Assembly (NCBI GenBank): GCA_030148915.1
Contig: JASBSN010000030.1
Location: 1-43,619, forward strand
Direction: 5' to 3'
Origin: Thiogranum sp.
GTDB lineage: Bacteria; Pseudomonadota; Gammaproteobacteria; DSM-19610
Length of the DNA stretch: 43,619 nucleotides
Of the stretch, positions 1 through 43,619 are shown piece after piece. The notes under the pieces are model-generated. The model was given only the letters and a program-made list of their open reading frames with translations, did not search any database and was not told where the DNA came from. The position numbers were made by a program, and so were the translations under genes. Position 1 is the first letter of the stretch. Every line of letters begins with the position of its first letter.

Positions 1-1
1 T

Positions 2-784
2 AGCGAGGCCCAGGCCGCCTTCGGCAACGGCACGGTCTATATGGAGAAGTTCCTCGAGACCCCGCGCCACATCGAATTCCAGGTGCTGGCCGACGGCGAG
101 GGGGGCGCTATTCACCTGGGTGAGCGCGACTGCTCCATGCAGCGTCGCCACCAGAAAGTGGTGGAAGAGGCGCCGGCGCTGGGCATTACGCCCGAGCAGC
201 GGGCCGCCATGGGCGAGCGTTGCGCCGAGGCCTGCCGGCAGATGAAGTACCGCGGCGCCGGCACGTTCGAGTTCCTGTTTCAGGACGGCGAGTTCTACTT
301 TATTGAAATGAACACCCGCGTGCAGGTCGAGCACCCGGTCACCGAGATGATCACCGGTGTGGATATAGTCAGGGAACAATTGCTGATCGCGGCCGGCGAA
401 GGCCTGTCCTATACCCAGGACGAGATCCACTGGACCGGGCACGCTGTCGAATGCCGCATCAACGCCGAGGATGCCAAGACCTTCATGCCGTCGCCAGGGA
501 CTATCACCCAGTATCACGCGCCGGGCGGCCCCGGTATTCGCGTCGACACGCACATCTATAACGGTTACGCCGTACCACCTTATTATGATTCCATGATCGC
601 CAAGCTGATCGCTTACGGCGACAGCCGCGCCTCGGCGCTGGCGCGCATGCGCGGCGCACTGGCCGAAATCGTCATCGACGGCATCCGCACCAACATCGCC
701 CTGCACCAGGATATCTGCAGCGACGCCGCCTTCATCGCCGGCGGCACGGATATTCATTATCTGGAGAAAAAGCTGGGTTTGTAG
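2..784 (+). CDS. accC: Biotin carboxylase subunit of acetyl-CoA carboxylase (5' end outside window)
   Basis: This is the C-terminal 260 residues of biotin carboxylase, which carboxylates biotin on AccB with ATP and bicarbonate in the first committed step of fatty-acid synthesis. The frame is open from base 2, so the start lies upstream of the window; the Escherichia coli protein is 449 residues. Visible features are the ATP-grasp motif [14 protein letters not shown] starting near fragment residue 102, the sequence [17 protein letters not shown], and the C-terminal biotin-carboxylase domain with [11 protein letters not shown] and [16 protein letters not shown]. It ends in HYLEKKLGL like other AccC proteins. 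In related genomes prmA follows directly; here 1.8 kb of accessory DNA intervenes. The identification is secure. Confidence 0.97.
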
Positions 785-834
785 GAACCTGGCGTGGCTA
801 TGCTCCGGGGTGTATAAACCACCATTATAGGGCT

Positions 835-966
835 AAGGAAACTGATTAATTCATTAACCGTCATTCTAATTCATTAACCGTCATTCTGGCGTAGGCCAGA
901 ATCCAGGGGTTTCACCAGAATCCAGTGGTTTCAACAACCTGGATACCGGCCTGCGCCGGTATGAGG
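835..966. repeat. Dispersed palindromic repeat, expanded copy
   Basis: This belongs to a repeat family seen at four places in the window. Typical copies start near AGGAARCGCTGATTAATTC, continue with CGTCATTCYGGCGCAGGCCRG, and end with the inverted form of that palindrome (GGCCTGCGCCGG). This copy carries two internal tandem duplications: a 20-bp unit at 847-866 and 867-886 (identical), and a 19-bp unit at 896-914 and 915-933 (one difference). No open reading frame is supported. Such palindromes are common in Proteobacteria and behave like small non-autonomous or REP-like repeats; that assignment is by resemblance only. Confidence 0.8.
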
Positions 967-1032
967 GCTTGATCAGTATTTTCTTATGTCCTTAAAAACA
1001 ACCGGAAGGCGATCCGTACAGCGGCGGGCAGC

Positions 1033-1263
1033 ATGAACGATTATCGCGAACGCATAACTATCGAACCGGGGAAACGGGGGGGTAAGCCCTGCATTCGTTC
1101 CATGCGGATCACCGTTTATGACGTGCTGGACTGGTTGGCCGCCGGCATGAGTGAGGCGGAGATTCTGGAGCAATATCTTGAACTGTCGCAGGATGACATC
1201 CGCGCCTGCCTGGCCTTTGCGGCCAATCGAGAACACCAGTTATCGACAATTGTCCCGGCTTGA
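1033..1263 (+). CDS. DUF433-family antitoxin-like protein
   Basis: A 76-residue protein of the DUF433 (VapB-type/Mut7-C-associated) family. The family pattern is visible: ITIEPGKRGGKPCIRSMRITVYDVLDWLAAGMSE, a winged-helix-like small domain, then ILEQYLELSQDDIRACLAFA. DUF433 genes usually sit directly upstream of a DUF5615 PIN-like toxin and are taken to be antitoxins. Here no intact toxin follows. Only a short out-of-frame vestige beginning MKLLFE overlaps the stop codon, see the next entry. No strong ribosome site is seen; GGCGGGC about 5 nt upstream is weak. It lies between dispersed repeats and an ATPase gene, in DNA that interrupts the accC-prmA neighbourhood, which suggests acquisition by transfer. 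Confidence 0.8.
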   Translation: MNDYRERITIEPGKRGGKPCIRSMRITVYDVLDWLAAGMSEAEILEQYLELSQDDIRACLAFAANREHQLSTIVPA

Positions 1264-1295
1264 AGCTGCTGTTTGAAGATGCAGCCGATCGATAA
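1260..1295 (+). pseudogene. Vestige of a DUF5615 (PIN-like) toxin 5' end
   Basis: A TTG codon overlapping the DUF433 stop codon (TTGA) opens a frame reading M/L-K-L-L-F-E-D-A-A-D-R followed by a stop. DUF5615 toxins typically begin MKLLFD.N and overlap their DUF433 partner in this way. The match is short, about five residues, so chance is possible, but position, frame offset and sequence all agree with a deleted toxin gene. The rest of the toxin is absent; the next 58 bases hold only the promoter of the ATPase gene. Confidence 0.4.
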
Positions 1296-1318
1296 GGTTA
1301 GTTAGGAGCGGAAAACCC

Positions 1319-1347
1319 TTGCAGATCGGTGATTGTATCACTAATAT
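1319..1347 (+). promoter_or_regulatory. Candidate promoter of the ATPase gene
   Basis: TTGCAG (1319-1324), a 17-base spacer and TAATAT (1342-1347). The -10 box ends 6 nt before the ATG at 1354, so transcription would start at or next to the start codon. The boxes match consensus only moderately (3/6 and 4/6). AAGG at 1350-1353 abuts the ATG and is too close for a normal Shine-Dalgarno. Confidence 0.4.
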
Positions 1348-1353
1348 GCAAGG

Positions 1354-2595
1354 ATGAAATACAAAGAACGTCTCTTGACCGCCCGTCTGCAACGGCTGGT
1401 CCAGACTTTCCCTGTGGTGGTCATTAGTGGTGCCCGCCAAGTTGGGAAGAGCACACTGCTCGATCACGTATTCCCTGCAAATACCGACTGCGTGGTGTTC
1501 GACCCCGTCGTCGATGTCGAGAATGCCCGCGAGGATCCCGACCTATTCCTGGATAATCATCCACGCGCGCCGCTGTTGCTCGATGAAATTCAATATGCGC
1601 CAGAGCTGGTGGCCGCCATCAAGCGCCGCGTCGACCAGAATCGCCAGGCCGGGCAGTTCGTGCTGACCGGTTCGCAACAGTGGGAGGTGATGAAATCGCT
1701 GGCCGAGAGTCTTGCCGGCCGGGCTGTGTTCCTGACGTTGGACGGCTTCAGTCTGGCAGAAATGAGCGGTCAGGTGGACGGTCCCGGGTGGCTGGCTTCA
1801 TGGTTGGAAAATCCGTGGGAGTTTGCTTACGGCGAGGGCGGCTTGGTGAGGATGGAACACACGCTCTACGAAACGCTTTGGCGCGGATTTTTGCCGGACG
1901 CGACTACGTTACCCATCGAGACAGTGGCTGATTTTTATGCGGCCTATACCAAAACCTATGTTGAGCGGGATGTCCGCTTGCTGGCGGACGTCTCGGAATG
2001 GCAGACATTCAGCCGCTTTATTCGGCTTGCCGCGGCACTGACCGCCCAGGAAATGAATTACAGTCAGCTCGGCCGCGAAATCGGTATCGCACCCCAAACG
2101 GCGCGACGCTGGCTCGATATGCTCAAGGCCACCTTTCAGTGGTTTGACGTTCCGGCGTTCTCCGGTAACAACATCAAGCGCGTTAGCGGCAAGCCCAAGG
2201 GCTTTGTCGCCGACACGGGCTTTGCCTGTGCCGCGCAGCTGATTTCATCGCCTGCCGCCCTGGCGGGGCACCCGATGTTGGGCGCCTTGTTTGAAACGGC
2301 GGTTTTCGCCGAAATACGCAAGCAAAGTGCCTTGTTGTCCCCGGCGCCACAAATCTACCACTGGCGTTCCGCCGGCGGGGCCGAGGTCGATCTCTTGCTT
2401 GAGCGCGACGGCAAGCTGTTTCCCATTGAGGTCAAGGTCAAAAGCCAACCCGGCCCGCGCGATGCACGCGGCATCAGGGCGCTGCGCGACAGTTACCCGG
2501 ACAGAGATATTCAGCCGGGCCTGGTCCTCGCGCCGACGCAAAAATCACTGAGATTGTCGGATCAGGTTTGGGCCATGCCGTGGAATACCCGATAG
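1354..2595 (+). CDS. AAA family ATPase with DUF4143 / nuclease-like C-terminal domain
   Basis: A 413-residue protein of the ATP-binding AAA_14 + DUF4143 family. Walker A is GARQVGKST at residues 26-34 and Walker B is LLLDEIQ at 74-80, with a sensor-like LTGSQQ downstream. The middle holds a winged-helix-like stretch (YSQLGREIGIAPQTARRWLD). The C-terminal part has a PD-(D/E)XK-like pattern: D346 in AEVDLLLE, then E359 and K361 in PIEVKVK. Members are widespread, patchily distributed and of unknown function; they are usually solitary accessory genes. It is inserted between accC and prmA, next to a broken toxin-antitoxin module and repeats, consistent with horizontal gain. The start is supported by the promoter placed just upstream. 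Confidence 0.88.
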   Translation: MKYKERLLTARLQRLVQTFPVVVISGARQVGKSTLLDHVFPANTDCVVFDPVVDVENAREDPDLFLDNHPRAPLLLDEIQYAPELVAAIKRRVDQNRQAGQFVLTGSQQWEVMKSLAESLAGRAVFLTLDGFSLAEMSGQVDGPGWLASWLENPWEFAYGEGGLVRMEHTLYETLWRGFLPDATTLPIETVADFYAAYTKTYVERDVRLLADVSEWQTFSRFIRLAAALTAQEMNYSQLGREIGIAPQTARRWLDMLKATFQWFDVPAFSGNNIKRVSGKPKGFVADTGFACAAQLISSPAALAGHPMLGALFETAVFAEIRKQSALLSPAPQIYHWRSAGGAEVDLLLERDGKLFPIEVKVKSQPGPRDARGIRALRDSYPDRDIQPGLVLAPTQKSLRLSDQVWAMPWNTR

Positions 2596-2613
2596 GCCGG
2601 AGCGGTTGACAAT

Positions 2614-3513
2614 ATGACCTGGCAGCAACTTACCCTTGAAGCCGGCGACGTCGAGCCGGAGCGCCTGTCGAGCTTCTTTGAAGAGCACGGGGCGCTGTCG
2701 GTGACCCTGGTCGACGCCGCCGACCAGCCCTTGTACGAACCCGATCCCGGCACCACACCCTTGTGGGCCACTACCCGGATCACCGCGCTGTTCGATCAGG
2801 GTGTCGATCTGGCGGCGCTCAGAGACGCGCTGGCGGCGCGCTTCGGCGCCGCGCTGGCCGCGCAACTGAGCGCTTCAACCCTCGACGACCAGGACTGGGA
2901 GCGGGCCTGGCTGGATCAATTCCAGCCTATGCGTTTCGGTGACCACTTGTGGATCTGCCCGGCCGGACAGCGGCCCGAGGCCGCTCCCGGGCAGGTGCTG
3001 ATCGACCTCGACCCAGGGCTGGCTTTCGGTACCGGCACCCACCCGACCACGGCCTTGTGTCTGGCCTGGCTCGATCGCCACCGGCCACAGGGTCTTGAGG
3101 TGTTGGACTATGGTTGCGGTTCCGGTGTGCTGGCGATCGCTGCGCTCAAGCTGGGCGCGGCCGCCGCCGTGGGGGTGGACATTGACCCACAGGCATTGTG
3201 GGCCAGTGCCGAGAATGCCGCGCGTAATCAGGTCGACGGGCGGCTGGTCACCCATCTGCCGGACGCTTTGCCCGAACGGCACTATGATGTGTTATTGGCC
3301 AACATCCTCGCCAACCCGCTGATCGCACTGGCGCCCAAGCTCGCCGGGCGGGTCAGGCCGGGCGGTCGACTGGTGCTCTCGGGCATCCTCGCCGCGCAGG
3401 CCGAGGCCGTCCAGCAGGCTTATACCGCCTGGTATGATTTCTCCGCGCCGGCCGAGCAGGACGGTTGGGTCCGGCTTCAGGCGATACGCCGTCCGGCCGC
3501 TGATACGCTTTGA
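2614..3513 (+). CDS. prmA: Ribosomal protein L11 methyltransferase
   Basis: A 299-residue SAM-dependent methyltransferase that trimethylates lysines and the N-terminus of ribosomal protein L11 in the cytoplasm. The N-terminal L11-recognition domain occupies about residues 1-55. The Rossmann methyltransferase domain has DPGLAFGTGTHPTT followed by motif I DYGCGSG at 165-171, VGVDID, and the substrate motif LLANILANPL. Length agrees with E. coli PrmA (293). Synteny with accC upstream and dusB-fis downstream is typical of gammaproteobacteria. It begins 18 bases after the ATPase stop, so the inserted genes may now share or supply its transcript. Confidence 0.97.
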   Translation: MTWQQLTLEAGDVEPERLSSFFEEHGALSVTLVDAADQPLYEPDPGTTPLWATTRITALFDQGVDLAALRDALAARFGAALAAQLSASTLDDQDWERAWLDQFQPMRFGDHLWICPAGQRPEAAPGQVLIDLDPGLAFGTGTHPTTALCLAWLDRHRPQGLEVLDYGCGSGVLAIAALKLGAAAAVGVDIDPQALWASAENAARNQVDGRLVTHLPDALPERHYDVLLANILANPLIALAPKLAGRVRPGGRLVLSGILAAQAEAVQQAYTAWYDFSAPAEQDGWVRLQAIRRPAADTL

Positions 3514-3544
3514 TCAACAACGGGAAATGACTGGCAGGGAATCC

Positions 3545-4618
3545 ATGTACGTCGCTTGTCCTTCGTGTAAATCGCTGTATTCGATTACCGCTGCACAATT
3601 AAGCGCCGCTGGCGGTCAAGTGCGGTGCGCTCAGTGCCAGACCGTGTTCAATGCGTTGGAGGCGGTGTTCGACACGCCGCAGCAGGCGTTGGCCTATGAG
3701 CACGCCGTGCGCGAGGACGTCGCACAGGAGATAGACGAACTGGTCGGTCGCGCACTTGACCAAGTGTCGGGTATCGCAGAGATTCATCGTGGGGAGTCGC
3801 AGCCAGACGGTGACCGTTCAGCCGGTCAGCAGCCGGAGGTGGAGCCGCAGGGCGGGCCTGATGCTGCTGCCCCGGAGCAAAGCGGCGCGACAGCGGATGC
3901 CGGCCTGGATATCGAGAGCTTGGAGGCCGCTGCCGCGGAAGCAGCAGGGGCTTCCGGTGACACGCTCACTACCGGCGAGACGCTGGCCGACGACCTGCGG
4001 TGGATTGACTCGTGCGCCGATGCCGATCATTACGCCCAGCCCGTTGGCGCGGAATTCGTCGCAGCGCAAGTCAGTGACGAAGGCGATGTCGATGTCGATA
4101 TGTCGGATGGACTCCTGTTGCACCCTATGTGTTTTGCAGACCCGCCAGAGCCGCGCACTCACTGGTGGGCGATCGCTGCCGGGCTGTTGTTGACCGTCAC
4201 GTTGCTGGCGCAATACGCCTGGTGGGATCGCAATCGTCTGGCGCAGATCAGCGCGCTGCGCCCGGCACTCGATTGGCTCTGCCGCCCCATCGACTGCAAC
4301 CTGCCGTTGCGTCACGATATTGCCAAGGTAGAAATGGTAGAGCGTGAAGTGCGTGACCACCCCAACGTCAAAGACGCTTTGCTGGTGAGTGCGGCATTCA
4401 TTAATCGTGCCGTTTATCCTCAGGCCTACCCGGTGTTGCAGATTGCATTCTCCGATATTTCCGGTACGCCCTTGGCGGTGCGGCGTTTTATGCCCGAAGA
4501 GTATCTGCACGGTAAAAACCCGCGCCGCGGCATGGCCCCCGGTGAACAGACACTGGTGCTTCTGGAAGTCGTCGATCCCGGGGAGCGCGCGGTCTCCTTT
4601 CAGTTCGACTTTATGTAG
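3545..4618 (+). CDS. Zinc-ribbon and DUF3426 domain membrane protein
   Basis: A 357-residue protein with an MJ0042-type zinc ribbon at the N-terminus (C5-P-S-C8 and C28-A-Q-C31), a long acidic, low-complexity linker, one transmembrane segment around residues 203-225 (AIAAGLLLTVTLLAQYAWW), and a C-terminal DUF3426 domain. The topology suggests a cytoplasmic zinc ribbon and a periplasmic C-terminus. The start at 3545 is chosen because GGCAGGGA lies just upstream; an in-frame ATG at 3527 would add MTGRES and lacks a ribosome site. Proteins of this type commonly sit between prmA and dusB in non-enteric gammaproteobacteria. Molecular function is not known. Confidence 0.9.
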   Translation: MYVACPSCKSLYSITAAQLSAAGGQVRCAQCQTVFNALEAVFDTPQQALAYEHAVREDVAQEIDELVGRALDQVSGIAEIHRGESQPDGDRSAGQQPEVEPQGGPDAAAPEQSGATADAGLDIESLEAAAAEAAGASGDTLTTGETLADDLRWIDSCADADHYAQPVGAEFVAAQVSDEGDVDVDMSDGLLLHPMCFADPPEPRTHWWAIAAGLLLTVTLLAQYAWWDRNRLAQISALRPALDWLCRPIDCNLPLRHDIAKVEMVEREVRDHPNVKDALLVSAAFINRAVYPQAYPVLQIAFSDISGTPLAVRRFMPEEYLHGKNPRRGMAPGEQTLVLLEVVDPGERAVSFQFDFM

Positions 4619-4814
4619 TCGATGTCACAGGCGGAGAAATTATTCCGCGCCGTGTCAACTGCTTCGGCAGACATTCCAGCCTATAAATAAAGCACTTCGC
4701 GTGGTTTTCATGTGCGTGAAAAAAATCCTTGTCAAGACTTTTCCCAAAGCAATTCTGGGCGTATGATTGGCCGCCTTTCCCTTCGTAATTTAATTGAGGA
4801 GCTCTTTGCGCCAC

Positions 4815-5804
4815 ATGCAGATCGGTCCTTACAAGTTACGTAATCGTTTGGTGCTTGCACCCATGGCGGGCGTGACCGACAGACCGTTCAGGCAACTGTG
4901 CAAAGCGATGGGGGCCGGACTGGCTGTATCGGAAATGGTGTCGTCCAACGCGGCATTATGGGGCAGCCCTCAGACCCTTCGCAGAATGAACCACGAGGGA
5001 GAAGTGGAACCCCGCACGGTGCAGATAGCCGGTGCCGACCCAGAAATGATGGCCGCCGCGGCGCGCTTCAATGTGCAGCGCGGCGCCCAGATCATCGACA
5101 TCAATATGGGTTGTCCGGCCAAGAAAGTCTGCAATGTCATGGCGGGTTCCGCCTTGTTGCGCAATGAACACCTGGTCAGGCGGATCCTCGATGCAGTGGT
5201 GGCCGCCGTCGATGTGCCGGTGACACTCAAGCTTCGTACCGGCTGGGATCCCGAACAGCGCAATGCCCTGGCGGTGGCGCTGATCGCCGAACAGGCGGGC
5301 GTGCAGGCATTGGCCGTGCACGGGCGCACACGCGCCTGCGGGTACGCTGGCGAAGCCGAATACCAGACCATTCGCGACGTAAAACAGGCCGTCTCGGTGC
5401 CGGTGATCGCCAATGGCGATATCACCCACCCAGAGAAGGCACGGCAGGTACTGGAGATGACGGGCGCCGACGCGGTCATGATCGGTCGCGCGGCACAAGG
5501 ACGACCCTGGATATTCCGGGAAATTGAACATTACTTGTCCACGGGGCAGTTGTTGGCGCAGCCCGGGGCACAGGAGATACGCACCATTATGATCGAACAT
5601 ATTAATAATTTATATAAGTTTTATGGTGAGTACACGGGAGTGCGGGTGGCGCGCAAGCACATCGGCTGGTACAGCAAGGGCCAGCGCGACGGTGCCGAGT
5701 TTCGCCGGCAGGTCAACGGGGCTGAAAATTCCTCGCAACAAATGGCCCTTATTCACAATTATTTCGAACGCCAGTCCCACCGCGCCACGGAGCTGGCCGC
5801 ATGA
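4815..5804 (+). CDS. dusB: tRNA-dihydrouridine synthase B
   Basis: A 329-residue FMN-dependent enzyme that reduces uridine to dihydrouridine in the tRNA D-loop. It shows the TIM-barrel start APMAGVTDRPFR, the catalytic loop NMGCPAKKV with Cys100 as the general acid, and VPVIANGDI and GADAVMIGRAAQGRPWIF for phosphate binding. The ATG at 4815 gives an N-terminus aligned with E. coli DusB (MRIGQYQLRN...). TTG codons at 4794 and 4806 are in frame; the Shine-Dalgarno GAGGAG (4796-4801) is 13 nt from the ATG and only 4 nt from TTG 4806, so the start is not certain. It overlaps fis by 4 bases, the classic dusB-fis operon. Confidence 0.95.
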   Translation: MQIGPYKLRNRLVLAPMAGVTDRPFRQLCKAMGAGLAVSEMVSSNAALWGSPQTLRRMNHEGEVEPRTVQIAGADPEMMAAAARFNVQRGAQIIDINMGCPAKKVCNVMAGSALLRNEHLVRRILDAVVAAVDVPVTLKLRTGWDPEQRNALAVALIAEQAGVQALAVHGRTRACGYAGEAEYQTIRDVKQAVSVPVIANGDITHPEKARQVLEMTGADAVMIGRAAQGRPWIFREIEHYLSTGQLLAQPGAQEIRTIMIEHINNLYKFYGEYTGVRVARKHIGWYSKGQRDGAEFRRQVNGAENSSQQMALIHNYFERQSHRATELAA

Positions 5805-6094
5805 GTGCGCTGGCTTCGGTTCACAGCGGCCAGGAAGCCCGTCTGCTGGTGGCACAGGAGCGCCGTAAACAACCCTTGCGCGCCTCTGTGCAGTCGGCGC
5901 TGGAGCTGTTTTTTCGCGACCTCGAAGGGCATGATGCCGAAGGGGTCTACGATATGGTGATCGGCCAGGTCGAGCAGGCGATGCTGGAAAGTATCATGCA
6001 GCACACGCGCAGCAACCAGACGCGCGCCGCCGAGGTGCTGGGCATCAATCGCAGTACGTTACGCAAAAAGCTCAAACTGCACGGTATGCTGTAG
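5801..6094 (+). CDS. fis: Nucleoid-associated regulator Fis
   Basis: A 97-residue homodimeric DNA-bending protein controlling rRNA and growth-phase transcription, recombination and chromosome structure; the E. coli protein has 98 residues. The C-terminal helix-turn-helix is clear (NQTRAAEVLGINRSTLRKKL, about residues 72-91), with the LELFFRDLEG segment before it. The N-terminal arm is longer and less conserved than in enterics. Its ATG overlaps the dusB stop (ATGA), so it is translationally coupled. Dispersed repeats begin directly downstream and no clear intrinsic terminator was seen. Confidence 0.96.
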   Translation: MSALASVHSGQEARLLVAQERRKQPLRASVQSALELFFRDLEGHDAEGVYDMVIGQVEQAMLESIMQHTRSNQTRAAEVLGINRSTLRKKLKLHGML

Positions 6095-6106
6095 CTTATT
6101 CGTCAG

Positions 6107-6190
6107 GGAAACGCTGAGTCGAGCCATGTGCTGGGTGCTGTCCCGGAGGGAGCAAAGACCTGGATACCGGAACAAGTGCGGTATGACGGC
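6107..6190. repeat. Dispersed palindromic repeat, partial copy
   Basis: This partial copy begins with the family left end GGGAAACGCTGA (near 6107) and contains a degenerate palindrome at 6158-6189 (CTGGATACCGG...GCGGTATGACGG). It resembles the right half of the copy at 6219-6335. It is non-coding and lies between fis and purH. Confidence 0.6.
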
Positions 6191-6218
6191 TTGTCAGAGC
6201 TTGCTTAATCTCACTTTT

Positions 6219-6335
6219 AAGGAGACGCTGATTAATTCTACATCGGTTATTTCCACCCCGTCATTCCGGCGCAGGCCGGAATCCATCCATGCTGAGCAAA
6301 ACCCTGGATGCCGGAACAAGTCCGGCATGACGAAT
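6219..6335. repeat. Dispersed palindromic repeat, full copy
   Basis: The left end is AAGGAGACGCTGATTAATTC, followed by CCGTCATTCCGGCGCAGGCC and a right-end palindrome at 6302-6333. The 32-bp right end is identical, in inverted orientation, to 13485-13516. It lies upstream of purH, ending about 40 bases before the start codon, so it probably sits in or near the purH leader. Confidence 0.75.
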
Positions 6336-6375
6336 TAAGCAAGCTGTTCCCCGTCTTTGTCCTCAGGTGTTTATC

Positions 6376-7938
6376 ATGTCAGTCATTCAGCGCGCGCTGA
6401 TCAGCGTTTCCGACAAAACCGGTATTGTGGCGTTTGCGCAGCAATTGCACGCCGCCGGTGTCGAGATACTTTCCACCGGGGGCACGGCGAAACTGCTGGC
6501 CGAGCATGCCCTGCCGGTGATCGAAGTCTCGGACCACACCGGCTTCCCCGAAATGATGGCGGGAAGGGTCAAAACACTGCACCCGAAAATTCACGGCGGT
6601 ATTCTTGGTCGCCGCGGCATCGACGAGGCGGTGATGCAGGCCAATGGCATAGCGGCCATCGACATGGTAGTGGTCAATCTCTATCCCTTCGAGCAGACGG
6701 TTGCGCGGCCCGATTGCGACCTGGAAACGGCGATTGAAAATATCGATATTGGCGGGCCGACGCTGATTCGTGCCGCGGCCAAGAACCATGCAGCGGTCAC
6801 CGTCATTGTCGACAGCGCCGATTATGCGCAGGTGCTGGAGGAAATGGCCGCCAATGAGGGCGGTGTAACTGCGCCGACACGTTTTCGCCTGGCCGTTAAA
6901 ACCTTCGAGCATACGGCGCGCTATGACGGCGCTATCGCCAATTATCTGGGCGCGCTGACGCCGCAGGGCGACAAGCAGGCGTTTCCACAGACGCTGAGTT
7001 TGCAGTACCAAAAAGTCCAGGGCATGCGCTACGGTGAGAACCCGCACCAGCGCGCGGCCTTTTACACGGAACACGGCGCCGCCGAGGCCTCGGTGGCGAC
7101 AGCCCGCCAGCTGCAGGGCAAGGAGCTGTCCTACAATAATGTCGCCGACACCGATGCGGCGCTGGAATGCGTCAAACAGTTCGACGGGCAATGCGCCTGC
7201 GTCATTGTCAAACACGCCAACCCGTGCGGCGTCGCGCTGGGCGACAGCCTGCTGCAGGCCTATGGGCGCGCCTACAGCACCGATCCGGAATCGGCCTTTG
7301 GCGGTATTATCGCCTTCAACGGCGAACTGGATGCCGCCACGGCACGCGCCATTATCGATCGCCAGTTTGTCGAAGTGATTATCGCGCCGGCTGTTGAACA
7401 GGCCGCGCTGACCTTGCTGGCGGCGAAGAAAAATGTGCGTGTACTGGCGTGCGGCGACTGGCCGGCGAGCGCCGCGGCGCGATTGGATTTTAAACGTGTC
7501 AATGGCGGTCTGCTGGTGCAGGACGCCGACCTCGCCTTGGTTGAAGACACCCGGGTGGTTACGCATCGGATGCCCAGCGAAGCGCAGATGCGCGACTTGC
7601 TCTTCAGCTGGCGGGTCGCCAAGTTTGTCAAATCCAACGCCATTGTCTACGCCAGAGACACGATGACCGTCGGCGTCGGCGCCGGGCAGATGAGCCGCGT
7701 CAACAGTGCCCGCATTGCCGCGGTCAAGGCCGAGCAGGCGGGCCTGGCGGTGCCGGGTTCGGTGATGGCCTCCGATGCCTTCTTCCCCTTTCGCGACGGC
7801 ATCGACCAGGCCGCTCAGGCCGGCATCCGCGCCGTGATCCAGCCGGGCGGCTCAATGCGTGACGAAGAGACCATTGCCGCCGCCAATGAGCACGGCATGA
7901 CGATGGTGTTCACCGGTATGCGCCACTTCCGCCATTAG
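6376..7938 (+). CDS. purH: Bifunctional AICAR formyltransferase / IMP cyclohydrolase
   Basis: A 520-residue enzyme for the last two steps of IMP synthesis: formylation of AICAR with 10-formyl-tetrahydrofolate, then ring closure. The N-terminal MGS-like cyclohydrolase domain shows [17 protein letters not shown] and [15 protein letters not shown]. The C-terminal AICARFT domain shows KHANPCGVA (from about K279), [22 protein letters not shown] and the ending [12 protein letters not shown] 6376 is preferred over an in-frame GTG at 6367, because CAGG upstream then serves as a weak ribosome site and the N-terminus matches the family. It is followed by purD after 48 bases; the pair is probably co-transcribed. 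Confidence 0.97.
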
Positions 7939-7986
7939 CGTCAGGCGCACTGCGTAGGTATTGGCGTCCCGAGTAGAGCGAATCTT

Positions 7987-9288
7987 ATGAAGGTACTGAT
8001 TATCGGCGGCGGTGGCCGCGAACACGCCCTGGCCTGGAAAGCCGCGCAGTCGCCGCGGGTCGAGAGTGTTTTCGTCGCTCCGGGCAACGCCGGCACTGCC
8101 GGCGAGCCAGGGGTGGAAAACCTCGCACTCGCCGCCGAGGATATCGACGGCCTGCTGGCCTTCGCCCGCGACCAGCGGATCGATCTGACCATTGTCGGTC
8201 CCGAAGCGCCGCTGGTGCTGGGTGTGGTCGACCGCTTTCAGGCCGCCGGCCTGCGCATTTTCGGCCCCAGCCAGGGCGCCGCGCAACTGGAAGGCTCCAA
8301 GGCTTTCAGCAAGGATTTTCTTGCCCGGCACGGGATACCGACCGCGGCTTACGCCAATTTTAGCGACCTGGAGGCGGCCATCGCCTACATCCGCGAACAG
8401 GGCGCGCCGATTGTCGTCAAGGCCGACGGTCTGGCCGCGGGCAAGGGCGTGATTCTGGCCCGGAGCGAGTTGGAGGCCGTCGACGCCTGCCGCGACATGC
8501 TCGCCGGCAATGCTTTCGGCGAAGCCGGTCATCGCGTGGTGATAGAAGAATTCCTGCACGGCGAGGAAGCCAGCTTCATCGTCATGGTCGACGGCGAGCA
8601 CGTACTGCCGCTGGCTACCTCGCAAGACCACAAGGCGCGCGACGACGGAGATACCGGGCCAAACACCGGCGGCATGGGCGCTTATTCGCCGGCGCCGGTG
8701 GTGGACGCCGACCTGCATGCGCGCATTATGCGAGAGGTGATCGAGCCGACGGTGCGAGGTATGGCGGCCGATGGCAAACCCTATACCGGTTTTCTCTATG
8801 CCGGCATTATGATCGACCCTCAGGGCGTGCCCAAGGTGCTGGAATATAATGTGCGCTTTGGCGACCCGGAAACCCAGCCGATCATGTTGCGTCTGCAGTC
8901 GGATTTGCTCGCGTTATGCGAGGCGGCGCTCGACCGGCGCCTGCACCAGGTCGAGGCCGAATGGGACGCTCGCGCCAGCCTTGGTGTGGTGATGGCCGCC
9001 GGCGGTTATCCCGGCGCGTATCGCAAGGGCGACCCTATCAGCGGTCTGGAAAATTTAGACAGCGAGGACCTGAAAGTCTTTCACGCCGGCACCGCGCTCG
9101 ACGACCAGGGCCGGGTGGTGACCAATGGCGGCCGGGTGCTGTGTGTATGCGCACTGGGCGAAGATGTCGCCGTGGCGCAACGGCGTGCCTACGCGGGCGT
9201 GGACAGGATCACCTGGAACAAGGCGTATTGCCGCCACGATATCGGCCATCGCGCCATCGCACGGTTGCCAGCCGTAGGGAAGCGCTGA
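7987..9288 (+). CDS. purD: Phosphoribosylamine-glycine ligase (GARS)
   Basis: A 433-residue ATP-grasp ligase joining phosphoribosylamine and glycine in purine synthesis. It shows MKVLIIGGGGREHALAWK at the N-terminus, SQGAAQLEGSKAFSKDF, the ATP-grasp segment IVVKADGLAAGKGV, the loop DHKARDDGDTGPNTGGMGAY, and EYNVRFGDPETQ with metal ligands. The core aligns with E. coli PurD (429) to ITWNKAYCRHDIGHRAI; the last residues ARLPAVGKR are unlike the usual tail. The stop codon and at least the last three residues lie inside a dispersed repeat that begins near 9276, so the repeat has replaced the original 3' end of the gene. Confidence 0.97.
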   Translation: MKVLIIGGGGREHALAWKAAQSPRVESVFVAPGNAGTAGEPGVENLALAAEDIDGLLAFARDQRIDLTIVGPEAPLVLGVVDRFQAAGLRIFGPSQGAAQLEGSKAFSKDFLARHGIPTAAYANFSDLEAAIAYIREQGAPIVVKADGLAAGKGVILARSELEAVDACRDMLAGNAFGEAGHRVVIEEFLHGEEASFIVMVDGEHVLPLATSQDHKARDDGDTGPNTGGMGAYSPAPVVDADLHARIMREVIEPTVRGMAADGKPYTGFLYAGIMIDPQGVPKVLEYNVRFGDPETQPIMLRLQSDLLALCEAALDRRLHQVEAEWDARASLGVVMAAGGYPGAYRKGDPISGLENLDSEDLKVFHAGTALDDQGRVVTNGGRVLCVCALGEDVAVAQRRAYAGVDRITWNKAYCRHDIGHRAIARLPAVGKR

Positions 9289-9369
9289 TTTATTCCCATT
9301 CCGTCATTCTGGCGCAGGCCAGAATCCACATCAGCGCGCTGGATTCCGGCCTGCGCCGGAATGACGGTC
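9276..9369. repeat. Dispersed palindromic repeat overlapping the purD 3' end
   Basis: The left end GGGAAGCGCTGATTTATTC supplies codons Gly-Lys-Arg and the stop codon (9286-9288) of purD. The palindromes CGTCATTCTGGCGCAGGCC and GGATTCCGGCCTGCGCCGG follow as the two inverted halves. Non-coding beyond the purD stop. Confidence 0.8.
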
Positions 9370-9393
9370 GTAGGGCGCCAAAATGATGGTCGT

Positions 9394-9437
9394 AGGTTTA
9401 TTCCTTTTCCGTCATTCTGGCGTATGCCAGAATCCAG
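9394..9437. repeat. Dispersed palindromic repeat, left-half fragment
   Basis: A left-half copy (TTTATTCCTTTTCCGTCATT, then CTGGCGTATGCCAGAATCCAG) directly after the preceding element. It ends about a dozen bases before the rpiA stop codon, so it probably lies in the 3' untranslated region between the convergent purD and rpiA genes. Confidence 0.65.
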
Positions 9438-9448
9438 TAACATCAGGG

Positions 9449-10111
9449 CTAGGTGGCGGTGCGCGTTTCTACGCCCTTGGCGGTTCCCAGCAAGAGGACA
9501 TCCGCCGGCCGGTTGGCGAAAATCCCCACGCTGACGACACCGGCGAGATTGTTCAATTCACTTTCCAGCTTCCGCGCCTCGAGAATCTCCAGCCCCTTGA
9601 CGTCCAGGATGATATTGCCGTTGTCGGTAGTGAAGCCCTGGCGCAGCTCCGGCTGACCGCCGAGTCCGACCAGTTCCCGGGCCACATAGCTCTGCGCCAT
9701 CGGAATCACCTCGAGCGGCAGCGGGAACGCGCCCAGCACTTTAACCAGCTTGCTCTCGTCGCAGATACAGACAAACCTGTCGCTGGCCGCGGCGACGATT
9801 TTCTCCCGCGTCAAGGCGCCGCCGCCGCCTTTGATCAGCTGCAAGAATTCATTGGCCTCGTCCGCGCCGTCGACATACACCGACAGCTGACCCGCCTGGT
9901 TAAGCTCCAGCACCGGAATACCGTGGCTCTTCAGGCGCTCGGCGCTGGCCACCGAACTGGCCACGGTGCCGTCGATTTTGCCTTTGATCTTGGCCAGCGC
10001 ATCGATGAAATAATTGGCGGTCGAGCCGGTGCCGACACCGATGATAGTGCCCGATTCCACGTACTCGATAGCCGCTGCAGCGACCTGCTTTTTTAATTCG
10101 TCCTGGTTCAT
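9449..10111 (-). CDS. rpiA: Ribose-5-phosphate isomerase A
   Basis: A 220-residue isomerase interconverting ribose-5-phosphate and ribulose-5-phosphate in the pentose phosphate pathway (E. coli 219). Motifs: [14 protein letters not shown] near the N-terminus for phosphate binding, DGADEAN and the catalytic loop [12 protein letters not shown], then CDESKLV. The start at 10111 is supported by CGGAGA 5 nt upstream; an upstream in-frame codon at 10144 would add a low-quality 11-residue extension. It is divergent from ilvA with a 147-bp shared intergenic region, and convergent with purD across repeats. Confidence 0.96.
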
Positions 10112-10221
10112 TGGGTTCTCCGAACAGCAATTTTGGAGAATCATACGGTTTTTCGGGGGGGTACGTCGATCTTTATGGGGGCGATGTTTTTAGCGGCTTT
10201 GCGGTTTCCGTGCATTGATCG

Positions 10222-10252
10222 TTGACGCCCACCCCGATGCTGCCTGTATTAT
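10222..10252 (+). promoter_or_regulatory. Candidate ilvA promoter placing the start site at the ATG
   Basis: TTGACG (10222-10227), 19-base spacer, TATTAT (10247-10252); both boxes match 5/6. The -10 box ends 6 nt before the ilvA ATG at 10259, and no Shine-Dalgarno sequence is present, so the mRNA is predicted to be leaderless. The 19-base spacer is longer than optimal. Confidence 0.5.
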
Positions 10253-10258
10253 CCGGCA

Positions 10259-11776
10259 ATGGCCGATAATTATTTGAAAAAGATCCTGAATTCACGCGTC
10301 TACGATGTTGCCGTGGAATCGCCGCTGGATTATGCGCCGGCGCTCTCGCAGCGCCTGAAAAATCAGATCTGGCTGAAGCGTGAAGACCTGCAGCCGGTGT
10401 TTTCATTCAAGCTGCGCGGCGCCTACAACAAGATCGCCGGGCTCAGCGAGGCGCAGTGCGTAAACGGGATTATCGCCGCCTCGGCCGGCAATCATGCGCA
10501 AGGGGTGGCGTTGGCGGCGCGCCACCGCAAACTGAAGTCGCTGATCGTGATGCCGCGCACCACGCCGGTAATAAAAGTGCGTGCCGTGCAGGCGCTTGGT
10601 GGCAAGACGCTGTTGCACGGCGATACCTATGATGAAGCGTACGCCCATGCGCTGGGCCTGGCGCAAGACCGCCAGATGACCTTTATTCACCCCTATGACG
10701 ATCCCGAGGTTATCGCCGGGCAGGGGACCATCGCCATGGAGCTGTTGCAACAACACCGTGATCCGCTGAGCGCGGTGTTCGTGCCGGTCGGCGGCGGCGG
10801 GCTGATCGCGGGCATCGCCGCCTATCTCAAGGCGCTGCGACCGGAGATCAAAGTGATCGGTGTGGAGCCGGAGGACGCCCCCTGCATGTATGAGGCGTTC
10901 AGGCGCAACCGTCGCGTGGTGCTCGACCAGGTGGGGATTTTTGCCGACGGGGTGGCGGTGCGCCAGGTAGGCAAGGAGCCGTGGCGTATCGCGCGCCAGT
11001 ATGTGGACGAGGTGATACTCGTCAGCACCGATGAGCTCTGTGCCGCAACCAAGGATATTTTCGACGATACGCGCGCCATGGTCGAACCGGCCGGGGCCCT
11101 GGCGGTGGCGGCGATCAAGAAATACGTTGAACGCGATACGGTGCGCGATCAGACGCTGGTGGCTATCAACAGCGGCGCGAACATCAATTTTGACCGTCTG
11201 CGCTATGTCGCCGAGCGCGCCGAGCTGGGCGAGCGGCGCGAGGCGTTGTTGGCCGTAACCATCCCCGAACGGCCGGGCAGTTTTCTGCGCTTTTGTAAAA
11301 CGCTGGGCAAGCGCGGCATCACCGAGTTCAACTACCGCTACGCCGATGCGCGCGAGGCGCAGGTGTTCGCCGGCGTGCAGTTGTCGGGCGAGGATGAAGA
11401 GCGTCAGGCACTGATCGAGAGGCTGCGCGGCGAAAATTATCCGGTGGTGGACATGACCGACAACGAAATGGCCAAGACACATATCCGATTCATGGTCGGC
11501 GGCCATGCGCAGGGCATTGAACACGAAGTACTCTACCGTTTCGAATTCCCCGAGCGCCCTGGAGCACTGCTGAAGTTTCTCTCCCATATGGCCAAGGAGT
11601 GGAACATCAGCCTGTTCCACTATCGCAACCACGGCGGGGCGTATGGACGGGTGCTGGTCGGTATGCAGGTGCCCGGCGAGGATAAGCAACGTTTCCGGGC
11701 GTTTCTCGATGAGCTGGGGTACACCTATTTCGAGGAACAGGACAATCCGGCCTATGCGCTGTTTCTCAGCGGTTAA
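10259..11776 (+). CDS. ilvA: Threonine dehydratase, biosynthetic (two C-terminal ACT-like domains)
   Basis: A 505-residue PLP enzyme deaminating threonine to 2-oxobutanoate, the first step of isoleucine synthesis. The catalytic domain (about 1-320) has the PLP lysine K51 in SFKLRGAYN, SAGNHAQGVA, and the phosphate loop VGGGGLIAG. Two ACT-like regulatory repeats follow: one from about residue 335 (VTIPERPGSFLRFCKTLG) and one from about 430 (FEFPERPGALLKFLSHM). This architecture predicts isoleucine feedback inhibition. The N-terminus aligns with E. coli IlvA, so the start is right even though no ribosome site is visible. Its stop overlaps that of the convergent EVE gene (TTAA). In E. coli serA occupies this place between rpiA and fau. 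Confidence 0.97.
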   Translation: MADNYLKKILNSRVYDVAVESPLDYAPALSQRLKNQIWLKREDLQPVFSFKLRGAYNKIAGLSEAQCVNGIIAASAGNHAQGVALAARHRKLKSLIVMPRTTPVIKVRAVQALGGKTLLHGDTYDEAYAHALGLAQDRQMTFIHPYDDPEVIAGQGTIAMELLQQHRDPLSAVFVPVGGGGLIAGIAAYLKALRPEIKVIGVEPEDAPCMYEAFRRNRRVVLDQVGIFADGVAVRQVGKEPWRIARQYVDEVILVSTDELCAATKDIFDDTRAMVEPAGALAVAAIKKYVERDTVRDQTLVAINSGANINFDRLRYVAERAELGERREALLAVTIPERPGSFLRFCKTLGKRGITEFNYRYADAREAQVFAGVQLSGEDEERQALIERLRGENYPVVDMTDNEMAKTHIRFMVGGHAQGIEHEVLYRFEFPERPGALLKFLSHMAKEWNISLFHYRNHGGAYGRVLVGMQVPGEDKQRFRAFLDELGYTYFEEQDNPAYALFLSG

Positions 11777-12249
11777 GCAGGCGCTTTGCGCGCTTCCAGT
11801 GAGAGGATGAAATCCCACTGTTTTTTCGTTAACGGCATAATCGACAGGCGGTTGCCTTTGCGCACCAGGGGACAATCCTCGAGCGCCTTGTAGCCTTTCA
11901 GCTCGGCGAGGGTGATCACCCGTTTCAGGGTGCGTTTGTATTTTACGTCCACCATATACCAGCGCGGCTTGTCCGGATCGCTTTTAGGGTCATAGTACTT
12001 ACCCTCCGGGTCGAAGGCGGTGTGATCGGGATAGCCTTCTTTGACCACTGTCATGATGCCGACAATGCCGGGCTCGTCGCAGTTCGAGTGATAGAAAAAC
12101 ACCAGATCACCCTGTTTCATTTCATCGCGCATCATATTGCGCGCCTGGTAATTGCGTACTCCGTCCCAGTGTTCGGTTTTCTTCGCCATCGCCTTGAGGT
12201 GCTCGATGCCAAACACATCGGGCTCGGATTTCATCAGCCAATAGTTCAT
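11773..12249 (-). CDS. EVE domain-containing protein
   Basis: A 158-residue protein that is essentially one EVE domain, related to human THYN1. Family features are MNYWLMKSEPDVFGIEHL at the N-terminus, WDGVRNYQARN, DLVFFYHSN, GIVGIMTVVKEGYPDHTAFDP and PRWYMVDVKYKR. EVE folds resemble PUA and YTH domains and bind modified bases in DNA or RNA; the ligand here is unknown. The start codon follows immediately after the fau stop codon, so it lies downstream of fau on the same minus-strand transcript (ssrS-fau-EVE). Confidence 0.93.
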   Translation of the reverse strand: MNYWLMKSEPDVFGIEHLKAMAKKTEHWDGVRNYQARNMMRDEMKQGDLVFFYHSNCDEPGIVGIMTVVKEGYPDHTAFDPEGKYYDPKSDPDKPRWYMVDVKYKRTLKRVITLAELKGYKALEDCPLVRKGNRLSIMPLTKKQWDFILSLEARKAPA

Positions 12250-12855
12250 CTATGGTGCCCCGCGGTCGTCGAAATAATGCCAGCCCTTGTCGGTCACCAC
12301 GGCGCTCAGCGGCACGTCCCACTGTTGGGCGGGCAGTTGCGGCAATTGCTGAAAATCATACGCCAGCCCCACCAGGCGCGGCTTGCGCCAATGCCGGCGG
12401 CGCAGCAGAAAGCTGAAACTGCGGTCATAAAAACCGCCACCCATGCCCAGTCGGTTGCCTTGGGCGTCGAAGCCGACCAGCGGCGTCAGCACCAGGTCGA
12501 GGGTGTGACTGAAAATACGCCGGCGGTGCACACTGCCTGGTTCGGCGATGCCGAAACGATTTTGCACCAGGGGTGTGGCAGATTCATAGCGGGCGAACCA
12601 TAGGCGGTTAGGCCCGCACGGCGCGAGCACCGGCAAATAGATCTGTTTGTTCAGCGCCCAGGCGCGTTCGATAATCGCTGAAGTGTCGATCTCGTTGTCG
12701 GCCGGAAGATAAATGGCAATACGCCGACTGTTGCGCAACAGCGGCTGGCTGAAAAGCTGCCGGCACAGCGCATCGCTGCGCAGCCGGCGTTCGCGGTGGC
12801 CAAGAGAGCGGCGCATAGCGCGCAATTGTCGTCGTTGTTGTTGGCGATCGCACAT
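12250..12855 (-). CDS. fau: 5-formyltetrahydrofolate cyclo-ligase
   Basis: A 201-residue ATP-dependent enzyme converting 5-formyl-THF to 5,10-methenyl-THF (E. coli YgfA/Fau). It has a basic N-terminus (RRQLRAMRRSLGHRERRLRS), the phosphate and substrate region IAIYLPADNEID, and the signature FDAQGNRLGMGGGFYDRSFS near the C-terminus, with LVGLAYDFQQLPQLPAQQWD after it. It follows ssrS by 24 bases, the same ssrS-fau arrangement as in E. coli, where the two are transcribed together. Its folate role fits the nearby glycine cleavage, purH and thyA genes. Confidence 0.95.
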   Translation of the reverse strand: MCDRQQQRRQLRAMRRSLGHRERRLRSDALCRQLFSQPLLRNSRRIAIYLPADNEIDTSAIIERAWALNKQIYLPVLAPCGPNRLWFARYESATPLVQNRFGIAEPGSVHRRRIFSHTLDLVLTPLVGFDAQGNRLGMGGGFYDRSFSFLLRRRHWRKPRLVGLAYDFQQLPQLPAQQWDVPLSAVVTDKGWHYFDDRGAP

Positions 12856-12879
12856 GCTCGGGTCGAGGCCGAAATCAGG

Positions 12880-13062
12880 GCACCTTCCACACTTGCCGTC
12901 GCGATTATTGCCCTTGAACCAAAGGTTCAGGTGGGGTTAAGTGACGGGCCTAAGGCTTTCCACTCTAGGCGGACATGCACACTGGCCCTGACAAGCTCGT
13001 CCCCCAGGACAATAATTAGGCTCAAGAGGATCGTAACCGCTAACGCGCAGCGCAGAAGGTAC
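12880..13062 (-). ncRNA. ssrS: 6S RNA, regulator of sigma70 RNA polymerase
   Basis: The minus strand holds a 183-nt unit with the length (E. coli 184) and position (between zapA and fau) of 6S RNA. The 3' arm contains CACCTGAACCTTTGGTTCAA (12916-12933 region), matching the conserved CCTTGAACC...GGTTCAAGGG block. The ends pair as a closing stem: GUACCUUC at the 5' end (13062-13055) with GAAGGUGC at the 3' end (12887-12880). A TATAAT box lies exactly 6 nt upstream of the predicted 5' end. The central bubble was not folded computationally. 6S RNA mimics an open promoter and inhibits housekeeping holoenzyme in stationary phase. Confidence 0.9.
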
Positions 13063-13068
13063 GTGCTA

Positions 13069-13074
13069 ATTATA
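13069..13074 (-). promoter_or_regulatory. -10 box of the ssrS promoter
   Basis: A perfect TATAAT on the minus strand, ending 6 nt before the predicted 6S RNA 5' end at 13062. No convincing -35 hexamer is present at 16-18 bases spacing. Confidence 0.6.
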
Positions 13075-13216
13075 CTAAAGATTGCCAGGCCCTGCGGGAT
13101 TTTTTGTGCGTTCGCTTTGCAGGTGATATGTAGGACTTTCATGTTTAGCGCCTACAGCTAACCCGTCGCTATCCTGAGACATTCTATATTCGAGGCATAA
13201 ACCGTACCACTGCACC

Positions 13217-13293
13217 TGGGGAGCGGTGCGGTAGTGTCTCGACAGCGCATGTGCTAGCACCCTAAGCAGTCGAGACACTACCGTGCCGCTCCC
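13217..13293 (-). repeat. Long hairpin element A (subtype 1) with conserved internal loop
   Basis: Arms at 13217-13242 and 13268-13293 pair over 26 positions; two adjacent positions are T/G and G/T, which would be G-U wobbles in a plus-strand RNA and C-A mismatches in a minus-strand RNA. In core orientation (minus) the 25-nt centre reads TG-CTTAGG, mini-hairpin GTG-CTAG-CAC, ATGCG-CT. Core orientation is what defines the strand given. The 5' flank carries TTTAAACCGG 13 bases before the stem, as in element C. No T-tract follows either side, so it is not a typical terminator. Confidence 0.85.
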
Positions 13294-13351
13294 CCGGCTT
13301 ACAGCGTGCCGGTTTAAACGTACGGAATCTGACTGTCTGGGTTCGGTGCAG

Positions 13352-13436
13352 GCATGCCCGAGGCGGTGCGGGGTTTTTGGCTTAGGGCGCCGCGGGCGGC
13401 GCATGCACCAAAAACCCCGCACCGCCTCGGGCATGC
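13352..13436 (+). repeat. Long hairpin element B (subtype 2) with conserved internal loop
   Basis: Arms at 13352-13380 and 13408-13436 are perfectly complementary over 29 bp. The centre reads CTTAGG, inner hairpin GCGCCG-CGGG-CGGCGC, ATGCA. The 5' flank has GAATCT and then TTCGGTGCAGG abutting the stem, shared with element D. It is 58 bp from element A and in opposite core orientation. No T-tract follows the stem. Confidence 0.88.
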
Positions 13437-13484
13437 TTGATGTGTTGCCCAGTCTGGTAGTGCTTCGGGCCGCCTCGCCTTAAC

Positions 13485-13516
13485 TCGTCATGCCGGACTT
13501 GTTCCGGCATCCAGGG
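13485..13516. repeat. Fragment of the dispersed palindromic repeat
   Basis: These 32 bp (TCGTCATGCCGG...CCGGCATCCAGGG) are an exact inverted copy of 6302-6333 and represent one end of the dispersed repeat family. It lies 48 bp beyond hairpin element B. Confidence 0.75.
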
Positions 13517-13609
13517 TTTCCTCACGAATATTGGGGTGGCTTCCGCGGGGCTTCGGTTAATTCGCCAGGCCGGTTACTGCAGCTGGTTCCACACAGCCTG
13601 GTTGCGGCA

Positions 13610-13933
13610 CTACAGTTCCAGTTGATTGCTGTTATTCAGCGCCACGTCGAGTTTCTCCTGCAGGGCGCGGATGCGGGAGCTGATCGCGTGTTGATAGTCG
13701 TCTTTGGTGGTTTTGTGTTCCAGCAGTTCGTGCGCCATATTGAGGGCCGCCATCACGGCGATGCGGTCGGCGCCGACGACCTTGCCGGTGTCGCGGATTT
13801 CTTTCATTTTTTCCGACAGGAATTCGGCCGAGGCAAACAGCGCCTCGCGCTCGTGGTCCGGGCAGGCGACCAGGTATTCCTTGTCAAGGATGTGGATGCG
13901 CATGGGTTTGGCGTCTTTCGCGGTGGGGCTCAT
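13610..13933 (-). CDS. zapA: Cell division protein ZapA
   Basis: A 107-residue FtsZ-ring-associated protein that bundles FtsZ filaments at midcell. It shows the family pattern VRIHILDKEYLVACPDHEREALFASAEFLSEKM, then KVVGADRIAVMAALNMAHELL and a C-terminal coiled-coil (residues about 65-100). Length matches E. coli ZapA (109). It overlaps the upstream zapB-like gene by 4 bases and precedes ssrS on the same strand, the standard gammaproteobacterial arrangement. Confidence 0.95.
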   Translation of the reverse strand: MSPTAKDAKPMRIHILDKEYLVACPDHEREALFASAEFLSEKMKEIRDTGKVVGADRIAVMAALNMAHELLEHKTTKDDYQHAISSRIRALQEKLDVALNNSNQLEL

Positions 13934-14163
13934 GCGCCCTGCTCCATCGCCTTGAGGCGGTTGATCATGGCTTCGACGCGGCCACGCGCCAGTTCGTTTT
14001 TTTCGATCAGGCCGGCGCGTTCGGTCACCAGGCTGTCCTGCTGGTGGCGCAGGGAGCGGTTTTCTTCTTTCAGGCGGGTAATACTGCGCACCAGTTCCTC
14101 CAGACGGACTTCCAGTTTGCGCAGTTCCTGCTCGGTGACGGACTGGGGGCTTGAATTCGACAT
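13930..14163 (-). CDS. Small coiled-coil protein, TIGR02449/ZapB-like
   Basis: A 77-residue, almost entirely coiled-coil protein (ELRKLEVRLEELVRSITRLK..., heptads over about residues 10-70). It matches the family of small proteins encoded directly upstream of zapA in many non-enteric gammaproteobacteria (annotated TIGR02449 or ZapB-like), probably a divisome factor working with ZapA. The start at 14163 is chosen over 14187 because a strong promoter (TTGACG-17-TATAGT) ends 6 nt before it, which would exclude the longer form from the mRNA. The leader would be essentially absent. Confidence 0.82.
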   Translation of the reverse strand: MSNSSPQSVTEQELRKLEVRLEELVRSITRLKEENRSLRHQQDSLVTERAGLIEKNELARGRVEAMINRLKAMEQGA

Positions 14164-14169
14164 GCGTCC

Positions 14170-14198
14170 ACTATAGTGAAGGGCCAAAAATGCGTCAA
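14170..14198 (-). promoter_or_regulatory. Promoter of zapB-like/zapA, predicted leaderless
   Basis: On the minus strand TTGACG (14198-14193), 17-base spacer, TATAGT (14175-14170). Both boxes match 5/6 with ideal spacing. The -10 box ends 6 nt before the ATG at 14163. Confidence 0.65.
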
Positions 14199-14209
14199 TC
14201 TCGGCGCTG

Positions 14210-14218
14210 TGCGATAAT
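14210..14218 (+). promoter_or_regulatory. Extended -10 promoter of ygfB, predicted leaderless
   Basis: TG-C-GATAAT (14210-14218) is an extended -10 element with 5/6 match in the hexamer. It ends 6 nt before the ygfB ATG at 14225. No good -35 is visible, as is usual for extended -10 promoters, and no Shine-Dalgarno lies upstream of the ATG. It is divergent from and partly interleaved with the zapB-like promoter. Confidence 0.5.
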
Positions 14219-14224
14219 TGTACA

Positions 14225-14788
14225 ATGTCAGGAAATCAAAGTGTTGACTATTATGCCATTGGCGATGCGCTGGACCGGGCGCAGACGCCGCTGGATGCCG
14301 CCGATTGCCACGGCCTGCTGGCCGGTCTGGTGTGCGCGGCCGGTTTTGCCGACCCGAAGCTCTGGGTGGCGCAGCTGTTCGATGACTACAATCCCAAGGA
14401 TAGCGCCCAGGCCGACGCGGTGAAACAGTTGCAGACCCTCTATGAGGAAACACTGGCGGGGCTCAACAGTGCGCAGTTGGATTTCGGCCTGTTGCTGCCG
14501 GACGAGGATGATGCCTTGCGCGAACGGGCCGAATCGTTGGGCAACTGGTGTGGCGGTTTTCTCTCCGGGCTGGGTTTGGGTGGCGTGTCCGAGGCCGCGC
14601 AGTTGCCCCCGGCGGTCGGCGAGCTGCTCGAGGACCTGGCGCAGATCGCCCGGGTGGATTTTGAACTTGACGAGCCGGACGAGGCGGAATTGGCCGCATT
14701 CGAGGAAGTGGTGGAGTTTGTCCGCGTCGGCGTGCTGTATATCAACGAGGAGCTGCAGCCCTGCAAGGCGCCGGCCCGTCTGCAATAG
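14225..14788 (+). CDS. ygfB: UPF0149 family protein YgfB
   Basis: A 187-residue acidic protein of the UPF0149/YgfB family. Features: DCHGLLAGLVCAAG near the N-terminus, LYEETLAGLNSAQLDFGLLLPDEDD, and LGNWCGGFLSGLGLGG, all typical of the family. In Pseudomonas aeruginosa YgfB modulates expression of ampDh3 through AlpA; the role here is not established. It heads the ygfB-pepP-ubiH-ubiI gene string and is 9 bases from pepP. It lacks a ribosome site and its promoter places the start of transcription at the ATG. Confidence 0.94.
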   Translation: MSGNQSVDYYAIGDALDRAQTPLDAADCHGLLAGLVCAAGFADPKLWVAQLFDDYNPKDSAQADAVKQLQTLYEETLAGLNSAQLDFGLLLPDEDDALRERAESLGNWCGGFLSGLGLGGVSEAAQLPPAVGELLEDLAQIARVDFELDEPDEAELAAFEEVVEFVRVGVLYINEELQPCKAPARLQ

Positions 14789-14797
14789 CGAACACTT

Positions 14798-16102
14798 ATG
14801 GATCAAAAAGAATTTACCCGCCGCCGCAAACAGCTGATGCACATGATGGGGCAAGACGCGATCGCCATCCTGCCCACCAGTCCTGAGCGCCTGCGTAACC
14901 GCGATATCGATTATCCATTCCGCCCGGACAGTGACTTTTTTTATCTCACCGGCTTCCCCGAACCCGAGGCGGTGGCGGTGCTGGCCCCGGGCCGCCCGCA
15001 CGGCGAATTCCTTTTGTTCTGCCGCGACCGCGACCCGGAAAAAGAAATCTGGAACGGACGGCGCGAGGGACCGGAAGGTGCGGTGGAGCACTACGGCGCC
15101 GACGACGCCTTCCCCATCGGCGATATCGACGACATTTTGCCCGGCTTGCTGGAGAACCGCGAGCGGGTGTTCTACACCATGGGTGTGGCGCCTGAATTCG
15201 ACCAACGCATCATCGGTTGGGTCAGCGGCTTGCGCCGCCAGTCGCGCGCCGGCAAGCACGCACCGGATGAGTTCGTCTCGCTGGAACACTTTGTCCACGA
15301 CATGCGCCTGTACAAGAGTCGCGCTGAAATCAAGGTGATGCGCCAGGCGGCCAACATCGCCGCGCGCGCCCATAAGCGGGCCATGCAGGTGTGCGCAGCG
15401 GGAATGCGCGAATACGAGCTGGAAGCCGAGTTTCTGCACGCGTTTCGCAAGGCGGGCGGGGAACCGGCCTACCCGTCGATTGTCGGTGGGGGCGGGAATG
15501 CCTGCATCCTGCACTACACCGAAAACAACGCGGTGCTCAATAGCGGCGAGCTGGTATTGATCGATGCCGGTGTCGAACACGAATGCTACGCCTCGGATAT
15601 CACCCGTTGTTTTCCGGTGGGCGGTCGCTTCAGCAAAGCGCAGCGGGCCATTTACGAACTGGTGCTCGAAGCCCAGCTGGCGGCCATCGACGAAGTCTAT
15701 CCGGGGAACACGTGGGAGGCGCCGCACCTGGCCGCGGTGAAGACCATCACCCGCGGTCTGGTCAAGCTGGGCCTGCTCAAAGGCCGGGTGCCCGCGCTGA
15801 TCAAAGAGCAGGCCTACAGCAAGTTCTACATGCACCGTACCGGTCACTGGCTGGGTATGGATGTGCACGATGTCGGCGACTATAAAGTGGGCGACGAGTG
15901 GCGGGTGCTGGAACCCGGCATGGTGCTGACCGTCGAACCCGGTATTTATATCTCCGCCGGTAGCCGTGGGGTGGCGCGCAAATGGTGGAATATCGGTGTG
16001 CGCATCGAGGACGACGTGCTGGTCACGCGCGACGGCCACGATGTGCTGAGTAAAAATGTGCCCAAGGACGTCGACGAGATCGAAGCCCTGATGGCGCACT
16101 GA
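14798..16102 (+). CDS. pepP: Xaa-Pro aminopeptidase P
   Basis: A 434-residue manganese metallopeptidase removing N-terminal residues that precede proline. The N-terminal creatinase-like domain starts with the RRKQLMHMMG segment and FRPDSDFFYLTGFPEPEAV. The pita-bread catalytic domain carries the ligands Asp in LVLIDAGVE, Asp in YASDITRCFP, His in HRTGHWLGMDVHD, Glu in TVEPGIYI and Glu in GVRIEDDVLVT. Length agrees with E. coli PepP (441). Next to ubiH as in E. coli. Confidence 0.97.
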   Translation: MDQKEFTRRRKQLMHMMGQDAIAILPTSPERLRNRDIDYPFRPDSDFFYLTGFPEPEAVAVLAPGRPHGEFLLFCRDRDPEKEIWNGRREGPEGAVEHYGADDAFPIGDIDDILPGLLENRERVFYTMGVAPEFDQRIIGWVSGLRRQSRAGKHAPDEFVSLEHFVHDMRLYKSRAEIKVMRQAANIAARAHKRAMQVCAAGMREYELEAEFLHAFRKAGGEPAYPSIVGGGGNACILHYTENNAVLNSGELVLIDAGVEHECYASDITRCFPVGGRFSKAQRAIYELVLEAQLAAIDEVYPGNTWEAPHLAAVKTITRGLVKLGLLKGRVPALIKEQAYSKFYMHRTGHWLGMDVHDVGDYKVGDEWRVLEPGMVLTVEPGIYISAGSRGVARKWWNIGVRIEDDVLVTRDGHDVLSKNVPKDVDEIEALMAH

Positions 16103-16166
16103 CGCCGTGCCGGCGATGCTGTTCGTCACTGCGCCGCGGGCCTATCTTTAATGCTAGTGGGTGTCG

Positions 16167-17402
16167 ATGGTGAGTGAGATGTGCTGCGAAACAGACGTAT
16201 TGATTGTCGGCGGCGGTCTGGTCGGCGCCAGTCTGGCCTGTGCGTTGGGGCAGGCGGGCGTGCGCACGCGGGTGGTTGAAGCGTCTTCGCCGGATGCCGA
16301 CCGATCGGGCGGCTACGACGAGCGCAGCATTGCTCTGGCGCAGGGTTCACAGCGCATCTTTGCCGGACTGGGTTTGTGGCCGAAACTCGCAGCCGCCGCC
16401 TGTCCGATTCATACTATCCACGTGTCCGATCGCGGGCATTTCGGCTTCACCCGTTTGCGCCGTGAACAGGAGGGCGTGCCGGCGTTGGGTTATGTGGCTA
16501 CCGCCGCGGTGCTGGGAGAGGTTCTGCGCCACGGCATGCAACAGCAGCAGAGCGTCCAAGTGCACTCGCCGGCGCAGCTGGCCGCATTTGATACCGATGC
16601 TGAGGGCGTACGGGCCGAGATCGACCAGGACGGGGTGACCACCCAGTGCACGGCAAAGCTGTTGGTCGCGGCCGATGGCGCCCACTCCGCGGTGCGCGAA
16701 CAGTTGGGCATCCGCACTACCCGCCGCGACTACCGTCAGACGGCGATCATCGCCAATGTCAGTACCGACAAGGCACACGACAACGTCGCCTACGAACGTT
16801 TCACCGACAGTGGACCACTGGCCCTGTTGCCGATGAGCGGACAGCGTTCGGCCCTGGTGTGGACGGTTCACGAGCAGCAGTGCGCTGAAATCATGGCGCT
16901 GGAAGACGGTGAATTCCTGCGCCGTCTGCAGCAGCGTTTCGGTTACCGGTTGGGGCGTTTCACCAGGGTCGGCGCGCGCAATGCATTTCCGCTGCAGTTG
17001 TTGCAGGCCGCCGAGTCGGTGCGACCGCGTCTGGCGCTGATCGGTAATGCCGTGCATACGCTGCACCCGATCGCCGGGCAGGGTTTCAATCTGGGCCTGC
17101 GCGACGTTGCCGCACTGGTTGATGTGATACTCGACGCCCGTGGTGACGGTCGCGACTACGGGGATCTGGCGGTGTTGCGCCGTTATGCGCAGTGGCGCCA
17201 GGCCGATCAGCGCCGCGTGGCGCTGCTCACCGACAGCATGGTGCGTCTGTTCGGTCAGCCGCTGCCGGCGGTGGCGTGGCTGCGCGATACCGGCATGCTG
17301 GCGCTGGATGTCTGTGCGCCGGCCAAGCGCTGGTTCGGCCGCATGACCATGGGCCGCGCCGGGCGTCTGCCGCGCCTGGCGCGCGGCTTGACGGTGAAAT
17401 GA
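16167..17402 (+). CDS. ubiH: 2-octaprenyl-6-methoxyphenol hydroxylase
   Basis: A 411-residue FAD monooxygenase of ubiquinone synthesis, hydroxylating C1 of the ring. The FAD fingerprint VLIVGGGLVGASLA is at the N-terminus, the middle motif is LLVAADGAHSAVREQLG, and the second FAD motif is LIGNAVHTLHPIAGQGFNLG. The GNA.....HPIAGQGFNLG form is characteristic of UbiH rather than UbiI. The start could be GTG 16161, ATG 16167 or ATG 16179; 16167 is taken as a compromise, with only weak ribosome-site support. It is followed by ubiI after 9 bases. Confidence 0.93.
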   Translation: MVSEMCCETDVLIVGGGLVGASLACALGQAGVRTRVVEASSPDADRSGGYDERSIALAQGSQRIFAGLGLWPKLAAAACPIHTIHVSDRGHFGFTRLRREQEGVPALGYVATAAVLGEVLRHGMQQQQSVQVHSPAQLAAFDTDAEGVRAEIDQDGVTTQCTAKLLVAADGAHSAVREQLGIRTTRRDYRQTAIIANVSTDKAHDNVAYERFTDSGPLALLPMSGQRSALVWTVHEQQCAEIMALEDGEFLRRLQQRFGYRLGRFTRVGARNAFPLQLLQAAESVRPRLALIGNAVHTLHPIAGQGFNLGLRDVAALVDVILDARGDGRDYGDLAVLRRYAQWRQADQRRVALLTDSMVRLFGQPLPAVAWLRDTGMLALDVCAPAKRWFGRMTMGRAGRLPRLARGLTVK

Positions 17403-17411
17403 GGTTTCGAC

Positions 17412-18593
17412 ATGCATGATGACAGCCCTTATGACGTGGTGATCGCCGGCGGTGGCCTGGCGGGTTTGTCGCTGGCCGCCCTGCTCGGTCAGGCCGACTT
17501 CACCGTGGCGCTGATCGAAGCCCGCGAACCGCAACTGAGCTGGCCCGAGGACAGCATCGATCTGCGTGTCTATGCCATCAGCCGGGCCTCCGAGACCCTG
17601 CTGCGCACCTGCGGCGCTTGGCCGGCGATTGAGGCGCGGGCGTGTGCCTATCGCGAGATGCGCGTCTGGGACGCGCAGGGCGCCGGTGATATTCACTTCG
17701 ACAGCGCCGAGTTGGGAGAGCCGGCGCTGGGGCACATCATTGAGTCGCGGGTCATCGCCAAGGCATTACTGGAGATCCTCGATGACAGCGGCGGCGTGAC
17801 GCGCTTTTGTCCGGCCAGCATTCAGTCTTTCAGTGAGCCCAACGGCGCCCGCACGGTCGAATTGGACGACGCCCGCACTCTCGGCGCTACGTTGCTGGTA
17901 GGCGCCGATGGTAAGCAGTCGCGGGTGCGCGAACAGGCCGGGATCCACGCGCAAATGTCGCACTATGGGCAGCAGGGGCTGGTGGCGGTGGTCGAGTGCG
18001 AGCGCGACCATGAACAGACCGCCTGGCAGCGCTTCCTGCCCACCGGTCCGCTGGCTTTTCTGCCCTTGCACGACGGCCGCTGTTCGATTGTCTGGTCGGC
18101 GACCACGGCGCGGGCGCGGCAGCTGCTGGCGCTCGACGATGCGGCCTTCTGCGCGGCGCTTGGCGAAGCGTTCGAGTACCGCCTGGGCGAGATTATCGGC
18201 GTCGGTGAGCGCGTCCTCTTCCCCCTCTCTCGCCAACACGCCGAACGCACCGTGGCGCCGCGCCTGGCCTTGGTCGGCGATGCCTCGCACGTCATTCACC
18301 CCCTGGCGGGCCAAGGCGTCAATCTCGGTTTCAAGGATGTGCGCGCCCTGGCGGAGGTGCTCATATCCGCCCGGCAGCAGCGGCGCGATATCGGCGCCCT
18401 GTCGGTGTTGCGCCGCTATGAGCGCGCGCGCAAGGGTGACAACCTGGCAACCATGCTGGCCATGGACGGCTTCAAGCACCTGTTCGCCAGCCCGGTGCCG
18501 CCGGTGCGCTGGCTGCGCAACGCAGGGCTCGATCTGGTCGACGCCGCTGCGCCGGTTAAACGGCTGATTATGCGCGCGGCGATGGGTCTGTAG
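17412..18593 (+). CDS. ubiI: Ubiquinone hydroxylase UbiI/VisC family
   Basis: A 393-residue FAD monooxygenase, paralogous to the preceding UbiH. It shows VVIAGGGLAGLSLAALLG, the motif LLVGADGKQSRVREQAG, and LVGDASHVIHPLAGQGVNLG. In E. coli the gene at this position (visC, now ubiI) performs C5 hydroxylation; UbiF/Coq6-like activity cannot be excluded from sequence alone. RBS GAGG precedes the ATG. The last 26 bases overlap the convergent GST gene. Confidence 0.92.
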   Translation: MHDDSPYDVVIAGGGLAGLSLAALLGQADFTVALIEAREPQLSWPEDSIDLRVYAISRASETLLRTCGAWPAIEARACAYREMRVWDAQGAGDIHFDSAELGEPALGHIIESRVIAKALLEILDDSGGVTRFCPASIQSFSEPNGARTVELDDARTLGATLLVGADGKQSRVREQAGIHAQMSHYGQQGLVAVVECERDHEQTAWQRFLPTGPLAFLPLHDGRCSIVWSATTARARQLLALDDAAFCAALGEAFEYRLGEIIGVGERVLFPLSRQHAERTVAPRLALVGDASHVIHPLAGQGVNLGFKDVRALAEVLISARQQRRDIGALSVLRRYERARKGDNLATMLAMDGFKHLFASPVPPVRWLRNAGLDLVDAAAPVKRLIMRAAMGL

Positions 18594-19191
18594 CCGCGCG
18601 CTGATACGCCGGGCGTTGTTGCAGGCGGCCCGTATAGTCGCAGAGCGCCGGGTGATCCTCCAGCATGTGCGGCAACCACAGCAGTGTCGAACCCAGCAGC
18701 AGATCGGCGGTGCTAAAGTTGTCGCCGGCAAGATATTCACGGCCGGTCAGGGTTCGTTCGAGCACCTCCAGGACGCCTTTGTAACGCCCGGTCGCCCACG
18801 GCACCATACCGATGACCCGCTGTGCCTGCGGCAGTATGGCGCCGTGCAAGAGAATTTGGAACGCCAGGGGTTCCAAGGTGCCCGGAACATAGAAGACCCA
18901 TTGGGTATATGCTCTGCGCGCCGCCGTGTCGCCGGGCGGCGGCGCCAGCTGTGCCTCCGGATAGCTTTCACTGAGCCAGTGGCACATGGCGCAGGACTCG
19001 ATCATCACCTCTCCGTCGATCTCCATGGCCGGCACCGCGCCGTGGGGATGGACGCGGCGGTATGCGGCGCTGTTTCCCTCACCCTGGAATAGATCGATGA
19101 GGCGCAGCTCGTAGGGCAGCCCGAGTTCCTCCAATACCCAGCGGGGCCGCAGCGAGCGGGTGCCGTGCGTGTAATACAGTGCGATCGCCAT
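18568..19191 (-). CDS. Glutathione S-transferase family protein
   Basis: A 207-residue cytosolic GST-fold protein. The N-terminal thioredoxin-like domain has LYYTHGTRSLRPRWVLEELGLPYE, the cis-proline loop GAVPAMEIDG and the glutathione-binding ES in VMIESCAM. The C-terminal helical domain includes LAGDNFSTADLLLGSTLLW, the usual N-capping Ser/Thr-x-x-Asp. Substrate is unknown. It is divergent from the HxlR regulator; its promoter is covered by a 30-bp dyad, which makes it the likely target of that regulator. Convergent overlap with ubiI is 26 bases. Confidence 0.92.
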   Translation of the reverse strand: MAIALYYTHGTRSLRPRWVLEELGLPYELRLIDLFQGEGNSAAYRRVHPHGAVPAMEIDGEVMIESCAMCHWLSESYPEAQLAPPPGDTAARRAYTQWVFYVPGTLEPLAFQILLHGAILPQAQRVIGMVPWATGRYKGVLEVLERTLTGREYLAGDNFSTADLLLGSTLLWLPHMLEDHPALCDYTGRLQQRPAYQRAATDPSPRA

Positions 19192-19215
19192 GCTTTTTTG
19201 CTCACTTTTTGTTTG

Positions 19216-19245
19216 AAAGTAACTGGAGTCTAGTTGAGTTACTTT
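19216..19245. promoter_or_regulatory. Dyad operator candidate for HxlR regulator
   Basis: AAAGTAACT (19216-19224) and AGTTACTTT (19237-19245) form a perfect 9-bp inverted repeat separated by 12 bases. It overlaps the -10 box and spacer of the GST promoter. A related half-site AAGTGACTGG follows at about 19254-19263. Inverted repeats containing GTAAC/GTTAC-type halves fit winged-helix HxlR dimers; binding is inferred. Confidence 0.6.
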
Positions 19246-19255
19246 AAATTAACAA
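19227..19255 (-). promoter_or_regulatory. Promoter of the GST gene
   Basis: On the minus strand TTGTTA (19255-19250), 17-base spacer, TAGACT (19232-19227), giving a leader of about 29 nt. Its -35 box overlaps the -35 box of the divergent hxlR promoter. Confidence 0.55.
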
Positions 19256-19277
19256 GTGACTGGTTTTCCGCTACACT
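19249..19277 (+). promoter_or_regulatory. Promoter of hxlR-like gene, predicted leaderless
   Basis: TTAACA (19249-19254), 17-base spacer, TACACT (19272-19277). Matches are 5/6 and 4/6. The -10 box ends 6 nt before the ATG at 19284, and no good Shine-Dalgarno is present. Confidence 0.5.
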
Positions 19278-19283
19278 GGTGCC

Positions 19284-19700
19284 ATGTCTGATGTGAAAAA
19301 ACCGGCGGAAATGCCGACGCAGTGTAAACGCTCGATCTGCGGGGTGGCCTGTAGCCTCGACCTGCTGGGCGATAAATGGACGTTGCTGGTGGTGCGTGAC
19401 CTGCTGCTGGGCAAACAAACCTACGGCGACCTGCAGGCGTCGCCCGAGCGTATCCCCAGCAATATCCTCGCCGACCGGCTGAAAAAACTGCAGGCAGAGG
19501 AGATAATCTACAAAACGGCGTATCAGCAAAAACCGCGACGCTACACCTACCACCTCACGGAGAAAGGCGCCGACCTGCTGCCGGTACTGCGCAGCATGCT
19601 GGAGTGGGCCAACAAGTACGTGCCCGGTACCCTGACGCTGGCCGAAGTGGAGCAACGCCTGCAACAGAATCGCACAGCCGCGCGCCATGCAAGTCGCTGA
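19284..19700 (+). CDS. HxlR family winged-helix transcriptional regulator
   Basis: A 138-residue regulator with the HxlR pattern: cysteines C14, C19 and C23 near the N-terminus, then CSLDLLGDKWTLLVVRDLL, ERIPSNILADRLKKLQAEEI (recognition helix region), and RRYTYHLTEKGADLLPVL for the wing. HxlR proteins such as YodB and HypR sense quinones or oxidants through an N-terminal cysteine; here the cysteines make that plausible but unproven. It is divergent from a GST gene and overlaps the downstream MOSC gene by 14 bases, suggesting a detoxification or redox module. Confidence 0.92.
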   Translation: MSDVKKPAEMPTQCKRSICGVACSLDLLGDKWTLLVVRDLLLGKQTYGDLQASPERIPSNILADRLKKLQAEEIIYKTAYQQKPRRYTYHLTEKGADLLPVLRSMLEWANKYVPGTLTLAEVEQRLQQNRTAARHASR

Positions 19701-20487
19701 GCTGAACATTTACCCCATCAAGTCCACGCGGCGCATTGCCCTGGCGGAAAGCCGCGTCCTGCCGCGCGGTCTGCCCTGGGATCGGCGCTGGATGCTGGTC
19801 GATGACCAAGGCCGGTTTATCACCGCGCGCCAGCAATCCCGTCTGGCCACGGTGCAAAGCGCGTTGCGGGACGATGTGTTAGAGGTGAGCGCCGCCGGTC
19901 TGGGCGTTCTGCGTTTGCCGCTGGTACCAGCTGAGCGTTGCATGACGCGGGTGAGCGTGTGGCGGGACTCGCTGCAGGCGGTGCTCGCGGGCGCGGCGGC
20001 GGATGCCTGGTTTTCGGAGTTTCTCGGCCAATCCTGTCGCCTGGTGCAGTTGACCGACGATCTGGTGCGCGGTGTCAACCCGCAGTATGGGCAACCCGGC
20101 GACGAAGTCAGTTTCGCCGACGGTTACCCGCTGCTGTTGATCAGCGAGGCTTCGCTGGCCGATCTCAACGGCCGCCTCGCTCGGCCGGTGGAGATGCGCC
20201 GCTTTCGCCCCAATCTGGTGGTCGACGGTGAGCTTCCCTATGCCGAAGACGGTTGGCGTCGTCTGCGCGTCGGTGAGGTGGAGTTTGCCGGCGTGAAGAA
20301 CTGTTCACGCTGTATTTTTACCACTATCGATCCCGACAGCGGCGAGAAAGACGCGGCGGGAGAGCCTTTGCGAACGCTCGGCAGCTACCGTCGGCGGCCC
20401 CAGGGCGGGGTGTATTTCGGGCAGAATCTGATTCCTCGCAGTGGCGGGGTTATTCGTGTGGGCGATCCGGTGACGGTGCTCGACTAA
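19687..20487 (+). CDS. MOSC domain-containing protein (YcbX/mARC-like, no ferredoxin domain)
   Basis: A 266-residue protein with an N-terminal MOSC beta-barrel domain (ELNIYPIKSTR..., PRGLPWDRRWMLVDDQGRFITARQ) and a C-terminal MOSC domain. The molybdenum-cofactor cysteine motif NCSRC (C206, C209) is present, followed by TTIDPDSGEKDAAGEPLRTL and a terminal FGQNLIPRSGG segment. E. coli YcbX has an extra C-terminal 2Fe-2S domain that is missing here; the length fits stand-alone members that reduce N-hydroxylated compounds with partner proteins. The ATG is inside the end of the HxlR gene, implying coupled translation. Confidence 0.9.
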   Translation: MQVAELNIYPIKSTRRIALAESRVLPRGLPWDRRWMLVDDQGRFITARQQSRLATVQSALRDDVLEVSAAGLGVLRLPLVPAERCMTRVSVWRDSLQAVLAGAAADAWFSEFLGQSCRLVQLTDDLVRGVNPQYGQPGDEVSFADGYPLLLISEASLADLNGRLARPVEMRRFRPNLVVDGELPYAEDGWRRLRVGEVEFAGVKNCSRCIFTTIDPDSGEKDAAGEPLRTLGSYRRRPQGGVYFGQNLIPRSGGVIRVGDPVTVLD

Positions 20488-20578
20488 CGGGTGTTGCTCA
20501 TCACGGTTCGTTATTGCACGAGGGCGGCAAGACTTGCCGGGCTGTTGGCTGTGCTTTTAAAACCGGTGGAGTCAGGTC

Positions 20579-20661
20579 GAGGTCCGGGGCGGTAGTCCCT
20601 CGATGGCGTAGGGTGCCGCGAGCGGCACATGCACCATCGAGGGACTACCGCCCCGGACCTC
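20579..20661 (+). repeat. Long hairpin element C (subtype 1) with conserved internal loop
   Basis: Arms at 20579-20606 and 20634-20661 are perfectly complementary over 28 bp. The centre reads CGTAGG, inner hairpin GTGCCG-CGAG-CGGCAC, ATGCA. Its left arm matches element A at 19 of 28 positions, including the shared GCGGTAGT and CTCGA blocks, and both arms change together. The 5' flank TTTTAAAACCGG lies 12 bases from the stem. No T-tract follows. Confidence 0.88.
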
Positions 20662-20763
20662 TGGAGAGGCGCCAGCGTGATACCGTGGTGATTATTTGTT
20701 TGTCCTCATAAACGCATGACGAAGCGGCAGCAGCGGTAGGACTCGACCTCCACCGACCTCAAA

Positions 20764-20842
20764 GCCGGCTCAGGCCGGGTGGGGGTTATCGGTGCATGCG
20801 CTCCCGCCCTAAGCCGATAACCCCCACCCGGCCTGAGCCGGC
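20764..20842 (-). repeat. Long hairpin element D (subtype 2) with conserved internal loop
   Basis: Arms at 20764-20792 and 20814-20842 are perfectly complementary over 29 bp. In core orientation (minus) the centre reads CTTAGG, inner hairpin GCG-GGAG-CGC, ATGCA. Its arm matches element B at 18 of 29 positions, all 11 changes being compensated on the other arm. TTCGGTGCAGG precedes the stem, as in B. Confidence 0.88.
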
Positions 20843-20899
20843 CTGCACCGAAGCAAGAAGATTCGACCTCACCCACAGGGGAAATCCGTGGCCCGGTGC

Positions 20900-20928
20900 T
20901 TGGCGTGCCCGCGCGGTCAAGGTATAGT
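20900..20928 (+). promoter_or_regulatory. Promoter of the glycine cleavage operon
   Basis: TTGGCG (20900-20905), 17-base spacer, TATAGT (20923-20928). Transcription would start near 20935, about 10 nt before the first riboswitch aptamer. Confidence 0.65.
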
Positions 20929-20944
20929 CAGCCCTCAATCCCGT

Positions 20945-21132
20945 GCTGCTGCGGGAGAGTGCCGGGAAAGCCGGCCGCCGAAGGCGCAACTCGCTCGGAA
21001 TCGCTCAGGCCACAGGACCGTAGCAGCAGGCATTCAGCCGGATTGACTCTGGAGAGCGGCCAGGCCTTGGGCCCGGCCCACCGAAGGGGAAGGTGCTCAG
21101 CCGCCTATACTCTCAGGTTACCGGACAGAGGA
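20945..21132 (+). promoter_or_regulatory. Tandem glycine riboswitch
   Basis: Two glycine aptamers in series. Aptamer 1 (about 20945-21030) has CTGCTGCGGGAGAG, GCCGCCGAAGGCGCAA, AATCGCTCAGGC and ACAGGACCG, with GCAGCAG closing the P1 stem. Aptamer 2 (about 21045-21132) has CTCTGGAGAG, CACCGAAGGGG, CTCAGGT and CCGGACAGAGG. Tandem glycine switches usually turn on glycine cleavage genes when glycine is high. The expression platform between here and gcvT contains a stem GCGGCGG (21133-21139) / CCGCCGC (21152-21158) without a following T-tract, so control could be on translation; that part is inference. Confidence 0.95.
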
Positions 21133-21209
21133 GCGGCGGTAGTTACACAGGCCGCCGCCCTGAAATTGTCCGGGTGGCGCAGTTTGCAACCTTCGACGCG
21201 CAGAGTCTT

Positions 21210-22307
21210 ATGGGACATAAAACCCCGCTATATCACGCACATCAGGCCATGGGCGCCAAGCTGGTGGATTTCGCCGGCTGGGATATGCCGATCCACTACG
21301 GTTCGCAAATCGAGGAACATCACGCTGTGCGCAGTGAGGCCGGTATGTTCGATGTGTCGCACATGACGGTGGTCGATCTGATCGGTGGCCAGACACGCGC
21401 TTTTCTGCGCCACTTGCTGGCCAACGACGTCGACAAGCTGCAGCAGCGCGGCAAAGCGCTATACAGTTGTATGCTCAACGCCGACGGCGGTGTGATCGAC
21501 GACCTGATTGTGTATTTTCTTGACGAGACTTGGTTTCGCCTGGTGGTCAATTCCGCCACCCGCGATAAGGATCTGGCATGGATTGAGCAGCAGGCGCAAG
21601 CCTTCGCGGTGGAAGTTATTGAACAACCGGGCTTGGCGATGATCGCGGTGCAAGGCCCGGCTGCGCGCGACAAGGTGCTGCCGCTGCTGGAGGCGCGCGC
21701 GCGCGATGCCGCCGCGGCGCTGAAGCTGTTCCACGGTCTGGAAATCGAGGACTGGCTGGTGGCGCGTACCGGATACACCGGTGAAGACGGTTTTGAAATC
21801 ATACTGCCCGAGAGCGAGGCCGAGGCGTTCTGGCAGGCGCTGGCCGCCAGCGGCGTGCGTCCCTGCGGGTTGGGCGCACGCGATACCTTGCGCCTGGAAG
21901 CCGGTATGAATCTTTACGGCACCGACATGGACGAGACGGTCTCGCCCCTGGCCTGCGGGTTGGCCTGGACGGTGAGTTGGGAACCCGCCGAGCGGGATTT
22001 CATCGGTCGTGCGGCGCTCGAGCGCGAACGCGAGGCGGGTGTGGCCTGGCGCTTTGTCGGTCTGCTGCTGGAAGACAAGGGTGTGTTGCGCAACCACCAG
22101 CGCGTGCTGGTGGAGGGCGCCGGAGAAGGTGAGATTACCAGCGGCAGTTTTTCGCCGACGCTGGGGCGTTCGATTGCGCTGGCGCGCATTCCGGCGATAT
22201 CTGCCGTCGATCATTGTCACGTGGAGGTGCGCGGCAAGCTGTTGAAAGCGCGTCTGGTCAAGCCGCCGTTCGTGCGCCATGGCAAGGTACAGATAGAACT
22301 CGACTAA
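21210..22307 (+). CDS. gcvT: Glycine cleavage system T protein (aminomethyltransferase)
   Basis: A 365-residue tetrahydrofolate-dependent aminomethyltransferase that releases ammonia and forms 5,10-methylene-THF from the lipoyl-bound intermediate. The start at 21210 gives [21 protein letters not shown], aligned with E. coli GcvT (364), followed by [19 protein letters not shown] and VSHMTVVDL; upstream in-frame codons would lie inside the riboswitch. [11 protein letters not shown] and [16 protein letters not shown] are typical. It leads the operon gcvT-gcvH-gcvPA-tpx-gcvPB(-dgkA). Confidence 0.97.
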
Positions 22308-22339
22308 ATTTCAGCGACAGGATTTTCTGAGGAACAGAC

Positions 22340-22729
22340 ATGAGCGAAACACCGGACGATCTGAAATACAGCAAGAGCCACGAGTGGCTGCGCGGCAACG
22401 CCGATGGCACGGTGACCCTGGGTATCACTGACCACGCCCAGGCGCAACTGGGCGATCTGGTGTTCGTCGAGGTGCCGGAGGCGGGCCGCGAACTGGAAGC
22501 GAAGGACGCGTGTGCGGTGGTGGAGTCGGTGAAAGCCGCTTCGGACGTGTACACGCCGATTGCCGGCACCGTAGTGGAAGGCAATGAGTCGCTCGGCGAT
22601 ACGCCCGAAGCGGTCAACAACGATGCCTACGGTGAGGGCTGGCTGCTGCGCCTCAAACCGGCCGATGCCTCGGCGCTCGACAGTCTGATGACGGCCAGCG
22701 AATATCAGGCGTTTGTGGAGTCTGAATAA
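22340..22729 (+). CDS. gcvH: Glycine cleavage system H protein
   Basis: A 129-residue lipoyl carrier shuttling the aminomethyl group between P, T and L proteins. The lipoylated lysine is K65 in [34 protein letters not shown] and [11 protein letters not shown] precede it, and [11 protein letters not shown]-type sequence ([14 protein letters not shown]) follows. Length equals E. coli GcvH. GAGGAACAG upstream supplies a ribosome site. Two bases separate its stop from gcvPA. Confidence 0.98.
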
Positions 22730-22731
22730 GC

Positions 22732-24129
22732 ATGCCGTTTGTTCCCCACACGCCAGAGGACATCCGCGAAATGCTTGCGGTGATCGGTGTTGATGACATC
22801 GAAGACCTGTTCGATGAGATCCCCGCGGCACTGCGTTGTGCCGCTCTCAGCCAGGTGCCGGAGGGGCTCAGCGAACAGGCGGTGACGCGCTTGATGAGTC
22901 GGCGTGCCGCGGCCGACGGCGAGCCGCTGTGTTTTATCGGCGCCGGCGCCTATGAGCACCATATCCCGGCGGCGGTGTGGCAGATCGTTACGCGTGGCGA
23001 GTTCTACAGCGCCTATACCCCCTACCAGGCCGAGGCCAGTCAGGGCACGCTGCAGTTGATTTATGAATTCCAGAGCATGATGACGGCCTTGACCGCCATG
23101 GATGTGTCCAACGCCTCACTCTACGACGGCGCCTCGGCGCTCGCCGAAGGCGTGCTGATGGCGGTGCGCAGCAACCGCAAGTCAAAGTCGCAGCGTATTT
23201 TGCTGCCGCGTACGGTGCATCCGGCCTACCGTCATACCGCGCAGGCGATTGTCGCCAGCCAGAACATCGAGCTGGTCGATGTGCCCTACGACGAGGCCGG
23301 CGGCCACACCGCCGTGGAGACTCTCAGCGGGTTTGACGGCGAGGATATTGCGGCGGTGGTGATTCAGCAGCCGAATTTCTTCGGCGTGCTGGAAGAGGTG
23401 GACAAAATCACCGACTGGGCGCACGCCAACGGCGCGCTGGTGATCGCGGTGGTCAACCCGATCGCCATGGCGCTGCTGAAGCCGCCGGGCCGCTGGGGCG
23501 CCGATGGCGCCGATATCGTTGTCGGCGAAGGCCAGCCGCTGGGGGTGCCGCTGTCTTCCGGCGGCCCCTATTTCGGCTTCATGTGCGCCCGGCAACAGTT
23601 TGTGCGCCAGATGCCGGGACGCATTGTCGGGCGCACGGTGGATCGTGACGGGCGTACCGGGTACACACTGACGCTGCAGGCGCGCGAACAGCACATACGT
23701 CGCTCCAAGGCGACTTCCAACATCTGTACCAATCAAGGGTTGCTGGTCACCGCCGCGACCATTCACACGGCGTTGCTGGGCGGTGAAGGATTGCGGCGTG
23801 TGGCGCTGGCCTGTCACGCCAATACCCGTGCTTTGCAGGAAAAACTATCCAATCAATATATCCAGCCGCGTTTCAATCGGCCGTTCTTTCACGAAGTGGT
23901 CATGAGTAGTACGTTATCCTTGCCCGAACTGTTACGGCCGCTGTACACGCACAATTTACAGCCGGGTTATATGCTCGCGGATGATTATCCTGAACTGGCG
24001 GACTGTCTGCTGGTGTGTGCCACCGAAACCAAAACCGAGGAAGACCTGGACGTGTTCCGGGACCATATGGCTCGTGTTATCGACACACAGACCACCGCCG
24101 GTAGTTCCGTACGACCGAAAATGGCCTGA
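22732..24129 (+). CDS. gcvPA: Glycine dehydrogenase (decarboxylating) subunit 1
   Basis: A 465-residue alpha subunit of split-type P protein, which with GcvPB decarboxylates glycine. E. coli has one fused GcvP; the split form is common in other bacteria. Features include [34 protein letters not shown], the block [20 protein letters not shown], and [18 protein letters not shown]. The N-terminal half is the non-catalytic PLP-fold subunit. It is separated from its partner gcvPB by tpx. Confidence 0.96.
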
Positions 24130-24155
24130 TACGCAACAACCCAAGGAGACGGCTC

Positions 24156-24653
24156 ATGGCGACTGTTACACTGCAAGGCAATGAAATTAACACCAACGGC
24201 GATCTACCCGAGGTAGGCAGCCAGGCGCCGGATTTCCATCTGGTCGACGGCGAACTCAACGACCGCCGGTTGGCGGATTACGCCGGCAAAAAAAAGCTCC
24301 TCAATATTGTGCCGAGTCTGGACACCGGTGTCTGTGCGGCGTCGGCCAGGCACTTCAATGCCGACGCCAGCTCCCGTGATAACGTCGTCATGCTGATGGT
24401 TTCGGCGGATCTGCCTTTCGCCCAGGGGCGTTTTTGCAGTGCCGAGAAGCTCGACAAGGTGGTGGCGCTGTCGATGATGCGCTCGCGCAATTTCGCCAAG
24501 GACTACGGCGTGTTGATCACCGATGGTCCGCTGGCCGGCATTGCCGCGCGCGCCGTGGTGGTGCTGGACGAGAACGACAAGGTGCTCTACACGGAGCTGG
24601 TGCCGGAAATCGCCCAGGAGCCGAATTATGCGGCGGCGCTTGCGGCCCTGTGA
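24156..24653 (+). CDS. tpx: Thiol peroxidase, atypical 2-Cys peroxiredoxin
   Basis: A 165-residue peroxidase reducing lipid and alkyl hydroperoxides with thioredoxin. Peroxidatic Cys60 lies in [16 protein letters not shown] and resolving Cys94 in [26 protein letters not shown] follows. Length matches E. coli Tpx (168). AAGGAG lies 7-8 nt upstream of the ATG. It sits between gcvPA (26-base gap) and gcvPB (46-base gap) on the same strand, so it should be carried by the riboswitch-controlled transcript. No separate promoter was evident in the 26-base gap. Confidence 0.96.
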
Positions 24654-24699
24654 CAATCGCCGCCCGGCCGGCAGGCACGGGCCAGAGGTTTAGATCCAG

Positions 24700-26151
24700 A
24701 TGCTGATATTCGAACACTCACGGCCGGGGCGGCGTGCGCCCTCTCTGGCGCCGGCGGGCGAAGCCGCCGCCGATGACATACCGGCGGCGTTTTTACGCGA
24801 CGGCGTGCCGGGCCTGCCCGAAGTCTCGGAGATGCAGGCAGTACGCCACTACACGCGCCTGTCGCAGAAAAACTTTTCCATCGACACACAGTTCTACCCC
24901 CTGGGCTCCTGCACCATGAAGTACAATCCGCGGGCGTGTAACTCGCTGGCCATGCTGCCGGGCTTTCTGGCGCGCCATCCGCTGGCGCCGGCGAGCGACG
25001 GCCAGGGCGTGTTGGCCTGTCTCTACGAGCTGCAGGAGATGCTCAAGGACATCACCGGCATGAAGGCGGTGTCGCTGACGCCGGCGGCGGGCGCGCAGGG
25101 TGAGTTCGCCGGGGTCGCCATGATCCGCGCTTACCACCGTCAGCGCGGCGACACGGCGCGCAGTGAAATTCTGGTGCCGGACGCCGCCCATGGCACCAAC
25201 CCGGCGACGGCGACCATGTGCGGCTACAAGGTGAAGGAAATACCGACCGACAAGCAGGGCGATGTCGATATCGAGGCGCTGCGCGCCGCGGTCGGGCCAC
25301 ATACCGCCGGCATTATGTTGACCAACCCCTCGACGCTGGGCGTCTTTGAGCGGCGGATCAAGGAGATCGCCGCTATCGTGCACGAAGCCGGCGGCCTGCT
25401 GTATTACGACGGTGCCAACCTCAACGCCATTCTCGGCAAGGTGCGCCCCGGCGATATGGGCTTCGATGTGATTCATATGAACCTGCACAAGACCTTTTCC
25501 ACGCCCCACGGCGGCGGCGGGCCGGGCGCCGGTCCGGTCGGTGTCAGCGGGCGTCTGGAGCCATTTCTGCCCGTGCCCCTGGTAGCCTATGACGGCGATG
25601 AATACCGCTGGGTGAGCTTACAGGAGCGCCCGCAGAGCATCGGTCGTCTGTCCGCGTTCATGGGCAATGTCGGGGTATTGCTGCGCGCCTACATCTATGC
25701 GCGCTTACTCGGGCGCGAGGGCATGAGCCGGGTGGCGGAGTTCGCCACGCTGAACGCCAATTACCTGATGAAGCGCCTGCAGGCGGCGGGCTTTGATCTG
25801 GCCTATCCCGAGCGGCGCGCCACCCACGAGTTTATAGTCACGCTCAAACGTCAGGCCAAACAGCAGGGCGTCACGGCGATGGATTTTGCCAAACGTCTGC
25901 TGGATTTCGGTTACCATGCACCAACGACGTATTTTCCGCTGCTGGTGCCCGAGTGTCTGCTGATCGAGCCGACCGAGACCGAGGCCCGCGAAGAGCTGGA
26001 CGGCTTTGTCGAGGCGATGCAGGAAATTCAAGAAGAGGCGCAAACCAATCCCGAACTGCTGCACGAGGCGCCGCATACCCAGCCGGTGCGCCGACTCGAC
26101 GAGGTACGCGCGGCGCGCGAACTGGATGTGCGCTGGAACGGCGCCGGCTGA
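24700..26151 (+). CDS. gcvPB: Glycine dehydrogenase (decarboxylating) subunit 2
   Basis: A 483-residue beta subunit of split-type P protein carrying the cofactor. The PLP lysine is K264 in [19 protein letters not shown]. Other blocks are [46 protein letters not shown], and [15 protein letters not shown] upstream of the ATG is a plausible ribosome site. The C-terminus is followed after 6 bases by dgkA, which may be co-transcribed. Confidence 0.97.
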
Positions 26152-26157
26152 GCATCG

Positions 26158-26520
26158 ATGGGTAAGGCAGGCAATGTCGGCCTGCGCCGGGTGGTTCGCG
26201 CCGGAGTCTGTTCCTGTAACGGTTTTAAGGCGTGTTTCGTGCACGAAGCGGCGTTCCGTCAGGAACTGGCGCTGACGCTGCTGTTGTTGCCACTGGCACT
26301 GTGGCTCGGGGAGAGCGCCGTCGAGCGCGCCGTAATGGTCGGCGCATGGCTGATCGTGCCGGTGGTGGAATTGCTCAATTCGGGTATCGAGGCGGTCGTC
26401 GATCGCATCAGCGCGGAACATCACCCTCTGGCGGGACGCGCCAAAGATGTTGGTTCGGCTGCCGTATTTCTTGCCATCGCCAACGCCGCCGTGGTGTGGG
26501 CGATCGTGTTATTTACATAA
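26158..26520 (+). CDS. dgkA: Diacylglycerol kinase
   Basis: A 120-residue trimeric inner-membrane kinase that recycles diacylglycerol to phosphatidic acid. It shows an amphipathic N-terminus, the conserved HEAAFRQE, three hydrophobic segments (about residues 37-52, 57-72 and 99-118), and the active-site stretch VELLNSGIEAVVDRI...GRAKDVGSAAV. Length matches E. coli DgkA (122). Begins 6 bases after gcvPB. Confidence 0.95.
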   Translation: MGKAGNVGLRRVVRAGVCSCNGFKACFVHEAAFRQELALTLLLLPLALWLGESAVERAVMVGAWLIVPVVELLNSGIEAVVDRISAEHHPLAGRAKDVGSAAVFLAIANAAVVWAIVLFT

Positions 26521-26549
26521 ACTCAAGTATTCAACCGCCAGGAGGTAGC

Positions 26550-27491
26550 ATGTCGGCATTGGTCTGCGGATCGTTCGCGTACGACACCATTATGGTCTTT
26601 CAGGACCATTTCAAGAATCATATTCTGCCCGATAAAGTGCATATGCTGAATGTGTCCTTTCACGTGCCCGACTTGCGCCGTGAATTCGGCGGCTGCGCCG
26701 CCAATATCGCTTACAATCTCAATCTGCTCGGTGCCCAGGTGTTACCCATGGGCACCGTCGGGCGGGATTTCGGACCCTACGCCGAGTGGTTGGACCAGCA
26801 CGGGATTTCACGCCAGCATATCCGTCAACTCGACGACGCTTACACAGCGCAGGCGTTTATCACCACCGATCAGGACGATAACCAGATTACCGCGTTTCAT
26901 CCCGGGGCGATGAACTTCGCCCACCAGGTGCGTGTCGGCGATGCCGAAGGCGTGACCCTGGGGATCGTTTCGCCCGACGGTCGCCAGGGCATGATCGAGC
27001 ACGCCGAGCAGTTCGTCGAGGCCGGCATACCGTTTATTTTCGATCCGGGTCAGGCAATGCCGCTGTTCGACGGAGACGACTTCCGCCGCTTTATCGAACA
27101 GGCCACCTGGGTGTGTGTCAATGACTACGAATCACAGTTGCTGCAGGATCGCACCGGGTGGTCGCCGCACGATATCGCCGGCAAAGTCGAGGCCTTGATT
27201 GTCACCCGTGGCGCTAAGGGTTCATATATCTATCACAGCGAAAAGCGCATCGACATTCCCTGTGCGCCCGTCAGCAGTATTGTCGACCCGACCGGTTGCG
27301 GCGATGCGTTTCGGGGCGCTTTACTATACGGCCTGATGAACGGTCTGGACTGGGAAGTTACCGGGCGCATGGCGGCGCTGATGGGCGCGTTCAAAATTGA
27401 ACAGCACGGAACGCAGAACCATACCTTCACGCACGACGAGTTCCGCCAACGTTATCAGGCGTCATTCGGGACGGCGTTGGAGGCGCTTTGA
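26550..27491 (+). CDS. PfkB family kinase, adenosine kinase-like
   Basis: A 313-residue ribokinase-fold kinase. The N-terminus CGSFAYDTIMVF and FGGCAANIAYNLNLLG, the central FITTDQDDNQITAFHPGAM, and the C-terminal anion-hole motif DPTGCGDAFRGALLYG (catalytic Asp in GCGD) define the family. The overall pattern, especially KVHMLNVSFHVPDLRREFGG, resembles mycobacterial-type adenosine kinase (AdoK) more than ribokinase, so adenosine phosphorylation is the best guess. The start at 26550 follows a perfect AGGAGG; a frame continuing upstream overlaps dgkA and is rejected. Confidence 0.85.
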   Translation: MSALVCGSFAYDTIMVFQDHFKNHILPDKVHMLNVSFHVPDLRREFGGCAANIAYNLNLLGAQVLPMGTVGRDFGPYAEWLDQHGISRQHIRQLDDAYTAQAFITTDQDDNQITAFHPGAMNFAHQVRVGDAEGVTLGIVSPDGRQGMIEHAEQFVEAGIPFIFDPGQAMPLFDGDDFRRFIEQATWVCVNDYESQLLQDRTGWSPHDIAGKVEALIVTRGAKGSYIYHSEKRIDIPCAPVSSIVDPTGCGDAFRGALLYGLMNGLDWEVTGRMAALMGAFKIEQHGTQNHTFTHDEFRQRYQASFGTALEAL

Positions 27492-27508
27492 GCAAAGCGC
27501 CTCCTTTC
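27479..27508 (+). terminator. Intrinsic terminator overlapping the kinase stop codon
   Basis: GGAGGCGCTTT and AAAGCGCCTCC (11-bp perfect stem, GAGC loop) followed by TTTC. The stem contains the last codons and stop codon of the adenosine-kinase-like gene. On the minus strand there is no T-tract, so it serves the plus-strand transcript only. Confidence 0.7.
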
Positions 27509-27516
27509 GTGGCAGG

Positions 27517-28206
27517 CTATAACGGATACGCTGTTTTAATGTAGACATGGGTCATGCGTTCGCCATTCCAGACATAGCAGTAGTGCTGACCCTGGACCAC
27601 AGGTTTCAGCACGCAGGGCCGAAACACCGCCACACATTCACCGCGCGGATCACGGACGCTGCTGTAAACGATGCCGTTGGAGCCTGAGCTCCGCAGGTGT
27701 TTGGCCAATTGCCTTGCGGCGCCATAGCGATTCGGGTTGGCGTCGTAGATGTCCGGGAGCTTTTTCTGCATGCCGCGAATATCATCCAGGCGCGCATCAA
27801 TATCGGAGGCGTAGCTGCGCATATCGATTTCGATCGGCGGCTCGTCAGTGGCCGCCAGAAACCGCGCCCTGTGAAACAGGGTTTCTGCCACCGCCGTATC
27901 AATGGTTTTGGCCGCGTAGTAAACCCCGTAACTGCCGTCGGTAAAACGACTGCCTTCAGGGTTCAGGTGTGTAAAGGCGGCCATGATGGGGGTGGTTCCC
28001 GGTCCATAAACGCGGTCTTTCGCCGCTACCAGGTGAAGCAGGCCCAGCTCTTCACGGAGTCTGTCATTGGTCAGGCCCTCGATTGCCTGGACCAGCTCCA
28101 GATCCCCGGCATTGGCGACCCGATCGAACAGCCCAACGGGCGGAAAGCAACTCGGTACCAGCCGCCAGGAAGGTTTCCAGCGAATGCGCTTGCGCGCCGG
28201 TGTCAT
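27517..28206 (-). CDS. RES domain toxin
   Basis: A 229-residue RES-family toxin, likely an ADP-ribosyltransferase-like enzyme attacking NAD+ or a cellular target. The family residues are visible: R87 in GSRFTDGSYG, Y96-Y97 in GVYYAAKT, E108 in AVAETLFH, and a late Ser in NGIVYSSVRDP. It starts with ATG overlapping the antitoxin stop codon (ATGA), so the two are translationally coupled. A longer in-frame version starting at 28332 would run through the antitoxin gene and is rejected. NAD+ degradation is known for RES toxins such as MbcT; phosphoribosyl pyrophosphate synthetase modification is known for ParT. Confidence 0.9.
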   Translation of the reverse strand: MTPARKRIRWKPSWRLVPSCFPPVGLFDRVANAGDLELVQAIEGLTNDRLREELGLLHLVAAKDRVYGPGTTPIMAAFTHLNPEGSRFTDGSYGVYYAAKTIDTAVAETLFHRARFLAATDEPPIEIDMRSYASDIDARLDDIRGMQKKLPDIYDANPNRYGAARQLAKHLRSSGSNGIVYSSVRDPRGECVAVFRPCVLKPVVQGQHYCYVWNGERMTHVYIKTAYPL

Positions 28207-28613
28207 GACCAGCCGCGCTGGGCGTCGAGGTATTGGCGCACCACATAAAGATCGGACACGTTGCCTGAGAGCATGCGCTCCAGGGCCGAACGGCCGTTGA
28301 AGGGCGCTGCGCTGTTGGCCCGATGAATCCACCGGTCAGCGGATTCGGGTTGCGGCAGAAGTATCTGTAAGGCCTTGTAGATACCGAAAATATAGGACAA
28401 ACGTTCCAGCTTTTCTTTGCCGAGCCGCGCGCTTTCAGGGTCGCGTTTCCACTTGAAGTAGGTGCTGCGGGTGCGCTCATCGAAGCCGAGTAGTGTCATG
28501 GCCTGTTCGGTATTTAAGGCCCAGGCCGCAGCAATACTGAAAAAGGCGCGTAGGGCCGCGTCCGCTGTCCTGGCGGGATTTTCGCTCAGTTTCTGCTCGA
28601 TAGTCGTCGTCAT
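28203..28613 (-). CDS. Xre/MbcA/ParS-type antitoxin
   Basis: A 136-residue DNA-binding antitoxin (DUF2384) paired with the RES toxin. A helix-turn-helix-like N-terminal region spans about residues 20-75 (FFSIAAAWALNTEQAMTLLGFDERTRSTYFKWKR). The C-terminal toxin-binding segment includes WIHRANSAAPFNGRSALERMLSG, the hallmark of this family. GAGGACAACCC precedes the ATG. Antitoxin-first order with 4-base overlap is typical. It should repress its own promoter; candidate operators lie upstream. Confidence 0.9.
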   Translation of the reverse strand: MTTTIEQKLSENPARTADAALRAFFSIAAAWALNTEQAMTLLGFDERTRSTYFKWKRDPESARLGKEKLERLSYIFGIYKALQILLPQPESADRWIHRANSAAPFNGRSALERMLSGNVSDLYVVRQYLDAQRGWS

Positions 28614-28636
28614 GGGTTGTCCTCGCGGGTTATAGC

Positions 28637-28708
28637 CTGCACTTGTGCAGCTGTTGCCGGCAAGTACAATATAGCACTTAATATATAAAAAAGTATTAAA
28701 AAGTACTT
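28637..28708 (-). promoter_or_regulatory. Promoter/operator region of the RES-Xre module
   Basis: On the minus strand TATATT (28673-28668) is a candidate -10 box, with no good -35. Downstream of the predicted start lies the palindrome CTGCAC-TT-GTGCAG (28637-28650), and upstream lies AAGTACTT (28701-28708) plus related half-sites AAGTAT, AAGTGC and AAGTAC. These suit autoregulation by the antitoxin; assignments are inference. Confidence 0.4.
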
Positions 28709-28781
28709 ATCTGTTTGCTATAAAAAAGATTTTCTTTTACAGCAATGGGCGTAAACAGCGGGCTGAATGACTCCAGCGGCG

Positions 28782-30863
28782 TTAATCGGTGGTTGATGCC
28801 AGCCGGGCCGTGAACGTTTCGAGGCTGGTGATGGGTCGCTGGCAGCTCGTGCCGGTGCACAGGTAGGCAACGCCACCGCCATCTGCGGCGGGGCGGCGTT
28901 CGGCCAGCAGACCGGGCAGATCGGGGGTGTGATCGGGGATGGCGAAGACCATGCGTCGCGGGGCGTACTCCCGGCTGGCGGCGCTCTGCCACAGCCCGAG
29001 ATCCTGGTCGCCGCGCACGATAATGGTTTCCACCGGGTAGAGTGTTTCCTCCAGCGCCAGCAGCAGACCGGTGTGTCCGTATGGGCTTTGTTGCAGCGGC
29101 TGCCAGGCGGCTTGCAGGGTTTTCTCGGCGGCGTCGAGGTAACGCGTTTCGCCCAGCAGGTGACCGAGTCGGCCGAAGACCTTGGCGGCAATGGCATTGC
29201 CGGCGGGCAGCGCGTCGTCGCTCAACGGTTTGGGGCGCTGGATGAGGTTCTCGTGATCGTCGGCGGTGAAAAAGAATCCACCGTCGGGGTCGCTGAAATG
29301 CCCCAATGTGACTTCGGCGAGTTGCACGGCAAAGGCGAGGTCGTCGCTGTTCCAACGCACCTGCAGGAGTTCCAGAATGGCGTCGATTAAAAATACATAA
29401 TCGTCGAGGTAGGCGTTGAGATGGGTGCGCCCGTCTTTGCTGGTCGCCAGCAGGCGACCCTCGTTCCACATTGCGGTGCGGATAAACGCCAACGCCCGCT
29501 GCGCCGAGTGCAGATACGAGGGCTGCGCAAAAACCCGCGCAGCTTGCGCCATGCCCTTGATCATCAGCGCGTTCCAGGACACCAGTATCTTCTCGTCGCG
29601 CCCCGGGCGCGGGCGTTGTTCGCGGGCGCTGAAAAGCCGTTCGCGGGCGCCGCGCAACAGCGCTTCGATGTCTTGCGGCGAGCGCTCGAAGCGCTCCGCC
29701 AGCGAGTCGATCCCGACAAACACGTGCGGGTTCCAGTGTCCCTCGAAGTTGGCCGGGCGGTCGAAGCCGTAATGCGCGGCCGCCACGGCGTACTGATCAC
29801 TGTCGAGCAGTTGCTGCAACTCACTCTGTGTCCAGACGTAGAACTTCCCTTCCTCGCCTTCGCTGTCGGCGTCCAGGCTGGAATAATAGCCACCGTCCGG
29901 CGATTGCATTTCGCGCATTACCCAGCCCGCGGTTTCCTCGACGATGCGCTGATAGAGCGGATTGGCGCTGGCCAGGTACGCCTCGCTGTAAAGCGACAAC
30001 AGGGGCCCGTTGTCGTAGAGCATTTTCTCGAAGTGCGGGATCATCCAGCGCTCGTCCACCGAGTAGCGGCAGAAGCCGCCGCCGATCTGGTCATACATGC
30101 CGCCGAGCGCCATGCGCTCGAGGCTGAACAGGGCCATGTGCAGAGCGCGTCGGTCCGCTTCACCCTCGCCGCGCGTAGCGGCCCAGTGGCGCAAGAGACG
30201 TTCCAGGCTGGTCGGGTGAGGGAATTTGGGCGCGCCGCCGAAACCACCGTGGGTGGCGTCGAACTGTTGTTCCAACTGCTGGCGGGCGATGTCGAGCGGC
30301 ATTGGCGAGAGCGTAGTGTCGCCTTCGGCGCCGGCGCGGTTCATGCCACTCATGAACCCGATCAGCGAACGGTTCTGTTTTTCCAACTCATCGCGGTGCT
30401 CACGGAAAAAACTGTCGATGTTCCGGCACAGTTCGCTGAACGCCGGCAGGCCGTGGCGTGGCTGATCGGGGAAATAGGTGCCGCCAAAAAACGGAATCTG
30501 TTCCTCCGGGGTGAGAAACATGGTCAGGGGCCAACCGCCACTGCGTCGGGTCAGCAGCGAGTGCGCGGTCTGGTAGATTTTGTCCAGATCGGGACGTTCT
30601 TCGCGATCGACCTTGATGTTGACGAACAGCTCATTCATCACCGCGGCGGTGGCCGGGTCCTCGAAAGACTCGTGCGCCATGACGTGGCACCAGTGGCAGG
30701 CGGAATAACCGATCGAGAGCAGGATCGGTTTGTTGTCGCGGCGCGCTTTATCCAGCGCCTCGGGTCCCCACGGATACCAGTGCACCGGATTGGTGGCGTG
30801 TTGCAGGAGGTACGGGCTGGTCTCGCTGCTGAGGTGATTGGTATAGTGGCTGGCGTCGGTCAT
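28782..30863 (-). CDS. DUF255 thioredoxin-domain protein (YyaL/SPATA20 family)
   Basis: A 693-residue protein with an N-terminal thioredoxin-like DUF255 domain (about 1-165) and a C-terminal (alpha/alpha)6-barrel resembling N-acylglucosamine 2-epimerases. Signatures: [18 protein letters not shown], the redox motif C56-H-W-C59 in [36 protein letters not shown] and [10 protein letters not shown]-terminal blocks include [22 protein letters not shown] and [13 protein letters not shown]. The family is widespread and its reaction is not known. It is transcribed towards the toxin-antitoxin pair. Confidence 0.92.
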
Positions 30864-30952
30864 GCGTCTGCGGTCGCTCGGGGATGGCCTTCACTATAAC
30901 GGAACCGATGCCCGCTGTCGTTTCGCTTATCCAGAAAAATACGAGGGGATTC

Positions 30953-31765
30953 ATGGAGTTTTCCGTAGTCGTTCCAGTCTGCAACGAGGCCGGTAACGTG
31001 CTGGCGCTGCTCGGCGAAATCCACGCGGCGATGGCCGGGCGCGGGTCCTGGGAAGTGATTTATGTCGATGACGGCAGCGACGACAGCACCGCGGAGGAGT
31101 TACAGATCGCCCAGCCGGAGTATCCCGCCTTGCGGGTACTGCGTCACCGGCGGCGCCGCGGCCAGAGCAGCGCGCTGCTGAGCGGTGTCGAAGCGGCGCG
31201 CGCGCCCTGGATCATCACCCTGGATGGCGACGGGCAGAATAACCCGGCCGATATCGGCGTACTCATCGACCGATTGGCGCTGGAGCGGCGCACGCACGTT
31301 GACTTGATGCTGGCCGGTCACCGCACGCGGCGCGAGGACAGTCTGCTTCGGCGGCTCTCTTCCCGAGTGGCCAACGGGGTGCGCGCGCGGTTACTGCAAG
31401 ACGCCACCCCCGACAGCGGTTGCGGCCTAAAACTGTTTTCGCGCGCGGCGTTTCTCAAGCTGCCGGCGTTTGATCATATGCACCGCTTTCTGCCGGCGCT
31501 GATGCAGCGCCAGGGGGTCAGCGTGATGTCTGTCCCCGTGGGTCATCGGGCGCGTCGCAACGGCAGGTCGAAGTACGGTGTCAACAACCGCCTATGGGTG
31601 GGTCTGGTCGACCTCGCCGGTGTCATGTGGTTGCAGCGACGCCGCGCCGGGCGCTACCTCGCCGCACACGGACCACTGGCGCGGCGGGTGGATCTCCTCG
31701 GTGTGGCCTGGCTGCAACGCCGGCCGTGTCAAGCCATGGCGCAGGAGGACCGCTTCGATGTCTGA
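30953..31765 (+). CDS. Family 2 glycosyltransferase (DPM1/ArnC-like)
   Basis: A 270-residue GT-A glycosyltransferase. It shows FSVVVPVCNEAGNVLAL at the N-terminus, nucleotide-sugar and metal motifs VDDGSDDST and ITLDGDGQNNP (DXD-like DGD), and a later GCGLKLFSRAAF. The DPM1-like form suggests transfer of a sugar to polyprenyl phosphate. A strongly hydrophobic C-terminal anchor is lacking. The start at 30953 follows GAGGGGA. It overlaps the next gene by 8 bases, forming a tight operon with LABN and GT83 genes. Confidence 0.9.
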   Translation: MEFSVVVPVCNEAGNVLALLGEIHAAMAGRGSWEVIYVDDGSDDSTAEELQIAQPEYPALRVLRHRRRRGQSSALLSGVEAARAPWIITLDGDGQNNPADIGVLIDRLALERRTHVDLMLAGHRTRREDSLLRRLSSRVANGVRARLLQDATPDSGCGLKLFSRAAFLKLPAFDHMHRFLPALMQRQGVSVMSVPVGHRARRNGRSKYGVNNRLWVGLVDLAGVMWLQRRRAGRYLAAHGPLARRVDLLGVAWLQRRPCQAMAQEDRFDV

Positions 31766-32042
31766 GCATTCCTTCGCCTGGCTGGCGCTGGGTTTCGCCG
31801 GCCAGGCATTATTCTCGGCCCGGTTTCTGGTGCAATGGGTCTACAGCGAGCGGCATAAACAGTCGCTGATTCCCGTGGCGTTCTGGTATTTCAGTCTTGC
31901 CGGGGGCGCCACGCTGTTCGTGTATGCGCTGCACATCGGCGATCCGGTGTTTGTTCTCGGACAGTCGCTGGGCGTGCTGATTTATAGTCGTAACCTGTAT
32001 CTTATTTACCGGCGACACCAGCCGTCGACCGGCACGGAGTAG
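31758..32042 (+). CDS. Lipid A biosynthesis N-terminal (LABN) domain membrane protein
   Basis: A 94-residue membrane protein of the LABN family, with three predicted transmembrane segments: FAWLALGFAGQALFSARFLV, LIPVAFWYFSLAGGATLFVY and VFVLGQSLGVLIYSRNLYLI. Signatures QWVYSERHKQSLIPVAFWYFS and YSRNLYLIYR are typical. The domain also occurs fused to LpxB in some bacteria and as stand-alone genes beside GT2 and ArnT-like genes. AGGAGGA 10 nt upstream supports the start. It may act as a small flippase-like partner by analogy with ArnE/ArnF; that is inference. Confidence 0.9.
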   Translation: MSEHSFAWLALGFAGQALFSARFLVQWVYSERHKQSLIPVAFWYFSLAGGATLFVYALHIGDPVFVLGQSLGVLIYSRNLYLIYRRHQPSTGTE

Positions 32043-32047
32043 GCCGG

Positions 32048-33670
32048 GTGGCGATCGGTGCGGGGGCAGCGCAGCGCACCGGCTGGCCGGCGTTAATCGC
32101 ACTCGCGCTGCTCCTGGCCGCCTTGCAGCTGTGGCTGCGGCCGCTGTTGCCGGTCGACGAAACCCGCTATCTCAGCGTCGCCTGGGAAATGTGGTCGCGC
32201 GGCGATTTTCTCGTGCCGTATCTGAATGGCGAGCCTTACAGCCACAAGCCGCCCTTGTTGTTCTGGCTGATTCACGCGCTGTGGGGTCTGTTCGGCGTTT
32301 CACAGTGGCCGGCGCGTCTGTTGCCGGTGGTTCTGAGCCTGCTGGCGCTGTGGGCCTCTGCGCGCCTCGCCCGTCGCCTCTGGCCGGGGCAGCCGCAAGT
32401 CGTGCCGCTGGTGCCCTGGTTGCTGTTCGGCAGCGCGTTCTGGATGAACTTTTATACCTTGGTGCAATTCGATCTGTTGCTGGTGGTCGCCGCCCTGGCC
32501 GCCTGGCTGGGCACGCTGCGCGCCGCCGAGCAGTTCGTTTCCGGTTGGCTGCTGGTGGCACTGGCGATCGGCCTGGGCGGGGTGTCCAAGGGGCCGGTGA
32601 TACTGGTGGTGACGCTGCCGCCCCTGCTGCTGGCCCCCTGGTGGCGCGCCGAGGCGCCACGCGGTGGTTGGTGGCGTTGGTACCTGGGCGCCGGCGCGGC
32701 GCTGTTGCTGGGCACGGGGGGTGCGCTGGGCTGGGCGATTCCGGCCGGGCAGGCCGGCGGAGAAACCTATCGCCAGGCAATCCTCTGGGGGCAGTCGGCG
32801 GGACGTCTGGTCGCCTCTTTCGCCCATCGCGGCGCCTGGTGGGAATACCTTCTCTGGTTTCCGCTGATGGGGTTGCCGTGGATCCTCTGGCCGGCGCTGT
32901 GGCCTCGACTGCGGCAGATGCCTGGTGCTGATACCGGCGTGCGTTTCTGTCTGGCGGTGCTGGTGCCGGCGCTGTTGGTGTTCAGTCTGATCAGCGCCAA
33001 ACAGGCCAAGTATCTGTTACCGCTGCTGCCGCTGGCGGCGCTGCTGGCGGCGCGTGCGCTGGCGGGCGGCGAGACGCCGGCGATGCGCTGGCGGTTATGG
33101 CCGGTGGGCGTCCTGTTGCTGGTCGCCGGGCTCGCCCTGACGGGTCTGGGCTGGTCGCCGCACGGGGCTCCGGGGTGGAGTACCCCCGTGGCGCGCGGGT
33201 GGGGTCCGAGCCTGGCGGCGGGGTCACTGTTGTTTTTCAGTCTGCGCCTGCCGCTGGTGGCGGCGGTGCGGGGGCTGGCGCTGGGTACCGCCTTGAGCAC
33301 GGCGGCGCTCTACATGGCGGTAGTCGATCCATTGGCCGGGCAGTACCAGCTGCAGCCGCTCGCCACGCGCCTGGCGGCGTTGCAGCAACAGGGCCATGCC
33401 CTTGCCTGGCGGGGACGGTATCACGGCCAGTTCCAGTTTCTCGGGCGTCTGCGCCAGCCGCTGGCCTCGCTGCGCCAGCCGGGCAGTCTGCGCCCCTGGT
33501 TAAAGGCCCACCCAGACGGCTACGTGCTGATTCGCTATCCGGCTGCCCGCCCGGATGTACCGAGCGGTCTGCTGGTGCAGCCTTATCGCAGCGGCGCGCT
33601 GGTGTTGTGGCCGGCACAATGGTTGCTGCGGGCGCCCGAGCGGCTCGACGCCTTGGCGGGGAACGCGTAA
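32048..33670 (+). CDS. ArnT-like (GT83) integral membrane glycosyltransferase
   Basis: A 540-residue polytopic membrane protein related to ArnT, which moves sugars from undecaprenyl phosphate to lipid A. The first periplasmic loop motif PVDETRYLSVAWEMW with the D-E pair and GEPYSHKPPLLFWLI identify the GT-C family. About a dozen hydrophobic segments follow. The start is GTG, 5 bases after the LABN stop. The acceptor may be lipid A or another glycolipid; the sugar is unknown. No genes for making 4-amino-4-deoxy-arabinose are in the window. Confidence 0.88.
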   Translation: MAIGAGAAQRTGWPALIALALLLAALQLWLRPLLPVDETRYLSVAWEMWSRGDFLVPYLNGEPYSHKPPLLFWLIHALWGLFGVSQWPARLLPVVLSLLALWASARLARRLWPGQPQVVPLVPWLLFGSAFWMNFYTLVQFDLLLVVAALAAWLGTLRAAEQFVSGWLLVALAIGLGGVSKGPVILVVTLPPLLLAPWWRAEAPRGGWWRWYLGAGAALLLGTGGALGWAIPAGQAGGETYRQAILWGQSAGRLVASFAHRGAWWEYLLWFPLMGLPWILWPALWPRLRQMPGADTGVRFCLAVLVPALLVFSLISAKQAKYLLPLLPLAALLAARALAGGETPAMRWRLWPVGVLLLVAGLALTGLGWSPHGAPGWSTPVARGWGPSLAAGSLLFFSLRLPLVAAVRGLALGTALSTAALYMAVVDPLAGQYQLQPLATRLAALQQQGHALAWRGRYHGQFQFLGRLRQPLASLRQPGSLRPWLKAHPDGYVLIRYPAARPDVPSGLLVQPYRSGALVLWPAQWLLRAPERLDALAGNA

Positions 33671-33703
33671 GCTTCAGGCCTGCAATTTTCCGGTTACCAG
33701 AGT

Positions 33704-34915
33704 ATGAATACGGTCCCCCTCGCTGAGTCGCTCGCGCCGTTGCGCCTGAAGAAAAACGAAGACCGGCGCCTGCGCGCCGGACACGTCTGGGTCTATAGCA
33801 ACGAAATCGACAGCGTCAGCACGCCGCTCAAGGCCTTCGCGCCCGGCCAGCAGGTGTTGCTGCAGACGCACAACGGCAAGAGCCTCGGTTGCGCCTACGT
33901 CAACCCCAATTCGTTGATCTGTGCCCGGCTGGTGAGCCGTGAGGCGCGTTACCCGTTGGATCGTTCGCTGATCGTGCACCGCCTGAACATCGCGCTGGCG
34001 CTGCGCGAGCGCTTGTTTCCCGCCCCGTTTTACCGGCTGGTGTACGGCGAGGCCGATCAGCTGCCGGGTCTGGTGATCGACCGCTATGGCGATCTGTGCG
34101 TGGTGCAATGCACCACGGCCGGTATGGAGGCGGTGAAAGACGCAGTGCTCGGCGCACTGGATAAGGTTCTGCGCCCCGCCGGGATACTGTGGCGGGCCGA
34201 TAGCGCGATGCGCCAGCTGGAGGGTTTGGACAGTTATCGCGAAGTCCACGGTCAGGTGCCCGAACAGGTGGAAGTGACCGAGCACGGCGTCAGTTTCGGC
34301 GTCTCTTTGCTGCAGGGGCAGAAAACCGGCTGGTTTTACGATCAGCGGATGAATCGGGCACGCCTGCGCGACTATGTAAAAGGCCAACGGGTCCTGGACG
34401 TGTACAGTTATGTCGGCGCCTGGGGTGTCCAGGCCGCTGCCGCCGGGGCCGCCGAAGTGATGTGCGTGGATGCCTCCGAGGCTGCGCTGGAGCGCGTCCA
34501 CGCCAATGCCGCGGCGAACGCGGTGGGCGAGCGGGTGGCGAGCGTGCAGGGCGATGCGTTTGAGGTGCTCGCCGAGCTGCGCGCCGACCGACAGCGCTTT
34601 GATGTGGTGATTCTCGATCCGCCGGCTTTCATAAAACGCAAAAAAGACGCCAAGTCCGGCGAACAGGCATACCACCGCCTCAATCAGTTGGGCATGCAGG
34701 TGCTGGCCAAAGACGGCATCCTGGTCTCGGCGTCCTGTTCGCAGCACCTGACCGAAGCGCAGTTGCAACAGATTCTGCTGCAGTCCTCGCGCCACCTCGA
34801 TCGCACCCTGCAGGTATTGGAGCGCGGTCATCAGGCACCCGATCATCCCTTGCACCCGGCGATCCCCGAGATGGCTTATCTGAAAGCTTTTTTCTGTCGT
34901 GTGTTGCCGAGCTAG
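33704..34915 (+). CDS. rlmI: Class I SAM-dependent rRNA methyltransferase (RlmI-like)
   Basis: A 403-residue methyltransferase resembling 23S rRNA m5C1962 methyltransferase RlmI. The N-terminal PUA domain covers about residues 1-90 (LRLKKNEDRRLRAGHVWVYSNEI). The linker has EADQLPGLVIDRYGD, and the Rossmann domain has VLDVYSYVGAWGVQAAAAGA (motif I), DPPAFIKRKKD (motif IV) and the catalytic-type cysteine in SASCSQHL. Length agrees with E. coli RlmI (396). The exact position modified is inferred from the family. Confidence 0.9.
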   Translation: MNTVPLAESLAPLRLKKNEDRRLRAGHVWVYSNEIDSVSTPLKAFAPGQQVLLQTHNGKSLGCAYVNPNSLICARLVSREARYPLDRSLIVHRLNIALALRERLFPAPFYRLVYGEADQLPGLVIDRYGDLCVVQCTTAGMEAVKDAVLGALDKVLRPAGILWRADSAMRQLEGLDSYREVHGQVPEQVEVTEHGVSFGVSLLQGQKTGWFYDQRMNRARLRDYVKGQRVLDVYSYVGAWGVQAAAAGAAEVMCVDASEAALERVHANAAANAVGERVASVQGDAFEVLAELRADRQRFDVVILDPPAFIKRKKDAKSGEQAYHRLNQLGMQVLAKDGILVSASCSQHLTEAQLQQILLQSSRHLDRTLQVLERGHQAPDHPLHPAIPEMAYLKAFFCRVLPS

Positions 34916-35000
34916 AAGGGTGCTGCCACCTGGTCCCCTCTACTGCGCTGAGGTTATTTTGAGTGCCCATGATTAATTCCTTTTCCGTAGAGGGTTCTAG

Positions 35001-35834
35001 ATGCTGATTTATCCCGATATCGATCCGGTCGCGGTGTCCCTCGGACCGGTCGCCATTCACTGGTATGGCTTGACCTATCTGTTCGGATTCCTCGCCGTGT
35101 GGTTCCTGGGCAATGTGCGCGCCCGCAAGCCTGGTTCGGGTTGGCGTCAGGAGGAAGTCGCCGACATGCTGTTCTACGGGGCGCTGGGCGTAATCGTCGG
35201 CGGTCGCCTCGGCTATATGTTGTTTTATCAGTTCGAGCTATTGCTCAAAGATCCGCTGGTGATCGTGCGCATCTGGCAGGGCGGCATGTCGTTCCACGGC
35301 GGCATGCTGGGAGTGTTTGTGGCGATGTGGCTGTTCGGGCGCAAAACCGGGCGCAGCTTCTACCAGGTGACCGACTTCATTGCCCCCTTCGTGCCGATCG
35401 GTCTCGGCGCCGGGCGCATCGGTAACTTCATCAACGGTGAGTTGTGGGGGCGTCCCACCGATTTACCCTGGGGCATGGTGTTTCCCTTTGTTGACAGCCA
35501 GCCGCGCCATCCCTCGATGTTGTATGAGGCGTTTCTCGAGGGGCTGGTACTGTTTGTGATTCTCTGGCTGTATTCATCCCGGCCACGGCCGCTGCGCGCG
35601 GTGTCGGGCTTGTTCATGCTGGGTTACGGTCTGTTTCGCTTCAGCGTCGAGTTCGTCCGCCAGCCGGATGCGCACCTCGGCTTTATCGCCTTTGGCTGGC
35701 TGACCGAGGGGCAGCTGCTGTCAGCGCCGATGATTCTCTTCGGCCTGTATCTGCTGGTGACGGCCTACCGGGCCAAAGCTGAGCGGGCGCCGGCCGAGTC
35801 GATCGGCTCCGGGCGTAAAGAGAGGACGCGGTGA
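35001..35834 (+). CDS. lgt: Prolipoprotein diacylglyceryl transferase
   Basis: A 277-residue inner-membrane enzyme attaching diacylglycerol to the lipobox cysteine of prolipoproteins. It has about seven transmembrane segments, the first with [14 protein letters not shown], then [10 protein letters not shown] and the signature [20 protein letters not shown], which carries essential Arg and Asn residues. C-terminal [13 protein letters not shown] is also conserved. AGAGGG precedes the ATG. Its stop overlaps the thyA GTG start, as in many gammaproteobacteria. Confidence 0.96.
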
Positions 35835-36625
35835 AACAGTATCTTGATCTGATGCGCCATGTGCTGGAAAACGGCGTGCGCAAGCAAGACCGCACCGGTA
35901 CCGGCACCTTGAGCGTGTTCGGTTATCAGATGCGCTTCGATCTGGGCGCGGGCTTTCCGGCCGTCACCACCAAGAAGCTGCACCTGCGCTCTATTATTCA
36001 CGAGTTGTTGTGGTTTCTGCACGGTGACACCAATGTGCGCTACCTGCGCGAGAACGGCGTCTCGATCTGGGACGAATGGGCGGACGAGAACGGCGATCTG
36101 GGTCCGGTCTATGGTTACCAGTGGCGTTCCTGGCCGAGCGCCGACGGGCGGCATATCGATCAGATCTCACAGGTTCTGGAGCAATTGAAAAGCAACCCGG
36201 ATTCCCGTCGCATTATTGTCAGCGCCTGGAATGTGGGTGAAATCGACAACATGGCGCTGCCGCCCTGTCATGCGTTTTTCCAGTTTTATGTCGCCGAGGG
36301 GAAGTTGTCCTGTCAGCTCTATCAGCGTAGCGCCGATATTTTTCTCGGCGTCCCGTTTAATATTGCCTCTTATGCTCTGCTGACGCTGATGATCGCCAGG
36401 GCCACCGGTCTGCAGCCCGGCGACTTTATTCATACCCTGGGCGACGCGCACCTGTATGCCAACCATCTCGAGCAGGCGCGCACCCAACTGCAGCGTGAAC
36501 CGCGGGCGCTGCCGGTGATGCGCATCAATGCAGACAGCGACGACCTGTTCGCTTTGCGCTTTGAGGATTTTGAGTTGCTGGAATACGATCCGCACCCGCA
36601 CATCAAAGCGCCGGTAGCAGTGTGA
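35831..36625 (+). CDS. thyA: Thymidylate synthase
   Basis: A 264-residue enzyme methylating dUMP to dTMP with 5,10-methylene-THF, yielding dihydrofolate. The catalytic cysteine is C146 in [13 protein letters not shown], the same number as in E. coli. Other blocks are [36 protein letters not shown] and the dUMP-binding GDAHLYANH. The start is GTG in a GTGA overlap with the lgt stop. Length equals E. coli ThyA (264). Confidence 0.98.
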
Positions 36626-37137
36626 TGCGAGTCGCGCTGATCGCCGCGCTGGCGCGCAATGGCGTCATCGGGCGCGACAACCAACTGCCCTGGCGGCTGT
36701 CCGCGGACCTGCAGCGCTTCAAGCGCCTGACCCTGGGTAAGCCCGTGGTGATGGGGCGAAAAACCTGGGAATCGCTGCGCCGGCCGCTCCCCGGACGGCG
36801 TAACATTGTCGTCACGCGCGACCGGCATTTCGGCGCCGAAGGCTGCGTGATAACCCACAGTGTCGAGGAGGCGCTGGCGGCGGCGGCCGGCAGCGACGAA
36901 GTCATGGTGATCGGCGGTGCGCAACTTTACGCCCAGACGCTGGTGCTGGCCGACCGCTTGTACCTGACCGAAATCGACGCGCAGGTGGAAGGCGATGCGC
37001 GTTTCCCCGACCTCGATGCCGCCGCCTGGCGGGAGGTCGAGCGGCAGAGATGCCGCGCCGATGAAAAAAATGATTACGACTGCGACTTCGTCGTGCTCGA
37101 TCGCCGTCGGCCCCGCGAGGGAGCGCTGTCCGGTTAG
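36625..37137 (+). CDS. folA: Dihydrofolate reductase
   Basis: A 170-residue NADPH-dependent enzyme regenerating tetrahydrofolate from the dihydrofolate produced by ThyA. Motifs: ALIAALARNGVIGRDNQLPWRL, the catalytic acidic residue in SADLQRFKRLT, VVMGRKTWESL and VMVIGGAQLYAQTL. ATG 36625 overlaps the thyA stop by one base (TGATG); GTG 36622 is an alternative. It converges with apaH, overlapping by 4 bases. Confidence 0.97.
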   Translation: MRVALIAALARNGVIGRDNQLPWRLSADLQRFKRLTLGKPVVMGRKTWESLRRPLPGRRNIVVTRDRHFGAEGCVITHSVEEALAAAAGSDEVMVIGGAQLYAQTLVLADRLYLTEIDAQVEGDARFPDLDAAAWREVERQRCRADEKNDYDCDFVVLDRRRPREGALSG

Positions 37138-37976
37138 CTTCGGGCTTGGTCGAGGCCGGGTTTGGCGGCTCCGGGGCAGTCGTATTCGAAACGCTGAACG
37201 CCTGCTTTATCCAGTCTGCAGGCACTCAGGGTGCCACCCCATAAACACCCGGTATCCAGTGCGTGTACGCCGGGCGCATCGTAGGCGCCGAGCGTTGACC
37301 AGTGACCGAACAGGATGCGCATTGCCTGACTGCGGCGCTGCGGCCAATCGAACCAGGGGCGAAGATGTTGCGGCTGACTGCCCGGCGGGCCTTTTTCCTC
37401 CAGCGCCAGTCGTCCCTCGCCGTCGCAGTAGCGCAGGCGGGTGAGACAGTTGGTGATAAAGCGCAGGCGCTCCCAGCCCTGCAGCGAGGCGGACCAGATT
37501 TGCGGTTGGTCACCGTACATGTTGCTGAAGAAGGTTTTATAGTCTGCGCTTTGCAGCACGCCTTCCACCTCTGCGGCACAGGCGCGCGCGGTTGCCAGAT
37601 CCCATTGCGGGGGCAGACCGGCGTGCACCAGGGTATAGCCCAGATCGTCGTCATGGTGCAGCAGCGGCTGATGGCGCAGCCAATCCAGCAACTGCTCGGC
37701 GTCGGGTGCATCGATGATCTGCTGCAGTGTGTCCTTGCGTTTTCGCGCCCGCGGCAGGCAGGCCGATGCCAGCAGGTGCAGGTCATGATTGCCGAGCACC
37801 GTGACCGCATTCAGCGAGCGCACGAAGCGCAGGGTCTCAAGCGAACGGGGGCCGCGATTGACCAGATCGCCGGCGAACCACAGCCGGTCGCGCGCGGGGT
37901 CGAAAGCGATCAGCTCGAGCAGGCCCTGCAGTTCCTCGAAGCAGCCTTGCAGGTCGCCGATGGCATAAACCGCCAT
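37134..37976 (-). CDS. apaH: Bis(5'-nucleosyl)-tetraphosphatase, symmetrical
   Basis: A 280-residue metallophosphatase cleaving Ap4A to two ADP and removing Np4 caps from RNA. The phosphoesterase motifs are AIGDLQGCFEEL, WFAGDLVNRGPRSLE and VLGNHDLHLL, plus YTLVHAGLPP. Length agrees with E. coli ApaH (280). It lies 9 bases after apaG, the usual apaG-apaH pair. Confidence 0.97.
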   Translation of the reverse strand: MAVYAIGDLQGCFEELQGLLELIAFDPARDRLWFAGDLVNRGPRSLETLRFVRSLNAVTVLGNHDLHLLASACLPRARKRKDTLQQIIDAPDAEQLLDWLRHQPLLHHDDDLGYTLVHAGLPPQWDLATARACAAEVEGVLQSADYKTFFSNMYGDQPQIWSASLQGWERLRFITNCLTRLRYCDGEGRLALEEKGPPGSQPQHLRPWFDWPQRRSQAMRILFGHWSTLGAYDAPGVHALDTGCLWGGTLSACRLDKAGVQRFEYDCPGAAKPGLDQARS

Positions 37977-37985
37977 AGTCCGTGC

Positions 37986-38366
37986 TCAGTGCAGGATGCG
38001 CGGCATTGACAAGGTGAAAGAGGGGATGTCGGCGTCGAATTCCACACCGTCGTCGGCGATCATGTGATAACTGCCGCGCATGGTGCCGACCGGCGTTTCC
38101 AGCATGGTGCCGCTGGTGTAGCGGTATTGCTCGCCAGGTTTGAGGTAGGGCTGTTCGCCGACCACGCCTTCACCTTTGACCTCCTGCACTTTGTTGTTGG
38201 CATCGGTGATCACCCAGTGGCGGCGCAGCAGCTGGGCCGGCATCTCACCGCTGTTGGAGATAGTGATGGTGTAGGCGAACACGAAGTGGTCCTGGTCGGG
38301 TAACGACTGTTCGGCGATGTACTGGGTTTCGACGTCAACGTCGATACAGTAAGTGTTGCTGGGCAT
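37986..38366 (-). CDS. apaG: ApaG domain protein (Co2+/Mg2+ efflux protein ApaG)
   Basis: A 126-residue fibronectin-III-like protein. Family features: DVDVETQYIAEQSLPDQDHF, FAYTITISNSGEMPAQLLRRHW, and TSGTMLETPVGTMRGSYHM. The start at 38366 follows GGAG and matches the E. coli protein (125 residues); an upstream start at 38450 adds an unconserved extension. Molecular function is unresolved; mutants affect Co2+ resistance. In E. coli it follows rsmA directly; here three other genes intervene. Confidence 0.95.
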   Translation of the reverse strand: MPSNTYCIDVDVETQYIAEQSLPDQDHFVFAYTITISNSGEMPAQLLRRHWVITDANNKVQEVKGEGVVGEQPYLKPGEQYRYTSGTMLETPVGTMRGSYHMIADDGVEFDADIPSFTLSMPRILH

Positions 38367-38503
38367 GTAGGGGCTCCGGGTAAGTGGACAAGGATACGGT
38401 GTTTCGCGCAAGAGGTATAGGGAGCCCCTACAAATCCCGGGTGTACCCAAGATGGCAAAACACGCTATATTTCAAACATAGCGGAGCACTCAAGGAGGCA
38501 GTC

Positions 38504-38722
38504 ATGTACTTACGGGAAAAGCGTAACGGCGATCTGGTCGAGGTACTCGATGGGGCCGCGCTGGTCGATCCCTGTCTGGCGCAGTTGCAGGGACGATTGC
38601 ACGCCGGCGAGGAAATGCAGGATGCCGCCAGTTTCGACAAGGGCGAGCTGGAGTTCCCCTCCGGGGAAGCATTACCGCGCTGCTGGACCGACCCCGATTA
38701 CCGCGCGGCGACAGCGTCGTAG
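38504..38722 (+). CDS. Small conserved protein, unknown function
   Basis: A 72-residue soluble acidic protein starting MYLREKRNGDLVEVLDGAAL, with conserved-looking GRLHAGEEMQDA, a phrase ELEFPSGEALPRCW and the ending DPDYR. Proteins of this pattern occur in Pseudomonas- and Marinobacter-type genomes, sometimes labelled acetyltransferase without good reason; it is far too short for that fold. A perfect AAGGAGG lies 6 nt upstream of the ATG. A TATATT box (38466-38471) lies inside the inverted repeat CGCTAT/ATAGCG. It is transcribed away from apaG. Confidence 0.8.
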   Translation: MYLREKRNGDLVEVLDGAALVDPCLAQLQGRLHAGEEMQDAASFDKGELEFPSGEALPRCWTDPDYRAATAS

Positions 38723-38981
38723 GGGGATTATGCGCGTATGGGGCAGGGCCAAGTTTATAAAAAGCAGTTAAAAACAGCTTGTTGACAGGTGTCTGTCCCA
38801 GGCCCCTGGTCGGCGGCCCGTGTTGCCGTGTGCTCGTTCCCCCGCATGGAGGCGCAAGCTGCGGCGGCCAGTGCGCGGCCGGGCCAATCCGTTGTCCCGG
38901 ATGTGATCGGGCTAACAGAAACACCGTCTCGTTTCGGCGACACTAGGGTTACTGAAGTGAGCCAGCGTTTGAGGCGGTAAG

Positions 38982-39383
38982 ATGATGAACACAGGTAGTA
39001 TGTCCATTCATAAGCCAAATTTGCTATTACTGGTCGCGCTGGCGGTGGGTCTGGGCGTGTTTGCCAGTGGCGTGGTCCAGGCGGCCCCGCCCATGGCGGC
39101 CCGCGCAGCGGCGGCTATGGACAGCTCGGAAAAATGGCTGCAGGCCATCGGTGGACTGGATCTGGCGCGCAAACTGAAAGAATGGCGCCCGCGCATCCGC
39201 GTGCAAAAGGGTGCTGAAGGCCTGAATCTGGCGCGTCCGTTCGGCAAGTCCGGGCCGACCATTCAGTGTAGCTCCTCGTTGCCCGATTCCGCCCAGCGCA
39301 GCCTGCGCGCCGGTGGCGGCAACCGCATTGGCGGGCGTGGCAGTAACAGCGATCTGTTTCTGTTTGTGCAGAAACGCTGGTAA
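38982..39383 (+). CDS. Hypothetical secreted protein
   Basis: A 133-residue protein with a clear signal peptide: LLLLVALAVGLGVFASGVVQA followed by a likely cleavage after AQA-type VQA (about residue 34). The mature part is basic, with RIRVQKGAEGLNLARPFGKS, one cysteine, a Gly/Arg-rich stretch (RAGGGNRIGGRGSN) and the terminal FLFVQKRW. No known domain was recognised. GAGGCGG lies upstream of the ATG; ATG 38985 and 39000 are alternatives. It ends one base before the uspA stop on the other strand. Confidence 0.6.
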   Translation: MMNTGSMSIHKPNLLLLVALAVGLGVFASGVVQAAPPMAARAAAAMDSSEKWLQAIGGLDLARKLKEWRPRIRVQKGAEGLNLARPFGKSGPTIQCSSSLPDSAQRSLRAGGGNRIGGRGSNSDLFLFVQKRW

Positions 39384-39821
39384 TCAACTTTTCACCCGCA
39401 CGGCGAGCACGTCACAAGGCGCGCCATGCAGTACCGCATTCGCCGTGGATCCCAGCAGTAATTGAAGTCCCGAGCGGCCGTGGCTGCCGAGCACGATCAG
39501 ATCCACACCCTGCTCCCCGGCCAGATGAAGTATCTCCCGTTTGGTACTGCCCTGGCGCACGTGGCGCGCGTATTCGCTCATACCGTGTTCCTCCGCCAAC
39601 GCCTGCAGGCGGCTTTCGGCCAACGCCAGGAGTTCCTGATCGAGTTCCAGTTCCTGGGGCATGACCAACTCATTGGACAAATCGACCTGCGCGAATTCCA
39701 CTACGTGTATCAGACTGACGCGGGCGCCGAAAGCCTCGGCCAGGGCCAGTCCCTTGCGGATAACGTGCCGGTTGGTGGCGGAAAAATCGACCGCGAGCAG
39801 CAGATGGGTGTAATTCGACAT
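39384..39821 (-). CDS. Universal stress protein family (UspA-like)
   Basis: A 145-residue Rossmann-like universal stress protein. It begins YTHLLLAVDFSATN, and the ATP-binding-type motif GSHGRSGLQLLLGSTANAVL is complete (G-x2-G-x9-G-S/T). GGAGGA precedes the ATG at 39821. A longer in-frame reading from 39989 overlaps rsmA and is rejected. It lies 13 bases downstream of rsmA and is probably the last gene of the lptD-surA-pdxA-rsmA transcript, where apaG would be expected. Confidence 0.92.
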   Translation of the reverse strand: MSNYTHLLLAVDFSATNRHVIRKGLALAEAFGARVSLIHVVEFAQVDLSNELVMPQELELDQELLALAESRLQALAEEHGMSEYARHVRQGSTKREILHLAGEQGVDLIVLGSHGRSGLQLLLGSTANAVLHGAPCDVLAVRVKS

Positions 39822-39834
39822 GCGCGTGTCCTCC

Positions 39835-40617
39835 CTAGTGGGTTTGCGCCAGACGGTTAGCCAGCGCGGCGTATTGTTGTAATGTGAGGGTTTCCGGGCG
39901 CGCGCCCGGATCGCTACCGCTGCTGCGGATGTCCTCTTCCCCAAGCAACCCCTTGAGAGTGTTGCGCAGCGTTTTGCGGCGCTGGGCAAAGGCCTGCTTT
40001 ACCAGCGCTTCCAGGCAGGCGTAATCGTTCACCGCGACCGGCGCCTGCGACCATGGCTGCAGGCGCACAAAGGCCGATTCGACCTTGGGGGCGGGACGAA
40101 AAGCTTCTGGCGCGACGGACAGCAACGGTGTCACACGACAGTGGTACTGAATCATTACCGACAGCCGACCGTAATCGCCGCTTCCCGGTGCGGCGGCCAT
40201 GCGCGTCACCACTTCTTTTTGTAGCATGAAGTGCATGTCTTTAATATAACGCGACTGGGCGAGCAGGTGGAACAGCAGCGGCGTGGAGATGTTGTACGGC
40301 AGATTGCCGACCAGACGTAGCTTACGACCCTGCGCGAGCGTGGAGAAATCAAACTTCAGCGCGTCGGCCTGGTGGATGACCAGGGTGCCCTCGCTCGCGG
40401 CTTTGCGCGTCAGCGGCTCGACCAGGTCACGGTCCAGCTCGATGGCCTCCAGCCGCTCGCAGGCCCGCAACAGGGGTAGGGTGAGCGCACCCTGTCCGGG
40501 GCCGATTTCCACCAGTGGCTGGCCGGGTTGCGGGCTGATCGCCTGGATAATGCGCTGAACGACATCGGCGTCGTGCAGAAAGTTCTGTCCGAAGCGTTTG
40601 CGCGCACGATGACTCAT
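39835..40617 (-). CDS. rsmA: 16S rRNA (adenine1518/1519-N6)-dimethyltransferase
   Basis: A 260-residue KsgA/RsmA enzyme dimethylating two adenines in helix 45 of 16S rRNA during 30S assembly. It starts MSHRARKRFGQNFLHD, with motif I VEIGPGQGALTLPLL, AIELDRDLV, and motif IV NLPYNISTPLLF. An ATG overlap with the pdxA stop (ATGA) marks the start; the open frame continues much further upstream through pdxA but without homology. Length agrees with E. coli (273). Confidence 0.97.
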   Translation of the reverse strand: MSHRARKRFGQNFLHDADVVQRIIQAISPQPGQPLVEIGPGQGALTLPLLRACERLEAIELDRDLVEPLTRKAASEGTLVIHQADALKFDFSTLAQGRKLRLVGNLPYNISTPLLFHLLAQSRYIKDMHFMLQKEVVTRMAAAPGSGDYGRLSVMIQYHCRVTPLLSVAPEAFRPAPKVESAFVRLQPWSQAPVAVNDYACLEALVKQAFAQRRKTLRNTLKGLLGEEDIRSSGSDPGARPETLTLQQYAALANRLAQTH

Positions 40618-41579
40618 GCGCTCAAATCGATGGCGCAACGGATGGCCGCTTCCAGGCTGCCGGTCTCGGCCGCGCCGGTCCCGGCTTTGTCCAGCGCCGT
40701 GCCGTGATCGACCGAGGTGCGCACTATCGGCAAGCCGAGGGTGATGTTCACCGCCCGCCCGAAGCCCAGGTGTTTTAACACCGGCAGACCCTGGTCGTGA
40801 TACATCGCCACCACCGCATCGGCCCGCGCCAGCCAGGGCGGGGTGAACAGTGTGTCGGCGGGCAGCGGGCCGGTCAGCGTCAGGCCCTCGCTCTGCAATC
40901 TGGCGATCACCGGCTCGATGATGTCGCGCTCTTCGTGGCCGAGATGGCCGTTCTCGCCTGCGTGTGGGTTGAGCCCCGCTACCAGAACGCGGGGTCTGGC
41001 GATGTGAAACTTGCGCTGCAGTTCGGTATAGGTGCAGCGCAGCACGGCCTCCAGCGCCGGCTCGGTGATCGCCGCGGCGACTTGGCTGAGCGGCAGATGG
41101 GTGGTGGCCAGCGCCACTCGCAGTCCCGGAGCAACCAGCATCATCACCACTTGGTCGGCGGCGCATTTTTCCGCCAGATATTCGGTGTGGCCGGTAAAGG
41201 CAAACCCGGCGTCGTTGATCACCGCCTTGTGCACCGGCGCGGTGACGAGCGCCTGAAATTCACCCTGCAGGCAGCCGCTAACGGCACGGTCCAGCAATTC
41301 CAGGACGTAAGGCGCGTTGGCGACATCCAGGCGGCCGCCGACCGCCGGCCGGGCCAGCGCCACGGGGGCGAGGCAAACCCGGCCGGCCTGGGCTGCGCGG
41401 TCGGGCTGGTAGAGCGGCGGCTCCCACGGCCGCTGCAGTTGCGCGGCACGGGCTGCCAGCAGCTGCGGGTCCCCCATCACCACCAATTCGACGTCCGGCG
41501 CCAGGTCCTGTAGCGCCAGGCAGAGGTCGGGGCCGATGCCGGCCGGTTCTCCGCTGGAGATGGCGATACGCGCTGTCAT
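40614..41579 (-). CDS. pdxA: 4-hydroxythreonine-4-phosphate dehydrogenase
   Basis: A 321-residue NAD-dependent, metal-binding enzyme of pyridoxal phosphate synthesis. Motifs: ISSGEPAGIGPDLCL at the N-terminus, TAPVHKAVINDAGFAFTGHTEYLA with a metal-ligand His, GLNPHAGENGHLGHEE, and AMYHDQGLPVLKHLGFG with a further His. Length agrees with E. coli PdxA (329). Between surA (22-base gap) and rsmA (4-base overlap), the standard order. Confidence 0.97.
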   Translation of the reverse strand: MTARIAISSGEPAGIGPDLCLALQDLAPDVELVVMGDPQLLAARAAQLQRPWEPPLYQPDRAAQAGRVCLAPVALARPAVGGRLDVANAPYVLELLDRAVSGCLQGEFQALVTAPVHKAVINDAGFAFTGHTEYLAEKCAADQVVMMLVAPGLRVALATTHLPLSQVAAAITEPALEAVLRCTYTELQRKFHIARPRVLVAGLNPHAGENGHLGHEERDIIEPVIARLQSEGLTLTGPLPADTLFTPPWLARADAVVAMYHDQGLPVLKHLGFGRAVNITLGLPIVRTSVDHGTALDKAGTGAAETGSLEAAIRCAIDLSA

Positions 41580-41602
41580 GGCGGACTCGGCGGGGCGTGC
41601 AA

Positions 41603-42880
41603 TTACTGATTGTCTAGGTGGTACTCGACGTAGGATTCGTCGCGCAGGCGACGCAGCCAGATCTCCAGTTCCTCGTCGGTCTTGCGCTGGCGAATCGACT
41701 CGCGCGCACGTGTACGCCGATAGTCATCGGTGTTGTCCTGTTCGCGTCGATCCAGTACCTGGATCAGATGCCAGCCGAAACGGCTCTTAACCGGCTGACT
41801 GACTTCGCCGACCTGTAGGGCGTCCATCGCCTTTTCGAACTCCGGCACCATCTGACCGGGCGTCACCCAGCCGAGATCGCCGCCCTTGCTGCCCGATCCC
41901 GGGTCCTGCGAGTGCGCGCGCGCCAGGGTGGCGAAATCCTCACCCTGTGCGATACGATCGCGCAACTGCTGGATACGCAGTTTGACGTCGTCCTCGGAGA
42001 CCAGCGCGTCGGGATGAAGCAGCAGGTGGCGGACATGAGTCTGTTCGATGATATGACGTTCGTCGCCACGGATGTCGACGATTTTTATCAGGTGAAAGCC
42101 ACTGGGGCTGCGGATCGGGTCGCTGATCTGGCCCTTCTGCAGCTGACCGACTACACCGGAAAAGAACGACGGCAGCTGGCCGGTCTTGCGCCACCCGAGA
42201 TCGCCCCCGGTCAGTGCCTGCTGGCCATCCGATTCGGCAATCGCCACCTGGGCGAAGTCCGCGCCCGCGCGCAGCCGCGTGAGCATGTCGTCGATACGCT
42301 TGCGCGCTGCCTGGAGCTGTTCGGGGCTGGCCGCTTCGGGCACCGAGACGAGAATATGCGCCAGGTGATACTCGCGGTTCTGGTCGTTGGCCGAGGCGGC
42401 GTTGGCGAGCAGATTGTCGACCTCCTGTTCGGTGACTTCCACCCGATTGTCGACCATTTGCTGACGGATGCGGTTCATCGTCAGCTGGTTACGAAACTCT
42501 TCACGAAAGGCCACATAGTCAAAGCCTTCTTTTTCCAGCAATTGACGGAATGCATCGAGGGTCATTTTGTTTTGCGCGGCCATCTCCTGCATGCTTTTGT
42601 TCAAGGTGTCGTCGTCAATGCGGATGCCGCTGCGTTCGGCCATTTGCACCTGCAGGTTTTCGATAATCAGCCGGTCGAGCACCTGCTTTTCCAGGGCCGC
42701 CTCCGGGGGCAGCTGAGCGTGCTGTTTTTCCAGCTGTTCGATTACCACCCGCATGCGGTTGTTGAGCTCGCTTTGCAGGATGACGTCGTCGTTGACCGTG
42801 GCGACGATGTGGTTGAGCGGGGTATTGGCCAGCACGGTCAGGGGCCAAAAGAGGAAAATAAAAAACCATCTGGATATCAT
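41603..42880 (-). CDS. surA: Periplasmic chaperone and peptidyl-prolyl isomerase SurA
   Basis: A 425-residue periplasmic chaperone for outer-membrane proteins. The signal peptide is MISRWFFIFLFWPLTVLANT. The SurA N-terminal domain has NHIVATVNDDVILQSELNNRM, followed by two parvulin domains, one starting near EYHLAHILVSVP and a second near THVRHLLLHPDALVSEDDV, and a C-terminal helix. ATG 42880 is preferred over a TTG at 42886. It begins 7 bases after the lptD stop, and LptD itself is a SurA client. Confidence 0.96.
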   Translation of the reverse strand: MISRWFFIFLFWPLTVLANTPLNHIVATVNDDVILQSELNNRMRVVIEQLEKQHAQLPPEAALEKQVLDRLIIENLQVQMAERSGIRIDDDTLNKSMQEMAAQNKMTLDAFRQLLEKEGFDYVAFREEFRNQLTMNRIRQQMVDNRVEVTEQEVDNLLANAASANDQNREYHLAHILVSVPEAASPEQLQAARKRIDDMLTRLRAGADFAQVAIAESDGQQALTGGDLGWRKTGQLPSFFSGVVGQLQKGQISDPIRSPSGFHLIKIVDIRGDERHIIEQTHVRHLLLHPDALVSEDDVKLRIQQLRDRIAQGEDFATLARAHSQDPGSGSKGGDLGWVTPGQMVPEFEKAMDALQVGEVSQPVKSRFGWHLIQVLDRREQDNTDDYRRTRARESIRQRKTDEELEIWLRRLRDESYVEYHLDNQ

Positions 42881-42887
42881 AATCAAC

Positions 42888-43619
42888 TCAGTCTACGGGG
42901 CGCTCGGTATAGCCAAGGATACCATCTTCCAGTACAGACTCGATTTTGCTGCCGAAAGTTGCCAGGCCCTTGAGGACAATTTGCGCCATATAGACGCGGT
43001 TATTGCTGTTGCTGCTGCTGGAAGTACCGCCGCTGTCAACGTAGTCACGCACAATGAAGCGAATCCCCCAGCAACAGCTGTCGTATTCGATGCCGGCGAG
43101 GGTTTCGAGACGTTTTTTTGTGTCCAGATCGTAGTACCAGCGTCCGATGGCGTGCCAGGAGGGGCTCAGTGGCCAGAGCACGGATGCGTCGATCTGGTTC
43201 TGCTGGCCGCGCAGATAGCGGTAAGACAGGTTGGCGATTTTACGGAATCCCGGGTGGTACTGAATACGCGCATTGGCCCGCTCGGTGGTGAAATCGTGCG
43301 GGTCCCAGATCAGATCGGCCTTGCCGGTCCAGGAGCGCGACAGGGCCAGCTCCAGCTCGCCGGCCAGATTGGATTCGTCATTGGTCTGGGGCGCGGTGTT
43401 GTTCAGAGTAACGTTGCGGTTGGCGAAGTAGAACAATTGGCCGAGTGAGGCGCGCAGCCGTTCGGCCCCGGTTTCCGGGTCTATAAAGCGCGTCGTGACC
43501 GCCACTGCCGCCTGATTGGCATCCCCCATGCGGTCGGCGCCGTTAAAGCGGTTCTCCTCGAACAGCTCGCGATAACTGAACGTCGGTACACTGGTGTCGA
43601 ATAAGGGAATATCGTCCTG
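42888..43619 (-). CDS. lptD: LPS-assembly protein LptD (5' part outside window)
   Basis: The C-terminal 243 residues of the outer-membrane beta-barrel that inserts lipopolysaccharide. The frame is open to the window edge and continues as LFDTSVPTFSYRELFEENRF, NGADRMGDANQAAVAVTTRF, which is the classic LptD barrel block. WDPHDFTTERANARIQYHPG and RYLRGQQNQIDASVLWPLSP follow. The cysteine pair CC in YDSCCWGIRF matches the conserved C-terminal disulphide cysteines. The start lies beyond base 43619. Confidence 0.96.
   Translation of the reverse strand, partial: QDDIPLFDTSVPTFSYRELFEENRFNGADRMGDANQAAVAVTTRFIDPETGAERLRASLGQLFYFANRNVTLNNTAPQTNDESNLAGELELALSRSWTGKADLIWDPHDFTTERANARIQYHPGFRKIANLSYRYLRGQQNQIDASVLWPLSPSWHAIGRWYYDLDTKKRLETLAGIEYDSCCWGIRFIVRDYVDSGGTSSSSNSNNRVYMAQIVLKGLATFGSKIESVLEDGILGYTERPVD

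Follow-up and report, generated by a model that had tools for sequence, protein, structure and literature searches.

Paired 23-bp operators between divergent GST and HxlR-family genes suggest a self-regulated detoxification module in Thiogranum sp.

The stretch of DNA analysed here (the window; 43,619 nucleotides), which is contig C104 of a 3.2-Mb Thiogranum sp. genome (G000), quite probably carries a self-regulated detoxification module, in which an HxlR/DUF24 autorepressor would use paired 23-bp operators to block a GST gene doubly and the hxlR-MOSC genes singly, probably with Cys19 as the sensing residue. The predicted autorepressor gene (19284–19700, plus strand; 138 amino acids; PF01638) is separated by a gap of 92 bp from the divergent GST gene (18568–19191, minus strand; 207 amino acids; Pfam GST_N/GST_C), a predicted target. 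Downstream, the start of a MOSC_N/MOSC protein gene (19687–20487, plus strand; 266 amino acids; PF03476 and PF03473) overlaps the end of hxlR by coordinates, and the two genes are predicted to be co-transcribed, making GST and hxlR-MOSC the predicted targets in the window. GST is also the divergent neighbour of hxlR in orthologous loci, and the MOSC gene lies downstream of hxlR in relatives too (for example, L033–L037). By HxlR identity, the closest named records are Thiogranum and Thiohalobacter MAGs and other Gammaproteobacteria. The arrangement is of an already-known kind, in which a divergently placed HxlR regulator that bears cysteines controls its own expression and has detoxification targets. 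With two copies of a likely binding site that recurs in related bacteria, it is in all likelihood an ordinary stress switch under its own control. Two UbiH/UbiF-type hydroxylase genes are also found in the window.

The initial annotation had described a perfect dyad in this gap as the operator. The dyad, with two 9-nt arms 12 nt apart (19216–19224 and 19237–19245), is present and sits in a longer imperfect inverted repeat whose arms (19202–19224 and 19237–19259) are 83% complementary. A perfect 9+9 dyad with a loop of 3–30 nt also arose in 46 of 3,000 dinucleotide shuffles of the 92-bp region (~1.5%); on its own, then, the dyad is only a modest surprise. Its halves, AAAGTAACT-12-AGTTACTTT, proved to be the facing inner halves (right half of O1, left half of O2) of two separate 23-bp sites, and it is this N9-spaced site, GTNACTT-N9-AAGTNAC, present twice, that is the conserved unit. 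Operator O1, CTCACTTTTTGTTTGAAAGTAAC (19201–19223), matches 11 of the 12 defined positions and covers the predicted GST start. O2, GTTACTTTAAATTAACAAGTGAC (19238–19260), matches all 12; it is placed 37 bp from O1, where the -35 elements of the two promoters overlap. Two non-overlapping sites of at least 11/12 occurred in none of 20,000 shuffles, for a pattern that was picked after the orthologues had been viewed.

The two promoters proposed earlier are present, with a -35 region common to both. The predicted hxlR promoter, TTAACA-17-TACACT (19249–19277, plus strand; -35 at 19249–19254, -10 at 19272–19277; 9/12), was the sole promoter-like match in the intergenic region when positions 18900–19700 were scanned at a threshold of 9, the second plus-strand match lying inside hxlR; the predicted GST promoter, TTGTTA-17-TAGACT (19227–19255, minus strand; -35 at 19255–19250, -10 at 19232–19227), matches at 8/12 and falls under that threshold. 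The two -35 hexamers overlap by five bases in the window, and in some relatives (for example, L050) the -35 hexamer is TTGCAA, which is its own reverse complement. The repeat had been thought to cover only the GST -10 and spacer, but O2 extends to 19260 and thereby takes in the -35 of each promoter, which makes hxlR itself a predicted direct target.

Transcription of GST would be expected to start near 19220. Six bases separate the end of the hxlR -10 from the ATG (19284), so hxlR transcription is expected to begin at or beside the ATG, and the hxlR mRNA is probably leaderless. In the 20 loci with site pairs at 36 or 37 bp, the -10 and start codon are separated by 6–7 nt in 12 (inspection by eye adds L035 and L036), and this gap is absent in the other eight (L010, L041, L043, L046, L048, L057, L064 and L066). 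For the divergent gene, a -10 search confined to the O1–O2 stretch placed the best match at offset 26 from the O1 start, between the operators, in 16 of these 20 loci. In L046, an ATG at the leaderless position, ~46 bp after the O2 start, opens a short frame that is not hxlR, and hxlR seems to begin further on.

In the mechanism that we infer, which extends from binding and repression (over activation) to sensing by Cys19, the inducer and the two transcription starts, HxlR/DUF24 dimers would bind the two operators; O2, over the overlapping -35 elements, would block the GST and hxlR-MOSC promoters together, and O1, over the GST start, would block GST a second time, leaving hxlR-MOSC blocked once. 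Modification of Cys19, at the start of helix 1, by an electrophile or oxidant would lower DNA binding, so that GST and the MOSC protein are switched on and more repressor is made. The start of the hxlR transcript at or beside its own ATG would keep translation of the regulator low. Sites on a -35 element or a transcription start usually mean occlusion, and the positions of O1 and O2 therefore favour repression by occlusion. Activation of one or both promoters from the same two operators is improbable given these positions, although both promoters are weak by consensus and the family offers a precedent: B. subtilis HxlR, whose Cys11 aligns with Cys19 here, is described as a formaldehyde-activated positive regulator that works through a Cys11-Lys13 bridge (PMC7835342), so the direction of control is not transferable from the family. 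The position of Lys13 is occupied by Val21 in our regulator (aligned to the K13A chain), so the Cys-x-Lys pair of helix 1 is missing and a formaldehyde bridge of this type was ruled out.

The 23-bp unit recurs upstream of HxlR homologues. At least 73 homologue loci were found with six peptide patterns, and further ones came from a search with matches in 39 of 95 genomes; after six duplicates and a locus with a broken gene (L014) were left out, 97 loci were counted, which share ancestry, so that locus counts do not equal independent events. A site of at least 11/12 lies upstream of the HxlR gene in 34 of the 97 (mean of 0.04 and maximum of 1 in 100 dinucleotide shuffles), a 12/12 site in 23 (mean and maximum of 0 in the shuffles) and the core ACTT-N9-AAGT in 54 (shuffle mean 0.39, maximum 3). 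The same core at other spacers from 3 to 15 was found in 0–3 loci each, and when sites of at least 11/12 were counted by spacer from 0 to 25 (98 loci), 34 fell at spacer 9, 9 at spacer 2 and 0–2 elsewhere; we read the secondary peak at spacer 2 as overlap with N9 sites. The core is missing in 43 of the 97 upstream regions, mostly but not only those of more distant homologues, and exceptions such as L055, L059 and L063 keep weaker sites.

The sites occur in pairs 37 bp apart in 15 of the 97 loci and 36 bp apart in five; each of the spacings 32–35, 38 and 40 is represented by one or two loci, and each larger spacing by a single locus. The expectation that the intergenic repeat would be conserved in orthologous loci was borne out in that the repeat is kept with the GST and hxlR orthologues; what is kept, however, is the N9 site. 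A single operator consisting of the 9-12-9 dyad, with one dimer over the GST -10 and hxlR left mostly free, is therefore very improbable: the window does hold a perfect dyad of a kind rare among shuffles, but across loci the N9 spacing is fixed and the distance between units, and hence the gap of the dyad, varies, the distance between facing halves in the orthologues simply following from the 36–37 bp pairing. In addition, two loci (L035 and L036) retain a lone N9 unit, so that the dyad partner is missing there. We also considered a 16-bp palindrome, GTTACTTTAAAGTAAC, as the unit and set it aside, as the 23-bp unit is the better fit to the orthologues.

Loci in which one of the genes has moved, is missing or is broken assign the sites to regulator and target. 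In L035 (genome G006) and L036 (G016), no GST is adjacent to hxlR and the single site lies 46 bp before the start codon, the position of O2 in the window, and the distant GST of each genome has a site pair at exactly 37 bp (scores of 11 and 10 in G006, and of 10 and 12 in G016). The co-occurrence of sites with both regulator and target, at conserved spacing, is thus observed in unlinked cases too. In G067, which has a 50% identical GST and no hxlR match in an 88% complete genome, no site of at least 10/12 was found near the GST. A sequence that looks inserted splits the intergenic region in G001 (L014 and L117) and a similar one interrupts hxlR; at the locus with the broken hxlR, where GST and MOSC are intact, O1 (11/12) remains near GST, and no O2 of at least 10/12 was found. 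A further 20 more distant GST loci (L126–L145) yielded no site of at least 11/12, three of them having 10/12 sites.

With regard to the insertion itself, a sequence containing GGTTGGCGCNGAGCGCAGC has two copies in L014 (G001:C46, ~1240–1600), one in the gap between GST and hxlR and the other within hxlR. The pattern is found nowhere else in G001 at 0 mismatches and is not found in G000; a dispersed repeat as the cause of the broken hxlR was discarded, because the only two copies in G001 are both at this locus.

Searches of whole genomes point to location and pairing. In the Thiogranum genome, O2 is the sole exact match to the unit, and four places match with at most one mismatch, O1 and O2 among them; the other two, C5:7688 and C111:16668 (the latter ~156 bp before an ABM-domain ORF), were left as probable chance matches. 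Across 56 genomes, the exact unit was found at 11 places, of which 10 are hxlR or GST loci. Single sites show no enrichment: a reversed control gave 25 exact places against these 11, and with at most two mismatches in our genome it gave 94 against 36 for the unit, so the weight of the evidence rests on location and pairing and not on abundance.

A gene-blind search of 369 genomes for two exact cores 31–38 bp apart gave 15 places in 13 genomes (reversed control, 3), several of which were already in the orthologue set; 12 are beside an HxlR gene, two are before a GST gene and the remaining one has no match to the eight query proteins. The double pattern with 0–1 mismatch occurs at eight places, all known hxlR or GST loci, and at up to three mismatches it is no more frequent than controls. 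Among 17 genomes of the genus, the 37-bp double core with at most two mismatches gave 10 places (reversed control, 8), nine of which are hxlR/GST loci or the GST on contig C50 (see below), the tenth being G011:C71, with two mismatches. The least probable reading, in which the sites are genuine but mainly serve another factor, such as a 41% identical HxlR paralogue on contig C25, can draw on a core-like sequence seen by eye before the paralogue's own gene and on the related pair at a second GST in the same genome, but it is very hard to reconcile with 10 of the 11 exact sites being located where this orthologue or its GST is encoded and with the absence of any site of at least 9/12 upstream of the C25 paralogue.

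This paralogue (G000:C25:63196–63528; L002, L181) is divergent from a 146-amino-acid ORF with no Pfam match; the sequences upstream of it resemble ACTTGCATAATG and CATAATGCAAGT and lie ~31 bp apart by eye. The second GST of the genome (C50:10428; L177, L186), which is one of the two GST cases from the gene-blind search, has exact cores 37 bp apart with weaker outer bases; this double core (G000:C50:10314–10367) lies upstream of the GST start (C50:10383), and a -10-like TAGGCT is found between the cores. The C50 GST may be a second, unlinked target of the regulator adjacent to O2 or of its paralogue. A MAPEG gene lies downstream of GST in G016 and G010, and a degenerate pair, with three mismatches to the double pattern, precedes a MAPEG gene in G011. 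By family, the GST, MOSC and MAPEG candidate targets have glutathione or detoxification functions.

The regulator itself scores 80.4 bits against PF01638 (cut-off, 20.8), and its AlphaFold2 model (pLDDT 85.5) has an HxlR-type winged-helix fold, the nearest solved folds being PA1607, YodB, HypR, HxlR (DNA-bound) and QsrR. Against the NCBIfam models for the redox regulators RrpB and RrpA, it stayed below the curated cut-offs, at 64.1 of 175 bits and 40.2 of 185 bits, respectively. Cysteines 14, 19 and 23 are present as the initial annotation had listed them, but a three-cysteine switch does not agree with the homologues: among the 46 that bear sites, Cys19 is found in all 46, Cys14 in 6 and Cys23 in 22. 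Cys19 is invariant in 73 aligned sequences and lies just before the helix formed by residues 20–28 of the model (mean pLDDT of residues 11–20, 68). It is also found in 47 of the 51 homologues without a site, indicating that Cys19 marks the family and not the operator. By analogy with characterized relatives, sensing of electrophiles by the regulator is plausible and would probably involve Cys19.

Among these relatives, YodB and QsrR, quinone-sensing repressors of Firmicutes, share the HxlR/DUF24 family, the fold and the dimeric repressor logic. HypR of B. subtilis has the same family and fold, and its first cysteine aligns with Cys19. Two tandem binding regions reportedly lie upstream of the B. 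subtilis HxlR target (work attributed to Yurimoto in 2005), much like the paired sites here. YodB is described as preferring the operator TACT-N7-AGTA and as having a reactive Cys6 near the protein start and a second cysteine, Cys101 (PMC8063818), whereas our regulator has no cysteine after residue 23; the YodB box has 0 matches in the whole window. In acuR-acuI-dddL of Rhodobacter sphaeroides, the repressor gene is described as heading an autoregulated, leaderless operon whose later genes encode enzymes (PMC3017554). According to that account, AcuR is a TetR-family regulator induced by acrylate, unlike the HxlR-family protein here, and the leaderlessness of its operon was mapped, whereas ours is predicted from the position of the -10. 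Neither the operator motif nor the GST-HxlR-MOSC module appeared among the hits that searches of open-licence full texts returned, most subscription papers lying outside this coverage.

We consider it an even call whether an HxlR clade across several phyla reads the operator code gtnACTTGCAwwwTGCAAGTnac, often in two copies, with a dual-use -35 and a second lock in the gammaproteobacterial GST modules. If so, the TTGCAA or TTGTAA at the inside of the second copy in these modules would serve as the -35 of both back-to-back promoters, one dimer would silence both genes, and the copy 37 bp away would lock the detoxification gene, and that gene alone, a second time. It would then be possible to read the regulons of the clade, unlinked GST and MAPEG-type genes included, from sequence alone. 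For this little-studied group of HxlR regulators, the vague dyad gives way to an operator that is defined and can be searched for; a few targets are predicted (GST, the MOSC protein, the second GST at C50 and MAPEG in relatives), and Cys19 is the one cysteine to mutate first.

The gene divergent from hxlR varies. ORFs of ~215–224 amino acids with no Pfam match are directly divergent from hxlR in L010 (684–1331), L050 (1760–2434) and L064 (1680–2330), all on the minus strand; L010 and L050 have their GST past this ORF, on the same strand. In other taxa (L051, L052, L075, L086 and L101), a different gene is divergent from the regulator of this clade, including metaxin-like GST, NmrA-like, short-chain dehydrogenase and SnoaL-like genes, and related sites upstream are retained despite these differences.
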